A stretch of DNA of 64,000 nucleotides from Reinekea marinisedimentorum. Its GTDB lineage: Bacteria > Pseudomonadota > Gammaproteobacteria > Pseudomonadales > Natronospirillaceae. Location of the stretch: assembly GCF_004341165.1 (NCBI RefSeq), contig NZ_SLZR01000001.1, forward strand, positions 186,001 to 250,000, in the 5' to 3' direction. A program made the position numbers and the translations under genes. The notes beneath the pieces are model-generated. The model did no database searches and was not told the DNA's origin. It saw nothing but the letters and a program-made list of their open reading frames with translations. This document shows positions 1 through 64,000 of this stretch, piece after piece; positions within the stretch are counted from its first letter, which is position 1; every line of letters begins with the position of its first letter.

Positions 1-3351
<3,351 letters not shown>

Positions 3352-3367
3352 TTGTTAATCCTTCTAA

Positions 3368-4477
3368 TTACAGACGCATCGGCATAACAACAAAGGCGGT
3401 GGCGTCGTCATCAAAGTCCGTTATCAGTGCGCTTGAATTAGCATCTGACAAGATGAATTTAACCTGTTCACCAGAGATCACGTTCAGTACGTCCAGCAGG
3501 TAGTTAACGTTAAAGCCAACTTCCAGCTCTGGCCCTTCGTAATCTACCTCTACCGTTACTTCTGCTTCTTCCTGCTCCGGGTTATTGGCTTTAACAATCA
3601 AATTACCGGAGGAAAGAATCAGCCGTACGCCACGATACTTTTCATTGGAAAGGATGGCGGCTCTGCTGAAGATAGACTTCAGCGTTTGGCGATCACCCAC
3701 GACTTCTTTATCACCTCCGCGCGGAATTACACGCTCGTAATCCGGGAACTTACCGTCGACCAGTTTGGTGGTAAAACTAAAGTCACTGGTTGTGGCTCTT
3801 AAGTGAGTAGAGCCAAGGTAGATTTGAATCGTTTCTTCGCCGCCGGTCAGCAAACGGTTCAGTTCCAGAATACCTTTACGCGGAACAATAACCTGCTTCT
3901 TCTCAGCAGTATTAAGCCCCTCAACCTGGCGCGAACTCATGGCCAGTCGATGGCCATCGGTAGCAACGGTACGAACCATACCCGGACTTAATTCGAGCGA
4001 CATACCATTCAGATAGTAACGGACATCCTGCTGCGCCATAGCAAAGCTGGTCGCATTGATCAGATGACCGAACTGCGCCTGAGGAATGGAATATTCTTCG
4101 TGATCCGAGCTCTTTTCGATACTCGGAAACTCAACGGCCGGCAAAGACGTTAAGGTGAACTTGCTTCTGCCACTGCTGACAATAACGCGCTCTGAATCCT
4201 GCTTAACGGTAATAATTGAATCATCCGGAAGCGAACGAACGATATCCAGAAACTTCTTTGCGGGTACCGTTATAGCTCCGGCCTCAGCCGGCTCTGAAAG
4301 CGTCACCCGACCTACTAACTCAACTTCCAAATCAGTGCCGGTTAACAGCAGTTCTGTTGCTTCTACTTCCAGAAGTACATTAGACAAAACTGGCAGAGTT
4401 TGTCGTTTCTCAACTACACCGCTAACCAATTGCAATGGTTTGATAAGTTGCTCACGAGCTAGTGAAAAGTGAATCAT
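3368..4477 (-). CDS. dnaN: DNA polymerase III beta sliding clamp
   Basis: Ring-shaped processivity clamp that tethers DNA polymerase III and other enzymes to DNA. The 369-residue protein has the three-fold clamp architecture; it begins with MIHFSLAREQLIKPLQ and ends with the clamp C-terminus VVMPMRL, as in the family. It starts 23 bp after the dnaA stop and is followed by recF after 16 bp, so it is read from the dnaA operon, possibly with internal promoters. Start ATG at 4477, with a weak GGA upstream. Confidence 0.98.
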   Translation of the reverse strand: MIHFSLAREQLIKPLQLVSGVVEKRQTLPVLSNVLLEVEATELLLTGTDLEVELVGRVTLSEPAEAGAITVPAKKFLDIVRSLPDDSIITVKQDSERVIVSSGRSKFTLTSLPAVEFPSIEKSSDHEEYSIPQAQFGHLINATSFAMAQQDVRYYLNGMSLELSPGMVRTVATDGHRLAMSSRQVEGLNTAEKKQVIVPRKGILELNRLLTGGEETIQIYLGSTHLRATTSDFSFTTKLVDGKFPDYERVIPRGGDKEVVGDRQTLKSIFSRAAILSNEKYRGVRLILSSGNLIVKANNPEQEEAEVTVEVDYEGPELEVGFNVNYLLDVLNVISGEQVKFILSDANSSALITDFDDDATAFVVMPMRL

Positions 4478-4500
4478 ATAAAGTATTCCATCCGGTGTTA

Positions 4501-6009
4501 TCAGGTGGTCAGGGTTCTTAACAAATTACTGTAGTCTTCACGAATATCCTGATTGGTTTCGCGAAGCTCTTTAACTTTTCTGCAAGCATGCAGGACAGTG
4601 GTATGGTCCCGGCCGCCAAAAGCATCACCAATTTCCGGCAGACTGTGCTGCGTCAATTCTTTTGATAATGCCATCGCGACCTGTCTTGGTCGCGCAATAC
4701 TGCGGCTTCTGCGCTTGCTGTATAAATCTGAAATCTTAATTTTAAAATATTCGGCTACTGTACGCTGAATATTTTCAATACTCACTTGTTTATCTTGCAA
4801 AGCAAGCAAATCTTTAAGTGATTCCTTAACAAACGAAGTATTAATAGCAGACCCGGTAAACTGCGAGTTTGCTATTACCCGCTTCAATGCGCCTTCCAGT
4901 TCTCGCACATTGGAACGAATTCTTTGCGCAATAAAAAAGGCCGCGTCTGCTGGCAAATTAATTTTTGCCTGCTCTGCCTTCTTCATCAGAATAGCAACCC
5001 GTGTTTCCAGGTCTGGCGGCTCTACTGAAACAGTCAGTCCCCAACCGAAGCGAGACTTCAACCGGTCTTCCAGGCCGTCAATTTCCTTCGGAAAACGGTC
5101 ACACGTTAAAATAACCTGCTGATTGCCTTCCAACAACGCGTTAAAGGTATGAAAGAATTCTTCCTGGGAGCGGTCTTTCTTAGCAAAGAACTGAATATCA
5201 TCGATCAACAAGGCATCCAGCGAGCGGTAGAACTTTTTAAACTCGGCGATGGCGTTTAATTGCAGAGCTTTCACCATATCGGCAACAAAACGCTCAGAAT
5301 GCAGATACACCACCTTTGCCGACGGATTCTGTTCAACTATTTCATTACCGATAGCCTGCATTAAGTGAGTTTTACCCAAGCCGACACCACCATAGATAAA
5401 CAACGGGTTATAGGCCCCACCGCTATTCTCTGCAACCTGTTGGCTGGCCGCTAAAGCCAGCTGGTTGGATTTACCCTCTACAAAAGATTTAAAGGTGAAG
5501 GTTGGATTAAGGTAACTTTGCACCTTATTGCGGCCACGTTTAGAGCCTGTTGTTTGTACAACGGAAACATCTTTAGGCTTTGCTTGAGGGACATCGTCAA
5601 TGACTGGCTGATTTGCAACCGCACCTTCATTCGCCGAAGGTGTATCGAACAGATCTCTGTGCCGCGGAGAATTAACGGCAACCGAGCGTGTTTGAGCAGT
5701 GACCACTTCTGCAGGTTTTGCAGCCGCGGTTCTTTTCGGTGCTTCAACCGTGCGTGCTGCACGTCGGGGTTTGCCGGAGATAATTTCAATTGCAATAGTG
5801 TCCTGGTAACCGAACTGCTCAGCAACGGTTTCAATTCTTTTGCGATACTTATCCTTTACCCAGTTAGCGATAAAACGATTGGGCGCAAGCAATACCAGAC
5901 CATTGGCATCGGCATCCACACTTAAGGGTCTAAGCCAGGTATTGAATTGATGAGAAGGTAACTCAGAACGTAACTGTTCCAAGCATTGTTGCCACAAAGC
6001 GTCCTGCAC
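4501..6009 (-). CDS. dnaA: Chromosomal replication initiator DnaA
   Basis: AAA+ initiator that binds DnaA boxes and melts oriC. The 502-residue product has domain I (about 1-86, helicase and DiaA contacts), a long variable domain II, the AAA+ domain with Walker [10 protein letters not shown] near residue 206 and Walker B LLIDDIQF, and domain IV with the DnaA signature [14 protein letters not shown]. The linker domain II is somewhat long (E. coli DnaA is 467 residues). The start codon is GTG at 6009. The 158 bp upstream hold no good DnaA box, so classic autoregulation at this promoter is not evident; the origin lies on the far side of the neighbouring GGDEF gene. Confidence 0.98.
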
Positions 6010-6167
6010 TGGGACTCCGAAAAGCCAATAAAACGGCCAGACATTTTAACTGAGCCTCTGCTGCTATTCCACCCTGATCCACCACCACCACTGCGTAAAA
6101 ACCTCCAAAAAATGCAATTAAACCCAGATCCACTACGCTTATGTAAACAACTCTGTCTGAACAATGT

Positions 6168-8777
6168 ATGACCCCACTTCAATATCAGTTAATCCATACG
6201 ATAATGACCAGCGAAACCATAGATGCCGGGGAACTGACCGAATCGGCAGAGCTGATCGTAACTTCTCTCATTTCAGGACTGGAAATAAAACGGGCAGGCA
6301 TCTGGATTTACAAAGATCACCACAGGGCCACGTTAAAGGCCTGCCTGATCATCGACAGGCATCACCAAACAAGAGATAGCACGACAGAAATTACCCGAAC
6401 GCAATACCCGGCCTACTTTAACGCCCTGGATGAGGAAATCCTTATCAACGCCAATAATGCCGCGACTAACCCCCTGACCTCTGAATTCCGCCATGGTTAT
6501 CTGGATGTACTGAATATCCACTCTATGCTGGATGCCCCCATTAGAATTAATGGCAAAACAGTGGGCGTGGTTTGTTGTGAACATATTGGCAGTACAAAAG
6601 TCTGGAACGAAGATGACATGCTGTTTGCCAGTTTACTGGCGGATCAATTCGGTCGTTCCATGGCTGCGGAGGAGAAAATTTCTCAGTACCGGAAGCTGGT
6701 TGAAACCTCCCGGGCACTCGATGAGCAAACGGCTAACCTGAAGGCAATCCATACCAGCCTGAATAAATTCAGTTTAATCTCCAGCACTGACGTTAATGGT
6801 GTTATTACCGATATCAATGACAACTTTCTGACTGTATCGGACTACAGCCGGGAGGAAGTCCTGGGCAATACCCACCGTATTTTTAACAGCGATTATCATC
6901 CGAATAATTTCTTCGCGGAACTTTGGTATCAGATTACTCAAGGTGCTATTTGGCAGGGCAGAATTTGCAACCGAAAGAAAAACGGCGAAATTTTCTGGAT
7001 TGATGCCACCATTTCACCGGTAAAAAATTTACTTGGAAAAATAGAAGGCTTTATTGGTCTTTACCATGAAATAACTCATGAAATAGATACACAAGTTCAA
7101 CTGCAGGAAGCCGAAAAACTTTCTGGTTCCGGAAGTTTCAGATACAACCCGAAAACTGATCAATGGATGACGACTGAAAACTTCAAAAATCTATTTTCAA
7201 TAGGTTTAAACCAAACCATCAGCTGGACTATTTTTAAAAATATTTTTAGCAAAAATGACTTTGAAAAATTTAAAAATTCAGTCTTCGGTTTATCAGAGAA
7301 AAGTCACTTTGAATTGATTGTTAAAACAACTTCATCACCCACGCTATGGCTACAGTTTACAGGTAAAAAACAGGGCTTATGGGTACTTGGAAGCTGCCAG
7401 AATATCAGTCAACGAGTAAAGCAAGATTACGAATTAAACCGAACCATTGCTTTTCAAAAAACAATATTAAACTCTGCAAATTTTTCTATTATTGCAACAA
7501 CACCAGACGGTACGATCACTCACTTCAACAACATGGCAGAAAAGCTTCTCGGTTATAAACCGGATGAACTGATTGGCCAGTTAAAATCAGATATTTTTCA
7601 TTTAAAAGAAGAGATAATCGACTACTCATCAGAGCTTGAAAAAAATTATAAACAGAAAATTACCGCTGGCATTGAAACGCTAATTTTTAAACCAAAATTA
7701 GGGATCGTTGATGAACGGGAATGGACCTACATAACCAAGTATGGAAAAACTTTTCCTGTATCCCTATCTGTTACCGCAATCTTCAATGATAAAGAAAAAA
7801 TCATTGGCTATCTCGGCATTGGCAAAGACCTAACCAAACAGAAAGAAATAGAAAAATATTCAGCCCAGCTTAACAACATACTAGCAACCGCAGGCACCAT
7901 CGCTTCATTTTCCGGTTTTTTATACGATGTTAATAAGGCAGAGTTTGTCATCACCAATGAACACTTTCGTGAACAGGTTTTACAGCCAAACCCTGATAAA
8001 ACAATGATAGATTTTGCGGACATCCAGAGCCTGTTTGCAGAACCTCACAGAGAGACTATTGCCACAACACTGGAACAGGCAATCAGGTTTGGTACTGAGT
8101 TCGACATACAGGTCCAGCTGTCGACCGCTGCAAACGATCCGGGCAACTGGCTAAGAATAGCCGGTACTGCTCAATATGAAGACAACTCAATTACCTCTAT
8201 TCTTGGATTTATCCAGAATATTACCGAACAGAAACAACTGGAGGAGAAGCTCTCTTCCCTGGCCCTGACGGATGAACTAACCAGCATTGCAAATCGTCGG
8301 TCATTAATGATCCAGTTAACAAATGAATGGAAACGCCATGCCCGTTACCAATCCTCAGCATCTGTATTAATTCTGGATATCGACCACTTTAAAGCTGTAA
8401 ACGATCGCTTGGGCCATGACGCAGGTGACTATGCTCTCCAATGCTTTTCATTCACTGTTAAGGAACAATTAAGAGACTCAGACATCTTTGGCAGATTTGG
8501 CGGAGAAGAGTTTTTGATACTTGCGCCCAACAGCGAAGAATCCACAGCAGTCAAACTGGCCGAAAAAATCCGTAAATCAATCGCAACGTCCACTATGCGA
8601 TACACCCCTCCATTCCAAAGCAATGCAATTGAAATCAGCATTACCGTAAGTATCGGCGTTTGCGGGCTGTCCGAACGTATCTCCTCACTCAGCAGATGGC
8701 TTGCCGCTGCAGACAAATCGCTCTATACCGCCAAGCAAACCGGGCGTAACCGGGTGGTGAGCTATCAAAGTTTATAA
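6168..8777 (+). CDS. GAF/PAS sensor diguanylate cyclase (GGDEF)
   Basis: Probable c-di-GMP synthase. The 869 residues begin with a GAF-like domain (about 10-165), followed by about four PAS-type segments (one clear at 200-310 with NGVITDINDNFLTVSDYS, another at 430-560 with DGTITHFNNMAEKLLGY; the ones between and after are weaker), then a C-terminal GGDEF domain. The active-site motif GGEEF is near 777-781, and an intact RxxD inhibitory site (RDSD) lies five residues upstream, so feedback inhibition by c-di-GMP is expected. No transmembrane segment is seen: a cytoplasmic sensor. There is no strong ribosome-binding site at 6168; an alternative ATG is at 6204. The middle part (about 7120-7900) is visibly more AT-rich than the ends. 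It lies divergent to dnaA, between dnaA and oriC, an unusual place. The ligand is unknown. Confidence 0.9.
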   Translation: MTPLQYQLIHTIMTSETIDAGELTESAELIVTSLISGLEIKRAGIWIYKDHHRATLKACLIIDRHHQTRDSTTEITRTQYPAYFNALDEEILINANNAATNPLTSEFRHGYLDVLNIHSMLDAPIRINGKTVGVVCCEHIGSTKVWNEDDMLFASLLADQFGRSMAAEEKISQYRKLVETSRALDEQTANLKAIHTSLNKFSLISSTDVNGVITDINDNFLTVSDYSREEVLGNTHRIFNSDYHPNNFFAELWYQITQGAIWQGRICNRKKNGEIFWIDATISPVKNLLGKIEGFIGLYHEITHEIDTQVQLQEAEKLSGSGSFRYNPKTDQWMTTENFKNLFSIGLNQTISWTIFKNIFSKNDFEKFKNSVFGLSEKSHFELIVKTTSSPTLWLQFTGKKQGLWVLGSCQNISQRVKQDYELNRTIAFQKTILNSANFSIIATTPDGTITHFNNMAEKLLGYKPDELIGQLKSDIFHLKEEIIDYSSELEKNYKQKITAGIETLIFKPKLGIVDEREWTYITKYGKTFPVSLSVTAIFNDKEKIIGYLGIGKDLTKQKEIEKYSAQLNNILATAGTIASFSGFLYDVNKAEFVITNEHFREQVLQPNPDKTMIDFADIQSLFAEPHRETIATTLEQAIRFGTEFDIQVQLSTAANDPGNWLRIAGTAQYEDNSITSILGFIQNITEQKQLEEKLSSLALTDELTSIANRRSLMIQLTNEWKRHARYQSSASVLILDIDHFKAVNDRLGHDAGDYALQCFSFTVKEQLRDSDIFGRFGGEEFLILAPNSEESTAVKLAEKIRKSIATSTMRYTPPFQSNAIEISITVSIGVCGLSERISSLSRWLAAADKSLYTAKQTGRNRVVSYQSL

Positions 8778-8855
8778 GCAACCCGGAAATTAACTGTTAA
8801 TAACTATTGTATATACCTGTGATTAACCCTGTTGATTGAAACTTGGATAAATAAA

Positions 8856-8864
8856 TGTGGATAA
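8856..8864 (-). promoter_or_regulatory. Perfect DnaA box
   Basis: The plus strand reads TGTGGATAA, the reverse complement of the consensus TTATCCACA. It is the strongest box of the cluster and faces the near-consensus box at 8874-8882, giving an inverted pair about 9 bp apart. Confidence 0.8.
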
Positions 8865-9085
8865 GTAAGGCTTTTATCCACCACTAATCAAGGGCTTAAA
8901 CTCAGGATATACCCTAATTATTCGGAAGTTATAAATCACGTAAACTATTGTTTTATAAGGTTTTTTTGTTGTTACACACAGAAATAGGCCTGACTAATAA
9001 AAATAACTAAATACAAGAAAAAAAATATATAAATCTTTCTTAATTATTTTATTCAAAGAGAAAAAGATTGATTAAAAAAACGTCA

Positions 9086-9114
9086 TTGATTTCACATCGA
9101 TTATTCATTAGACT
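9086..9114 (+). promoter_or_regulatory. Probable promoter of rpmH-rnpA
   Basis: TTGATT at 9086-9091 and TAGACT at 9109-9114, separated by exactly 17 bp, each matching the sigma-70 consensus at four of six positions. It lies at the end of the AT-rich oriC stretch, about 95 bp before the rpmH start. Inferred from sequence only. Confidence 0.5.
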
Positions 9115-9208
9115 GCGCCGTCCAAATTTCATGGGGTAGGGTTTGTTAACCTTATTTCGTAATCAGCCTTGATTAGTATTAAGGCGACAACTGAACAGAG
9201 ATCTGAAA

Positions 9209-9343
9209 ATGAAACGTACATTTCAACCAAGTAATCTAAAGCGCAAGCGTAGTCACGGCTTCCGTTCACGCATGGCTACAAAAAATGGTCGTAAAGTATT
9301 AGCTCGTCGTCGCGCTCGCGGTCGTGCTTCTCTAAGTGCTTAA
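9209..9343 (+). CDS. rpmH: 50S ribosomal protein L34
   Basis: Small basic protein of the large ribosomal subunit, 44 residues, beginning [20 protein letters not shown] and ending GRASLSA, nearly identical to the family consensus. It is followed after 20 bp by rnpA, the universal rpmH-rnpA pair. It marks the right-hand edge of the oriC region. Confidence 0.98.
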
Positions 9344-9363
9344 TTCACTGAGAATTTGTAGCA

Positions 9364-9747
9364 GTGTCTTTGAAACCGTTTGGTTATCCTAAAGAATTAC
9401 GTTTATTAAACGCCCGGGATTACCAGACGGTTTTTAATAAAGTCGATGTCAAAGCCCCCAGTGAACACACCTTACTGCTGGCAAGAGTCAATAATCTGGG
9501 TCACCCTCGCCTGGGTTTTATCTTTTCCAAGAAAAATATCCGGTTTGCTGTCCAGCGTAACCGCATTAAACGCATTACCAAAGATTATTACCGGCTCAAT
9601 CGGCACACTCTTCCCAATATGGATATCATCATAATGGCGCGCAAAGGTGTTGATCAGCTGTCTAATGATGAAGTTCGTTCCATGCTGAAAAAGCAGTTTA
9701 ATAAACTGGCTAAACGGGCTTCTAAGCTTACAACGATAAATAACTGA
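9364..9747 (+). CDS. rnpA: Ribonuclease P protein component
   Basis: Basic protein subunit of RNase P, which trims tRNA 5' ends together with the RNA subunit. 127 residues; the signature RNR motif is present in AVQRNRIKRITKD. The start is GTG at 9364. In most gammaproteobacteria yidD follows immediately and overlaps or abuts rnpA; here only 142 bp without a YidD-like frame separate it from yidC. Confidence 0.96.
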   Translation: MSLKPFGYPKELRLLNARDYQTVFNKVDVKAPSEHTLLLARVNNLGHPRLGFIFSKKNIRFAVQRNRIKRITKDYYRLNRHTLPNMDIIIMARKGVDQLSNDEVRSMLKKQFNKLAKRASKLTTINN

Positions 9748-9889
9748 TCTATATCGGAATATCGTCTTCCAGACCGGATTATCGCTGGCCAAAAGTGGCA
9801 TCGACAGGTACCATTTCCGCGCTTTTTTGTATTAAAAAAAACGATCTGCCATCGGGTATTTTCGTTATCCAATTAACTGGAAATAATTT

Positions 9890-11566
9890 ATGGACGTACG
9901 TCGAATTTCTCTAATTGCCGGCCTGGCGATTGTGTCTTACATCATGATTTTGCAATGGTCGAAAGATTACTCCTCTACGACCCCTGTGGAATCGTCTGTT
10001 GAAGCTGTTTCAGCTATAGAGGCTGGCAGCAGCTCTGTGGCCAGTGAGGTTCCGCAAGGAAATTCAGCGTCTGCAGCGCCCACCAGCGATACAGACTCCG
10101 CTACATCCCAGCTGATCTCTGTAAACACCGATACTTTCAATGTTGAAATTGATCTCAATGGTGGTGATATCACCCTGGCTTCACTGCCGAAGTATCCGAA
10201 TGCGCTGGCGACCCCGGACGTACCCTTTAAGATTCTGGAGACCCAGGCCCGAACCTACATTGCACAGAGTGGCCTTGTTGGTGAAAACGGCATAGACCAG
10301 GGTGGACGCGCTCTGTATAGCGCCAGCCAGCAGCAATACAACCTGGCTGAATCTGAAGATTCCCTGGATGTTGTGCTCACCTACAGCGCTGATAATGGCC
10401 TGGTGGTCAATAAAGTATTCAGCTTTACCCGCGACAGTTATGTAATTGATGTTCGCTTCGAACTCGTCAACAACAGCAGTGAAACACTGCGTACTAACCT
10501 GTTTGCACAGCTGAAGCGCGATTCTTCAAAAGATGACAGCAGCAGTGGCGGTGTGGGTAAACGGTCTTACCTGGGCACAACCTTCTCTACATCTGAGCAT
10601 TCCTATGAAAAGGTTTCGTTTAAAGATTTAGACGATGAAAACTTTGCCGAAAGCAGCGTTGGTGGTTGGGTAGCGATCATTCAGCACTACTTCCTGTCGG
10701 CATGGGTACCACCGGCCAATGATCAGAACAGCTTTTATGGTCAGAAAGGCGGTAGCGGCTATTACTATGCCGGCTATCAATCACCTACGGTAACGGTAGG
10801 CCCGGGTGAGGAAGCGACTATTGCCAGCCAGCTGTATGTTGGCCCTAAAGACCAGGAAGCACTGAGCGCGCTGGCCGAAAACCTGGAAAAGACAGTTGAT
10901 TTCGGCATGTTGTGGTGGGTGGCACAGCCATTGTTCTGGCTGCTTAAGTTTATCCACGGCATCGTGGGTAACTGGGGTTGGGCGATTGTTCTGCTGACTT
11001 TGACCGTTAAGATGTGTCTGTACCCGTTAACGGCTTCTTCATACCGCTCTATGGCCAAGATGAAGAAATTCACGCCTAAGATTCAGGAACTGAAAGCCCA
11101 GTTTGGCGACGACCGCCAGCGCATGAGCCAGGAAATGATGAAGCTTTATCAGAAAGAGAAGCTGAATCCACTGGGTGGCTGCTTGCCAATGTTGCTGCAA
11201 ATGCCGGTGTTTATTGCGCTGTACTGGACACTGATGGAATCGGTTGAATTGCGTCAGTCCCCTTTCATTTTCTGGATTGTTGACCTGTCTGTTAAAGACC
11301 CATTCTTTGTATTGCCGCTGTTGATGGGTGCATCCATGTTCTTCCAGATGCAAATGCAACAGCAGCCAACGATGGACCCAATGCAGGCTAAGATCATGAA
11401 GTTCATGCCGGTCATGTTTACCTTCATGTTCCTGTGGTTCCCGGCGGGTCTGACCCTGTACTGGTTGTCCAACAACCTGATTACCATTACCCAGCAGTTC
11501 ATTGTGAACAAGGGTATTGAGCGGTCTGAAGCAAAAGAGAAAGAACAGGCTAAGGCCAGCAGTTAA
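9890..11566 (+). CDS. yidC: Membrane protein insertase YidC
   Basis: Inner-membrane insertase and chaperone acting with or without SecYEG. 558 residues: N-terminal membrane segment (about 6-20), a large periplasmic domain (about 50-340) and the Oxa1-type five-helix core from about residue 345. The core shows NWGWAIVLLTLTVK, the conserved hydrophilic-groove arginine in YPLTASSYRSM, the cytoplasmic helical hairpin and the C-terminal helix LTLYWLSNNL. The start ATG at 9890 has TGGA upstream. Followed by an intrinsic terminator. Confidence 0.97.
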   Translation: MDVRRISLIAGLAIVSYIMILQWSKDYSSTTPVESSVEAVSAIEAGSSSVASEVPQGNSASAAPTSDTDSATSQLISVNTDTFNVEIDLNGGDITLASLPKYPNALATPDVPFKILETQARTYIAQSGLVGENGIDQGGRALYSASQQQYNLAESEDSLDVVLTYSADNGLVVNKVFSFTRDSYVIDVRFELVNNSSETLRTNLFAQLKRDSSKDDSSSGGVGKRSYLGTTFSTSEHSYEKVSFKDLDDENFAESSVGGWVAIIQHYFLSAWVPPANDQNSFYGQKGGSGYYYAGYQSPTVTVGPGEEATIASQLYVGPKDQEALSALAENLEKTVDFGMLWWVAQPLFWLLKFIHGIVGNWGWAIVLLTLTVKMCLYPLTASSYRSMAKMKKFTPKIQELKAQFGDDRQRMSQEMMKLYQKEKLNPLGGCLPMLLQMPVFIALYWTLMESVELRQSPFIFWIVDLSVKDPFFVLPLLMGASMFFQMQMQQQPTMDPMQAKIMKFMPVMFTFMFLWFPAGLTLYWLSNNLITITQQFIVNKGIERSEAKEKEQAKASS

Positions 11567-11587
11567 GCGACTGCCCTTACGTGAAAG

Positions 11588-11614
11588 AAAAAGCAGGCTT
11601 TGTCTGCTTTTTTT
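11588..11614 (+). terminator. Intrinsic terminator after yidC
   Basis: Stem AAAGCAG (11590-11596) and CTGCTTT (11604-11610) with a 7-nt loop, running into a T tract. Located 22 bp after the yidC stop, so it ends the rpmH-rnpA-yidC unit before mnmE. Confidence 0.85.
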
Positions 11615-11691
11615 ATGTCTAAAATTCGCTTGTAGATAAGTATTAAATAACTCAAAGTGAGCCTTTATCTATCGAGGCTTAAGGTGGTTCA

Positions 11692-13050
11692 TTGATTTCC
11701 AAGGATACGATCGTCGCGGTGGCAACCGCACCCGGCCGCGGAGGTGTGGGTATTATTCGTGTTTCCGGGCCTGCTGCGCAGGATGTCGCCCGCAAGATTC
11801 TGCAGTTGGACCCTAAACCCCGCTATGCCCACTATGGTGGCTTTTATGATGCGGATGCCGGTTTAATTGACGAAGGTATCGCGCTGTATTTTCCGGGGCC
11901 AAACTCCTTTACCGGTGAAGATGTCGTTGAATTTCAGGGTCATGGTGGTCCTGTTATCCTGCAGATGCTGATGGATCAAATCACCGGGCTGGGTTGCCGG
12001 GTTGCAAGGCCCGGGGAATTTTCTGAACGCGCCTTCCTTAACGATAAGATGGATTTAACTCAGGCTGAGGCGATCGCCGATCTGATCGATGCCAGCTCTA
12101 AAGAGGCGGCCCGCTCGGCGGTTCGCTCCATGAAGGGCGACTTCTCCAATAATGTGCATGACCTTGTGGATAAACTGATTCAGTTACGGATCTATGTCGA
12201 AGCTGCCATCGATTTTCCGGAGGAAGAGATCGATTTTCTCTCCGATGGTAAGGTTGAGGCCGATCTGAAAGCCGTTGCTGCTCAACTGCAGAAGGTAAAA
12301 GCCACGGCTAATCAGGGCCAGCTCATGCGTGAAGGGATGCGTGTTGTTATTGCTGGACGCCCCAATGCCGGTAAGTCCAGCCTGTTGAATGCCCTGGCGG
12401 GCCATGAGCGGGCCATCGTTACCGATATTGCCGGTACCACACGGGATGTGCTCAAAGAACATATCCACATCGACGGTATGCCATTGCACCTGATCGATAC
12501 CGCCGGCCTGCGTGACGCACCGGATGCTGTGGAAAAGATTGGTGTTGAGCGTGCCTGGGAAGAAATCGAAACCGCTGATCGTATCCTGTTTCTGGTCGAT
12601 GGCAGCGAAAATGCAGAAACGGACCCTGCAAAGATATGGCCCGATTTTGTCCACCGCCTGCCGGATCACGCTAAGATCACGGTGGTGCGCAACAAGATTG
12701 ACCTGTCAAATGAATCTCCGGGTATTGCAGAACAGGGGACTCCGGTCATCCGAATTTCCGCTAAGAACCGCCTGGGTATTGATGAACTGAAGGCTCACCT
12801 TAAGCAGATTATGGGCTTTGAAGGCCTGCATGAATCCGGCTTTATCGCCCGTAAGCGCCATTTGGATGCCTTAACTGTGGCGGAATCGGCATTGAGCAAT
12901 GGTCTTACGCAATTGACAGAAAATGCCGCCGGTGAGCTTCTGGCAGAAGATTTAAGGGCGGCTCAGAATGCCCTGAATGAGATAACCGGTGAATTCAGCT
13001 CGGATGACTTACTTGGCCGTATATTCGGCAGTTTTTGCATAGGGAAATAA
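11692..13050 (+). CDS. mnmE: tRNA-modifying GTPase MnmE (TrmE)
   Basis: With MnmG it makes the 5-carboxymethylaminomethyl/5-aminomethyl modification of wobble uridine 34. 452 residues: N-terminal formyl-THF-binding domain (1-118), helical domain, and inserted G domain with G1 GRPNAGKSS near residue 225, [16 protein letters not shown] and NKID. The essential C-terminal CxGK motif is present as CIGK. The start codon is TTG at 11692, preceded by AAGGTGG. Its last codons are close to the next gene. mnmG is not in this window. Confidence 0.97.
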
Positions 13051-13052
13051 CC

Positions 13053-13460
13053 ATGGCGCTACCTGCTTATGATGTCACCGCAGCGGTTATTGAGCGCGAT
13101 AACAAGGTCTTTTGTGCGCGGCGGGCTGCTCATAAGGATTTAGCCGGTTTCTGGGAGTTTCCCGGTGGCAAAATTGAGCCCAGTGAGTCGTTTGTCGGCT
13201 GCCTGCAGCGTGAACTGAAAGAAGAGCTGGGTATTGAAGCAAAGGTGGAGAAGTACTTGATGACCACTACGCATCAATACCCGGATAAACTCATCAGGCT
13301 TTATGTATACCGGGTTGCCTGGCTTACCGGAGAGCTTACCTGCAGCGACCATGATGAAACCTGTTGGTTGCCGGTTGCACGCCTGAGAGAGCTGAAGTGG
13401 GCACCGGCGGATCTGCCAATCCTGGACTATTTGGCCAGTGATTCACGGACCACTAAATAG
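13053..13460 (+). CDS. NUDIX (MutT/NudG-like) nucleotide pyrophosphohydrolase
   Basis: Hydrolyses a nucleoside diphosphate linked to another moiety, probably an oxidised or non-canonical (d)NTP. The Nudix box is complete: GGKIEPSESFVGC followed by RELKEELGI. 135 residues from the ATG at 13053, which has AGGGAAA upstream; an earlier in-frame start at 13035 lies inside mnmE and is less likely. The short length and WEFPGGK context resemble NudG/MutT-1 type proteins. It overlaps the convergent hydrolase gene by 8 bp at its 3' end. Confidence 0.85.
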   Translation: MALPAYDVTAAVIERDNKVFCARRAAHKDLAGFWEFPGGKIEPSESFVGCLQRELKEELGIEAKVEKYLMTTTHQYPDKLIRLYVYRVAWLTGELTCSDHDETCWLPVARLRELKWAPADLPILDYLASDSRTTK

Positions 13461-14361
13461 ATTCGTTAATCACCAGATCACGGATATCCTGCCAGATATC
13501 CACAGCATTGATTTCATTCACCAATTCATGCCGCGCCTGTGGGTAAACCTTAAAGGTCTGCAGGTTTAAACCCTGCTTTTTAATCTGTTCCGCCAGTATC
13601 GAAACTCCACGACCAAACTCACCTACCGGATCATCTGAGCCTGATAACAGGTGTATCTTTAATTGTTTGGGCCACAGACTTAGGTTGATAGCCCGCATTC
13701 CACCGATGAAATCATTCCAGAATGACAGTGTGCATGAAAAGCCGCAAAACGGATCCAGCGTGTAGGCTTCTACCTGTTCCGGGTCACGGCTGAGCCAGTC
13801 ATAGTCGGTACGGTTGGGTTTAAATTTACGGTTGAAGCTGCCAAAGCTGAGCCAATCGACCAATTTGCTGGTCGAGGTCTTTCCCTTAAAAGTTATTAAC
13901 AGCTTAATCAACAGCTGGGAAACGAACAGTTTAGGTTTATCCACGCGGTTGCTGCCGCAGAGGATGACCTGATTGAGCTCGGTGTGATGGGTCTGAATAT
14001 AGTTCTGTACCAGGAACGAGCCCATGCTGTGGCCGAGCAGCGTGATGGGCGCCTCGGGCAGTTCTTCACGGGTGAATTCAAGCGTCTTGTGGATATCTTT
14101 AACGACGCGCTGCCAGCCATCGGTTTCGGCAAAGAATCCGAGTTCCTGTTCCTCACAATCCATACCGTGCCCGCGCAGGTTCAGGGTCACCACGGCAATA
14201 TCCTGTTCGGTCAGCCAGTCTGCCATCGGTGCATAGCGTTCGCTGTATTCTGCCATGCCATGAACGATAACCAGAATCTGGTTGACTCGCTTCGGCCGCC
14301 AGACACGAACCGGTATTTCATGACCATCGTCGGCAAGCAGGAATTCTTCAAGATATTGCAT
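13453..14361 (-). CDS. Alpha/beta hydrolase, monoacylglycerol-lipase-like
   Basis: 302 residues of the serine aminopeptidase/hydrolase_4 type. Visible elements: oxyanion region VHGMAEYSERY near residue 34, nucleophile elbow GHSMGS near 110, acid DDPVGEFG near 242 and histidine in QARHELVNE near 277. No signal peptide. Related proteins are monoacylglycerol lipases or lysophospholipases; the true substrate is not shown by sequence. Monocistronic, with an AT-rich promoter region upstream (14362-14539). Confidence 0.85.
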   Translation of the reverse strand: MQYLEEFLLADDGHEIPVRVWRPKRVNQILVIVHGMAEYSERYAPMADWLTEQDIAVVTLNLRGHGMDCEEQELGFFAETDGWQRVVKDIHKTLEFTREELPEAPITLLGHSMGSFLVQNYIQTHHTELNQVILCGSNRVDKPKLFVSQLLIKLLITFKGKTSTSKLVDWLSFGSFNRKFKPNRTDYDWLSRDPEQVEAYTLDPFCGFSCTLSFWNDFIGGMRAINLSLWPKQLKIHLLSGSDDPVGEFGRGVSILAEQIKKQGLNLQTFKVYPQARHELVNEINAVDIWQDIRDLVINESI

Positions 14362-14539
14362 GCGGTTCTCTGTATAGATTTAAATTAATGTACAGGCTAA
14401 ATACAGCTATTTCACGCCTTGTTAAAAGGATATTCACAGCTTATCCAGTCATTGTATAAACCAGCCGGATTAAAATGCTGTTTAACCAAGTTTTTACTTT
14501 ATCTTCAATTAGACGCATTTATCTGCAAAATAGCGTATT

Positions 14540-15151
14540 TTAATCGTTTTTATCGATAATAATTTTATGCTGCTGTTGCTCTACTTTGGCCTTCAGGTAG
14601 TTGCTGTTGAACTTATTCACATATACACCGGTGTTTACACATTCCGTCACGGTGATGCCAGCTTGGTTCAGCTCTTTGGTTTTATGAGGGTTATTGGTGA
14701 GCAGCCGAATTGTGGATATTTTTAGTGCTTTGAGCATCTCAATGGCGGGGGTAAAGTCGCGCAGGTCATGATCGAAGCCAAGCAGCGCATTCGCTTCATA
14801 GGTATCGATGCCTTTATCCTGTAAAACGTAGGCATCCAGTTTGTTGTACAGACCAATACCCCGGCCTTCCTGTCGCAGATACAGGATGACGCCACCCTCT
14901 TCTGCCATTCGCCGCTGGGCTTCATGCAGCTGCTCGCCACAATCGCAGCGCAGTGACCCAAAGACATCTCCGGTCAGGCATTCCGAGTGGATACGCACCA
15001 GAGGTGACGGCTGTTTTTCAGGTTCACCGTAAATGATAGCAATGTGTTCTTTATCGTCTGACAGACCATTGAAGCTGATAAAACGCGTGTTTACAGGTTT
15101 GTCGATATTGGGCACCGGAACGGTAACACTGGCCCGTTTTTCTGCGGTCAT
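14540..15151 (-). CDS. ribA: GTP cyclohydrolase II
   Basis: First step of riboflavin synthesis: GTP to 2,5-diamino-6-ribosylamino-4(3H)-pyrimidinone 5'-phosphate. 203 residues. The zinc cysteines are in [20 protein letters not shown] and the catalytic loop is [14 protein letters not shown]. It is a single-function RibA (no fused RibB domain). No FMN riboswitch is visible in the 129 bp upstream, and no other riboflavin genes are adjacent. Confidence 0.95.
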
Positions 15152-15280
15152 ACTGTTTCCATATTGAATAACGGTAAGTTCAGGAGTTTAAGTTTAAAGT
15201 AATTTCACCAGAGAATTATCACTTTATTTGCTTTACTAACAGCAATGAAATAGTCGATACGAAGCAGGCGGGCAATTTCG

Positions 15281-16270
15281 ATGGCTGAATTTGCAGTAAT
15301 TGGCGGCGGTCTGGCAGGTACAACTTTAGCGAATTCTTTAAAGGGTGCCGGCCATCTTGTCGCAATATTTGAAAAAAACGATGAATGCGGCGGACGCTTA
15401 GCCTCACATATTGCCGATCAATGGCAGGCTGATATCGGCACTCAGTATTTCACGGCAAAAACTGAAGAGTTTCAACAGCAGGTGGATCAATGGCAAGCGC
15501 ATGGCCTGGCCCAGGTTTGGCCGGTAGAGCCCTGGATTTACGAATCGGAAGAGCTGAAACAGAGTTCTAAAAAATCGGTGGTCCGCTATGTCGGTACGCC
15601 GGCGATGACGTCCTTGATCGAGCCGCTGGACGATGACATTCAGGTGTATACCCAAACCCGGATTGACCGGTTGGACCGGCACAACGGGAAATGGCGTCTG
15701 TGGGATGCCAACGGCGAACACTTCGGCTTTTTCGATGCCGTACTTATTACCGCGCCAATGGCACAAACCATGGCCTTGTTGCCACCTTCCCATCATCTGG
15801 GCTATTCAGCGCGTCATACGGTTATGAAGCCCTGCTGGAGCTGTGCGATTACTTTTGATGCAGCGCTGGCAATCGATGTTAATGCTGTGTTCTGCAACAA
15901 CGGCATTGTCAGTTGGGTTGCCAGGGACAGCAGCAAGCCACAGCGGAATTCAGCGCTTGAGACCTGGGTGGTGCATTTTTCAGCTTCCTGGACCAGCAAT
16001 CACCTTCAGGCGACAGAAGATCTGGTGATCAATCAGTCGCTCAACTTTCTTGGCCAGATCGCCACGCAAGCCTTACCGCCGGTGAAAGATGCCTACAGCC
16101 ATTGCTGGTTGTATGCGATGAACAGTGCAGCGTCGAAGGCGATGTCACTGTGGGATAAGCAGCAGAGAATCGGCATTGCCGGTGACTGGACTATGGGAAC
16201 ACGGCTGGAGGATGCCTGGCTGAGTGCCCAGCGTCTGGCAAAAGAAGTTATCCACAGCGGAGAGTTTTAA
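15281..16270 (+). CDS. FAD-dependent amine oxidase/renalase-like protein
   Basis: 329 residues. An N-terminal Rossmann dinucleotide fold begins VIGGGLAGTTLANSL, followed by the FAD ribose-binding glutamate (IFEKN) and GGRLAS, typical of the NAD(P)-binding/flavin amine oxidase superfamily. A second FAD contact, GIAGDWTMGTRLEDAWLSA, is near the C-terminus. These traits resemble bacterial renalase-like proteins, which oxidise isomeric forms of NAD(P)H, but the substrate is an inference. No signal peptide. It ends 5 bp before the stop of a convergent 40-codon gene. Confidence 0.8.
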   Translation: MAEFAVIGGGLAGTTLANSLKGAGHLVAIFEKNDECGGRLASHIADQWQADIGTQYFTAKTEEFQQQVDQWQAHGLAQVWPVEPWIYESEELKQSSKKSVVRYVGTPAMTSLIEPLDDDIQVYTQTRIDRLDRHNGKWRLWDANGEHFGFFDAVLITAPMAQTMALLPPSHHLGYSARHTVMKPCWSCAITFDAALAIDVNAVFCNNGIVSWVARDSSKPQRNSALETWVVHFSASWTSNHLQATEDLVINQSLNFLGQIATQALPPVKDAYSHCWLYAMNSAASKAMSLWDKQQRIGIAGDWTMGTRLEDAWLSAQRLAKEVIHSGEF

Positions 16271-16275
16271 ATCTA

Positions 16276-16398
16276 TCAGGCCGTCATGAACAGCAGGAAC
16301 AGGCAAAGGGTTAGCATCAGGCCCTGAGCAACACCCAGAAAGATTGTGGTTTTTGAATGTTGTTTATCGTCGGGCCGACCGGTGGGTAGACGGTTCAT
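16276..16398 (-). CDS. Small single-span membrane protein (40 aa)
   Basis: Reads MNRLPTGRPDDKQHSKTTIF followed by one hydrophobic helix (about residues 19-40) ending FMTA. AGGA lies 8 nt before the ATG at 16398, a good ribosome-binding site. The N-terminal half is polar and basic, the C-terminal half is a transmembrane segment. No family recognised. Its location between the renalase-like gene and a 269-bp gap fits a real short gene; it could act as a membrane-protein partner, but nothing shows its role. Confidence 0.6.
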   Translation of the reverse strand: MNRLPTGRPDDKQHSKTTIFLGVAQGLMLTLCLFLLFMTA

Positions 16399-16511
16399 CG
16401 ATTAATCCTGCGGTGTACTGTATTCGACTAAAGTCTAATGAAAGGCGGGTGTTGGTCAAATAATGATCGTCCCGATTATCGGGTCTAATTGACAATCACC
16501 ACCGGAAGCCA

Positions 16512-16528
16512 CAGAGCGCAACGCTCTG
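16512..16528. other. Small perfect hairpin
   Basis: CAGAGCG, 3-nt loop CAA, CGCTCTG, in the gap between the small membrane protein and fklB. There is no T tract, so it is not an ordinary terminator. The rest of the gap (16399-16667) shows nothing else I can name. Confidence 0.35.
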
Positions 16529-16667
16529 CCGCTGGGCTAAAAATGTTTAGATTTGTACTCTAACCAGGCATTGACGGTACAGCGGGTTGCAAGGCTGAAA
16601 AATGCACGCCCGGCAGGATGTGTTACACTTCGCGGCCAAATTAATACCAGCCTGAAACAGGATTTTT

Positions 16668-17288
16668 ATGTCTAAATACGATACCCCGGAATTACGAGTC
16701 AGCTACGGAATTGGTCGCCAGATGGGTAACCAGCTTCTTCAACAGCCTTTCGAAGGCCTGAGTATTGAAGCGGTAACTGAAGGTGTTATGGATGCCTTCA
16801 ATCAGGTTGCAGACCCGATTAACCCAATGGATATGCAACAGGCTTACGAAGTGATCCGTGAGCGTCTGGCAGCGGCTCAAGCTGAAAAAGAAAAAGAACT
16901 GGCTGGTGAAGGTCAGGCCTTCCTGGAAGAAAACGCCAAGCGTGACGGTGTTGTGACCACTGAATCCGGTCTGCAATACGAAGTGATTGCTTCCGGTGAT
17001 GCTGCAGGTAAGAAGCCGGCAATCAACTCCACGGTTAAAACTCACTACCACGGTACGTTGATTAACGGTCAGGTGTTCGACAGCTCTGTTGAACGTGGTC
17101 AGCCGATTGAATTTGCAGTGAACGGTGTCATCCCTGGCTGGACAGAAGCGTTACAGCTGATGGTTCCCGGCGACAAGTGGAAGCTGTATATCCCTCATAA
17201 CCTGGCGTACGGCGCTCAGGGTGCCGGTGGTGCGATTGGTCCTTACCAGGCGCTGGTATTTGAAGTGGAATTGCTGGATATCGTTTAA
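16668..17288 (+). CDS. fklB: FKBP-type peptidyl-prolyl isomerase (FklB/FKBP22)
   Basis: Catalyses cis-trans isomerisation of proline peptide bonds. 206 residues: an N-terminal dimerisation domain with a long helix (about 1-90) and a C-terminal FKBP domain (about 105-206) with VKTHYHGTLINGQVFDSS, VIPGWTEALQLM and YGAQGAGGAIGP. No signal peptide, so it is cytoplasmic like E. coli FklB rather than periplasmic FkpA. Followed by yciH after 75 bp. Confidence 0.93.
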   Translation: MSKYDTPELRVSYGIGRQMGNQLLQQPFEGLSIEAVTEGVMDAFNQVADPINPMDMQQAYEVIRERLAAAQAEKEKELAGEGQAFLEENAKRDGVVTTESGLQYEVIASGDAAGKKPAINSTVKTHYHGTLINGQVFDSSVERGQPIEFAVNGVIPGWTEALQLMVPGDKWKLYIPHNLAYGAQGAGGAIGPYQALVFEVELLDIV

Positions 17289-17363
17289 GTTCAGCACCCG
17301 GGGTTCATTCGGCCGTGCCGGTGAGCCCGTCTCATCCTGACGCATTAGGACGACTGATCAAGC

Positions 17364-17756
17364 ATGGCTCAGAAAAAAGTGAATGGCCTGGCTGGCCTGG
17401 ACTCCCTATTCAGCAATAGCTCCCGTGTATACAGTACCGAACAGGGCCGAATCTGCCCGCAGTGCGATCAGCCTGTTGATGACTGTATCTGCCGGCAAGC
17501 GGCAGTGCCTGAAGGCGATGGTATTGTCCGGCTGAAGCGAGAAACCAAAGGTCGAAAGGGTAAAGGCGTTACGCTGGTTGAAGGTGTATTGCTGGCTCCG
17601 GATGATCTCAAAGTTCTGGCTAAAGAACTGAAAACCAAAGCCGGTACCGGCGGTACGGTGAAAGACGGTGTTATAGAGATTCAGGGCGATTGCCGTGATT
17701 TGCTGTTTAAAATACTGTCTGAAAAAGGCTACCAGGTTAAGAAAGCCGGTGGCTGA
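17364..17756 (+). CDS. yciH: SUI1/YciH family translation factor
   Basis: Bacterial relative of eIF1, thought to help initiation fidelity. 130 residues: an N-terminal segment with a CPQC...CIC cysteine cluster (about residues 32-44), then the SUI1 fold with KTKAGTGGTVKDGVIEIQGD and a C-terminal LSEKGYQVKKAGG. Length and sequence are normal. It is followed 33 bp later by a UPF0149-like gene. Confidence 0.92.
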   Translation: MAQKKVNGLAGLDSLFSNSSRVYSTEQGRICPQCDQPVDDCICRQAAVPEGDGIVRLKRETKGRKGKGVTLVEGVLLAPDDLKVLAKELKTKAGTGGTVKDGVIEIQGDCRDLLFKILSEKGYQVKKAGG

Positions 17757-17789
17757 TACGTTTTATCAATCATATTTCTAGGGAAATCT

Positions 17790-18422
17790 ATGTCTGACCC
17801 TTGGGTAAAAAGCCTCAGCTATCGCCAGGCGCTGGACGGGCTTACACAACGTTTTGCTGAACTGAAACAGCAAGACCGCATTGCTGCAACGGAGCTCTAC
17901 CCTGCTCTGGAAACCATCGATGGCTATTTGTTTGCCATTAACAGCGCACCGGCGGTTATTTCACCGACAGAATGGCTGGGCGATTTGCTGCCGCTGATTC
18001 AACTGCCGGATGAGCAGCCGGGGGATTCAGTAAACATGCTGATTTCCTATCAGCTGCACAGCAAGGCACGCATGGAACAGCAGAAGTACGCCTTGCCGGA
18101 CGAAACCGACCCGCTGAAGGCCATCACTGCCGGCAGTGTTCTGAACAGTTTCAGCCATGGCTATGAGCGTGGTTACAGCCGGGTAAATTCGCTCTGGTCG
18201 GCGATGACGCCGGAAGAGTTGCGCCAAGAGCTTGATACACAGGTGTTTGCGCTGACTTTCTTTACCAGTACAGACAATGCAAAAAAATACATCAGTGATA
18301 AAAACCTGAAGCTGCGCCCGGATCAACTGGCGGAGCAGATTTTGGCTAACCTGCCAAAAGCCGCCGATTTGCATGTGCGGTTGGGTATGGCCGTTGCTGC
18401 CAGCCGGCAAACATCACACTGA
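17790..18422 (+). CDS. UPF0149/YecA-like protein
   Basis: 210 residues, no signal peptide or membrane span. The stretch around residues 44-68 (GYLFAINSAPAVISPTEWL) resembles the EGFLTAL...P..WLP pattern of UPF0149/YecA/YgfB proteins, whose function is unclear. No SEC-C zinc motif is seen at the C-terminus. Start ATG at 17790 with AGGGAAA upstream. Family placement is tentative. Likely co-transcribed with yciH and ended by the hairpin at 18427-18445. Confidence 0.6.
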   Translation: MSDPWVKSLSYRQALDGLTQRFAELKQQDRIAATELYPALETIDGYLFAINSAPAVISPTEWLGDLLPLIQLPDEQPGDSVNMLISYQLHSKARMEQQKYALPDETDPLKAITAGSVLNSFSHGYERGYSRVNSLWSAMTPEELRQELDTQVFALTFFTSTDNAKKYISDKNLKLRPDQLAEQILANLPKAADLHVRLGMAVAASRQTSH

Positions 18423-18426
18423 ATGC

Positions 18427-18450
18427 ATGGCGGTTAAACCGCCATTTCTA
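18427..18450 (+). terminator. Terminator between convergent genes
   Basis: Stem ATGGCGG (18427-18433) and CCGCCAT (18439-18445) with loop TTAAA, then TTTCTATTG. Located 4 bp after the stop of the 17790 gene and facing the 18474 gene. Confidence 0.6.
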
Positions 18451-18473
18451 TTGAAGAGTGTCCCTCTGAGGCC

Positions 18474-19130
18474 TTAAAACCGCCAACCCAGCGATGCTCT
18501 TACATCATAAGCAAAGACATCACCGTCGAAATTACCCAGGTCTTCCAGATAATCTTTAATGGTTGAAGGGTCGCGATAGGTAGCGGCCAAATCGAAGGTT
18601 AAGGTATCGGAGTTATAACCAAAGCCGGCGCCAACATAGTAGCCGGATAGTTCTCCGTTATTGGCAGAGTCGCCGGAATCGGTAATTTCAGAAACCGACC
18701 AGCCCGCCATCAGGTAAGATTTTGAACCGTAACGACCGACCCCGGGCCCGGCTTTTACGCCCAGCTCAAAACCGGATTGATACACGGTATCGTCAAAATC
18801 GACATTTTCTTCATCAATGCTGGTCACCAGAGGCATAAAGAAATAGCTGCCGGTGGCGGCAAACCAGTTGTGGTTGTATTCCGCATTGATACCGAAACCG
18901 AGAAACAGGTACAGATCGTCGTCTGTCGACCAAGCCTGAAAGCGGCTGTCTGCTCCGATGATAACGCCACCCAGTTTGGCCAGTTTTTCCGGACCGTGAC
19001 AGTGATACTCACCGGTTTCGTGGTCGTCGTGGCATTCGTATTTATCCAGCGCACCGATATCGGCAAGGGTCACCGCAGAAAGGCTGCTGAGTGCGATGGT
19101 ACTGAGGCAAAACTTGAGTCCGGTTTGCAT
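18474..19130 (-). CDS. Outer-membrane beta-barrel-like protein with N-terminal Cys/His motif
   Basis: 218 residues with a signal peptide (about 1-23, cut near TLA-D). Right after it comes YECHDDHETGEYHCHGPEK, a Cys/His-rich motif that could bind a metal. The rest is alternating aromatic and polar strands rich in Gly and Tyr, ending LGWRF; a C-terminal Phe is the usual OmpA/porin assembly signal. So a small outer-membrane barrel of perhaps eight strands is likely. Function unknown; the Cys/His motif is unusual in such proteins. Monocistronic. Confidence 0.65.
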   Translation of the reverse strand: MQTGLKFCLSTIALSSLSAVTLADIGALDKYECHDDHETGEYHCHGPEKLAKLGGVIIGADSRFQAWSTDDDLYLFLGFGINAEYNHNWFAATGSYFFMPLVTSIDEENVDFDDTVYQSGFELGVKAGPGVGRYGSKSYLMAGWSVSEITDSGDSANNGELSGYYVGAGFGYNSDTLTFDLAATYRDPSTIKDYLEDLGNFDGDVFAYDVRASLGWRF

Positions 19131-19299
19131 GTTTGATCTCCCAAAAATCGTTATATAAGCGTAATCTTATCCCACCAGGGGGGCTCAATGCGCCCCTGTA
19201 CGGCCATTTGCCGAGTGAAAAGTGCAGACGGCGGGCCGTTAATAAGCCTGGAACTGCTGATATACTTCGCTGCCCTTCGGTCTGAACAAGGAAAGATTC

Positions 19300-19926
19300 A
19301 TGCTTAATATGACACTGCTCGCTGCTTTTATACCGACCTTCTTATTCGTCTCCTTTACCCCGGGTATGTGCATGACGCTTTCTATGACCCTGGGCATCAC
19401 CATTGGCGTGCGCCGCACCCTTTGGATGATGATTGGCGAACTGCTGGCGGTGGGTCTGGTTGCTGTGTCAACGGTGGTTGGTGTAGCGGCTATTCTTATG
19501 CAGGTACCTTGGGCGTTTACGGTGTTTAAATGGCTGGGTGGTTTGTATTTGCTGTGGCTGGGTTATCAGATGTGGCGCTCACGGGGTAAGATGGCTATTC
19601 CCGATCGCGTTGAAGGCGAGCGTGGCAGAGCATCCAGAAGCGCGCTGTTCGTGCAGGGGTTTGTTACGGCCATTGCTAATCCGAAGGGCTGGGCGTTCTT
19701 TATGGTGCTGTTGCCGCCCTTTATTGATGAATCCTTACCGCTGGCGCCGCAGTTGTTGGTGCTGGTGGTTATAATCCTGTTTATTGAATGGATTGCCCTG
19801 ATGACATACGCCACCGGTGGCCATTCCCTGAACCGAATATTGCAGAAATCATCGAATGTGCGGCTGCTGAATCGCATTGCCGGCAGTCTGATGGCCGCCG
19901 TTGGGGTTTGGTTGGCGCTGGGTTAA
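19300..19926 (+). CDS. LysE/RhtB family amino-acid exporter
   Basis: 208 residues, about six hydrophobic helices. The N-terminus ends its first helix with FTPGMCMTLSMTLGITIGVRR, the family's conserved TPGP-like region (here TPGM), and LYLLWLGYQMWRS follows near residue 80. The family exports amino acids such as lysine or homoserine; the substrate cannot be told. Followed by a DUF212 gene after 43 bp. Confidence 0.88.
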   Translation: MLNMTLLAAFIPTFLFVSFTPGMCMTLSMTLGITIGVRRTLWMMIGELLAVGLVAVSTVVGVAAILMQVPWAFTVFKWLGGLYLLWLGYQMWRSRGKMAIPDRVEGERGRASRSALFVQGFVTAIANPKGWAFFMVLLPPFIDESLPLAPQLLVLVVIILFIEWIALMTYATGGHSLNRILQKSSNVRLLNRIAGSLMAAVGVWLALG

Positions 19927-19969
19927 ATATGTTTTAATGCTGGAAATTTAAGGAAGGTTTTCTAAATCA

Positions 19970-20446
19970 ATGGAAGTTTTTTCATTCCCTTTGTTAGCGG
20001 CAATTGCCGGTAACCTGAGTGCGCAGTTTGCCAAAGCCCTGATTCAGGGTATCAGCAAGAAAAGCCTGAGCCCGGAGGTGATCTTTGCCTCGGGTGGTAT
20101 GCCCAGCAGCCATTCGTCAACGGTATCTGCCTTGACCATTGCTATTGGCCTTCATGAGGGCTTTGGCTCCAGCCTGTTTGCGATGTCGGCCGTCTTTACC
20201 GGCGTGGTTGCATACGATGCGATGGGGGTGCGCCTGGCCGCCGGCAGACATGCGGCTGCGCTGAATGTCGTCGTTGAGGAGCTGCGCATTCTCAGTGAGC
20301 TGGCGCGCGAAAACCGCCCCGACCGTGGTCGCCTGGTGATGCAGCGCTTCCGTGAACGCATCGGTCACAGCCTGGAAGAAGTCTTCGCCGGCCTTACCTT
20401 TGGTGGCTTGATCGCTGTCGCCTTTTATCATCTGTTCTATGCTTAA
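19970..20446 (+). CDS. Divergent PAP2/DUF212 membrane protein (YuiD-like)
   Basis: 158 residues, mostly hydrophobic. The family hallmarks are GGMPSSHSSTVSAL and AYDAMGVRLAAGRHAAALN, which recall the catalytic motifs of PAP2 acid phosphatases, so a membrane phosphatase role is possible, though not demonstrated for DUF212. Preceded by AAGGAAGG. Lies between the LysE exporter and the aldo/keto reductase, probably read with them. Confidence 0.85.
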   Translation: MEVFSFPLLAAIAGNLSAQFAKALIQGISKKSLSPEVIFASGGMPSSHSSTVSALTIAIGLHEGFGSSLFAMSAVFTGVVAYDAMGVRLAAGRHAAALNVVVEELRILSELARENRPDRGRLVMQRFRERIGHSLEEVFAGLTFGGLIAVAFYHLFYA

Positions 20447-20476
20447 GCCTCACCAATAACAACCGAGGTAAGTTTC

Positions 20477-21466
20477 ATGGAGTATCGTCGTTTAGGCCGT
20501 TCCGGGCTTCAGGTCAGTGCACTGTCTTTGGGTTCCTGGGTTACCTTTGGTAAACAGGTGAATATGCGTGATGCTAAAACCCTGTTGAAAACAGCCTATG
20601 ATGCCGGGGTGAACTTCTTTGATAACGCCGAAGGCTATGAAGCCGGAGAATCTGAGAAGATTATGGGCGAAGCCATCGCCTCACTCGGCTTACCGCGGGA
20701 TTCCTTCATTGTTTCCTCCAAGGTGTTCTGGGGCGGAGACCAACCCACACAGCGTGGCCTCAGCGCCAAACATGTACGCGACGCCTGCGATGCAGCGCTC
20801 GGCCGACTGAAGGTGGATTATCTCGATCTGTTTTACTGTCACCGCCCGGATATCGATACCCCGGTCGCTGAAACCGTGCGTGCCATGCACAACCTGATTC
20901 AGCAGGGTAAGGTGCTCTATTGGGGAACATCAGAATGGTCTGCCCAGCAGATTACCGAGGCGCACCTGGCTGCGCGCGAATTTGGCCTGACCCCGCCAAC
21001 CATGGAGCAACCTCAATACAACCTGCTGCACCGCGATAAGGTCGAAGCTGAGTTCCTGCCGCTCTATGAAAACTATGGCATGGGCACCACCATCTGGTCA
21101 CCACTGGCCTCGGGCTTACTGACCGGTAAGTACGCGGAAGGTATACCGGAGGGCAGCCGCCTTGCACTGCCGGGTTATGAATGGCTGCGTGAACTTTGGG
21201 AAACCGAAAACGGTAAGCAAAAACTAGAAGTCATCAAAAAGCTGCTGCCGCTGAGTAAAAAGCTGGGAGTTTCAATGCCGCATCTGGCGATTGCCTGGTG
21301 CTTGAAGAACCCTAACGTCAGCACCGTCATACTCGGCGCTTCACGTCTGAGTCAACTGGAAGATAACCTCGAGTCGCTGACTGCGGTTCCGAAACTGACC
21401 GACGATGTTATGCAGGAAATTGAAGCCATTGTCGGCAATAAGCCGGCGGCACCGCAACGCTGGTAG
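20477..21466 (+). CDS. Aldo/keto reductase, Kv-beta/YghZ type
   Basis: NADPH-dependent carbonyl reductase of the TIM-barrel AKR superfamily. 329 residues, close to the voltage-gated channel beta-subunit subgroup. Catalytic tetrad visible: Asp in FDNAEGY, the Tyr of the same motif, Lys in SSKVFWG and His in FYCHRPD. Phosphate-binding end VILGASRLSQLEDNLE. RBS GAGG before the ATG at 20477. Such enzymes reduce aldehydes such as methylglyoxal; the real substrate is unknown. Confidence 0.92.
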   Translation: MEYRRLGRSGLQVSALSLGSWVTFGKQVNMRDAKTLLKTAYDAGVNFFDNAEGYEAGESEKIMGEAIASLGLPRDSFIVSSKVFWGGDQPTQRGLSAKHVRDACDAALGRLKVDYLDLFYCHRPDIDTPVAETVRAMHNLIQQGKVLYWGTSEWSAQQITEAHLAAREFGLTPPTMEQPQYNLLHRDKVEAEFLPLYENYGMGTTIWSPLASGLLTGKYAEGIPEGSRLALPGYEWLRELWETENGKQKLEVIKKLLPLSKKLGVSMPHLAIAWCLKNPNVSTVILGASRLSQLEDNLESLTAVPKLTDDVMQEIEAIVGNKPAAPQRW

Positions 21467-21475
21467 CCCGTCGCG

Positions 21476-21506
21476 GGTGAGCCATGCCGGTGGGCTGCTC
21501 ACCTTT
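21476..21506 (+). terminator. Possible weak terminator after aldo/keto reductase
   Basis: GGTGAGC (21476-21482) and GCTCACC (21497-21503) with a 14-nt loop, followed by TTT only. The short T run makes this uncertain. Confidence 0.35.
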
Positions 21507-21582
21507 CCTGATCTTTCAGAAGTCATAATATTTGTGAAAGGCTTTGAGTCTGGCCAGCGGCTTCGCTATGCTTTCTGTGTTT

Positions 21583-24685
<3,103 letters not shown>

Positions 24686-24690
24686 CACAA

Positions 24691-24724
24691 AAAAAAACCG
24701 GCCATGAAATTGGCCGGTTTCTTC
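24691..24724. terminator. Bidirectional terminator lacZ / secreted protein
   Basis: Stem AAACCGGCCA (24695-24704) and TGGCCGGTTT (24711-24720) with a 6-nt loop, preceded by an A run and followed by a short T run. It serves both lacZ (+) and the convergent 24741 gene (-). Confidence 0.9.
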
Positions 24725-24740
24725 GATAGCTGACGTTGAA

Positions 24741-25394
24741 TCAGAACAGGTTCGACATGATGTCATCGAAGTAGGCAACATTGCCCGCACCGGATTTATC
24801 CCCGGTATAGATTGTCACGCCGCTGGGCGAAAATGCCGTGTTCAGCACTGGAATGTCATCCGCAATAATCTTGCGGTCAACAGCAACGGTGACCATGTCG
24901 TTTGCCCAGTAGATTTCAACCAGGTGCCATTCGTTAATGCTGACACTGCCGATTGAAGGGTCGAAGCTGCCGCTTTCGTACTGCACATCGCCTGAGCCGG
25001 AAATTTTCAGTTCAAAATAACGGTCAGAGTTATTTTTACCCACACCGAGATTGATGTAGGTGGATTTCAGGTTGCCTTCAGGAATATAAACCCTGGCTTT
25101 AACCAGACCGGAAGGGTGCTGACCGCCAGCGAACGGAACCCGGACATAAGGTTTGTCTTCGGTGGAATAGTCTGCAACTTTAAGCGAGTTGCGCCCACTG
25201 TAGGCGACGTCATTGCTGATTTCGCCGATCAGGGTTTCGCCATCCAGATAAAAAGTTTCAAAACTGGTTTCTACGGTGTCAATCTGAGAACCGACTGCGA
25301 AACCCTCTAGTTCAAATGTTCTGGCTTGTAAGTTGTTGGCACTGAGAAGGATAGAACAGGTAAAAATACTGACTAAAAAGGATTTAACACTCAT
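24741..25394 (-). CDS. Secreted beta-sandwich-like protein, paralogue A
   Basis: 217 residues with a signal peptide (about 1-24, LQA-R). The mature part alternates strands with SGRNSLKV, an EWHLVEIYWAND core and the end IYTGDKSGAGNVAYFDDI, a layout like LamG/concanavalin-type lectin or polysaccharide-binding folds. It is clearly homologous to the next gene (25550-26206) over the whole length, so the pair arose by tandem duplication. No catalytic motif recognised. It could bind a polysaccharide; this is an inference from the fold impression only. Confidence 0.65.
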   Translation of the reverse strand: MSVKSFLVSIFTCSILLSANNLQARTFELEGFAVGSQIDTVETSFETFYLDGETLIGEISNDVAYSGRNSLKVADYSTEDKPYVRVPFAGGQHPSGLVKARVYIPEGNLKSTYINLGVGKNNSDRYFELKISGSGDVQYESGSFDPSIGSVSINEWHLVEIYWANDMVTVAVDRKIIADDIPVLNTAFSPSGVTIYTGDKSGAGNVAYFDDIMSNLF

Positions 25395-25497
25395 CTTTCA
25401 CACCATTTAAGTTCTGTGAATGGGTTTAAACTAACGCCATAGGGCGTGATAAACCTATTGGGCTGATTGCATCAGGCTATGCCGGTTAATGTAAATT

Positions 25498-25523
25498 AAA
25501 AAGCCCCGACTATTCAACGGGGC
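25498..25523 (-). terminator. Intrinsic terminator after secreted paralogue B
   Basis: On the minus strand: GCCCCG, 9-nt loop, CGGGGC, then TTTTT. Located 27 bp after the stop of the 25550 gene. It separates the two paralogues, so each is its own transcript. Confidence 0.9.
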
Positions 25524-25549
25524 ATTGATAATAGCAAGGTTACAGACTA

Positions 25550-26206
25550 TCAGAACAAATCTGAACTCAAGTCGTCAACATAAGCGACGTTGCCTGTACT
25601 TTTGTTATCACCTGTGTAGATGACAATGCCCGTTGGAACGTTATCCGGATCGACAATCGGCAGGCCATCTTCGATCAGCTCGCCGTTGATGGTCAGGCTG
25701 AATGAACCTTCTGCCCATTCGATGACGTATTCGTTCCAGGTATCGCGTTGAACCTGGCTAATCTCAGGGTCACTTTTACCAGCTTCAAACTTAACTTTGC
25801 CTGAACCGGTTGATTGAATTTCCAGATAACGTTCAACGCCGTCAACGGTGACATCTTTACCGATCGCAACATAGGTTGATTTACCGTTACTGCCTGCGGT
25901 GTAGACTTTTACGCTGACCTTGCCTTCTGCAGCCGCGCCGTTGGCAAAGGCTTTATGAAGATAAGGTTTGGTGGTGGCAGAGCCATCCATCAGTTTGACT
26001 GAGTTGCTGCCACTGTAGGCTTGTTCGCTGGAAACAATGGCAGAAATATCTGAGCCATCCAGGTTAATGACAGAGAATGTGGCATCGGCTTTATCAATGG
26101 ATTGGCCGGCGGTCATGCCGTCGAAATCAAATGATTGAGCCTGAGCGATACCAAAGCTCATTGCGCCTGCACAAATAACTCCGCTTAGAAGTTTTAATTT
26201 TTTCAT
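25550..26206 (-). CDS. Secreted beta-sandwich-like protein, paralogue B
   Basis: 218 residues, signal peptide about 1-23 (AQA-Q). Homologous to the 24741 product: shared LDG, AYSGSNSVKL, KSTYVAIG, YLEIQSTGSGKVKFE, and the almost identical end IYTGDNKSTGNVAYVDDLSSDLF. RBS AGGAT before the ATG at 26206. The 210 bp upstream are AT-rich and hold its promoter. Function unknown; probably exported to the periplasm or outside. Confidence 0.65.
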   Translation of the reverse strand: MKKLKLLSGVICAGAMSFGIAQAQSFDFDGMTAGQSIDKADATFSVINLDGSDISAIVSSEQAYSGSNSVKLMDGSATTKPYLHKAFANGAAAEGKVSVKVYTAGSNGKSTYVAIGKDVTVDGVERYLEIQSTGSGKVKFEAGKSDPEISQVQRDTWNEYVIEWAEGSFSLTINGELIEDGLPIVDPDNVPTGIVIYTGDNKSTGNVAYVDDLSSDLF

Positions 26207-26416
26207 TATCTGATCCTTTGTTTTTATTTTTAGCCAGTTTGCAATTTTATATTCGGCCGGCTTAAAAAGTAGTCACCCGAATAATTGTCTTACAATATTA
26301 GCGTGTGTTAAAGGGATCAAGTTTTGAGCCCTTTTTTAGAGGTAAAAAATAAAATTATGTCAAAAAACGGGCGATTTCTGCCGTTCCGGTTTATCTTTCT
26401 CATCAAAATGATCAGC

Positions 26417-27154
26417 TTATCGGGCAGCGTTAGCGCAAATTTCCAGATACTGTTTGATCACTGCCGGCATGCCCTGCTCCAGGCATTCAATAACCAATGC
26501 ATGGCCAATGGAAACTTCCAGAATGCCCGGAATGGAAACAAACTTGCCGAGGTTTTCAAGGTTTAGATCGTGACCGCCATTTACCTCCAGGCCAAGTTTA
26601 TTCGCCTCGACCGCGGCATCGTGATAATGCTGATGCACCTCTGCGTGACGTTCGGTTGAAAATTCACGGGCGTACTCTTCGGTGTAAAGTTCAATGCGGT
26701 CAGCTTCAGATTTTGCCGCTAACTGAACCTGTTCAACATCGGGGTCGAGGAAAACAGACACTCGTGTTCCGGTTTTTTTAAGACGCGTAAGAATAGGCTT
26801 CAGAAACTCAGCCTGGCTATGGAAGTCGAAACCGTGATCGGATGTTAATTGATCGGGGGCATCTGGCACCAGTGTGGTCTGCGCCGGTTTAACTTCTTCG
26901 ATCAGTTGCAGAAATTCTTCAGAGGGGTAGCCCTCAATATTCAGTTCAATACCATCCAGCGGGCGGATCAGGTCGCCTAAGTCGCGTGCATCCTGACGGG
27001 TGATGTGGCGCTCATCCTGGCGCGGGTGAATGGTGATGCCACGAACACCCAAATCGATGAACTTTTTCGCAAACTCGATGACGTTAGGCGCATCCTGACC
27101 CCGGGAATTTCGCAGCAGGGCGATTTTGTTTACGTTTACACTCAGTTCAGTCAT
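26417..27154 (-). CDS. pdxJ: Pyridoxine 5'-phosphate synthase (divergent PdxJ)
   Basis: Condenses 3-amino-2-oxopropyl phosphate with deoxyxylulose 5-phosphate to give PNP, the last ring-forming step of vitamin B6 synthesis. 245 residues from the ATG at 27154 (27157 is also possible; AGGA lies just upstream). PdxJ marks: ITIHPRQDERHIT, NIEGYPSEEFL, VNGGHDLNLENL. The N-terminus reads SVNVNKIALLRNSRG where the enterobacterial type has NIDHIATLRNARG; this variant is like that in Bacteroidetes. It stands alone, not in the usual recO-pdxJ or era-recO-pdxJ cluster. Confidence 0.9.
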   Translation of the reverse strand: MTELSVNVNKIALLRNSRGQDAPNVIEFAKKFIDLGVRGITIHPRQDERHITRQDARDLGDLIRPLDGIELNIEGYPSEEFLQLIEEVKPAQTTLVPDAPDQLTSDHGFDFHSQAEFLKPILTRLKKTGTRVSVFLDPDVEQVQLAAKSEADRIELYTEEYAREFSTERHAEVHQHYHDAAVEANKLGLEVNGGHDLNLENLGKFVSIPGILEVSIGHALVIECLEQGMPAVIKQYLEICANAAR

Positions 27155-27303
27155 CATTTTTCCTGTCGATTTTGGTATCAAAGATAAAAGAGCGACTAGT
27201 TTAGCGATACGGAAAAAAGGTTGTAGTTTTTCTTTCGTTTATTTTTCAGGAACGTGCGGTATTGCGCCGCTACCGGCATCAGCGCCATGGGAGGCAAACC
27301 TTA

Positions 27304-29484
27304 ATGAAGGGCACAGTGAATAAATTTGGCATGGCAATCCTGGCAGTGGCAACGCTGATCGGTGCGCTGGTGTGTTTTCAGTTGGGCTTTACCCAGCTTT
27401 CTGAGGTGCGCCAGATCGATCGTCTGCCCATCTCACCGGTCAGCGCGCTGGCAGATGGTATCTATGCCGTTTCCGGGCGGATTGAATCCAAAGGCCAGAG
27501 TGTCACAGCGCCCTACTCTAATGATCGCGTGGTCTATTACGAATACCTGCTGCAGGAGGAGCGCCGGGATTCAGACGGCAAACCGAATCTGCATACCATC
27601 GACAGTGGTGCCAGTGCCATAAATTTCCTGCTGCGCGATGCCTCTGGCGTGGTTGAGGTGAAACCGGGCTTTCAGATTTCACAGGTTGACTGGCAGGCGG
27701 AACGCACCTTCCGCAACAAATCCGGCAATAAGATTTACACCGAATGGACCTTTCGCGAAGGCGATGCCATCGAGCTGCTGGCCTGGTTCAACCCGGCAGA
27801 CCTCAGCTTTAATCTGTCTGAGTGGCAGGGCAATCTGAACGCCATGGTCACCGTCGACGGTTTGGCCAGTGAGGGTGGCAAGGGCTTGTTTGGCGCCAGT
27901 CTGTTGGTGTCGCTGGCGGCGGGTTTGCTGGCAGTGAGCCTGGCTGCGGCGCTGGCGTTTTTTGGCGTGCACCGCTATTGGGTGTTTGTTGCTGCGATGA
28001 CCGCAGGGTTAATGATCGTGCTGTGGAGCGTTGGCCTGTACCACCTGCAGAAAGACTGGCGCAATGCGGCTGGCATCTATCAGCAGCGCGCCAATGCTGT
28101 TTTAGCCGACCCCAGCCCGGTTAAGAATGAAGACTTATACGCGCTGTACTTCCGCATTGCCGAGAGCGCCAGCCAGTGGCCGGACAGTGCTCTGTTTAAG
28201 CAGGTCAGCCGCAATCAGTTTCCGCTGCCGAACGTGAGTACCGGCATCAGGCAGCAGATTGAGCGCGAACAGTCGGCGGTTGCCCACAGCCATTACGATC
28301 AGCAGGGAGTTGCCTTCGGTCTGGCGATTGCCGGGGCGATGTTCACGGCTGTACTCCTATTTGTCGCGCTGAAGGCCATTCGCTTCAAACGGCTGGTGGA
28401 ATTTATACCCACGTCGCAAAGCACGGGCCTTGCCTATGGCTTAAGCGAGCTGTTTGGCATGATTGAGGTGGATGATGAGTTGCCCTTCATCAACAGCCAT
28501 TTGAACCAGAACAAGTGCGTCGCCTACCGTTATGCGATTGAAGAAAAACGTGGCAGCGGTAAAAAAGCCAAGTGGGTGACGATTGACTCTGGTGAGCAGA
28601 CCACCACCTTCTGGCTGGAAGATGAACTCGGTCGCGTCGCCATTGACCCGGTAGAAAGTGAAATCCGCTTTCCGGAAAAGCACGTTAAGCGTGAAGGCCA
28701 AATGCGTTACACCGAATACTGGCTGCCGCCCTACCGTAATGTTTATTGTCTGGGCTTTGCCGGTATTTCACCGGAGCGGAGCGATAAATTAACCCTGCAA
28801 AACAGTGACGACTTTCGCATGCTGATCACCACCCAGGAAGAGGAAGAAGTGGTTAAAGGCAAAGGCAGCCTTGGCTTTCTGCTGACCGGCCTGGCGTTGG
28901 GCTGCAGCCTGATGGCCGGCACCGTTTTGTTGGCTGCCAGCGGCATGCTGACACCGCTGGATCTAATTAAAACCTCGCTGATTGTGCCACTGCTGCTGAC
29001 CATCGTTACCATTATTCTGCATTACAACGGACTGGTGTTTCTCAGGAATCGGGTCGATAAAACCCGTGCCGATATTGATACGTTACTGCAGCGCCGCCAT
29101 GATTTGTGGCCACAGCTGTTCAACACGGTCGAGGGCTTTATGCAGCACGAAACCAAATTGCTGACGGCCATTGGTAAGTTGCGCTCTGGCGAAGTGCTGA
29201 CCTCGCAGAACCCGGATCAGGTCGATAAGCAGATTGCTTATGAAGGCAAGGTCATGCAGGCCTTTAACGCCCGCATTGAGAGCTACCCCGAGCTGAAAGC
29301 TAACAGCCTGGTGCAGAAGGTTTCCCGGCAGATGCAGGCGAGTGAAGATGAACTGGCGCTGATCCGTCAGGGGTACAACGATTCGGTTGAACTTTATAAC
29401 ACCCAAACGGAAAAGCTGCCGGATGTGATTCTTGCGCGGTTATTTGGGTTTAAGAAGGCAGAGTTTTTTCAGCAGGACGACTGA
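27304..29484 (+). CDS. GIDE-GIDE-LemA fusion membrane protein
   Basis: 726 residues from the ATG at 27304, which has GGGAGG upstream (an earlier in-frame start lacks one). N-terminal membrane helix (about 5-25), then a first GIDE-like domain (about 45-180: VSGRIESKGQ, YYEYLLQEE, TIDSG), two membrane helices (about 195-250), a hydrophilic stretch, another helix (about 335), a second GIDE-like domain (about 360-510: GMIEVDDELPFI, YRYAIEEKR, TIDSGEQTTTFWLED, YTEYWLPP), two helices, and a C-terminal LemA domain (from about 575) ending NTQTEKLPDVILARLFGFKKAEFF. GIDE domains are known from MULAN-type E3 ligases; no RING domain is present here. Role unknown. Confidence 0.8.
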   Translation: MKGTVNKFGMAILAVATLIGALVCFQLGFTQLSEVRQIDRLPISPVSALADGIYAVSGRIESKGQSVTAPYSNDRVVYYEYLLQEERRDSDGKPNLHTIDSGASAINFLLRDASGVVEVKPGFQISQVDWQAERTFRNKSGNKIYTEWTFREGDAIELLAWFNPADLSFNLSEWQGNLNAMVTVDGLASEGGKGLFGASLLVSLAAGLLAVSLAAALAFFGVHRYWVFVAAMTAGLMIVLWSVGLYHLQKDWRNAAGIYQQRANAVLADPSPVKNEDLYALYFRIAESASQWPDSALFKQVSRNQFPLPNVSTGIRQQIEREQSAVAHSHYDQQGVAFGLAIAGAMFTAVLLFVALKAIRFKRLVEFIPTSQSTGLAYGLSELFGMIEVDDELPFINSHLNQNKCVAYRYAIEEKRGSGKKAKWVTIDSGEQTTTFWLEDELGRVAIDPVESEIRFPEKHVKREGQMRYTEYWLPPYRNVYCLGFAGISPERSDKLTLQNSDDFRMLITTQEEEEVVKGKGSLGFLLTGLALGCSLMAGTVLLAASGMLTPLDLIKTSLIVPLLLTIVTIILHYNGLVFLRNRVDKTRADIDTLLQRRHDLWPQLFNTVEGFMQHETKLLTAIGKLRSGEVLTSQNPDQVDKQIAYEGKVMQAFNARIESYPELKANSLVQKVSRQMQASEDELALIRQGYNDSVELYNTQTEKLPDVILARLFGFKKAEFFQQDD

Positions 29485-29489
29485 GTGGC

Positions 29490-29515
29490 AAAAGCCCGGC
29501 TGAGGGTAGCCGGGC
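29490..29515 (-). terminator. Intrinsic terminator after GST operon
   Basis: On the minus strand: GCCCGGCT, 6-nt loop, AGCCGGGC, then TTTTGCC. It ends the minus-strand run that finishes with the GST gene and faces the 27304 gene. Confidence 0.8.
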
Positions 29516-29524
29516 GACGGCGAG

Positions 29525-30172
29525 TTAGTTTAATTCTTCACCCGCTTCATCCATGGCAACTATCTCAGTTTCGGCCAGCGCTTTTTCTTTCCACGCGACC
29601 ATGGCCGGGTGAGCGAGCAGCTTGTGCTGATACTGCGTTGCCGCTTCAGACAGCTTGACGCCGTAGGTTTCAAAGCGGAAAGCGACCGGTGCGTAGAAGC
29701 AATCGGCAATGGAAAACTCTTCAAACAACCAGCCGGAGGCATGGTGCGCGCTCCAGATTTCATCAATGCGGGCGATGTCGCGTTCAATGTCGGCGGTCAT
29801 TTCAATACGGCGTCTGGCGCGAATATTCATCGGCATGGCGTTGCGCAATGCGCTGAAGCCTGAGTGCATTTCGCAGGTAATGGCGCGAGCCTTAGCTCGG
29901 GCGATCGGGCTTTTCGGCCAGCCCTGACCTTCAAGGTGAACCTCGCTGACGTACTCACAGATGGCGAGTGAATCCCAGATGGTGACGCTGTTCTCCACCA
30001 GCACCGGCACCTTGGCGGTGGCTGAATGCTTAAGCAGCCGCTCGCGCAGATCATCGCCGTTGAGCGACTCGTACACTTCGTTGAAATGAACCTTAAATGC
30101 TTTCAACAGTAACCAGGGCCGCAACGACCAGGTGGAGTAATTCTTGTTGGCAGTTACCAGTGTGATGTTCAT
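29525..30172 (-). CDS. Glutathione S-transferase family protein
   Basis: 215 residues. N-terminal thioredoxin-like domain starting NITLVTANKNYSTWSLRPWLLL, with the glutathione-site region VPVLVENSVTIWDSLAICEY (Ser in the family's E/D-S position), and a C-terminal helical domain with SIADCFYAPVAFRF. Resembles YfcF/maleylacetoacetate-isomerase-like GSTs. It lies 13 bp after a FAH-family hydrolase gene: the two families often go together in aromatic (homogentisate-type) breakdown, though the other genes are missing here. Confidence 0.88.
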   Translation of the reverse strand: MNITLVTANKNYSTWSLRPWLLLKAFKVHFNEVYESLNGDDLRERLLKHSATAKVPVLVENSVTIWDSLAICEYVSEVHLEGQGWPKSPIARAKARAITCEMHSGFSALRNAMPMNIRARRRIEMTADIERDIARIDEIWSAHHASGWLFEEFSIADCFYAPVAFRFETYGVKLSEAATQYQHKLLAHPAMVAWKEKALAETEIVAMDEAGEELN

Positions 30173-30185
30173 CCGTTGTCTCCGA

Positions 30186-30797
30186 TTATTGCGCTATCCA
30201 TTGGTGCTCAATAATGAGCTGCTGGCCAGCATATACCTTGCCGGTAAATACCTGTCCGGCTGTAATTTGACCAACGCCCTTTGGGGTGCCGGTCATCAAT
30301 ATGTCGTTATCCTGCAGGGGCATAAAACCGTTTAATTCCTTCACAATGTCTGCCGGTGAATTAATCATCAGCTCAGTATCGCCCTGCTGCTGCAGTGTAT
30401 TATCGATGTGTAATGTGAATGACAGCTGATCGACGGGCACGGTCAAAGCAACAAATTCGCTGAACAGTGCCGAGCCATTGAAGGCCTTGGCCCGCTCCCA
30501 GGGTAAGCCCTTTTCCTTCAGCTGACTTTGTTTTTGCCTTTTGGTTAAGTCTAGACCGAAAGCCACGGCCGATAATTTTTTATTTTGATACAGAAAGCTC
30601 AGTTCCGCCTCGAAGTGAATGGGCTCATCACGATGCGCCACCAGGCGGCCGCTGATGCTACTGGCCGGCTTATTGAAGAACACCATCTCTTTGGGGATTT
30701 CATTGTTGAGCTCCGCGATATGCTCAACATAGTTACGGCCAATACAGACAATCTTTCCCGGTGAAAAGCTACTTCCATTAAATGACAGAGGGTTCAT
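30186..30797 (-). CDS. Fumarylacetoacetate hydrolase family protein
   Basis: 203 residues. Begins near the family start with KIVCIGRNYVEHIAEL and FFNKPASSISG, and has the metal-binding pattern HFEAELSFL (Glu ligands), the conserved Gly-Phe-Asp segment (AFGLDLTKRQKQ), and DILMTGTPKGVGQI at the end. These are marks of FAH-fold acylpyruvases and isomerases. Start ATG at 30797, 11 bp after the DUF1304 gene; operon with the GST. Confidence 0.88.
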   Translation of the reverse strand: MNPLSFNGSSFSPGKIVCIGRNYVEHIAELNNEIPKEMVFFNKPASSISGRLVAHRDEPIHFEAELSFLYQNKKLSAVAFGLDLTKRQKQSQLKEKGLPWERAKAFNGSALFSEFVALTVPVDQLSFTLHIDNTLQQQGDTELMINSPADIVKELNGFMPLQDNDILMTGTPKGVGQITAGQVFTGKVYAGQQLIIEHQWIAQ

Positions 30798-30808
30798 CTC
30801 GGCTCCGG

Positions 30809-31171
30809 TTAAATTAACAGGGTGAACAAAAAGGCGATAACGGCGGGCAGCGCCTGAACGATATAGATCTTGCGGCTGATGCTGTAGCCACCGTAAAGGC
30901 CGGCAACAATGACGCAGCCGGTGAAGAACAACATCAGCGGTTTAGAAAGATCCGAGCCGATGGCCAGCAGGCTCCAGACTAAACCGGCCACAAGAAAGCC
31001 ATTGTAGAGCCCCTGATTGGCGGCCATGGCTTTGCTGCGTTGGGCAAACTCCAGGCTGTTGTTGAACATCTTCAGGCCCAGTGGCCGGGTCCATAAAAAC
31101 ATCTCCACCACCAGAAAAAGCAGATGTTCGGCAGCGATAAGCGCCACCAGCAGGTAGGTGATCAGGGTCAT
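30809..31171 (-). CDS. DUF1304 membrane protein
   Basis: 120 residues, four hydrophobic helices. The family signature is EMFLWTRPLG followed by AANQGLYNGFLVAGLVW. Function not known. AAGGAAACC before the ATG at 31171. It heads or precedes the FAH-GST pair with 11-bp spacing. Confidence 0.9.
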   Translation of the reverse strand: MTLITYLLVALIAAEHLLFLVVEMFLWTRPLGLKMFNNSLEFAQRSKAMAANQGLYNGFLVAGLVWSLLAIGSDLSKPLMLFFTGCVIVAGLYGGYSISRKIYIVQALPAVIAFLFTLLI

Positions 31172-31213
31172 AAGGTTTCCTTTTGTCAGGCCCGGGCGGT
31201 CAGTTTAGATTAA

Positions 31214-32311
31214 TCAGGGTTCGGGGCTATCGGCGTTTGGTGCCGGTACGATCTTCCAGTAGGTGCCACGTTCCGTTTCGACCGGCTCCAGCCCGCGAAG
31301 CTCCGGTGGCATGCCTTCGGCCAGCCAGAGGTAGAGATCCATAATGGTTTGTGCGCCCTGAAAATAATACTCGTGGCCGAGAAAATCGGCATCGGAATCG
31401 GTTGCATCAATGGTATCAATGCCCGGAACGATGACGATGTCTGGCCCCGCTTCTCCGGCGCGCGGGTAGCGGTGCAATACCCGTGAGACCGACAGAGCAA
31501 TATCATCCGACGAAACATAGAGGCTGACCGGAATACCAAAATCTGTCAGCTGGGGTGCGTAGTCGCGGCTGAATACGGTGGCATCGATATCGGGCGCCAT
31601 GAACACCAGGGCAGCACTTCTGGCGATGTCTTCAGGGTGGTTTTCAAACTGCTCAATAATGGCATTCACCATCGCCCGGCTGCCCATGCTGTGTGCCATA
31701 AAAATAATCTGCTCGGCACTGGTTTGCCGGAACAGCTGGTCTACATACCAGTTGATATCACTCTGAGCCCAAAGCAGGTGGCCTTCATCGGCACTGTAGC
31801 GGGTGGCGTTGTGCTCTGAAGGCCAGCTGAAGAAGCTCACCGCGCCATCTATTTCCAGGTCGTAAGCCAGTTTGGCACTGATGCGGATAATGCGTTCAAA
31901 CGGCACATTAAAGCCATGAATAAAGAACAGCAGCGTTTTGTCCGTTGACTCCTGCAACTGCTGATTGATCTGGCGGAAATGCTCGGTGGATTTGTAGCGG
32001 CTGATATCGAGCACCGCAGGCTGCTCTTCCGGGTCGCGCGTAAGAATCAGATTCCAGCGCATGTAGTTTTCCTGCTTGGCCTTGGGGTAATCATCGGGTA
32101 TCGCCACCGTGCCGATGCCGTACTTCGGTGCCGAGCGATACTCGCCAAAGCGCTTATTGAGGTTGTCGTCGTTGGTGTCGTTGCGGTTTGTCGCGAAAAA
32201 AACCGGCACCTCGGAATAGCGGGTGTCGGCACTGGTGTTGATGGGCCGGGCATACTGGGCGCAGCTGCAGATCAGCACAGTCAGACAAACAGGTAACCAC
32301 AGCCGGTGCAT
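31214..32311 (-). CDS. DUF900 alpha/beta hydrolase lipoprotein
   Basis: 365 residues from the ATG at 32311, chosen because GGAGG lies 8 nt upstream and because it gives a lipoprotein signal MHRLWLPVCLTVLICSC (lipobox with Cys 17). The longer frame to 32365 runs into lspA. Hydrolase features: FFIHGFNVPFERII, nucleophile elbow AHSMGSRA, catalytic acid and His in the last third (FLGHEYYFQG). DUF900 proteins are predicted esterases. It follows the lspA-like gene by 16 bp, so a lipoprotein gene sits next to a lipoprotein signal peptidase gene. Confidence 0.82.
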   Translation of the reverse strand: MHRLWLPVCLTVLICSCAQYARPINTSADTRYSEVPVFFATNRNDTNDDNLNKRFGEYRSAPKYGIGTVAIPDDYPKAKQENYMRWNLILTRDPEEQPAVLDISRYKSTEHFRQINQQLQESTDKTLLFFIHGFNVPFERIIRISAKLAYDLEIDGAVSFFSWPSEHNATRYSADEGHLLWAQSDINWYVDQLFRQTSAEQIIFMAHSMGSRAMVNAIIEQFENHPEDIARSAALVFMAPDIDATVFSRDYAPQLTDFGIPVSLYVSSDDIALSVSRVLHRYPRAGEAGPDIVIVPGIDTIDATDSDADFLGHEYYFQGAQTIMDLYLWLAEGMPPELRGLEPVETERGTYWKIVPAPNADSPEP

Positions 32312-32327
32312 GGGCAGGGCCTCCGAG

Positions 32328-32831
32328 CTAGTTGCTCTTCTTGGATACGAACCAGTGCCCGGCAATAATCAGGGCGGCACCGGCCATGATGTACATATCG
32401 GCGACATTAAAGATGCCGGTGCGCAGGCCGCCAAAGCCGACATTCAGGAAGTCGACCACGGCGCCTTCGTTCATGGCACGGTCGATAAAGTTACTGAAAC
32501 CACCGGCAAAGACCAGGCTTAGCGCGACCAGGCTGATGGTATCGACATCTTTACCTATAAACAGATAGACCAGCAGACCCATCAGGAACAGACCCACCAG
32601 GGCGGTGAAGATCCAGAAGCGCAGCTGTGGCGGTAAATTGTTACCCAGGCCCAGAAAGGCACCGATGTTTTCGGCGTAGGCAATGCGCAGTGTATCGGCC
32701 AGAAAGCTGTAGCGTGGCCCACCCTTGAGCGCTGAAACCGCCCAAACCTTGGTCAGTTGATCGAGAAAGATACCCACTAAAACGATGGGCGCTATGTACT
32801 TTAAACGGGTTTTCAGCATCGGTTTGTTCAT
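32328..32831 (-). CDS. lspA: Lipoprotein signal peptidase (SPase II), LspA-like
   Basis: Cleaves the signal peptide from diacylglyceryl-modified prolipoproteins. 167 residues, four hydrophobic helices. Conserved parts: FLDQLTKVWAV (helix 1), the GGFSNFIDR motif with one catalytic Asp, VVDFLNVGF and FNVADM with the second Asp. The usual N.GAAF motif is changed to ENIGAFLG. It is not beside ileS, fkpB or ispH, so it may be a second, extra copy; that cannot be seen from this window. Confidence 0.85.
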   Translation of the reverse strand: MNKPMLKTRLKYIAPIVLVGIFLDQLTKVWAVSALKGGPRYSFLADTLRIAYAENIGAFLGLGNNLPPQLRFWIFTALVGLFLMGLLVYLFIGKDVDTISLVALSLVFAGGFSNFIDRAMNEGAVVDFLNVGFGGLRTGIFNVADMYIMAGAALIIAGHWFVSKKSN

Positions 32832-32907
32832 CTGTTTCGGTCACGATTAGGCGGCGAGTATACCTGAAACCACCGGTCAGTCACCGCTGCCTGCATAGTG
32901 CGCTTAA

Positions 32908-33393
32908 TCATGGAAGGTAAGTTAATGGTAACGGCTTAGACTTAATAATATCGCGCAGCACAAAGCTGGAGTGAACACCGTCGACCCCTTCAATGGTGGT
33001 GATCTTGTTAAGCAGCACCTTGTGGTAGGCGTCCATATCCGGCACCGCGATGCGCAGCTGATAGTCGGCATCCTGCCCGGTTACCAGAATGCATTCTATA
33101 ACCTCATCGATCTCGCCAATGGCCTTTTCAAAGCGCGCAAAGCGATCCGGGGTATGGCGGTCCATGCGAATATTGATGATTGCGATCAGGTTCAGGTTGA
33201 TGGCCTTGCGATTAAGCAGGGTAATGCGCTGATCAATAAAGCCCCGCTCCTCCAGGCTTTTAATGCGCCGTGAACAGGGCGAAGCCGAAAGCCCTACCCT
33301 TTCAGCGAGTTCCTGATTGGAAAAGCCGGCATTGGTTTGCAGCAGCTCCAGAATTTTGCGGTCAAATCGGTCCAGCTTTGGGCTATCGGCCAT
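32908..33393 (-). CDS. Lrp/AsnC family transcriptional regulator
   Basis: 161 residues from the ATG at 33393, with AGGAGG 6 nt upstream (the frame extends to 33414 but that start lacks a site). N-terminal helix-turn-helix FSNQELAERVGLSASPCSRRIKSLEERGFI, C-terminal RAM ligand domain (VTGQDADYQLRIAV). It is divergent from leuA across 336 bp, so it could control leuA in response to leucine or another amino acid; that is an inference from position. Confidence 0.9.
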   Translation of the reverse strand: MADSPKLDRFDRKILELLQTNAGFSNQELAERVGLSASPCSRRIKSLEERGFIDQRITLLNRKAINLNLIAIINIRMDRHTPDRFARFEKAIGEIDEVIECILVTGQDADYQLRIAVPDMDAYHKVLLNKITTIEGVDGVHSSFVLRDIIKSKPLPLTYLP

Positions 33394-33729
33394 AGAAAAC
33401 CTCCTGGGAGTCATAAATTTGCTAAGTTAATGAATTATACGAGATATTATTGCGTAAATTTATAAAATTGAAAGAATAACGCACAGACATTGTTCGGTCA
33501 GGCCCCTAGAATAGTTGTCATTGAATTAAGGGGGGCAACCCGGTACGGCTTTACCCGGCCAGTACAACGCAAACCTCGTTACCCGCGAGCAATGCCGGAA
33601 GCACCTTTCGTAACCCGCGAAGCAACACTCTTTACCCGGAGTAAAAAAGAATCCAGAAGAGGCACCCCAGCGGTGTCTTTTCGACTTTACTGTCAGAAGA
33701 AATAGTTGAACCAACAAGGGAACAGAGCA
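33394..33729. promoter_or_regulatory. Divergent lrp-leuA intergenic region with repeats
   Basis: 336 bp without a gene. The leuA-proximal part has four copies of (T)TWACCCG at about 33551, 33579, 33611 and 33632, two of them inside longer similar blocks (ACCCGCGAGCAA and ACCCGCGAAGCAA). A stem-loop follows: AGAGGCACC, 5-nt loop CCAGC, GGTGTCTTT, ending in TTTT, about 60 nt before the leuA start. This might be an attenuator or a set of regulator sites. No leucine-rich leader peptide was found. Confidence 0.4.
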
Positions 33730-35445
33730 ATGTCGACACAGAACGAAGCAAAAACCGTTGCACAGCAAATGGCCGCTGCCGGCTCATTTGATCACACCAA
33801 ATACCGTTCTTACCCTGCTCTGACCCTGAAAGACCGCACCTGGCCGGATAAGGTTCTGACCAAAGCACCGACCATGTGCAGCGTAGACCTGCGCGATGGC
33901 AACCAGGCACTGGTTAAGCCGATGAGCGTTGAACAGAAAGTGAAGATGTTCAAGCTGCTGGTGAAATTGGGCTTCAAGGAGATCGAAATCGGTTTCCCTT
34001 CTGCTGCGCAACCGGAATATGACTTTGCCCGCCGCCTGATTGACGAAAACCTGATCCCGGATGACGTGACCATTCAGGTCTTGACCCAGGCGCGTGAGCA
34101 TTTGATTGAAAAAACCTTCGAGTCGATGAAAGGCGTGAAGCGCGCCATTATTCACGTCTATAACTCCACCTCGACCGTGCAGCGTGAACAAACCTTCGGT
34201 ATGAGCGAACAGCAGATTGCCGATATCGCCGTACAGGGCGCCAAGTGGGTGCAGGAATACGCTGAAAAGAATCCTGAATCCGAATGGGCGTTCGAATACT
34301 CTCCGGAAAGCTTTACCGGGACCGAAGTCGATTACGCCATTGAGGTCTGTAACAAGGTGATTGATGTCTGGCAGCCGAAGAACGGCCGCCATGTCATTAT
34401 TAATTTGCCGGCGACGGTCGAGATGTCGACGCCTAACGTCTTCGCCGACCAGATCGAATACATGTGTCGCGGTCTGCATCAGCGTGAACACATCGCCGTA
34501 AGCCTGCACACCCACAACGATCGTGGCTGTGGTGTTGCCGCAACCGAATTGGGCTTGATGGCTGGGGGTGACCGTGTCGAAGGCGCATTGTTCGGTAATG
34601 GTGAGCGCACCGGTAATATGGATTTGGTGACCCTGGCGATGAACTTCTATTCGCAGGGCATCGACCCGACACTGGATTTCAGCAACGTTCAGGAAATGAT
34701 CGACGTCTATCAGGAATGTACCGATTTACCGGTGCATCCGCGTCACCCGTGGGTCGGGGAATTGGTTTACACCGCCTTCTCCGGTTCGCATCAGGATGCC
34801 ATTCGTAAGTCATTGCAGTTCCACAATGATAACCAGTTGCCGCATTGGGAGGTAGCTTACCTGCCGATTAATCCGGCTGACTTGGGGCGCGATTACGAGG
34901 CCGTTGTGCGCATCAACAGCCAGTCTGGTAAGGGCGGTGTTGCGCACGTGCTGGAGCGCGACTATGGCATCGAATTACCGAAGTGGATGCATGGCCATGT
35001 CAGTAAGGTGGTGCAGAAGGCTGCCGAGCAGGCCGGTACAGAAATTCGCAGTGTACAGATTAAAGAGCTGTTCGATGCGCACTTCAGTGCCATTCCGGAT
35101 GGCTGGCATCTGTATGGCTATGATTTAACCTCCTCCTCGCAGCAGACTGAAGCCACCTTCCGCATTGAAGCCGCTGAGCCACTGGAATTAAAAGGCACTG
35201 GTCAGGGCGCACTGGAAGCGTTGGCGGATGCGCTGGGCAAGCATTACAAGGTGGTTATCAAGGTCACCCAGTTCGACGAACATGCCCTGCAGCAGGGTAC
35301 CGATGCCGATGCGATTGCCAGCCTGTGCATCACTGTTGACGGTGTGGAATCGGTTGCGGTTTCGATCAATGAAGATACCACCACCGCGAATCTGCAGGCG
35401 TTGCTCTCTGCTGTTGGCCGGGTTAGCGCGCAACTGAACATTTAG
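33730..35445 (+). CDS. leuA: 2-isopropylmalate synthase
   Basis: First committed step of leucine synthesis: 2-oxoisovalerate + acetyl-CoA to 2-isopropylmalate. 571 residues from the ATG at 33730 (AGGGA upstream; the frame extends to 33706 but without a site). Long-form LeuA: CSVDLRDGNQAL with the metal Asp, EIGFPSAAQPEYDF, HTHNDRGCGVA, GNGERTGNMDLV, and a C-terminal LeuA dimer/allosteric domain (about 440-571) for leucine feedback. No leuBCD genes are adjacent. It is followed by terminator 35474-35497, then the structured repeat. Confidence 0.96.
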   Translation: MSTQNEAKTVAQQMAAAGSFDHTKYRSYPALTLKDRTWPDKVLTKAPTMCSVDLRDGNQALVKPMSVEQKVKMFKLLVKLGFKEIEIGFPSAAQPEYDFARRLIDENLIPDDVTIQVLTQAREHLIEKTFESMKGVKRAIIHVYNSTSTVQREQTFGMSEQQIADIAVQGAKWVQEYAEKNPESEWAFEYSPESFTGTEVDYAIEVCNKVIDVWQPKNGRHVIINLPATVEMSTPNVFADQIEYMCRGLHQREHIAVSLHTHNDRGCGVAATELGLMAGGDRVEGALFGNGERTGNMDLVTLAMNFYSQGIDPTLDFSNVQEMIDVYQECTDLPVHPRHPWVGELVYTAFSGSHQDAIRKSLQFHNDNQLPHWEVAYLPINPADLGRDYEAVVRINSQSGKGGVAHVLERDYGIELPKWMHGHVSKVVQKAAEQAGTEIRSVQIKELFDAHFSAIPDGWHLYGYDLTSSSQQTEATFRIEAAEPLELKGTGQGALEALADALGKHYKVVIKVTQFDEHALQQGTDADAIASLCITVDGVESVAVSINEDTTTANLQALLSAVGRVSAQLNI

Positions 35446-35473
35446 TGCGGCTCAAGCCGCCGCGCTAAACAAA

Positions 35474-35497
35474 TGATGCCCGTTTCATCGGGCATCT
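35474..35497 (+). terminator. leuA terminator, left copy of direct repeat
   Basis: Stem GATGCCCG (35475-35482) and CGGGCATC (35489-35496), loop TTTCAT. It is 29 bp after leuA and has lost its T tract: the structured repeat begins after the first T. A second copy with one loop difference lies at 35658-35681. Confidence 0.75.
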
Positions 35498-35657
35498 CAG
35501 ACTGCTGACAAAGCAATCGCAGTCTTCGAGACGATGAAAAGGTATCGCTTAAATGGACGTCGAAAACATGGATGTTTTCGTCGAGCGTATCAGGACGATA
35601 CTTGCAGCGGTCCATTTAAGCGATACCTTTTTGTCGGCGGGGTTTATCGATAACCAG
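35498..35657 (+). repeat. Terminator-flanked structured repeat, copy 1
   Basis: 160 bp between two 24-nt direct repeats of the leuA terminator. It starts CAGACTG and the conserved part ends GGCGGGGTTTATC. The first 151 nt align without gaps to copy 2 (reverse complement at 44622-44775) with 11 differences. A perfect 22-bp inverted repeat is at 35537-35558 and 35610-35631. The 51-nt head between its arms is identical in both copies and holds two hairpins (CGAAAACA/TGTTTTCG and GTATC/GATAC). No ORF inside. Probably a non-autonomous mobile or structured-RNA element. Confidence 0.85.
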
Positions 35658-35681
35658 TGATGCCCGTTTAATCGGGCATCT
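35658..35681 (+). terminator. leuA terminator, right copy of direct repeat
   Basis: Same stem GATGCCCG/CGGGCATC as at 35474-35497 with loop TTTAAT, followed by TTTGCCC. It matches the left copy at 23 of 24 positions, so one of them is a duplication produced with the repeat. Confidence 0.75.
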
Positions 35682-35710
35682 TTGCCCACAGGCAAAGAAA
35701 CCGGCAGCCG

Positions 35711-36130
35711 TTACACCCGAAACTGACCGAGCTTATCGGTCACCTCGTTAACAGTGGCTACCATTTCCTGCGCAGCCAGCAAGCCATCCGTTGATAATGA
35801 ATCGCCCTGCAGGGAAAGCTGCTCCAGCCGTTCCATATTATCAGTGACGGATTTTACGATGCGCTGCTGGCTTTCCGAGGCGCTGCGAATCTCCTGCCCG
35901 CGCTGGTCTATTTCATGGAACTGCTCCGTGATCGGGTTGATGGTGCTGCCCGACTTTCCGGCAGCGGCCACCGCCTCTTCTGTGGCCTGCTCACCCTTCT
36001 TCATTAGCTGCCACGACTGCTGGGTATTCTGCTCCAGTACGCCAAAGGACTGTTGAATGCTGACAATCAACAGCAGGGTCATCACGGCTGGTAAGGCGAC
36101 CAAAGAGATCAGTTTGTATTTAACGTTCAT
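35711..36130 (-). CDS. Truncated methyl-accepting chemotaxis-like protein
   Basis: 139 residues. One membrane helix (about 7-27) followed directly by a helical stretch that looks like the last methylation helix and tail of an MCP (GQEIRSASESQQRIVKSVTD, ...AAQEMVATVNEVTDKLGQFRV). The periplasmic sensor, HAMP domain and the kinase-contact hairpin tip of a normal MCP (about 540 residues) are all missing. Likely an internal-deletion remnant that kept an open frame, or a tiny membrane coiled-coil protein. Chemotaxis function is unlikely. Confidence 0.55.
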   Translation of the reverse strand: MNVKYKLISLVALPAVMTLLLIVSIQQSFGVLEQNTQQSWQLMKKGEQATEEAVAAAGKSGSTINPITEQFHEIDQRGQEIRSASESQQRIVKSVTDNMERLEQLSLQGDSLSTDGLLAAQEMVATVNEVTDKLGQFRV

Positions 36131-36401
36131 TTTACGGCACGGCTGGCGGCGGAATTTGCACCGATGTTGCGCAGTTTTTATGACGTTTTTGTTGCCGCTT
36201 ACATTTTTGAACGAAGATCAAAAGATTGACGGAAAGGCCAGAGGATGCGGGCTCGTTGAAGCAAGGCGTGCGTTATCAGAAAAGGTGTCATAAAAGTGAA
36301 ATCAGAATTTCATATAAAGCCAGTAACGAGGTTTCATTGAATGGAGCAGGTGAAGTTGAATGTAAGGAGACGCCGATAAATTGCTCTTTGAGAATTAGAT
36401 T

Positions 36402-38015
36402 TTGAATGTCAGCTGGGTAAATTCATTTCGTGACAGAGCCACACTGATTGTTAGCCTGTTGCTACTCACTTTGCCGCTGGCGCTGTACAGCTATTCGATC
36501 GTTGTGGTCGTGCGTGCCGATAAATTAATGCAGGCGACAGACGCTGCCAATGAAGCCGTCTATGAAGCTGAAATTCTGCTGGATCATATAAACGGCGCGT
36601 TGATCAGTCTGGCCTCGCTCGACGACTCCAGCCTTGACTGTAATGAGCCCATGCTGCGCCAGATGCATGAACTCAGCTTTGAGCTGATTGGCGTGGAAGC
36701 CTTTTATCTGCTGGGGGCTGACGGTCAGTTGCTGTGTACAGACTGGCTGGCTGCCTTTTCTACCTTTGATGCCAGCGCACCGGCGCGTTCCGGCATTCAC
36801 TTCAGCCCTGAAGTCTATATTCCCGAAATTGGGCGCACCGGGGTGTATGTGTACCGCGTAAATGGCAGAGGCCAGTATATTGGCTCGTTGGTCGCCTCGG
36901 CCTACTTTCGGCAGGTGCTGAATCAGAATATCCCCGTTCAGGATGCATTGGCGTTCTACAACCGTAATTTTGAGCAGCCGGTCGCGCTCACGGGGTTGAT
37001 CTCCAGCGAGCGCCTGGTCGCCATTCGACGGGCTCTGGAAACCCCGCAGGAGACGCTGTTCGAGGCCGACAGTCAATCCCGGATTATCACGGCGCACTCT
37101 CTGCAATACCCGCGACTGGTTGCCGTTTATTTACTGAAGAAGCAATCAGTTGCTGAGATTCTGGCGGCGCATATTTCTGAGCTTGTCATGATTCTGCTGC
37201 TCAGCCTGCTGGCGATGCTGGGCTGGTTTAATTTCCGCCATCAAAAGATACACTCATACCGCTTTCAGCTGCAGTTGGCTCTCAGGCACAGCGAGTTTGA
37301 GCCCTACTTTCAACCTATTGTTGATATGCGAACGGGCGAATGGCTCGGTGTTGAGATCTTGGCGCGCTGGTTTCGTGCCGGTACGTCGGTGGCGTCTCCG
37401 GATGAGTTTATCGGTAAGGCCGAGAAGCATGGATTGCTCAAGGCGCTCACCCGCCAGGTGACCACCAAGTCGATCGCCCTGATGGAAGACATCGTTGAGC
37501 GGTACCCGGATTTCTATTTTTCCATCAACCTGTCACCCAATCAGATGGATCAGGTTACCGTTGATTTCGTGGTTGGCTTGTTGCAGCAGAATGAGAAGAT
37601 TAAGCCGTGTAACATCCGCTTTGAGATTACCGAGCAGGGGCTGGCAGAGGTCAACAAAGTGAAGTTCAGGCAAACCGTCGAACAGCTCAGTGCCCACGGA
37701 ATATACATTGGCCTGGATGATTTCGGTGCGGGTCAATCGGGGCTGGAGTATTTCAGCAACATCACCCCGCATTTTCTTAAGATAGACCGCCGGTTTGTGT
37801 CCGCTATTCCTCATCCGCAGAGTGTGGATTACCAGATCCTGAAAACCATTGTGCAACTGGCGAAAATGCTCAACCTGACCATCGTTGCCGAAGGCATAGA
37901 AACGGAACAGCACGCCCGCTGGCTCATTGATCAGGGCATTCAGAAAGGCCAGGGTTGGCTTTATCACAAGCCAATGGCCGAGGCCGAACTCTGGGCGAAG
38001 CTGAGCGCAGAGTAA
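36402..38015 (+). CDS. CSS-motif/EAL c-di-GMP phosphodiesterase
   Basis: 537 residues. Membrane helix (about 13-35), a periplasmic domain of about 200 residues with two cysteines (LDCNEP, LLCTDW) like the redox-sensing CSS domain, a second helix (about 258-278), then an EAL domain (about 295-530). EAL residues: EPYFQPIVDM, the motif glutamate kept in GVEILARW (EIL for EAL), NLSPNQ, FEITEQGL, LDDFGAGQSG, LKIDRRFV, VAEGIETE. So probably active on c-di-GMP. The second cysteine motif reads CTD, not CSS. The start is TTG at 36402 with a weak site upstream. Confidence 0.85.
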   Translation: MNVSWVNSFRDRATLIVSLLLLTLPLALYSYSIVVVVRADKLMQATDAANEAVYEAEILLDHINGALISLASLDDSSLDCNEPMLRQMHELSFELIGVEAFYLLGADGQLLCTDWLAAFSTFDASAPARSGIHFSPEVYIPEIGRTGVYVYRVNGRGQYIGSLVASAYFRQVLNQNIPVQDALAFYNRNFEQPVALTGLISSERLVAIRRALETPQETLFEADSQSRIITAHSLQYPRLVAVYLLKKQSVAEILAAHISELVMILLLSLLAMLGWFNFRHQKIHSYRFQLQLALRHSEFEPYFQPIVDMRTGEWLGVEILARWFRAGTSVASPDEFIGKAEKHGLLKALTRQVTTKSIALMEDIVERYPDFYFSINLSPNQMDQVTVDFVVGLLQQNEKIKPCNIRFEITEQGLAEVNKVKFRQTVEQLSAHGIYIGLDDFGAGQSGLEYFSNITPHFLKIDRRFVSAIPHPQSVDYQILKTIVQLAKMLNLTIVAEGIETEQHARWLIDQGIQKGQGWLYHKPMAEAELWAKLSAE

Positions 38016-38078
38016 TTTAGTTTGCCTTTATATAAGTTTTTGCTAATATAAATCCCAACGAGATTGGGAGAAAGAGTT

Positions 38079-38447
38079 ATGGCAACCGTTAAACTAACCA
38101 AAGAGAATTTTGAACAGACACTGACTGACAATGACATCGTGATTGTCGATTTCTGGGCAAGCTGGTGTGGCCCCTGCAAAACCTTCGGGCCGATCTTTGA
38201 AGCCGAGAGTGACAACCACGCGGATGTAGTGTTTGCCAAGATCAACACAGAAGAGGAGCAGGAACTTGCCGGAGCGCTGAATATCCGTTCAATTCCGACG
38301 ACCATGATCTTCCGTGAAAATGTTCTGCTGTTTAATCAGGCGGGCGTGTTACCGGCAGCGGGCATCCGAGAGATTTTGACCAAAGCCCGAGAGCTGGATA
38401 TGGATCAGGTGCGCGCAGATATTGAAGCGCAAAAAAAGGCCGGTTAA
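38079..38447 (+). CDS. Thioredoxin family protein
   Basis: Protein disulfide reductase, 122 residues from the ATG at 38079 (GGGAGAAAGAG upstream). Active site WCGPCK in VIVDFWASWCGPCKTFGP; cis-Pro in IRSIPTTMIF. The C-terminal tail ELDMDQVRADIEAQKKAG is longer and more charged than TrxA of E. coli. Downstream is a strong terminator. Could be a main or an additional thioredoxin. Confidence 0.92.
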   Translation: MATVKLTKENFEQTLTDNDIVIVDFWASWCGPCKTFGPIFEAESDNHADVVFAKINTEEEQELAGALNIRSIPTTMIFRENVLLFNQAGVLPAAGIREILTKARELDMDQVRADIEAQKKAG

Positions 38448-38468
38448 GCGGACTGATCGGATGAAAGA

Positions 38469-38496
38469 AACGGCTGCAGAACGCAGCCGTTTTTTA
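38469..38496 (+). terminator. Intrinsic terminator after thioredoxin gene
   Basis: Stem AACGGCTGC (38469-38477) and GCAGCCGTT, 5-nt loop AGAAC, followed by six T. The A run on the left could serve the convergent gene at 38510 as well. Confidence 0.92.
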
Positions 38497-38509
38497 TTTG
38501 CATCAAAAA

Positions 38510-39856
38510 CTAGTCTGATTGCTTCAGGTTATGTCGTTCCATATAGGTGGCGACACGGTGCGCCGCATCCGCGAAATCGGTAACCTCGCGTTGCAGCTTG
38601 CTGACATCATAGTCCTTACCGCTCTTAACCATCATGACCGCCTCTGAAAGACGCTTGGCAAAGAACTCACCGGATTGCTCAAACTCCGGGGTCTGTACAA
38701 ACTGAATGCCGTTGTACGGCGTTGGTACACCGGTCGGGTGGAGCATGTCGCTCTTGGCGATGGATTCCATGGTGATCGCCGCAAAGGGCGCAAATGCCTG
38801 ATAGTCGGCATTGCTGTAAAGAGTTGTGCGCGTGCCCGGCGGAACCGCGCTGATGCCGTATTGCTCGGCAACCAGCTTCTGATACTCATCCGAGGTTGCC
38901 CACTGAATAAAGCGCCAGGCAGCTGATTTTTCCAGCGAGCTGCTGGACACGGCAAAGCCCCAGGACCACAGCCAGCTGCTGCCCTGCTTGCTGGTCTCAT
39001 AGGGTGCATAGGCAAAACCAACTTCATTGGTGTTCAGTGCTGCGGAAACCGAGCTGCCGGCTGCCGTCGAGTCGACCCAGATATCACATTCGCCGGCGGT
39101 AAAGGCCGCCAGGTTCTGGTTATAGCCGTTCTCCCAGGCGGTTGGCAGACCAAAGTCTCTCTGCAACCTCAGGTACTGAGTCAGGGCATCGTGCCAGGCC
39201 TGGCTGCCGACATCGGTATTCCATTCTTCGTCGTACCAGCGGCCGCCAAAGCTGTTGGCAATGATGGTCATCAGGGCAATATTTTCACCCCAGCCAGCCT
39301 TACCCCTCAGGCAGATGTTGCCATAGGTGCCGCCGCTTTTGAGCTTTAGATCTGCCAGCAGCTGGGCCACTTCGGTCCAGGTCGGCTCTTTGCTAATGCT
39401 CAGACCGAATTGCTTGAATCGGTCTTTGCGGTAGTAGGTCATCGAGCTTTCGCCGTAAAACGGCATGCCGTAGAAGTCGCCGTCAAACTGAAAGCCGTTT
39501 ATGACCGACTCGATAAAGTGTTGGCTGGCAAAGGTGCTCACCACACTTGACGGTGCCGGCTCCAGCTTGCCGGTTTTACTCCAGTTGAAGGCCTGCAGGT
39601 AGCCCAGGGTATAGATATCGTATTCACTTTTAGCTCGCTTGCTGTCGCGGGTCAGGCGAATACGCAGCGTGCTCTCATCGAGCGTGGTCCAGTTGATGGA
39701 GATATCGGGGTTCTGTTCCAGGAAGTGGCTGGAAAGTTCCTGGACACGCAACATATCAGGGTTATTCACCGTTGCTATGTTGATTTCACCGGCCTGGGCT
39801 GCGGCGGTGAACATTGCTAGGCCGGCAGTGGCGAGCATTTTTAGGGTCGTCTTCAT
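38510..39856 (-). CDS. ABC transporter sugar/polyol-binding protein (orphan)
   Basis: 448 residues from the ATG at 39856 (the frame extends to 39952 but the signal peptide begins here). Signal peptide about 1-23 (AQA-G). Family 1 extracellular solute-binding fold: LNTNEVGFAYAP, SSWLWSWGFAVSSSS, WRFIQWATSDEYQK. Most like sorbitol/mannitol- or general sugar-binding proteins. No permease or ATPase gene is adjacent on either side, so its transporter must be elsewhere or it is a stray copy. Confidence 0.85.
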   Translation of the reverse strand: MKTTLKMLATAGLAMFTAAAQAGEINIATVNNPDMLRVQELSSHFLEQNPDISINWTTLDESTLRIRLTRDSKRAKSEYDIYTLGYLQAFNWSKTGKLEPAPSSVVSTFASQHFIESVINGFQFDGDFYGMPFYGESSMTYYRKDRFKQFGLSISKEPTWTEVAQLLADLKLKSGGTYGNICLRGKAGWGENIALMTIIANSFGGRWYDEEWNTDVGSQAWHDALTQYLRLQRDFGLPTAWENGYNQNLAAFTAGECDIWVDSTAAGSSVSAALNTNEVGFAYAPYETSKQGSSWLWSWGFAVSSSSLEKSAAWRFIQWATSDEYQKLVAEQYGISAVPPGTRTTLYSNADYQAFAPFAAITMESIAKSDMLHPTGVPTPYNGIQFVQTPEFEQSGEFFAKRLSEAVMMVKSGKDYDVSKLQREVTDFADAAHRVATYMERHNLKQSD

Positions 39857-40160
39857 GGTTTCCGTCTTTTTTATAGTGTGAACTATCAGCAAGAATGTTC
39901 GAAATGCTGAAGGCTGAGTAGCCGATTTTGACGTTGAATTGATCTGATTCAAGCACTTTCTGTTATTTTTGATCTTATATGCGTGGTGATTAACGAAATT
40001 TGCTCATTAATGTCATCAAAATGGCAGGTGTAATCAAAAGTCGACACACTTTGGGAGGGTTGGCAGGCTGCAGTCAGCTTGCTTTTCCCATGAACTCGAA
40101 GCATGTTATGAAGAAACCAGTTCAACCGACCATTCGTCAGGCGATGTAAACAGAAAGCTT
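39857..40160. other. Gene-free divergent promoter region
   Basis: 304 bp between the solute-binding-protein gene (-) and the Ap4A phosphorylase gene (+). AT-rich in the first two thirds; the promoters of both genes should lie here. I see no clear operator, riboswitch or small gene. Confidence 0.5.
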
Positions 40161-40982
40161 ATGAATTTATGGCAGGAAATGGCGGCCGTTGCTCAGGCTG
40201 CAAGCAGCAAAGGCGCGCTGCATTCGATAGAAAATACCGCTGAAATCATCACCGATGACGGCATCGACTTTGTTGTGCGGCTTGCCCCGGGCCTGGCGGC
40301 CAAGCCGCAACCGTTGAAGCAAGCGGAGCCGGTTTCGAAGTCCAAACCCGGTACAGCGAAGCAGTCGCCGTTTCTGCCGCCGGAAAAAGACCTGCTGGTG
40401 TGTCAGGTAAACGATGCCTATAGCCTGGTGCTTAATAAGTTCAATGTTCTGGAGACGCATGCACTGCTCACCACCACGGACTTTGTTGAGCAGACAGACC
40501 TGTTGACGCTGGCGGATTTTATCGCCGTCTCCTGGGCGCTCGGTGAAGCGGATGGTCTGGTGTTTTATAACGGAGGCAAGACCGCCGGAGCATCTCAGCC
40601 ACACCGCCATTTTCAGCTGGTGCCGAAGAACCTGGGCTATGGCGTATTGCCCATTGAGACGGCTGTGCAGCAGTGGCATGAAGGTCGCCGAAAACAGCTG
40701 TTCCCCTTTGTCTATCGCGCCTATTGGCTGACCGATTACCGACCGGAAACCCTGCTCGAAGCCTGGCGTAAGCTGGAGTTTCAGTGTCAGCCGTTTAACC
40801 TGTTGATTACCCGCAATTGGATGCTGGTAGTGCCGCGCCGGGCAGAGTCAGCGGGAAGTATTTCGGTGAACAGCCTGGGCTATGCCGGCGCTCTGCTGGT
40901 CAAAACCGAGCCGGAGTTGAACCGGCTGAAGCAGCAGGGCCCGCTGGCGTTGCTGGCAGAGGTTAGTCAGCCTTTGTCGTAA
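40161..40982 (+). CDS. ATP adenylyltransferase (Ap4A phosphorylase)
   Basis: Breaks diadenosine tetraphosphate with phosphate to ATP and ADP. 273 residues. The HIT-superfamily GASQPHRHFQLVP motif carries the active-site histidines at about residues 150-162; LLVCQVNDAYSLVLNKFNVL and the C-terminal FNLLITRNWMLVVPRR, GYAGALLVK complete the Apa1/2 pattern. Its last 16 bp overlap the convergent Memo-like gene. Confidence 0.87.
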   Translation: MNLWQEMAAVAQAASSKGALHSIENTAEIITDDGIDFVVRLAPGLAAKPQPLKQAEPVSKSKPGTAKQSPFLPPEKDLLVCQVNDAYSLVLNKFNVLETHALLTTTDFVEQTDLLTLADFIAVSWALGEADGLVFYNGGKTAGASQPHRHFQLVPKNLGYGVLPIETAVQQWHEGRRKQLFPFVYRAYWLTDYRPETLLEAWRKLEFQCQPFNLLITRNWMLVVPRRAESAGSISVNSLGYAGALLVKTEPELNRLKQQGPLALLAEVSQPLS

Positions 40983-41764
40983 AACACAAAGGCACCGAAG
41001 CCACGCACCCGATTAGACTTACCACCGCTGGATGCCGAAGTAGTCAACGCCCGTTGCGCCGGCGCCAGGCCGTGTTTTGCCGCACAGCTCAGTAAGGCAT
41101 TGATGGCGGCATAGCCGCAGGCATTGGCATCTTCAATGGTGCTTTCACAGGTCAAAATTTTAGCCGCGGTTACGCTGTCCTGTTCGGTTGCTTCGTTCAG
41201 CGGCAGGTGACGGCTGAGGCCACTGCTGACGACGATCAGGGTCTCTGGGCCGCCCCACAGAGAGTCCAGCACTTCGGCCAGATACTGAAAATCACATTGG
41301 CTGGTAACCAGTGGCACAATGCTGAAATCTTCCAGCAGCGTTTGCAGAAACGGCAGCTGCAGCTCAATACTGTGTTCGGCGACATGATGCTCGTCGCTTT
41401 CGATCACCTGATCAAAGGCCAGCAGGTCTGAAACGCTTTGCTGATCAACCTGTACAGTGCCTAGCGGGGTTTTAAAGGTATTGGCTGCCGGCACAGCAAT
41501 TTGGCCGATCTTCTGCTTATGAGCCGCTCCGACAATGATCACACGCTTAATCTGATCATATTGCGGAATCAGTGGCCTGTAGGCAGCAGCGGTCACGTTA
41601 CCGGAGGCAAAGTAACCGGAATGCGGGGCAATCAGCGCCTTAACCGGTGCGCAGTCCGTATGCTGATTACGGCCCTGTTCCAGCCAGGCTTCTACCTGAG
41701 CCAGCAGGCGGTGGGTATCGGCTGAGTAAAGTGTACCGGCGGCAAAAGCTTCCCGAGTCGTCAT
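40967..41764 (-). CDS. MEMO1-family protein (AmmeMemoRadiSam system protein B type)
   Basis: 265 residues. Pattern of the Memo family, related to class III ring-opening dioxygenases: APHSGYFASG with a His, IIVGAAHKQK, EHSIELQLPFLQ, VVSSGLSRHLP. In bacteria this family often sits with an AMMECR1 gene and a radical-SAM gene; neither is near here. Metal site and activity cannot be told. The 3' ends of this and the 40161 gene overlap by 16 bp. Confidence 0.85.
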   Translation of the reverse strand: MTTREAFAAGTLYSADTHRLLAQVEAWLEQGRNQHTDCAPVKALIAPHSGYFASGNVTAAAYRPLIPQYDQIKRVIIVGAAHKQKIGQIAVPAANTFKTPLGTVQVDQQSVSDLLAFDQVIESDEHHVAEHSIELQLPFLQTLLEDFSIVPLVTSQCDFQYLAEVLDSLWGGPETLIVVSSGLSRHLPLNEATEQDSVTAAKILTCESTIEDANACGYAAINALLSCAAKHGLAPAQRALTTSASSGGKSNRVRGFGAFVFYDKG

Positions 41765-41856
41765 ATTGAAGACCTCTTGTCTTATTTCGGCCTTAGCTTA
41801 GGCCGATAGACGAAAAGGATATTGCCTCAGGTCAACCGCTATCGGCCTGAACAGAG

Positions 41857-42780
41857 TTATCCCCTGCCCAGCCAATCCCGGTCAATAAGATAGTGGCTCA
41901 GTAACGCCTGCTCCGGCGAGCCCGGCTCGGGTTCGAAGCAATAGCGCCATTGCACCACCGGAGGCATAGACATCAGGATCGACTCGGTTCTGCCGCCGGA
42001 CTGCAGGCCAAACAGGGTGCCCCGGTCGAAGACCAGATTAAATTCCACATAGCGGCCACGGCGGTACTCCTGCCATTGCCGGTTGGCTTCGGTGTAGGGC
42101 GTGTCTTTGCGTTTTTCAACAATCGGCAGATAGGCCGGAATGTAGGAATTCCCAACGGACTGCATAAAGGCAAAGCAGGTTTCAAAGCTCCAGTCGTTCA
42201 GATCGTCAAAGAAAATACCGCCAATACCGCGCGGCTCGTCTCGGTGCTTTAGGTAGAAGTAGTCATCGCACCAGGCTTTCAGCCTGTCGTAGAGGTTAGG
42301 GTCAAACGGCTGGCAAGCGGCTTCGGCTGTCTGGTGCCAATGGATACAGTCTTCCTCAAAGCCGTAATAAGGGGTCAGATCGTAGCCACCGCCAAACCAC
42401 CACACCGGCTCCTGGCCGGGCTTTTCGGCAATAAAAAAGCGAACATTCATATGCGATGTCGGTGCGAACGGATTCCTGGGGTGAATGACCAGCGAAACAC
42501 CCATTGCCTGCCATTTTGCTCCGGCCAGTTCCGGCCGGTGAGCCGTCGCGCTTGGGGGCAGCTCGGTGCCGGTGACATGGCTGAAGGCCACGCCACCCTT
42601 TTCGAAAACCGACCCGTTTTCAAGGATTCGGATTCTGCCACCACCGCCCTGTGGCCGTTGCCAATTGTCTTCGGCAAAGCGCTGTTCGGGTTCCAGTGCC
42701 TCAAGTGAAGTGCAGATGCTGCTTTGCAGCTGCAGCAGGTACTGTTTGACGGTGTCGATCTTATCTGAAAAATGACTCAT
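41857..42780 (-). CDS. hemF: Coproporphyrinogen III oxidase, aerobic
   Basis: Oxygen-dependent decarboxylation of coproporphyrinogen III to protoporphyrinogen IX in haem synthesis. 307 residues, normal length. Signatures: [66 protein letters not shown]. Its start is 3 bp after the tsaC stop, so it is in the dprA-tsaC-hemF operon. aroE, which often follows, is replaced by the Memo-like gene. Confidence 0.97.
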
Positions 42781-42783
42781 GGC

Positions 42784-43344
42784 TTAACTGCGGTATTGAA
42801 CATTGGTGATGAGATCCTTTATTTGACTGGATTTGCCCGGTGTCAGTACGTTGCCGGAAACGATGTGATCGAGCTCGTTGCCCAGCTGTATGCGGGCCTG
42901 CAGGGCGGTTTCAATGGGTTTGCAACCAGAGCGATTGGCGCTGGTGGAGACCAGCGGCATATTCAGCTCCGAGCACAATGCCAGAGCCGTAGGGTGGCCG
43001 GGCACTCGAATCGCAACCGAGCTGCGGTTGCCGGTTACCCACCCGGGTAACTTGCCATTGTGCGGCACCACCCAGGTGGTTGCACCCGGCCAGCTTTCGT
43101 TCAGGCGTTGTTCCTGTTCTGAACTCAGCTCCGCAATATAGGGTTTAAAGCATTCCAGGCTGGCGCCAATTAAAATCAGGCCCTTGTGTACTGGGCGTTT
43201 TTTGATATCAAGAATCCGGCCAACAGCGTCTGCGTTGAACGGGTCGCAACCCAAACCAAAGACACCTTCGGTCGGGTAGGCGATCACGCCGCCGGAAAAT
43301 ACGGTGGCCGCCGCGCGTTTAAGAGTCAGCGAAAAGGGTTTCAT
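42784..43344 (-). CDS. tsaC: tRNA threonylcarbamoyl-AMP synthase
   Basis: Makes L-threonylcarbamoyladenylate for the t6A37 modification of ANN-reading tRNAs. 186 residues; short TsaC type without the Sua5 domain. YrdC motifs: GGVIAYPTEGVFGLGCDP, KKRPVHKGLILI, ATTWVVPHNGKLPGW, SSVAIRVPGH, VSTSANRSG. Lies between dprA and hemF, as in most gammaproteobacteria. Confidence 0.96.
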   Translation of the reverse strand: MKPFSLTLKRAAATVFSGGVIAYPTEGVFGLGCDPFNADAVGRILDIKKRPVHKGLILIGASLECFKPYIAELSSEQEQRLNESWPGATTWVVPHNGKLPGWVTGNRSSVAIRVPGHPTALALCSELNMPLVSTSANRSGCKPIETALQARIQLGNELDHIVSGNVLTPGKSSQIKDLITNVQYRS

Positions 43345-43426
43345 TTCTTAAGCCGTGAGTTTATTTACCGGAAGCCTAATCGCCGCGGATGATTTCGGCA
43401 ATATCACTTATGGTTGATGTGAACCT

Positions 43427-44527
43427 TCAGAGCAAACTGCTCAGCGCATAGCCACCCGGGTGCTGCTCGATCAGCCCCTCCAGTTCCAGCTCCAGAATGG
43501 GCTCCAGCAGCTGATGCATTGGTTCGCTCAGGTCATGGGCCAGGCCTTCCAGCGGTTTTGGCTCGATTTGCAGGGTGGCCAGAATTTGCTGCTGTAGCGG
43601 ACTCAGGTGGGACAGATCGGCCTGCTGAGCGGCCAGGTTGAAATCGGGCTTCATGTGCAGAAACTCGAGTACATCCCGTGGCTCGGCCAGCAGAAAGGCG
43701 CCCTCCTGAATCAGTTTGTGGCTGCCGGCGTTGTTCGGGTTGGCGATGTCACCGGGCAGCACAAAGATATCCTTACCCTGCTCCAGTGCGTGCTGGGCGG
43801 TTGTCAGCGTACCGCTTTTCAGGCCCGCCTCAATGACGATTATCGCCTCAGAAAGCGCGCTGATAATACGGTTACGGCGCGGAAAGTGCCCGGGCTTGGG
43901 CTGGGTGCCCAGCGGATACTCGGAAATCACCATACCGTTCCGGCTGATCGAATCAAACAGCTGACGGTTATGCTTCGGGTAGACGATATCCACCCCGCAA
44001 CCCAGAACCGCGATGGTTTTACCCTGGGCATCCAGCGCGGCCTGATGACTGGCTGAATCGACACCGGTCGCCCCGCCACTGGTTATCGTTAGGCCATTGC
44101 CTGCCAGACAGGCGCTGATGTTGGCCGTGTGTCGCAATGCATTGGCGCTGGCAGCGCGACTGCCGACAATACCGATCTGTTTGTTGTTCAGAACATCCGG
44201 ATTACCCTTGCCCCAGATCAGCAGGGGCGCGTCAACCAGTGCCTGAAAGGTATGGGGGTAAGCATCGTCTTCAATGCTGACCAGGCAATGGCCCGGTTGC
44301 TCTGCCCATTCGAGCTGCTGCAGCGCACGCCGGTGAACGGGGTGTTGCTCGCCCAGGTGATTCATCTCCAGCACCGTTCTGCGTACGCTGGCGGATAAGG
44401 GCCATCTGTCGGGGTGCAGAAACAGTGACTCCGGCGAATCAATATAGTTGAGCAGGTCGTGACACTTCTTCAAACCGAAATTGGGGATTAACACCCAGCG
44501 CAGCCAGGCTAAGGGATTGGTAGGCAT
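43427..44527 (-). CDS. dprA: DNA processing protein DprA (Smf)
   Basis: Loads RecA on incoming single-stranded DNA in natural transformation. 366 residues from the ATG at 44527 (AAGGA 6 nt upstream; the frame extends to 44572). N-terminal SAM-like part, Rossmann core with IGIVGSRAASANALRHT, TSGGATGVDSASHQAAL, AVLGCGVDIVYPKHN and FPRRNRIISALSEAIIVIEA, and a C-terminal winged helix (about 300-366). The upstream gap holds copy 2 of the structured repeat. Confidence 0.96.
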   Translation of the reverse strand: MPTNPLAWLRWVLIPNFGLKKCHDLLNYIDSPESLFLHPDRWPLSASVRRTVLEMNHLGEQHPVHRRALQQLEWAEQPGHCLVSIEDDAYPHTFQALVDAPLLIWGKGNPDVLNNKQIGIVGSRAASANALRHTANISACLAGNGLTITSGGATGVDSASHQAALDAQGKTIAVLGCGVDIVYPKHNRQLFDSISRNGMVISEYPLGTQPKPGHFPRRNRIISALSEAIIVIEAGLKSGTLTTAQHALEQGKDIFVLPGDIANPNNAGSHKLIQEGAFLLAEPRDVLEFLHMKPDFNLAAQQADLSHLSPLQQQILATLQIEPKPLEGLAHDLSEPMHQLLEPILELELEGLIEQHPGGYALSSLL

Positions 44528-44597
44528 AATCGTTCCTTGATTCTTATGGGTTCGCCCGATTCCTTCAGGCATTTTTAGCTTATAGCAGAAACAAAAA

Positions 44598-44621
44598 AGG
44601 AGCCATCCGGCTCCTTAGGTT
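44598..44621 (-). terminator. LysM-gene terminator, distal copy of direct repeat
   Basis: On the minus strand: AGGAGCC, loop GGAT, GGCTCCT followed by TTTTTG, an efficient-looking terminator. It is an exact 24-nt duplicate of 44776-44799 and keeps the T tract. Confidence 0.85.
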
Positions 44622-44775
44622 GTTGATAAACCCCGCCGACAAAAAAGTATCACTTAAATGGACCGCTGCAAGTATCGTCCTGATACGCTCGACGAAAACA
44701 TCCATGTTTTCGACGTCCATTTAAGTGATACTTTTTCACCGTCTCGAAGACTGTGGCAACTTTGTCATCAGTCTG
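44622..44775 (-). repeat. Terminator-flanked structured repeat, copy 2
   Basis: 154 bp between two exact 24-nt direct repeats of the LysM-gene terminator. On the minus strand it starts CAGACTG directly after the terminator stem and ends GGCGGGGTTTATCAAC. Its perfect 22-bp inverted repeat is at 44642-44663 and 44715-44736. Compared with copy 1, two positions of the stem changed in both arms (G:C to A:T), keeping the pairing. The 51-nt head is identical. Same orientation relative to the upstream gene as copy 1. No ORF inside. Confidence 0.85.
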
Positions 44776-44799
44776 AGGAGCCATCCGGCTCCTTAGGTT
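44776..44799 (-). terminator. LysM-gene terminator, proximal copy of direct repeat
   Basis: Stem AGGAGCC/GGCTCCT 13 bp after the LysM-gene stop. The T tract is replaced after the first T by the start of the structured repeat. Exact copy of 44598-44621. Confidence 0.75.
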
Positions 44800-44812
44800 T
44801 TTAAATTTGGGC

Positions 44813-45886
44813 TTAGAAGCCGGGGTTCACAATTGGGTCACCAACGCGCATTGGCACCTTGGCTTCAAGGATAATGGCGTAAGACGTTTTCTCGAAGGTG
44901 CGGAACACCATCGCTAAACCGCCCTCTTCGCTCGGCAACTGAATGGTTTCACCGGTAACCGGGTCAGAAACCTGATCGCCCGTGCGGTTGATACGGAATA
45001 CGTTACCCGGGGCGATCGATTCACGGCTGCCAACGTTCAGCAGAATGATGTCGAACTGGCCAATAAACTCAACGCCCTTGTTCACATCCAGAATCTGGCC
45101 GGTGATGTCTTCCGGTGGTTCGCTTGGGTAGAAGAAGGTTTCCAGCAGAGACTCATCAGATTTCAGCACGCGATAACCAATAGAGACCTGTTGCGTGGTC
45201 TTCTGCAGTCGCAGCGTTGCAATGTCGGATTCGAGGTCAACCATGCTTGCCGTGCCGATATCGATCGCCTCGTAACCCAGGAACTCCTCGGTCACCGGAT
45301 CGTTATATTTATCGCCCTTCTTGTAAATCTGATAAACGGTCAGGTCCGGGTCGAACTCGCCGCGGGCAAAGACTTTATCGCCGGCACCAAGGATTAATCG
45401 GCCTTCGCCACCGCTGATAATGTACGGCGCGGAATCCAGTTCTTCGGAATTCAGAATGCGGTTGCCGTGAATGAAGCCTTCAATGTGCTCACGCGAAATC
45501 GCCGGGATAGCCCCCAGAATTGGCGTTACCCGTGCGGTTGGGCGCAGTTTTACGAGGCCGTTGTCAGCCTGATCCGGAGTGATCTTCAAGGTGTTGGCGT
45601 TTTCGCCGCGGGCAATGACTGTCAGCTGTTGCTGACCATCGATCATCACCAGACCAATAATATCGCCCGGGAAAATCAGGTGCGGGTTTTCAATTTGTGG
45701 GTTGATGTGCCAGATGTCTTCCCACTTCCATGGGTCGGCAAGAAACATCTTTGAGATATCCCAAAGGGTATCTCCTTTAACCACAACATAACGTTCGGGG
45801 ACGTTGTCATTAATCTTGAGTTCATCGGCCATAGTCATACCAGTGATGACACAGCATGTGAATAACGCAGCGATGATTTTCCTCAT
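44813..45886 (-). CDS. LysM-domain secreted protein
   Basis: 357 residues, signal peptide about 1-20 (TMA-D). A LysM domain (about 32-80: YVVVKGDTLWDISKMFLADPWKWEDIWHINPQ) should bind peptidoglycan; then a long beta-rich part (about 95-357) with no known catalytic motif. The W-K-W-E-D-I-W type LysM followed by such a part is a gammaproteobacterial family usually next to dprA and def, as here; its job is unknown but likely in the cell envelope. Divergent from def across 296 bp. Confidence 0.88.
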   Translation of the reverse strand: MRKIIAALFTCCVITGMTMADELKINDNVPERYVVVKGDTLWDISKMFLADPWKWEDIWHINPQIENPHLIFPGDIIGLVMIDGQQQLTVIARGENANTLKITPDQADNGLVKLRPTARVTPILGAIPAISREHIEGFIHGNRILNSEELDSAPYIISGGEGRLILGAGDKVFARGEFDPDLTVYQIYKKGDKYNDPVTEEFLGYEAIDIGTASMVDLESDIATLRLQKTTQQVSIGYRVLKSDESLLETFFYPSEPPEDITGQILDVNKGVEFIGQFDIILLNVGSRESIAPGNVFRINRTGDQVSDPVTGETIQLPSEEGGLAMVFRTFEKTSYAIILEAKVPMRVGDPIVNPGF

Positions 45887-46182
45887 GGCCAGATTCCCTA
45901 TACAATTTGGCTTGGTAGGCTCTAAGCTTACTCAATATTCAGAGTGATTCGGTTTAGTCCTGAATTACCAGGTCGACGCAGTGAGTTTATACAGTTTTTC
46001 TGGGTATATAACACCGGTCTGGATCACAAGGGTGAACATTTTTAGTTTAGCAGTCAATCGCTTAGCTAAACACTTTAAAGCCAAATCTAAGCCGTGGAAG
46101 CCGCAAAATGTTAACTGCGTAACATTCTGCAAATCGAGCGAAAGCCGCCCTTTAAAAATTAATGTTGGTTAATCAATAAGTT

Positions 46183-46689
46183 ATGGCATTACTAGAAATC
46201 TTGGAGTTTCCGGACTCCCGGCTGCGCACCGTAGCCACTCCGGTTGAAAAAGTTGATGATGAAATACGTCAATTAGCACAAGACATGCTTGAAACGATGT
46301 ATGACGCTCCGGGAATTGGCCTGGCCGCAACGCAGGTGAATGTTCACAAGCGCGTTATAGTGGTTGACGTGTCTGAAGATCAGGATGACCCGCACGCACT
46401 GATCAACCCAACATACGAAACACTGGGTAACCCGATGGACTATCAGGAGGGCTGCCTCTCTGTACCCGGTTTTTACGAGAAGGTAACCCGCTCGGATAAA
46501 ATCCGGGTTAAGGCACTGAACACCGAGGGTGAAGAAATCGAATTTCTGGCCGAAGACCTGTTCGCTATCTGCATTCAGCATGAGATCGACCACCTCGATG
46601 GCAAGCTGTTTGTCGATTACATCTCTACGCTGAAGCGTAACCGCATTAAATCGAAGTTAGAAAAAGCGCACAAACAGGCGGCCCGTTAA
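46183..46689 (+). CDS. def: Peptide deformylase
   Basis: Removes the formyl group from new proteins. 168 residues; all three motifs are intact: [17 protein letters not shown] and [12 protein letters not shown] (HExxH metal site). Followed 3 bp later by fmt: a def-fmt-rsmB operon. Confidence 0.98.
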
Positions 46690-46692
46690 TCG

Positions 46693-47637
46693 ATGTCTTT
46701 ACGAATTATCTTTGCCGGCTCGCCGGAGTTTGCCGCTGAACACCTGAAGACCCTGATTGCCAGCGAGCATGAGGTGGTTGCTGTTTATTCTCAGCCCGAC
46801 CGGCCTGCCGGTCGTGGCCGTAAGCTGACGGCATCGCCGGTGAAAGCCGTTGCGCTGGAAAACGATATTCCGGTAGAGCAGCCGCTCAACTTCAAAACCG
46901 AAGAGTCGGTGGCAACGCTGCGTGGCTACAACGCCGATATTATGGTGGTGGTTGCCTATGGCATTATTCTGCCGCAGGTGGTGCTGGATGCGCCGCGTTT
47001 GGGTTGCATTAATGTTCATGCCTCGGTACTGCCGCGCTGGCGTGGAGCTGCACCTATCCACCGCGCCCTGTTGGCCGGTGATGACAAGTCTGGCGTGACC
47101 ATCATGCAGATGGATGCCGGGCTTGATACCGGTGACATGCTTATTGTCAGTGAGTGCCCGATACAGGCTGACGACACCTCTGAACAGCTGCATGACCGCC
47201 TCATTGAGATTGGGCAGCCGGCCTTGCTGGAAGCCCTGGCGCAACTGGAAGCCGGCCGCGCCAAACCGGTCAAGCAGGATGACGCACGGGCTAACTACGC
47301 CCATAAGCTGGAAAAATCCGAAGGCCTCATTGATTGGCATAAAACCGCGGCGCAGATTGATTGCCAGATTCGCGGGCTGACGCCATGGCCCGGTGCCTTT
47401 ACCAGCTGGCAGGGGCAAAATGTACGCATTCACAAAGCCCGCCCTTGCAGCGACACCACTGCGGCGCAGCCCGGCGCTATCGTCGCGATGTCTGCCAACG
47501 GTTTTGAGGTGGCGACCGGCAGCGGTACGCTGCTGTTGGAAGTGCTGCAGATGCCGGGAAAAAAGGCCATGTCTGCCCGCGATATTCTTAACGCCCGAAA
47601 GGCGGCCTTTGAAGAATCACCGGTATTCGGCCTATGA
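46693..47637 (+). CDS. fmt: Methionyl-tRNA formyltransferase
   Basis: Formylates Met-tRNAfMet with 10-formyl-THF. 314 residues; SQPDRPAGRGRKLTASPVK, the catalytic site NVHASVLPRWRGAAPIHRAL and MDAGLDTGDML are present, with a C-terminal OB-like domain. It overlaps rsmB by 4 bp (ATGA), so translation is coupled. Confidence 0.98.
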   Translation: MSLRIIFAGSPEFAAEHLKTLIASEHEVVAVYSQPDRPAGRGRKLTASPVKAVALENDIPVEQPLNFKTEESVATLRGYNADIMVVVAYGIILPQVVLDAPRLGCINVHASVLPRWRGAAPIHRALLAGDDKSGVTIMQMDAGLDTGDMLIVSECPIQADDTSEQLHDRLIEIGQPALLEALAQLEAGRAKPVKQDDARANYAHKLEKSEGLIDWHKTAAQIDCQIRGLTPWPGAFTSWQGQNVRIHKARPCSDTTAAQPGAIVAMSANGFEVATGSGTLLLEVLQMPGKKAMSARDILNARKAAFEESPVFGL

Positions 47638-48920
47638 AGTCGACCCGGTTGATTGCAGCAGAAATTCTGCTGAATGTGGTGGATCATGGCCGTTCGCTGA
47701 ATGATGAGCTGCCTGCTGCCCTGGCCGATACCGAACTCGATGATCAGCCGTTTCTGCAGCAGCTGGTCTATGGTACGACCCGCTACTATTTTGCCCTCGA
47801 TGAAATTATCCAGAAGATCCTTGATAAGCCGATCAAAGATAAAGAGCGCATCGTGCACATGCTGCTGGCGGTTGGTTTGTATCAGCTGTGGAAGCTCAAT
47901 GTTGCTGAGCACGCGGCTATTAACGAAACCGTGTCTGCAGTCACCGAGTCGAAGCGTAAATGGGCAACTGGGCTGGTGAACGCCAGTTTGCGCCGCTTTC
48001 AGCGCGAAAAGGACGCAATATTGGCTGAATGCCGCCGTGGGGACTCCTTCCCCGGCTGGTTGAATAAGCGTTTGCGCCAGGCGTACCCAGAGCAGTTTGC
48101 TGAAATCTGCGGCAATTCGAACGTACCTGGGCCGATGACGCTGCGCATCAATGCCAAGCGTGTAATCCGTGAACAATGGCTGAAACTGGCCGAGACCGAA
48201 GGTATTGTGGCGCAGGCCTGCGAGCACGCAAACAGCGCTGTCACCCTGGCTGCGGCTGCGCCGGTCGCGATGCTGCCGGGCTTTGACGCCGGTGATGTTT
48301 CGGTACAGGACGAAGCCGCCCAGTTGTGTGCGCAAATTCTGGAGCTGAACGATGCGGCTCGGGTGCTCGATGCCTGTTCCGCACCCGGCGGTAAAACCGG
48401 CCACCTGCTGGAATCGGCACAGAATGTTCAGATGACGGCGCTGGATGTCTCTGCCGAACGGCTGCAGCGCGTTGGCGAGAATTTGGCTCGCATCGGTGAG
48501 ACGGCCGAGTTGATCGCTGCCGATGCCGCCGATGTTGAGCTGTGGTGGAGCGGTGAACCGTTCGATGCCATTCTGCTTGATGCGCCCTGCTCCGGCACCG
48601 GCGTCATTCGCCGGCATCCGGATATCAAACTGTTGCGTAAATCGGCAGACATTACCGCACTGGCTAAAATTCAGCGCAACCTGCTGAACAAGCTGTGGCC
48701 AACCCTAAAACCGGGCGGTCGTCTGCTTTATGCCACCTGCTCAATTCTGCCGGATGAAAACAGCCATCAGGTGGCCGGCTTTGTGGCCGAAACGCCGGAT
48801 GCTGAGTTGATCCCGCTGACACTTCCTGCCGATGCTGAAACAGCCGCTGGCATTCAGTGGTTGCCGCAGGTGGATGGGCATGATGGCTTCTTTTATGCGT
48901 TGCTGGAAAAGCAGCTCTAA
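47634..48920 (+). CDS. rsmB: 16S rRNA (cytosine-967-C5)-methyltransferase
   Basis: Methylates C967 of 16S rRNA. 428 residues: N-terminal NusB-like domain (about 1-140) and C-terminal Rossmann methyltransferase with SAM motif DACSAPGGKTGHLLE, the PC motif LDAPCSGTGVIRRHPDIK and catalytic TC in LLYATCSILPDEN. In the def-fmt-rsmB-trkA order common in this group; here two convergent membrane-protein genes lie before trkA. Confidence 0.97.
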   Translation: MKSTRLIAAEILLNVVDHGRSLNDELPAALADTELDDQPFLQQLVYGTTRYYFALDEIIQKILDKPIKDKERIVHMLLAVGLYQLWKLNVAEHAAINETVSAVTESKRKWATGLVNASLRRFQREKDAILAECRRGDSFPGWLNKRLRQAYPEQFAEICGNSNVPGPMTLRINAKRVIREQWLKLAETEGIVAQACEHANSAVTLAAAAPVAMLPGFDAGDVSVQDEAAQLCAQILELNDAARVLDACSAPGGKTGHLLESAQNVQMTALDVSAERLQRVGENLARIGETAELIAADAADVELWWSGEPFDAILLDAPCSGTGVIRRHPDIKLLRKSADITALAKIQRNLLNKLWPTLKPGGRLLYATCSILPDENSHQVAGFVAETPDAELIPLTLPADAETAAGIQWLPQVDGHDGFFYALLEKQL

Positions 48921-48965
48921 GCTAAAAATCTGGTGATGGCTCAGTGCCAGCGTTAGGTCGCAAAT

Positions 48966-48987
48966 CTAGTGGCGCATGCGCCACTAG
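48966..48987. other. Perfect 22-bp palindrome between convergent genes
   Basis: CTAGTGGCGCATGCGCCACTAG between rsmB and the 48984 gene, overlapping the latter's stop codon. There is no clear T tract on either side. It may be a terminator hairpin for both genes or a binding site for a dimeric protein. Confidence 0.6.
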
Positions 48988-49478
48988 AGCAGCAAGCTTT
49001 TAAAATACTCCGTCGTTTCAATAATCATGTAGATCAGCGCACCCTCGCCAATGGCCACGGCGGTAACGATCCTTCTGCGTGATAGCCCTCCGATGCGCGC
49101 CAGATAGACAATAAACTCGGTAAAGACAAACGGAAAGAATGCCCAGCCGACCACGGCGTAGAAGCCATAAGACTGCAGTGCCTGTGTGGCACGCTTCAGC
49201 GATTTGGCCGGAATCTTCTCCAGCTTGGCGGCGAAATTGAAGGTATCGACCGCCACGCAAACCAGGTAGGCGGATGTCGTGGAGGCCGCCAGGGTCACAA
49301 CGAACGCCAGGGTGCCATCCAGCGTGCCGGCCATCAGAATAATAAAGGGAATGGTGGGCACAAACAGAACGCCGCGCACCGAAAGCAGCGCCGAATAAAG
49401 GATCAGCAGCAATACCTTATGGGCCTCAATCAGCTTTTGGATTTCCAGCAGGCTGAAGTGGCTGAGGGTTTGCTGCAT
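48984..49478 (-). CDS. DedA/VTT-like small membrane protein
   Basis: 164 residues with about four hydrophobic stretches. The C-terminal part (YGFYAVVGWAFFPF..., ARIGGLSRRRIVTAVAIGEG) resembles the VTT/DedA (SNARE-associated) pattern, a family of membrane lipid or undecaprenyl-phosphate transporters, but the match is loose. Follows the 49543 gene by 64 bp on the same strand. Function not known. Confidence 0.5.
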   Translation of the reverse strand: MQQTLSHFSLLEIQKLIEAHKVLLLILYSALLSVRGVLFVPTIPFIILMAGTLDGTLAFVVTLAASTTSAYLVCVAVDTFNFAAKLEKIPAKSLKRATQALQSYGFYAVVGWAFFPFVFTEFIVYLARIGGLSRRRIVTAVAIGEGALIYMIIETTEYFKSLLL

Positions 49479-49542
49479 GGCGATGATCGAGCAGATAACG
49501 ATGCTCAGCCAGATGATCAGCTTGTTGTGTCGGGTTAGATTA

Positions 49543-49995
49543 TTAATGGCTCACCTCACTGTCGCGAGTGGGGTTGCGACGCCCTTTAGGTTCGCAGTGT
49601 CCGCCTTCAATTATCCAGAAAAAATCCAGAACCCTGTGTTTGCCATAGATGATGTACTGACAGTTGTCGGCCTTACGGACCTTAAGCCCGCGCGAAAAGA
49701 AGTTGTTGATTCGCCGGCTGTCGGGGTTGTTGGATTTCAGCCAGTTAAACAGCGCCTTATCGCCCTGTTCGTCTTCCGGCACCTGCAGAAAACTGCGGAA
49801 GGCCGGTTCTTCGTAGAGGCTCATTTCTACATCTTTGTACTCTGCCGCAAGCTCGGAGACCTCTTTAAAGGCCAGATTAAAAAGTAACGGCGTGTAGAGT
49901 ATGACCAGAGCAGAAAGCGTTGCAGAAAGCGCCAGCGCCAACAGAATGCCAACAAGGTGTTTGGCAACTGTCTTCAAAAGGTTGAGTTTGTTCAT
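49543..49995 (-). CDS. Single-span membrane protein of unknown function
   Basis: 150 residues. One strong membrane helix (about 10-38) and a soluble, probably periplasmic, part rich in charged and aromatic residues, with two Cys (DNCQYIIYG, GGHCEPKGRR) that could form a disulfide. No family recognised. Start ATG at 49995. Upstream it is divergent to trkA (126 bp). Confidence 0.6.
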   Translation of the reverse strand: MNKLNLLKTVAKHLVGILLALALSATLSALVILYTPLLFNLAFKEVSELAAEYKDVEMSLYEEPAFRSFLQVPEDEQGDKALFNWLKSNNPDSRRINNFFSRGLKVRKADNCQYIIYGKHRVLDFFWIIEGGHCEPKGRRNPTRDSEVSH

Positions 49996-50121
49996 GCCGT
50001 AACCTTAGCATAAATCAGTGTTTAGATAGATTGGCGCTCGTGTTTAGCCAATTTGCTCGCTACTATTCCTGTTTATTGGCTATTTATAAATATAACGCTG
50101 GTCACATCCTAGGGGTAGGCA

Positions 50122-51498
50122 TTGAAAATCATATTGTTAGGTGCAGGTCAGGTCGGCGGCACCCTTGCTGAAAACCTTGCGTCTGAAGAAAACGACATCA
50201 CCGTTGTCGATACCGACGCCACCCGCTTACGCGAACTTCAGGACCGTATTGATATCCGAACCGTCAATGGCTTGGCTTCGTTGCCCGATATTCTCGAACG
50301 CGCCGGTGCCGACGATGCCGACATGCTCATCGCTGTGACCAACAGCGATGAAGTCAACATGATTGCCTGCCAGGTGGCGTTGACCCTGTTCCGCACGCCA
50401 ACCAAGATCGCCCGTATTCGCGACCCGCAATACATTCGCGATGCCGATAAGCTGTTCGCGCAGGATGCCGTGCCGGTTGATGTTCTGATCAGCCCCGAGC
50501 GGCTGGTGACCAACTATATTCAGCGCCTGATCGAAACGCCGGGAGCACTGCAGGTGCTCGACTTTGCCAGTGGCAAGTTGCAGCTAGTGGCGGTTAAGGC
50601 GGTTCATGGCGGTCTGCTGGTGGGTCAGGAGTTACGCTTCTTAAGGCACCACATGCCGTCGATTGAAACCCGGGTGGCGGCCATTTACCGCAAAGGCCGG
50701 GCGATTATTCCCGAAGGTTCAACGGTGATTGAAGCCGATGATGAGGTGTTCTTTATTGCCGGCAGCCACGATATCCGCGCGGTCATGAGTGAGTTGCGCC
50801 GCAAGGAAAGCAACTACAAGCGCATCGTTATTGCCGGTGGCGGTAACATTGGTTACCGGCTGGCACGCAGCATTGAAAAGCGTTATTCGGTGAAGGTATT
50901 GGAGCGTGACGAAGCCCGCTGCGAATGGCTCTCCAACCACCTGAAGCAGGCCATTGTGCTGCGGGGTGATGCGTCCGATCAGGAACTGCTGCTCGATGAA
51001 AACATCGAAGATACCGATGTCTTCATTGCTACGACCAACGACGATGAAGCCAACATCATGGCCTCGCTGCTGGCCAAGCGCCTGGGCGCGCGTAAGGTAA
51101 TGACGTTGATTAACAACACCGCCTATGTCGACTTGGTTCAGGGTGGCGATATCGATATTGCCATCTCGCCTTCCCAGTCGACCATCGGTAGCCTGCTGAC
51201 GCACGTGCGTCGCGGTGACATCGTAAATGTTCACTCACTGCGCCGTGGCGCAGCCGAGGCTATTGAGGCGGTGGCCCATGGTGATGCCCGTTCGTCTAAG
51301 GTGGTTGGTCGCTGTGTCGAAGATATCGATCTGCCGGAAGGCTGCACCATTGGTGCGATTGTGCGTAACGATGAGGTGATCATCGCGCACGATCTGACCA
51401 AAATTGAATCCGGGGATCATGTCATTCTGTTCCTGGTCGATAAACGCCGCACTGCCGATGTGGAAAAACTGTTCCAGGTGGGCTTCAGTTTCTTCTGA
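50122..51498 (+). CDS. trkA: Trk potassium uptake regulatory protein TrkA
   Basis: Cytoplasmic NAD(H)/ATP-binding gating subunit for TrkH/TrkG. 458 residues, with two tandem RCK units: [15 protein letters not shown] at the start and [15 protein letters not shown] near residue 235, each followed by a TrkA-C domain. The start is TTG at 50122 with AGGGG upstream. trkH follows after 58 bp. Confidence 0.97.
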
Positions 51499-51556
51499 AG
51501 CCTGTTTTCCAGGCTTTTACGGCTGCTGAATCAAACAGGAAATTGATCCCAACGCT

Positions 51557-53005
51557 ATGCAATATCGCCTAACGCTTAAAATTCTGGGTCTGCTGCTCAT
51601 GGTGTTCAGCTTGACCATGCTGCCCTCGATATTGGTCTCGCTGATCTATGACGACGGCGCTCATCACGCCTTTATTGTGGCCTTCCTGTGGGTTATTGCG
51701 GTGGGCTTTGGCATGTGGCTGCCGGTGCGCAACTGGCAGAAGGAAATGCGCACCCGCGATGGCTTTTTGGTGACGGTGCTGTTCTGGCTGGTGCTGGGCA
51801 TTGCCGGCTCCATCCCGCTTTTTTTGGCACCGGAGGTACACCTTTCCTATACCGACGCCTTTTTTGAGTCATTCAGTGGCCTGACCACGACCGGTGCCAC
51901 GGTGATTACCGGCATCGATGACCTGCCCAAGAGTATTCTGTTTTACCGCCAGCAGCTGCAGTGGCTGGGCGGAATGGGGATTATTGTTCTCGCCGTGGCG
52001 GTACTGCCCATGCTCGGTATTGGCGGCATGCAGCTGTACCGCACCGAAACCCCCGGGCCGGTCAAAGACAGTAAGCTGACTCCGCGTATCGCCGAAACCG
52101 CCAAGGCGCTCTGGTATATCTATTTAACCCTGACGCTGGTTTGCGGCGCTGCCTACTGGGCGGCAGGCATGAGCTTCTTTGATGCCATTTCGCACAGCTT
52201 TTCTACCGTGGCCATCGGCGGCTTCTCAACGCACGATGCCTCCATAGGCTATTTTAACAGCGTTACCATCGAGCTGATCGCCGTGGTCTTTATGCTGCTG
52301 TCCTCGGCGAATTTCGGGCTGCACTATGTGGCCTGGAACAGCCGCTCTATCAAGCACTACTTTCTTGACCCGGAATACCGGGCGTTTCAGGTTATCGCTC
52401 TGGTGCTGGCCAGCATGACATCCATCACCTTGCTGTTGATCCATACCTACACGCCGTTTGAATCGTTCCGTTATGGCATATTTGAAAGCATCAGCCTGCT
52501 GACCACCACCGGCTTTGCTACCGCAGACTTCACCATCTGGCCGTTGTTCGCGCCTTTTGTGCTGTTCATGGCGTCCTTTATTGGTGGCTGTGCCGGCTCC
52601 ACCGCCGGCGGTATGAAGGTGGTGCGGGTACTGCTCATCTTCAAGCAGGGCCTGCGCGAGATTAAGCGGCTGATTCACCCCAAGGGGGTGTTCTCGGTCA
52701 AGGTGGGTAACCGGAAAGTCAGCGATAAGGTCGTGGAATCGGTCTGGGGCTTTTTCAGCGTTTATATTCTGGCGTACGGGCTCATCTTCTTTGGCTTGCT
52801 CGCCTGCGGGCTCGATTTTGTCACCACCTGGTCAGCGGTTGGCTCGGCGTTAAATAACCTGGGGCCGGGGCTCGGTGAGGTGGCGCTGCACTATGGCAAT
52901 ATTCCCGGCGTTGCCAAATGGCTGTTGTGCCTGGCCATGCTGCTCGGCCGGCTGGAAATTTTCACGCTGCTGGTGTTGTTTACGCCGCAGTATTGGCGGA
53001 AGTGA
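51557..53005 (+). CDS. trkH: Trk potassium transporter TrkH
   Basis: Potassium-translocating membrane subunit. 482 residues, four M1-P-M2 repeats with pore loops: FSGLTTTGATVITG (filter 1), FSTVAIGGFSTHD (filter 2), SLLTTTGFATADF (filter 3) and ALNNLGPGLGEV (filter 4). In operon with trkA. Followed by a GC-rich hairpin. Confidence 0.97.
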   Translation: MQYRLTLKILGLLLMVFSLTMLPSILVSLIYDDGAHHAFIVAFLWVIAVGFGMWLPVRNWQKEMRTRDGFLVTVLFWLVLGIAGSIPLFLAPEVHLSYTDAFFESFSGLTTTGATVITGIDDLPKSILFYRQQLQWLGGMGIIVLAVAVLPMLGIGGMQLYRTETPGPVKDSKLTPRIAETAKALWYIYLTLTLVCGAAYWAAGMSFFDAISHSFSTVAIGGFSTHDASIGYFNSVTIELIAVVFMLLSSANFGLHYVAWNSRSIKHYFLDPEYRAFQVIALVLASMTSITLLLIHTYTPFESFRYGIFESISLLTTTGFATADFTIWPLFAPFVLFMASFIGGCAGSTAGGMKVVRVLLIFKQGLREIKRLIHPKGVFSVKVGNRKVSDKVVESVWGFFSVYILAYGLIFFGLLACGLDFVTTWSAVGSALNNLGPGLGEVALHYGNIPGVAKWLLCLAMLLGRLEIFTLLVLFTPQYWRK

Positions 53006-53008
53006 TTA

Positions 53009-53039
53009 AAGGCCGCGGTTGCGGCCTTGGGCCGTTTTT
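53009..53039 (+). terminator. Terminator-like hairpin after trkH
   Basis: Stem AAGGCCGC, loop GGTT, GCGGCCTT (53009-53028), with TTTTT about 8 nt later. The T tract is offset, so efficiency is uncertain. Convergent genes meet here. Confidence 0.6.
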
Positions 53040-53048
53040 AGCCTAAGA

Positions 53049-53717
53049 TTAAAAGCGAAGCTTTAATCCAAACTGGATTGCACGAATCTCATCTGTTGCT
53101 GACAATCCGGCGTCGAAGTCATCATTGTATTCATCAAAATCGTAGGTCCCATCTGACTCTTCAACCTTTGTATAGTCAACGTCATTGTGAATATACCGCA
53201 GTACATAATAGGCTTCTAAATCTCTATCCAGACTTGCAGGGATTGCAAGAAAGCGTAATTCAGCATTAAAGCCATAGGATGTATCCGCTTTCACGAACGC
53301 GTCTTCACCGTCATACTGTCGCCAGAAGGTGGGGTACAACAGTATTGAGGCACCACCAGCAACGGACCAGCGCCGGGTTATGTCATAGTTCAGGTTTAAA
53401 AATACGGGGAAGAAATAGTAGGCATCGGAAATGTCATATCCGTCAGTATCGGTGGCATCCATCGACTTGAACTGGGCTCCGATTCGGGCATCAAAGGCAA
53501 AATCTCCGATCCTGAGAAATTCTGATCCAATCAGCAAGCCGAAACCGTCACCTGCAACGAGTTGTTCATCACTGCCATTGGTGTAGCTATATTCTGAAAT
53601 GCCCACTGCAGGATCACGGGTTACGTCCCAGCCAATAAAGGGCTCAATATCAAATGCATTGGCCACGTTAGCGCTAAGGCAAATAACCGATGCGGCTACG
53701 AGGTTTTTAATACACAT
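53049..53717 (-). CDS. Outer-membrane beta-barrel-like protein
   Basis: 222 residues from the ATG at 53717 (AAGGA upstream; the frame extends to 53768). Signal peptide about 1-22 (ANA-F). The mature protein has repeated amphipathic strands (FDIEPFIGWDV, FAFDARIGAQFKSM, AYYVLRYIHND) and ends IQFGLKLRF with the terminal Phe used for barrel assembly. Acidic, with Asp/Glu-rich loops. Probably an eight- to ten-strand barrel. Function unknown. Not similar in detail to the one at 18474. Confidence 0.65.
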   Translation of the reverse strand: MCIKNLVAASVICLSANVANAFDIEPFIGWDVTRDPAVGISEYSYTNGSDEQLVAGDGFGLLIGSEFLRIGDFAFDARIGAQFKSMDATDTDGYDISDAYYFFPVFLNLNYDITRRWSVAGGASILLYPTFWRQYDGEDAFVKADTSYGFNAELRFLAIPASLDRDLEAYYVLRYIHNDVDYTKVEESDGTYDFDEYNDDFDAGLSATDEIRAIQFGLKLRF

Positions 53718-53927
53718 ATCATTTCCTTGATTTTCTTTCTGCACGAAACATTTACCAGTTGAGCACAAAAATTACACTTTGTAACGCCACTCAGCTCAAG
53801 TGCCGGGCAGATTTCCAGTTTTCTTGCTGCGGCGCGTTATACAGAATCCCGCATGACCCGCCCTTGTACGCTGTGTATAATGGCGCCCTTTTCATTTTCT
53901 GCTGTTGCGCAAGGCGAGATAATCACC

Positions 53928-54890
53928 GTGACGACTAAAACACCTTCCGAAACATTGACGTTTCAAGATCTGATTCTGACCTTACAAAAGTACTGGGCCG
54001 ACCAGGGCTGTGTAGTTCTTCAACCTCTCGATATGGAAGTCGGTGCCGGTACCTCGCACCCTGCAACCTTCCTGCGTGCGTTAGGGCCGGAAACCTGGAA
54101 CGCTGCCTACGTGCAGCCTTCGCGCCGCCCAACCGATGGCCGCTACGGTGAAAACCCGAACCGTCTGCAGCATTACTATCAGTATCAGGTGGTGTTGAAG
54201 CCAAGCCCGGATAATATTCAGGAGCTGTACTTAGGCTCGCTGGTGGCGATCGGCATCGACCCGACCGTTTACGACATTCGCTTCGTTGAAGATAACTGGG
54301 AGAACCCAACGCTGGGTGCCTGGGGTCTCGGCTGGGAAGTCTGGCTGAATGGCATGGAAGTGACTCAGTTTACCTACTTCCAGCAGGTGGGCGGCCTGGA
54401 GTGCTACCCGGTGACCGGTGAAATCACCTATGGTTTGGAGCGTCTGGCCATGTACATTCAGGGCGTCGACAGCGTTTATGACCTGATCTGGACCGTCGGC
54501 CCGGATGGTACGCCGGTGACCTACGGCGATGTATTCCATCAGAACGAGGTGGAGCAATCGACCTACAACTTTGAACACGCCGATGTGAAAGAGCTGTTCC
54601 ATCAGTTTGACTACCACGCGGCCGAAGCTGAAAAACTGATCGCGGCCAACCTGCCGTTGCCGGCCTATGAGCAGATTCTGAAATCCGGCCACACCTTTAA
54701 CCTGCTGGATGCCCGCAAGGCGATCTCGGTTACCGAGCGTCAGCGCTACATTCTGCAGATTCGTACGCTTTCGCGTGCGGTGGCAAAAGGCTATTACGAT
54801 TCCCGCCTGAGACTTGGCTTCCCGCAAGCCCCGGAAGCCTTACGAGACGAAGTCATTGCCAAAGAAGCTGCGCAGGGAGAGAAAAAATAA
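53928..54890 (+). CDS. glyQ: Glycyl-tRNA synthetase alpha subunit
   Basis: Catalytic subunit of the alpha2beta2 class II synthetase. 320 residues from the GTG at 53928, preceded by AAGGCGAG; the frame reaches back to 53853 but that N-terminus has no counterpart in the family. Highly conserved parts: [71 protein letters not shown]. Its stop overlaps the glyS start by 1 nt (TAATG). Confidence 0.96.
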
Positions 54891-56956
54891 TGTCGACTGC
54901 TGATTTTCTGATTGAACTGGGCACCGAAGAGCTGCCACCTAAAGCACTGCGTACCCTGAAAAACGCCTTTGCCGACGGCATTATCGACCGCTTGAAGGCC
55001 GCCGGCGTCAACTTTGAATCGACCGAGCGCTTCGGTGCTCCCCGCCGGTTGGCGCTGACCCTGACGGGCCTCGACCTGCAGCAGCCCGATGAGACCATTG
55101 AGCGTCGCGGCCCTTCCGTTGCCGCCGCCTTTGATGCCGACGGTAACCCGACCAAAGCCGTTCAGGGTTTTGCCCGCGGTTGTGGTGTATCGGTTGACGA
55201 GCTGGAAACGGTCGAAACCCCGAAAGGCCCATGGCTGATGTACCGTGGTACCAAGCCAGGCCAAGCCACCAAAGAATTGCTGCCATCCATTGTGCAGGAA
55301 ACACTGGATAGCCTGCCGATCCCTAAGCGTATGCGCTGGGGTGCGCGCCGTGATGAATTCGTTCGTCCGGTTAAATGGCTGCTGATGCTGTTGGGTGAAG
55401 AGGTTGTACCGGCCACGGTCTATGGCGTTGAATCGGGTAATACCACGCGCGGCCACCGCTTCCATGCGCCAAAAGAGATTGTTATCAAGCGTGCAGCCGA
55501 TTACGAAAGCACGCTGATGACCGAAGGCAAGGTGATGGCATCGTTCGCTAAGCGTCACGAAAAAATCGCTGCCGATGCCAAGCAGGCTGCCTCGTCCAAG
55601 GGCGTGGTTGCAGTCATTGATTCCGACCTGCTCGATGAAGTGACGGCGCTGAACGAATGGCCGGTGGCGTTAGTCGGCCAGTTTGAAGAGCGCTTCCTGG
55701 AGGTTCCGGCAGAAGCGCTGATGTCTTCCATGGAAGAGCATCAAAAGTATTTCCCGACGGTAAACACGCAGGGTGAAATCCAGCCTTACTTCGTGTTTAT
55801 CGCCAACATAGAAAGCCAGGACCCGCAGATTGTCGTTGAGGGCAACGAAAAGGTGATTCGCCCTCGCTTGGCCGATGCCGCTTTCTTCTGGGAAACGGAC
55901 AAGAAAACGCCGCTGGCGGATCGCGTTGAGAAGCTCAAAACCGTCATGTTCCAGCAGCAGCTGGGCAGCGTTTACAACAAGGTTGAGCGCATTCAGAAAA
56001 CGGCCGGTTACATCGCCGGTAAGATTGATGCCTCGGTATCTGAAGCCGAACGTGCCGCTTACCTGTCTAAGGCGGACCTTGTCACCGATATGGTGTTTGA
56101 ATTTACCGATCTGCAGGGCATTGCCGGCCGCTACTATGCGATTGCCGACGGCGAAGCCGAAGCCGTAGCCGAAGCCATTCTGGAGCAATACAAGCCCGCC
56201 GGTGCCGGTGATGCACTGCCGGAAACCCGCGAGGGTATGGCGGTCGCACTGTCGGATCGACTGGATAACCTGTCCGGTCTGTTTGGCATTGGCCAGCCGC
56301 CAACGGGTACCAAAGACCCGTTCGCCCTGCGCCGCGCCGCATTGGGTGTCTTGCGCATTATTGTTGAGCGTGAGCTGGATCTGGACCTGGTTGATCTGGT
56401 CACCTTTGCCGCCGATCAGCACGCCGACCTGCCGCAGCGCGATGAGGTGGTCAGCGATGTGGTGCAGTATGTTCTGGATCGCTTCAGCGCCTGGTATGCC
56501 GATGAGGGCTTCCGTGCGGAAATCTTCCAGTCGGTGCGTGCGTTAGCACTCACTAACCCGTACGACATCGATTTGCGGGTCCGTGCCGTGGCTGAGTTCA
56601 GTAAGCTGGAACAGGCTGAAGCACTGGCCGCCGGAAACAAGCGCGTCTCGAACATTCTGTCCAAGGCCGATGTCGACATCAGCGATGAGGTTAACCCGTC
56701 GTTGTTTGAAGAGGCGGCAGAACGTGAACTGTTTGCCGCGCTCGACAGCGCCACCAGCGTGGTCAGCACGGCCGTCGCCGAGGCCGATTACACGGCGGCA
56801 CTGAATGAACTGGCGGGCCTGCGCGATGTGGTCGACAGCTTCTTCGATGGCGTTATGGTGAATGCCGATGACGAGAAGATCCGTCTGAACCGTTTGGCAT
56901 TGCTGGCCAAGCTGCGCAGCCTGTTCATGCAGGTGGCGGATATTTCGGTTCTGTAA
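54890..56956 (+). CDS. glyS: Glycyl-tRNA synthetase beta subunit
   Basis: tRNA-recognising subunit of the heterotetrameric enzyme. 688 residues, normal length. Begins DFLIELGTEELPPKAL and holds RMRWGARRDEFVRPVKWL, ALMSSMEEHQKYFP and PFALRRAALGVLRII in order; a C-terminal anticodon-binding domain follows. Translationally coupled to glyQ. Confidence 0.98.
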   Translation: MSTADFLIELGTEELPPKALRTLKNAFADGIIDRLKAAGVNFESTERFGAPRRLALTLTGLDLQQPDETIERRGPSVAAAFDADGNPTKAVQGFARGCGVSVDELETVETPKGPWLMYRGTKPGQATKELLPSIVQETLDSLPIPKRMRWGARRDEFVRPVKWLLMLLGEEVVPATVYGVESGNTTRGHRFHAPKEIVIKRAADYESTLMTEGKVMASFAKRHEKIAADAKQAASSKGVVAVIDSDLLDEVTALNEWPVALVGQFEERFLEVPAEALMSSMEEHQKYFPTVNTQGEIQPYFVFIANIESQDPQIVVEGNEKVIRPRLADAAFFWETDKKTPLADRVEKLKTVMFQQQLGSVYNKVERIQKTAGYIAGKIDASVSEAERAAYLSKADLVTDMVFEFTDLQGIAGRYYAIADGEAEAVAEAILEQYKPAGAGDALPETREGMAVALSDRLDNLSGLFGIGQPPTGTKDPFALRRAALGVLRIIVERELDLDLVDLVTFAADQHADLPQRDEVVSDVVQYVLDRFSAWYADEGFRAEIFQSVRALALTNPYDIDLRVRAVAEFSKLEQAEALAAGNKRVSNILSKADVDISDEVNPSLFEEAAERELFAALDSATSVVSTAVAEADYTAALNELAGLRDVVDSFFDGVMVNADDEKIRLNRLALLAKLRSLFMQVADISVL

Positions 56957-56981
56957 GGGCTGAAACTAGCCACTGTACTTC

Positions 56982-57089
56982 GGCAGAGCAGTCGGTCGCC
57001 GGTTTCGAGGCGTCGCTCACAGGGATGTGAGCGCCGAGCTATAGGGATATATTCACGCGTACTCGAAACCGGCGACCGGCTGATCTGCC
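56982..57089. repeat. Long palindromic intergenic repeat
   Basis: 108 bp between glyS and mutM. Outer arms: a perfect 17-bp inverted repeat at 56993-57009 and 57062-57078 (arm starts CGGTCGCCGG), extended further out by GGCAGA/TCTGCC. Inside is a hairpin CGCTCAC, loop AGGGAT, GTGAGCG (57014-57033). I recall similar sequences with TCACAGGGATGTGAGCG and CTATAGGGATATATTCACG cores as dispersed repeats in several gammaproteobacteria; a search is needed to confirm. It is different from the terminator-flanked repeat. Confidence 0.75.
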
Positions 57090-57126
57090 AGACCCAGCCA
57101 CCCAACCTGATCAGCAAGGCTTCAAG

Positions 57127-57945
57127 ATGCCCGAATTACCCGAAGTCGAAACAACCAAACGCGGCATTGCACCGCACATTGAAGGCCGCCGTATATCACG
57201 CATCACCATTCGCGATAAGCGTTTACGCTGGCCGGTGGATGACGAACTGGCCGAATGGGCGCAGGACCAGACCATTCAGGCCGTTGAGCGGCGCTCCAAG
57301 TACCTGATTATTCGCCTGGAAAAGGGCGTCTTGCTGATTCATCTGGGGATGTCCGGTAATCTGCGTATTCTGTTTGATGACCCAACGCCGAATAAACACG
57401 ATCACTTTGATATCGAACTCGATAACGGTACCCGCCTGCGCTACCACGACCCTCGCCGCTTCGGAGCCTTTATGCACAGCGTTGAGCCGGTCATTGAGCA
57501 CCCGCTGATCGCCCATTTAGGACCGGAGCCACTCACCGATGCCTTTTCCAGTGATTACCTCTACCGCGCCTGCCGTAAACGTAAGACCAAGATTAAAACC
57601 CTGATCATGGATGCCAAGGTGGTGGTCGGCGTGGGTAACATCTACGCCAACGAAGCGCTGTTTTTGGCCGGTATTTACCCGCACAAGCAGGCGGGCAGAA
57701 TCACCAAAGCGCAGGCCGAACGGCTGACCGATTGCATCAAGCAGGTGCTGGCAAAAGCCATTGATCAGGGCGGCACCACATTGAAAGACTTTGTCGGTGG
57801 CGATGGCAAGCCGGGTTACTTTGCCCAGTCGCTGAATGTCTACGGCCGTGCCGGGCTGCCCTGCTTAACCTGTGGCACGCTGATTAAAGAAATGCGCACC
57901 AATAACCGCAGTACCTGCTACTGTAAAACCTGTCAGCCGAATTGA
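57127..57945 (+). CDS. mutM: Formamidopyrimidine-DNA glycosylase
   Basis: Removes 8-oxoguanine and FapyG from DNA, with AP lyase activity. 272 residues. Catalytic N-terminus PELPEVET (Pro after Met removal), H2TH region with [12 protein letters not shown], and a C-terminal zinc finger with Cys pairs in [14 protein letters not shown] and CYCKTCQ. Between glyS and pdxH. Confidence 0.97.
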
Positions 57946-58003
57946 GGTCGGTCATCGGATAGTCTTTCCGTTACCTGCCGGATCATTGATAGAAGAGATA
58001 AAC

Positions 58004-58645
58004 ATGAAACTCGAAGATATCCGCCGCGAATACACCCTGGCCGGTTTAAGCCGTGAGCAGCTGGTCGCCAGCCCTATTGATCAGTTCGACGCCTGGTTCA
58101 AGCAGGCCGTTGATGCCAAGCTGAGTGCCGACCCGACAGCGATGTCGCTGGCCACGGTCGACTCTGAAGGTCAGCCAAGTCAGCGTATCGTGCTGCTGAA
58201 GAATTTTGATGACAAGGGTTTCGTGTTTTATACCAACCTGGAAAGTCATAAAGCCAAGGATATTGCCGGCAATAACAAGGTGAGCCTTCACTTCGCCTGG
58301 ACGCCGCTTGAGCGTCAGGTGATCATCTACGGCGAAGCCGAAAAACTGAGCGTGGCCGAAGCCACCCGTTACTTTATATCCCGTCCGCGTGAAAGCCAGA
58401 TTGCCGCCTGGACCAGCCATCAGAGCCAAAAAATCGGCTCCCGTAAGCTGCTTGAGCAGGCGTTTGACCAAATGAAACGTAAGTTCAGCGAAGGCGAAAT
58501 CCCATTGCCGTCCTTCTGGGGTGGCTATCGGGTTAAGCCGGTTAAGATTGAATTCTGGCAGGGCCGTGGGTCGCGCCTGCATGACCGCTTTATATACATT
58601 AAACAGGCCGATGGCAGCTGGGCGCTGGAACGGCTGCAGCCCTGA
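58004..58645 (+). CDS. pdxH: Pyridoxamine 5'-phosphate oxidase
   Basis: FMN enzyme oxidising PNP/PMP to pyridoxal 5'-phosphate. 213 residues from the ATG at 58004 (AGAAGAG upstream). Markers: [87 protein letters not shown]. With pdxJ at 26417 it gives two separate B6 genes in the window. Confidence 0.96.
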
Positions 58646-58727
58646 TCTGCGACTAAAGATAATTTGTATATAAGTAATTTCTTAACTAGCCTCTAAGCAG
58701 CAGATTCACTGCTCATGGAGGTTAGTT

Positions 58728-58931
58728 ATGAAAGTTAATATGGGTTCCACAGATCGTACTGCCAGGTTAGTTGTCGGCCTGCTGTTTTTACTGGCTGTCG
58801 TGATGGGCTGGGTTTCCGGAGTGTTGGCTGTTGTGCTGGGAGTCTTAGGCGTTGTTTTTATCGTCACGGCGATTATCCGGTTTTGCCCGCTGTACTTGCC
58901 GCTTGGCCTAAATACCTGCAAACGAAAGTAA
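58728..58931 (+). CDS. DUF2892 (YgaP-like) small inner-membrane protein
   Basis: 67 residues, two membrane helices. Pattern MGSTDRTARLVVGLL at the start and FCPLYLPLGLNTCK at the end is typical of DUF2892, whose role is not established. GGAGG lies 7 nt before the ATG at 58728. Short, compact and monocistronic. Confidence 0.88.
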   Translation: MKVNMGSTDRTARLVVGLLFLLAVVMGWVSGVLAVVLGVLGVVFIVTAIIRFCPLYLPLGLNTCKRK

Positions 58932-58946
58932 GGCAGCCACCGGCCC

Positions 58947-60155
58947 TTACAGGAAGGGTCGAATATCGATGCCCAGCTGACGGGCATCGAGCGTATTGGT
59001 AATTTGGGTGCGGGTGCCCCGATTTGCCAGATCAAGATCCTCTGGCGGAATCAGCTCCTGCATTCGGGTGCTGTAAAAGGCGCGCACAACCGGCAGCTTG
59101 GGCTGGCGCCGGTTGGCTTCAATAATGACCGCCGCGGTACCGTTGGAAAGCTCCACCAGGGTCCCCACCGGGTAAACCGATAAGCAGCGAATGAAGTCGT
59201 ACACCAGCTCCTTATCCAGGTGGAAAATACTCCACTCAATAAGCTTCTTCATTGCCTCGTTGGGCGACATACCTTCGTGATAAACCCGGTCTGCGGTGAT
59301 CGCATCGTAAACATCACAGATGGCAGACATGCGGCCATAAACGGTAATTTGTTCCGCCGGTAAATTCCGTGGGTAACCACTGCCATCCAGGCGTTCGTGA
59401 TGGAGGCCACAGATGGAGCGGGTAATATCGGACAGCCCTGCGGTGACATCAAGAATGCGCTCGCCATAGGTGACATGGCGTTTCATCTCTTCCCATTCCT
59501 TGGGCTCCAGCTTGCCGGGCTTGTTGAGAATTTCATCCGGAACCAGGATTTTACCGATATCGTGCAGCAGCCCGCCAGCCACCAGTTGACGGGTGGTCTG
59601 CTCGTCGAACCTGCGTGCCCGTGCGAAGATGCCCAGCAGCACGCCAACGTTGACGGAATGCTCCAGCAGGTACTTATCCTTGGAACGAATATGGGAAAGG
59701 CAGGCTAAGGCGTTTTCATTGGTGTTGAGCGAGCTAATGATGTCGTCGGCGGTTTCTTCGACGGCATCGGCATCGACACCCTTGCCGGCTTTAATGTCAT
59801 CGAGAATGCCACCAATCAGTGTTTTGGCTTTTTTGTGCTGTTTCTCAGCGTTCTCACGCTCTTCGCTCAGAGCTGTCCGCAAACCCGGTTGGGCACCACT
59901 CTGTGCTACCAGCGAGTTGAACTGGTTGGCCTGCAGCTGCTTGACGGGATCTGCTATAGCAGCACTCTCGCAATCGGCCCCTTTGTCGGTATCGATGTAG
60001 AGTTCTTTCACGCCCAAAGCCCGAACCTTATCGATGGTCGATTGATACTTGATCAACCCGCGACGGGATGCATTTTGCCTCGGAACCCACTGGTTATTGA
60101 GGTCGCAAATGTACATTCCGATAGACAGATCATCGATGGAAATTTTTTTTATCAC
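58947..60155 (-). CDS. HD-GYP c-di-GMP phosphodiesterase with DUF3391
   Basis: 402 residues. N-terminal DUF3391 (about 1-130: DLSIGMYICDLNNQWV...), then an HD-GYP domain with HSVNVGVLLG, the metal site GGLLHDIGKILVPDEIL near residue 198 and HHERLDGSGYPRNL near 260, so the GYP motif is intact and c-di-GMP hydrolysis is likely. No membrane span: cytoplasmic. Third c-di-GMP protein of the window. Confidence 0.92.
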   Translation of the reverse strand: MIKKISIDDLSIGMYICDLNNQWVPRQNASRRGLIKYQSTIDKVRALGVKELYIDTDKGADCESAAIADPVKQLQANQFNSLVAQSGAQPGLRTALSEERENAEKQHKKAKTLIGGILDDIKAGKGVDADAVEETADDIISSLNTNENALACLSHIRSKDKYLLEHSVNVGVLLGIFARARRFDEQTTRQLVAGGLLHDIGKILVPDEILNKPGKLEPKEWEEMKRHVTYGERILDVTAGLSDITRSICGLHHERLDGSGYPRNLPAEQITVYGRMSAICDVYDAITADRVYHEGMSPNEAMKKLIEWSIFHLDKELVYDFIRCLSVYPVGTLVELSNGTAAVIIEANRRQPKLPVVRAFYSTRMQELIPPEDLDLANRGTRTQITNTLDARQLGIDIRPFL

Positions 60156-60241
60156 TTAAGGGGCTCGGCGTTAGTGCATGTTTATCAGCTTAGCTTAAAA
60201 ACGATGCATCATCGTGTTTTTAAAGCGGTAGGCCGGATATT

Positions 60242-61069
60242 TTAAGGACGAGAATCATAATGAAAGGCATGGCTTTTGACGACTGTTAAAGCCAGCCACA
60301 ACGTGCCGATCGGGATCAGCAGGCTTTTAAAGATCATACCGACGATCAGCGTAACCACCGAGGCGCTCAGCTCCTGACCGATGCTTTCACCGGCAAGATC
60401 GGGGCTGTTGTTGCCAAAAATCAGCTTGCCCAGATCAATCTCGGTCAGCGAATCCTTCAGGGTGCGCAGCACTTCGGTCGCGCCTTCGAGCACAGACAGC
60501 GCCTCGGCGCCGGTGGCGTTAAAGTAAAACCAGTCGAAGCACCACACCAGCGCCACTTCCAGGTTGAGCAGGTAGCGCAGCAGCACGATGATGAAGGCCG
60601 CCTTCAGCCAGCCGCGCAGGCGGGTGTGTGGCCGCCACAGGAAAATCAAAAGCAGAGCCGCAAAGGCACTAAATAATCCCTTCACCGCCAGAGAGGTGGT
60701 AAACAGCAGAATAACCTGCTGAATGCCGAGGGCCGTCAGCGATACCAGCAGCAGGCCGGAAAACCGCTCGACCAGATCATTCACTGGGTCGAAGATTTCA
60801 CCAATGGTAATGCTGGCGACACCGATGCCGACATCGGACGATTGCACAACGGAGATAACCCCGTTCAGCGTGCGCACCACACCAAATACGATGGCGTTAC
60901 TGCTGATGGTATCGGTCAGGTATTGCTGGGCGAGAACATCAAGGTAGGGCCACCAGTTCACGGCCACCAGCAGTAACAGCAGCAGGCTTGCAAGAATGCG
61001 GCTGCGGGTTGTCAGCTGCTCCGGCTTGTGGCGTTGGGGTTTCAGGTGTTGGGTTGTGCTGCCAGCCAT
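60242..61069 (-). CDS. Multi-span membrane protein of unknown function
   Basis: 275 residues, basic N-terminus and about five hydrophobic helices (near 25-45, 105-130, 135-150, 160-180, 235-262). The gene start overlaps the mnmH 3' end by 28 bp, so the two are co-translated. No family recognised. Confidence 0.6.
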   Translation of the reverse strand: MAGSTTQHLKPQRHKPEQLTTRSRILASLLLLLLVAVNWWPYLDVLAQQYLTDTISSNAIVFGVVRTLNGVISVVQSSDVGIGVASITIGEIFDPVNDLVERFSGLLLVSLTALGIQQVILLFTTSLAVKGLFSAFAALLLIFLWRPHTRLRGWLKAAFIIVLLRYLLNLEVALVWCFDWFYFNATGAEALSVLEGATEVLRTLKDSLTEIDLGKLIFGNNSPDLAGESIGQELSASVVTLIVGMIFKSLLIPIGTLWLALTVVKSHAFHYDSRP

Positions 61070-62133
61070 TGTAAAACCTCCGCATGATCACCTTCGGCAA
61101 TCTGTTGGTCGGCCTTCTTCGAATACTGATAGTTGTACATCGGATCGTAATAATCGCTGAGCAGGATTTCTATCAGGGTGTCGAATCGTGACCATTGATT
61201 GGTACTGCTCAGTAAAGCAGAGCTTTCATCCAGCAGCGTCAGTAATTGCTGGTGGCGTTCACCACCGAGGCGCTTCTGAATACGGTTCAGTGCCGAACGG
61301 ATGAAGTTGTCCAGATAGGCCAGTGCAGCCTCTTCACCATTAGGCAGCTGCTGCTGGTAGGCGTTTTCGAAGTAATCTTTGCGGATTCGCGCAACGCGCT
61401 CTTCCAGCGAGGCTTTCAGGCGGATAATCGGTGCCTGTTTGGTCAGTGCCAAAAACTCAGGAACAACGGCAATGCGCCCGATCAGCCGGGATTCATCCTC
61501 AAACAGCACCGGGGCTGAAGATGCCTGGCTGCGTTTCAACCAGTCGATTGACCAGCCGTTTTCGAAGTTGATCTGCGAGGGTTGCTCACTGCCGGTATTG
61601 CCAAAGGCGCTGCCACGGTGATTGGCCAGCCCTTCCAGGTCGACCGAGTGTGGCCACTGGTGAATCACCTCGGTTTTCCCGCAGCCGGTCGCGCCGGAAA
61701 GCACATAGATGTTGCCCTGCGCGATACGCTGCTGCAGCTCATCGATCAGGTACTGCCGCAGAGCCTTGTAGCCGCCTTGCACATAGTCCATGTCAGTGCC
61801 GGCTTCACGCAGCCATTGCTGCACAATCTGTGAGCGCATTCCGCCGCGAAAGCAGTAAAGGATGCCATGGGGGTTTTGCTCGGCAAAGGCCTGCCAGCTG
61901 GCGACGCGCTGCGCTTTGGTATCGCCCTGCACCAGCTCATGGCCCAGCGCAATGGCGGCCTGCAGGCCCTGTTCTTTATAGCAGGTGCCCACCGCTTCTC
62001 GCTCGGCATCGCTCATAAGCGGCCGGTTGACGCTTGCCGGAAAGGCGCCACGCTCAAATTCGACGGGCGCGCGCACATCCATCATGGGAATGTCATTGAT
62101 AAAGAGTTCTGAAAACTGATGAGCCTTGAGCAA
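61042..62133 (-). CDS. mnmH: tRNA 2-selenouridine synthase
   Basis: Replaces sulfur with selenium (via geranylation) in mnm5s2U34 of tRNA. 363 residues: N-terminal rhodanese domain with the active Cys in LYCFRGGMRSQ, and a C-terminal P-loop domain with GATGCGKT. Usually beside selD, which supplies selenophosphate; selD is not adjacent here. It shares a substrate nucleotide with MnmE (11692). Confidence 0.95.
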   Translation of the reverse strand: MLKAHQFSELFINDIPMMDVRAPVEFERGAFPASVNRPLMSDAEREAVGTCYKEQGLQAAIALGHELVQGDTKAQRVASWQAFAEQNPHGILYCFRGGMRSQIVQQWLREAGTDMDYVQGGYKALRQYLIDELQQRIAQGNIYVLSGATGCGKTEVIHQWPHSVDLEGLANHRGSAFGNTGSEQPSQINFENGWSIDWLKRSQASSAPVLFEDESRLIGRIAVVPEFLALTKQAPIIRLKASLEERVARIRKDYFENAYQQQLPNGEEAALAYLDNFIRSALNRIQKRLGGERHQQLLTLLDESSALLSSTNQWSRFDTLIEILLSDYYDPMYNYQYSKKADQQIAEGDHAEVLQWLAAQPNT

Positions 62134-62160
62134 AATTCACCCTGCTTGTTGTTGCGCGGG

Positions 62161-63384
62161 CTAAATGGTTTGGGCCCCGCTTTCATTTTTTATTTGTTTG
62201 TTTTGGCTGAACAGCCAGTAGCTGCCCAGCGATGATAATAGCAGCATCGCAATCAACATTAACCTGAAGCCGATAAACTCAGCGATGGTCCCCATAATAA
62301 AAGCGCCGAACGCCGGTCCGGCGAGGGCAACGGTGATGAACAGGCTCATGATGCGGCCACGAATGGCGTCTTCGGCCATCATCTGCACGGATATCTGTGA
62401 GCCGGTACCGATGATCGTCATAAACAGGCTGATCGCGCCAACCAGCGTGGTCAGCAAGAGGATATTGGGTGAAAACAGCAGCGGCAGAATCGCGGCGGCC
62501 GTTAATGCCATCGACAGCGTGATGTTGGTCACCATGCGCTGAACCTCACCCTTCTGCCGCGCAATAAACAGCCCGCCCAGAATAGAGCCGCCACCGGCAC
62601 AGGCGGTGAGCATGGCTAAATCTGAAGGCTGGCCTTCGGTAAAGGTACCGGAAAGCGCCGGCAGCAATTCAATCAGTGCCCGCGCCACCTGGCTGTTGAT
62701 CAGGGTGATGATCAGCATCAGCCGTACATAAGGCGATTGCCAGGCAAACACCAGCCCGCCTTTAAATTCTTGCCAGCCACTGGAGCCTTCTTTTTTCGGG
62801 GCCGGAGGCAGGCTTGGCAGGCAGGAGTTGAAATACACCGCTACCGCAAAGAACAGTGCGCACAGGCACAGCACCCAGATCGCTCCGGTGATGGTCAGCA
62901 GGCTGGCCGCCAGCGCCGGAGCTAAAATGCGTGAGGTGTTGAATACAATGGCACCCAAACCAACGGCATTCGGCAGCAGCGTCCGGCCCACCAGACGCGG
63001 TGTGATGGAAAGCCGGAATGGCGAGCTGGCCGCTGAGGCACAGCCGAAGATGAAGGTCAGCAATAGCAGAATGGAGAGCGATGGATCTGCCAGTAGAAAC
63101 GTAAAGAGAGTTATGAAAGAGACCGTCACCTGAACGCTCAGGCAGCCCATGATGCCGCTGCGCAGGTTGATACGATCAGAAATCACACCGGATATCGGCG
63201 TGATCACCAGCGATGGCAGCAGCATGCCGGTACTGGCCATGCCGACCCAGAAAAAGGATTTGGTCGCTTCCCAGATCAGCCAGCCAAATAGAAAGCGCAT
63301 CATCCACAGCGCCATAGTGGCGAAGCAGGAAGCAATGAAGAATTTGCGATAGTCTGGATTGTGCAGGGCGGAATTAGCGAACAT
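62161..63384 (-). CDS. MFS transporter (MFS_3/EntS-like)
   Basis: 407 residues, about twelve hydrophobic helices. The intracellular loop motif ISGVISDRINLR lies between helices 2 and 3 and LPALSGTF in the middle; the pattern is like the MFS_3 (enterobactin-exporter-like) group. The substrate is unknown. ATG at 63384. Followed by mnmH after 27 bp. Confidence 0.87.
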   Translation of the reverse strand: MFANSALHNPDYRKFFIASCFATMALWMMRFLFGWLIWEATKSFFWVGMASTGMLLPSLVITPISGVISDRINLRSGIMGCLSVQVTVSFITLFTFLLADPSLSILLLLTFIFGCASAASSPFRLSITPRLVGRTLLPNAVGLGAIVFNTSRILAPALAASLLTITGAIWVLCLCALFFAVAVYFNSCLPSLPPAPKKEGSSGWQEFKGGLVFAWQSPYVRLMLIITLINSQVARALIELLPALSGTFTEGQPSDLAMLTACAGGGSILGGLFIARQKGEVQRMVTNITLSMALTAAAILPLLFSPNILLLTTLVGAISLFMTIIGTGSQISVQMMAEDAIRGRIMSLFITVALAGPAFGAFIMGTIAEFIGFRLMLIAMLLLSSLGSYWLFSQNKQIKNESGAQTI

Positions 63385-63595
63385 CAGGCGTCACACGAAA
63401 AAACGGTCGCAAATTTTATCAGATATCCTGAAATGTCTGATCAGGCTGCCGGTTTCTTTACCGAATGGCGTCATTTACCGATGAATCCGGCATTCCGGTT
63501 TGAATTAGGCGATTTAGGCCCAATAGAGTTTTTATTCACACGAGCGTCAGCCCACTTCGTCGCTCTAAACTCATTGCATAACGCAGGAAATAGAT

Positions 63596-64000
63596 ATGAT
63601 TGAAGACAAAAAGGTTGTCGCGATTAATTACAACGTGACCGATTCTGATGGTCAGCTGATTGACAGCTCTGAAGGCGCTGAACCGCTGGTTTATCTGCAC
63701 GGTTCACAGAATATTATTCCGGGTCTGGAAGCTGGCCTGACGGGCAAAGCGAAAGGCGAAGAGTTCAACATTACGGTTGAGCCAAAAGACGCCTACGGTG
63801 AATACAGAGCCGAGCTGGTACAGGTTGTCCCGCGTGACGCCTTTGAAGGTGTTGAATCGGTTGAGCCGGGCATGGCCTTTACCGCACAAACCCAGGGTGG
63901 CCCGGTTCAGCTGGTGGTCACCGGCGTTGAAGGCGATGATGTCACTGTTGACCCTAACCACCCATTGGCGGGTAAAACGCTGACCTTTACCGGCACGATC
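63596..64000 (+). CDS. slyD: FKBP-type peptidyl-prolyl isomerase SlyD (3' end outside window)
   Basis: Metallochaperone and prolyl isomerase. 135 codons are seen from the ATG at 63596 (CAGGAAA upstream). FKBP domain with an inserted IF flap: NYNVTDSDGQLIDSS, PLVYLHGSQNIIPGLEAGLTG, PKDAYGEY, VPRDAF, HPLAGKTLTFTGTI. The last residues, including any His-rich metal tail, are beyond the window. Also possible is the SlpA/FkpB subfamily, but the PLVYLHG and HPLAGKTL parts fit SlyD better. Confidence 0.87.
   Translation, partial: MIEDKKVVAINYNVTDSDGQLIDSSEGAEPLVYLHGSQNIIPGLEAGLTGKAKGEEFNITVEPKDAYGEYRAELVQVVPRDAFEGVESVEPGMAFTAQTQGGPVQLVVTGVEGDDVTVDPNHPLAGKTLTFTGTI

Follow-up and report, generated by a model that had tools for sequence, protein, structure and literature searches.

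A YPAL-family MITE of Reinekea between duplicated terminator hairpins and its likely mobilisation by an IS1182-family transposase

The stretch of Reinekea marinisedimentorum DNA analysed here (the window, 64,000 nt) contains two copies of one repeat, each enclosed by a pair of hairpins that belong to the site and not to the repeat, and the question is how the repeat came to lie there. One copy, 160 nt long, occupies positions 44616..44775 on the minus strand, downstream of an open frame at 44813..45886 (minus strand) that has orthologues in five of the six other genomes of the genus and that we take to be a LysM gene, the name given in the original prediction. Read on the minus strand from the 3' end of this gene, the order is the terminator hairpin AGGAGCC-GGAT-GGCTCCT (44776..44793), which is the presumed target, then the element, CAGACTGATGACAAAG...160 nt...CAACAACCTA, then the identical hairpin (44598..44615, minus strand) with a T-run after it, which we interpret as the target duplication. 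In plus-strand letters, both hairpins read AGGAGCCATCCGGCTCCT, an exact match over 18 nt. The element itself has the 5' end CAGACTGATGACAAAG and the 3' end GGGGTTTATCAACAACCTA.

The other copy in the window, also 160 nt long, lies on the plus strand at 35498..35657 and differs from the first by 15 substitutions and no gap. The predicted inverted pair was confirmed (165-nt arms, 91%), as was its 151-nt core with 11 substitutions and no gaps. This copy is flanked by another local hairpin of 24 nt, TGATGCCCGTTT(C/A)ATCGGGCATCT, at 35474..35497 on the left and, with one mismatch, at 35658..35681 on the right (both plus strand). The terminator copies at the LysM site had been described as exact over 24 nt. 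The letters are correct, but the true repeat is the 18-nt hairpin: of the extra six nucleotides, which read TAGGTT in plus-strand letters, one occurrence belongs to the end of the element itself, and we conclude that the occurrence on the opposite side is a chance match. The border was placed at the foot of the hairpin because the terminal repeats of related transposons place it there.

Hairpins flanking the copies

BLAST and an end-pattern search together gave 29 copies in the R. marinisedimentorum genome, a draft assembly of 62 contigs. BLAST yielded loci for 27 elements and a weak match to a short copy (L031), and the end-pattern search added a second short copy (L065); L028 was counted within the element of L027, and L029 and L030 within L001. 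Another 13 copies were found in Reinekea blandensis MED297, and none by BLAST in five other genomes of the genus, in one of which (G003) a covariance search detected one junction-type palindrome. Searching the exact core pattern, which misses variants, in the contigs of 84,980 species, a set that may omit the R. marinisedimentorum genome itself, returned 11 stretches, all from R. blandensis. The exact 5'-end pattern matched in three of 369 genomes of the class: in the own genome, and in two others where the matching sequence is unrelated. The core pattern gave no match in viral contigs, and the element was not found in plasmids and phages.

Flanks were compared in the 40 copies from both genomes that had a measurable 5' end. 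Two copies were dropped: L025, with an unrecognised 5' end, and L046, in which the 5' end had diverged and which has an identical hairpin on both sides. L023, for which the assigned 3' end is unreliable, is among the 40. Left and right flanks matched each other with a score of at least 10 in 32 of the 40 copies, compared to 22 of 1560 control pairs drawn from different copies, and the match is thus not due to chance. The other eight (L002, L007, L020, L023, L024, L026, L027 and L044) scored 5.0–9.2, and some of them are damaged or missing an end. A hairpin touched the element on the left in 36/40 copies (9.6% in shuffled flanks), on the right in 35/40 (24.5%) and on both sides in 31/40. The expectation of a hairpin before and after every copy therefore held for these 31, while the remainder lacked the pair.

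Among the 32 flank-matching copies, the borders of the repeat fell within 3 nt of the hairpin borders at both ends in 27, and a hairpin ended within 3 nt of the element in 30. Repeat length and hairpin length were correlated at 0.82 in the 27 border-agreeing copies, which are a selected set, and at only 0.43 across all 32, because the hairpin finder had taken another or longer stem in four rows (L019, L022, L056 and L065). The lengths of the left and right hairpins were correlated at 0.40. The target duplication is approximately 15–31 nt long and coincides with the hairpin, the sequence of which varies from locus to locus. This comparison across copies bears out the original prediction that the flanks are duplicated target, local to each site and unrelated in sequence between loci. 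In most copies the flanks coincide with a hairpin at the end of a gene. The suggestion that the form of a terminator is recognised and not its sequence also fits; recognition of hairpin form is supported.

Hairpins on both sides are also a feature of integron cassette arrays, and the element could in principle carry an att-like hairpin and integrate at a matching site by site-specific recombination. The hairpins, however, match only their own partners, by the same counts as above, and the empty IncC plasmid site of a related transposon (see below) already has a hairpin. No fixed flank of the integron attC type, carried by the element, was found in the 40 copies: as had been argued against such recombination from the window, the flanks are local to each site and not common. 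We regard this explanation as extremely improbable.

Gene context was assigned by simple frame calling for the same 40 copies. Intervals between convergent genes held 26 of them and tandem intervals 14, while no copy lay between divergent genes, which is the distribution that targeting of terminators should produce. Half of the tandem copies were sense to the upstream gene and half antisense (7 and 7, or 6 antisense without the degraded L026, which has no hairpin), and the claim that the element is always sense to the upstream gene had to be abandoned. The split orientation fits a palindromic target. A-runs to the left of the hairpin (20/40) and T-runs to the right of it (15/40) were equally common.

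Same-genus relatives have diverged too far for a letter-exact comparison of empty sites. Even so, all five of the same-genus LysM orthologues found have one hairpin near the stop codon and no element (genome G006 yielded no orthologue of the gene). The gene upstream of the 35498..35657 copy is followed by one hairpin in four relatives (L175, L177, L178 and L179), and no hairpin was obvious by eye in two others (L174 and L176). A letter-exact empty allele was obtained for an IS1182 transposon at the IncC plasmid site only. There, an 18-nt hairpin is present twice in the filled allele (L188) and once in the empty alleles, with flanks identical to those of L188; the left flank is present in 949 plasmid records, and the empty alleles come from the two of these that were read, L204 and L205.

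We considered the possibility that the paired hairpins were two terminators that preceded the insertion, or that they were made alike later. In L005, L012 and L129, a plasmid copy of the Yersinia element YPAL described below, the stems are indeed more alike than the loops. On the other hand, the exact empty IncC site and the five LysM orthologues have a single hairpin, and at many loci the two copies share loop sequence and orientation as well. Prior or homogenised pairs are thus a highly unlikely source of the flanks, and duplication of the target hairpin is the reading that we follow. (For L129 itself, searching turned up no empty allele.)

Relatives with and without a transposase

YPAL is a known MITE of Yersinia (PMC2229807). 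End-to-end global alignment of the element with the YPAL/RU-2 sequence printed in Table 1b of PMC2759123 gave a score of 98, compared to a mean of 44.7 and a maximum of 74 for 1000 shuffled sequences, and the element matched the terminal sequences and core of RU-2. The two have in common a length near 165 nt, the start CAGACTGNTGACAAA, a similar reversed end, a three-way-junction core with two short hairpins on a stem, a mostly intergenic location, and a variable target duplication at dyad symmetry, which in the Reinekea copies is observed. They differ in the stem and the 5' arm. They also differ in host, which is the genus of Reinekea blandensis (Oceanospirillales) here and Yersinia for YPAL, and in the duplication, which is the whole hairpin in most Reinekea copies, whereas section 11 of PMC2229807 gives YPAL target duplications that vary from 3 to 26 bp, at targets that span or adjoin dyad symmetry. 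The element is a YPAL-family MITE, and hence of a known kind, in a new host lineage.

RU-2 was present in 5 of 5426 E. coli genomes and in 17 plasmid records, from which the copy L129 was taken. This copy, in Enterobacterales plasmids, is flanked by a pair of hairpins that agree in the stem and differ in the loop, while a YPAL copy in a viral contig (L150) has exact hairpins on both sides. The original 2006 YPAL paper (De Gregorio) reportedly mentions an overlap with terminators in its abstract. One candidate for a long element, L172, was rejected, being a YPAL copy (approximately L172:338-1950) in which the tip region is broken by what is, from reading it, presumably an IS110-type gene.

Scanning viral contigs for the shared 5' end returned 38 stretches. 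Three of these, L148, L150 and L154, are short relatives between whole hairpins. Unlike L150, L148 and L154 have a core other than that of YPAL; at approximately L148:661-820 and L154:4382-4540, they represent another type of short element, which shares the ends and the whole-hairpin flanks but has the core GAAAATCAATTCATTGATTTTC. The L154 type had partial matches in 12 plasmid records and none in E. coli genomes. An end match in L158 was due to chance.

The viral contigs also contained two long, transposase-bearing elements between repeated hairpins, L170 and L162, the latter with a broken gene. NCBIfam places the protein of L170 in the IS1182 family with 494 bits, the cut-off being 270, and the protein has the Pfam domains DDE_Tnp_1_6 and DUF772. 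In viral contigs, the search for close relatives of it returned only L170 itself, and in plasmids 328 records matched at E ≤ 1e-60, 261 of them from Enterococcus. We assembled 18 IS1182-type loci (L162, L170 and L187–L202), 16 of them hand-chosen from plasmids across identity and species, in Providencia, Vibrio, Acinetobacter, Rhizobium, Brevibacillus, Sutcliffiella and Enterococcus plasmids. At 14 of the 18 (13 sites, as L201 and L202 are one site), the same hairpin was present at both ends, with one mismatch in L162. L189 has two unlike hairpins, and nothing recognisable was seen at L197. A single Providencia plasmid carries L187 and L198 in opposite orientations, and their flanking hairpins are exchanged crosswise, which is what recombination (inversion) between the two copies would leave. 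Genomes of the order added two more cases (L206 and L208), the only ones with both ends among 25 pattern-scanned IS1182 loci of the order, the rest being cut, partial or too distant.

These transposons share with the MITE terminal repeats that follow the pattern CAG(A/G)(C/T)TGNNGACAAA and the use of terminator-like hairpins as targets, the whole hairpin being duplicated at the 14 loci above; they differ in having a transposase gene and a length of 1.5–1.6 kb, whereas the MITE has no gene. Counted by eye, the 5' end of the MITE agrees with L170 and L188 in 15 of 16 letters, while its 3' end, TAGGTTGTTGATAAACCCC (reversed), agrees with L170 in only 14 of 19. The longer relative with the same ends and a transposase that had been proposed thus exists, with ends that are very similar.

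Taken with its YPAL kinship, these likenesses make it very probable that the repeat is a non-autonomous YPAL-family MITE, moved in trans by an IS1182-family transposase. Since the element folds back over a long stretch and its arms covary, a single-strand transposase of the HUH (Y1) or REP type, which moves palindromes such as the REP elements, might be considered. The complete transposons with similar ends, however, encode a DDE-type IS1182 transposase, and a target duplication is present here, while HUH (Y1) and REP-type enzymes are not known to produce one. Movement by such an enzyme is very unlikely.

The R. marinisedimentorum genome was also searched for an IS1182-type partner. The end-pattern search found no transposon with the MITE ends: matches to the 5' end with up to two mismatches were all known copies, short copies or unrelated sequence, and for the two 3'-end matches read outside the known copies (L066 and L067), the surrounding stretch showed neither a 5' end nor the core. 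One IS1182-family gene was found (L182; G000:C41, frame approximately 994-2565; 523 aa), which at 271.8 bits is barely above the cut-off of 270, and which has other ends and lacks the hairpin repeat. In R. blandensis, the IS1182 query had no match at E ≤ 0.001. As the same genome yielded no partner, it is the sequence of the ends and the behaviour towards the target that connect the MITE with IS1182, and from these we infer that the enzyme acting in this genome is of the IS1182 type. The mobiliser itself is probably either lost, unsequenced or present in other strains. Since a MITE can outlive its partner transposon, the missing transposon lowers the case for IS1182 membership and does not exclude it.

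A possible route of insertion

We suggest that the target would extrude as a cruciform of two stem-loops, and that the 3' ends of the element would be joined to the 5' foot of each stem-loop, leaving the strands of the hairpin as single-stranded gaps. Once these gaps were repaired, both sides of the element would have a complete hairpin, whatever its length; a palindromic target would permit either orientation; and the gene would be left with an intact hairpin directly behind it. It seems probable that IS1182-type transposases and YPAL-family MITEs have no fixed stagger, read the form of the hairpin and are joined at both of its feet, in which case the length of the duplication would be set by the shape of the target.

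Hairpin targeting is not new in kind, having been published for IS1272, a member of the IS1182 family (PMC4923244, PMC5678879), as have dyad-symmetry duplications for YPAL. IS1272/TnSha1 of staphylococci resemble the present elements in family, in their unrelated hairpin targets, several of them terminators, and in inserting in both orientations (PMC4923244, PMC5678879, in the parts used here). They differ in the fate of the target hairpin, which is not duplicated but gives way to the element or loses a part: the staphylococcal data in PMC5678879 show replacement and PMC4923244 describes partial deletion by IS1272, so the outcome at the target is not uniform in the IS1182 family. Duplication of the stem-loop does appear as one branch (3b-6b) of the model for IS1272 in the legend to Figure 13 of PMC5678879.

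Two other groups were compared. The IS1202 long-duplication group was considered for its target duplications of 16–28 bp and rejected because its ends do not fit, those of the better-known members beginning with 5'-TGT; in the parts of PMC10132070 used here, no target had been found for the group. The MITE ends differ from the ends of group IIC introns, elements that insert beside terminator hairpins and make no target duplication.

Our literature search found no statement placing YPAL in the IS1182 family, which is not proof, as the original 2006 paper lay outside that search. Within the literature covered, a MITE family with no named mobiliser is thus tied to a transposase family and, if the reading of shape is correct, YPAL repeats in Yersinia, orphans so far, would gain a mobilising enzyme family. 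Several dozen natural insertions, together with a single exact empty site, show DDE transposons that duplicate whole hairpins of unrelated sequence, and recognition of shape becomes directly testable. The intact hairpin left behind the gene would explain how such elements could spread there.

The inner palindrome and length variants

The inner palindrome of the LysM-site copy (44640..44736, minus strand; L001:1543-1639) consists of a long stem, the arms of which covary, and, at its top, a three-way junction from which two short hairpins branch. In the stem, 99.4% of cells were paired, and 66 double changes were counted compared to a mean of 21.6 in shuffles, none of 500 of which reached as high a number; the number of pair types was not above the shuffles (486 of 500). 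In a palindrome, such covariation could come from selection on folding or from sequence being copied from one arm to the other. When 244 genomes of the order were searched with a covariance model of the core, 17 of them, the own genome included, had palindromes of this kind. These order-wide palindromes (L072–L100) have the same kind of tip and mostly a long stem of their own in each copy, and no hairpin duplication was seen in 27 such loci.

The double changes and the recurrence of the three-way-junction core across the order would also suit a structured RNA gene (an sRNA or 3' UTR element) kept after terminators and not mobile. The target duplications, the presence or absence of the element between species and its transposon-type ends speak against this, and every Rfam family stayed below its cut-off in the stretches that were searched, the values being 22.9 of 97 bits for AaHKsRNA41 in the window and at most 31.3 of 70 for Ysr224 in relatives. 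An immobile RNA gene is therefore unlikely, while a structured-RNA role and a mobile element could both be partly true.

The MITE occurs in three length classes about 15 nt apart (159, 174 and 189 by the measure used), the differences being due to extensions that one or other copy has in the two tip hairpins. By eye across copies, the tip of the element at 44616..44775 seems open in one frame, with length variants 15 nt apart. Three short copies lack the inner palindrome: L027 (G000:C13:25754-25818), L031 (G000:C14:61573-61628) and L065 (G000:C12, near 73322). Of these, L031 retains its full hairpin flanks.
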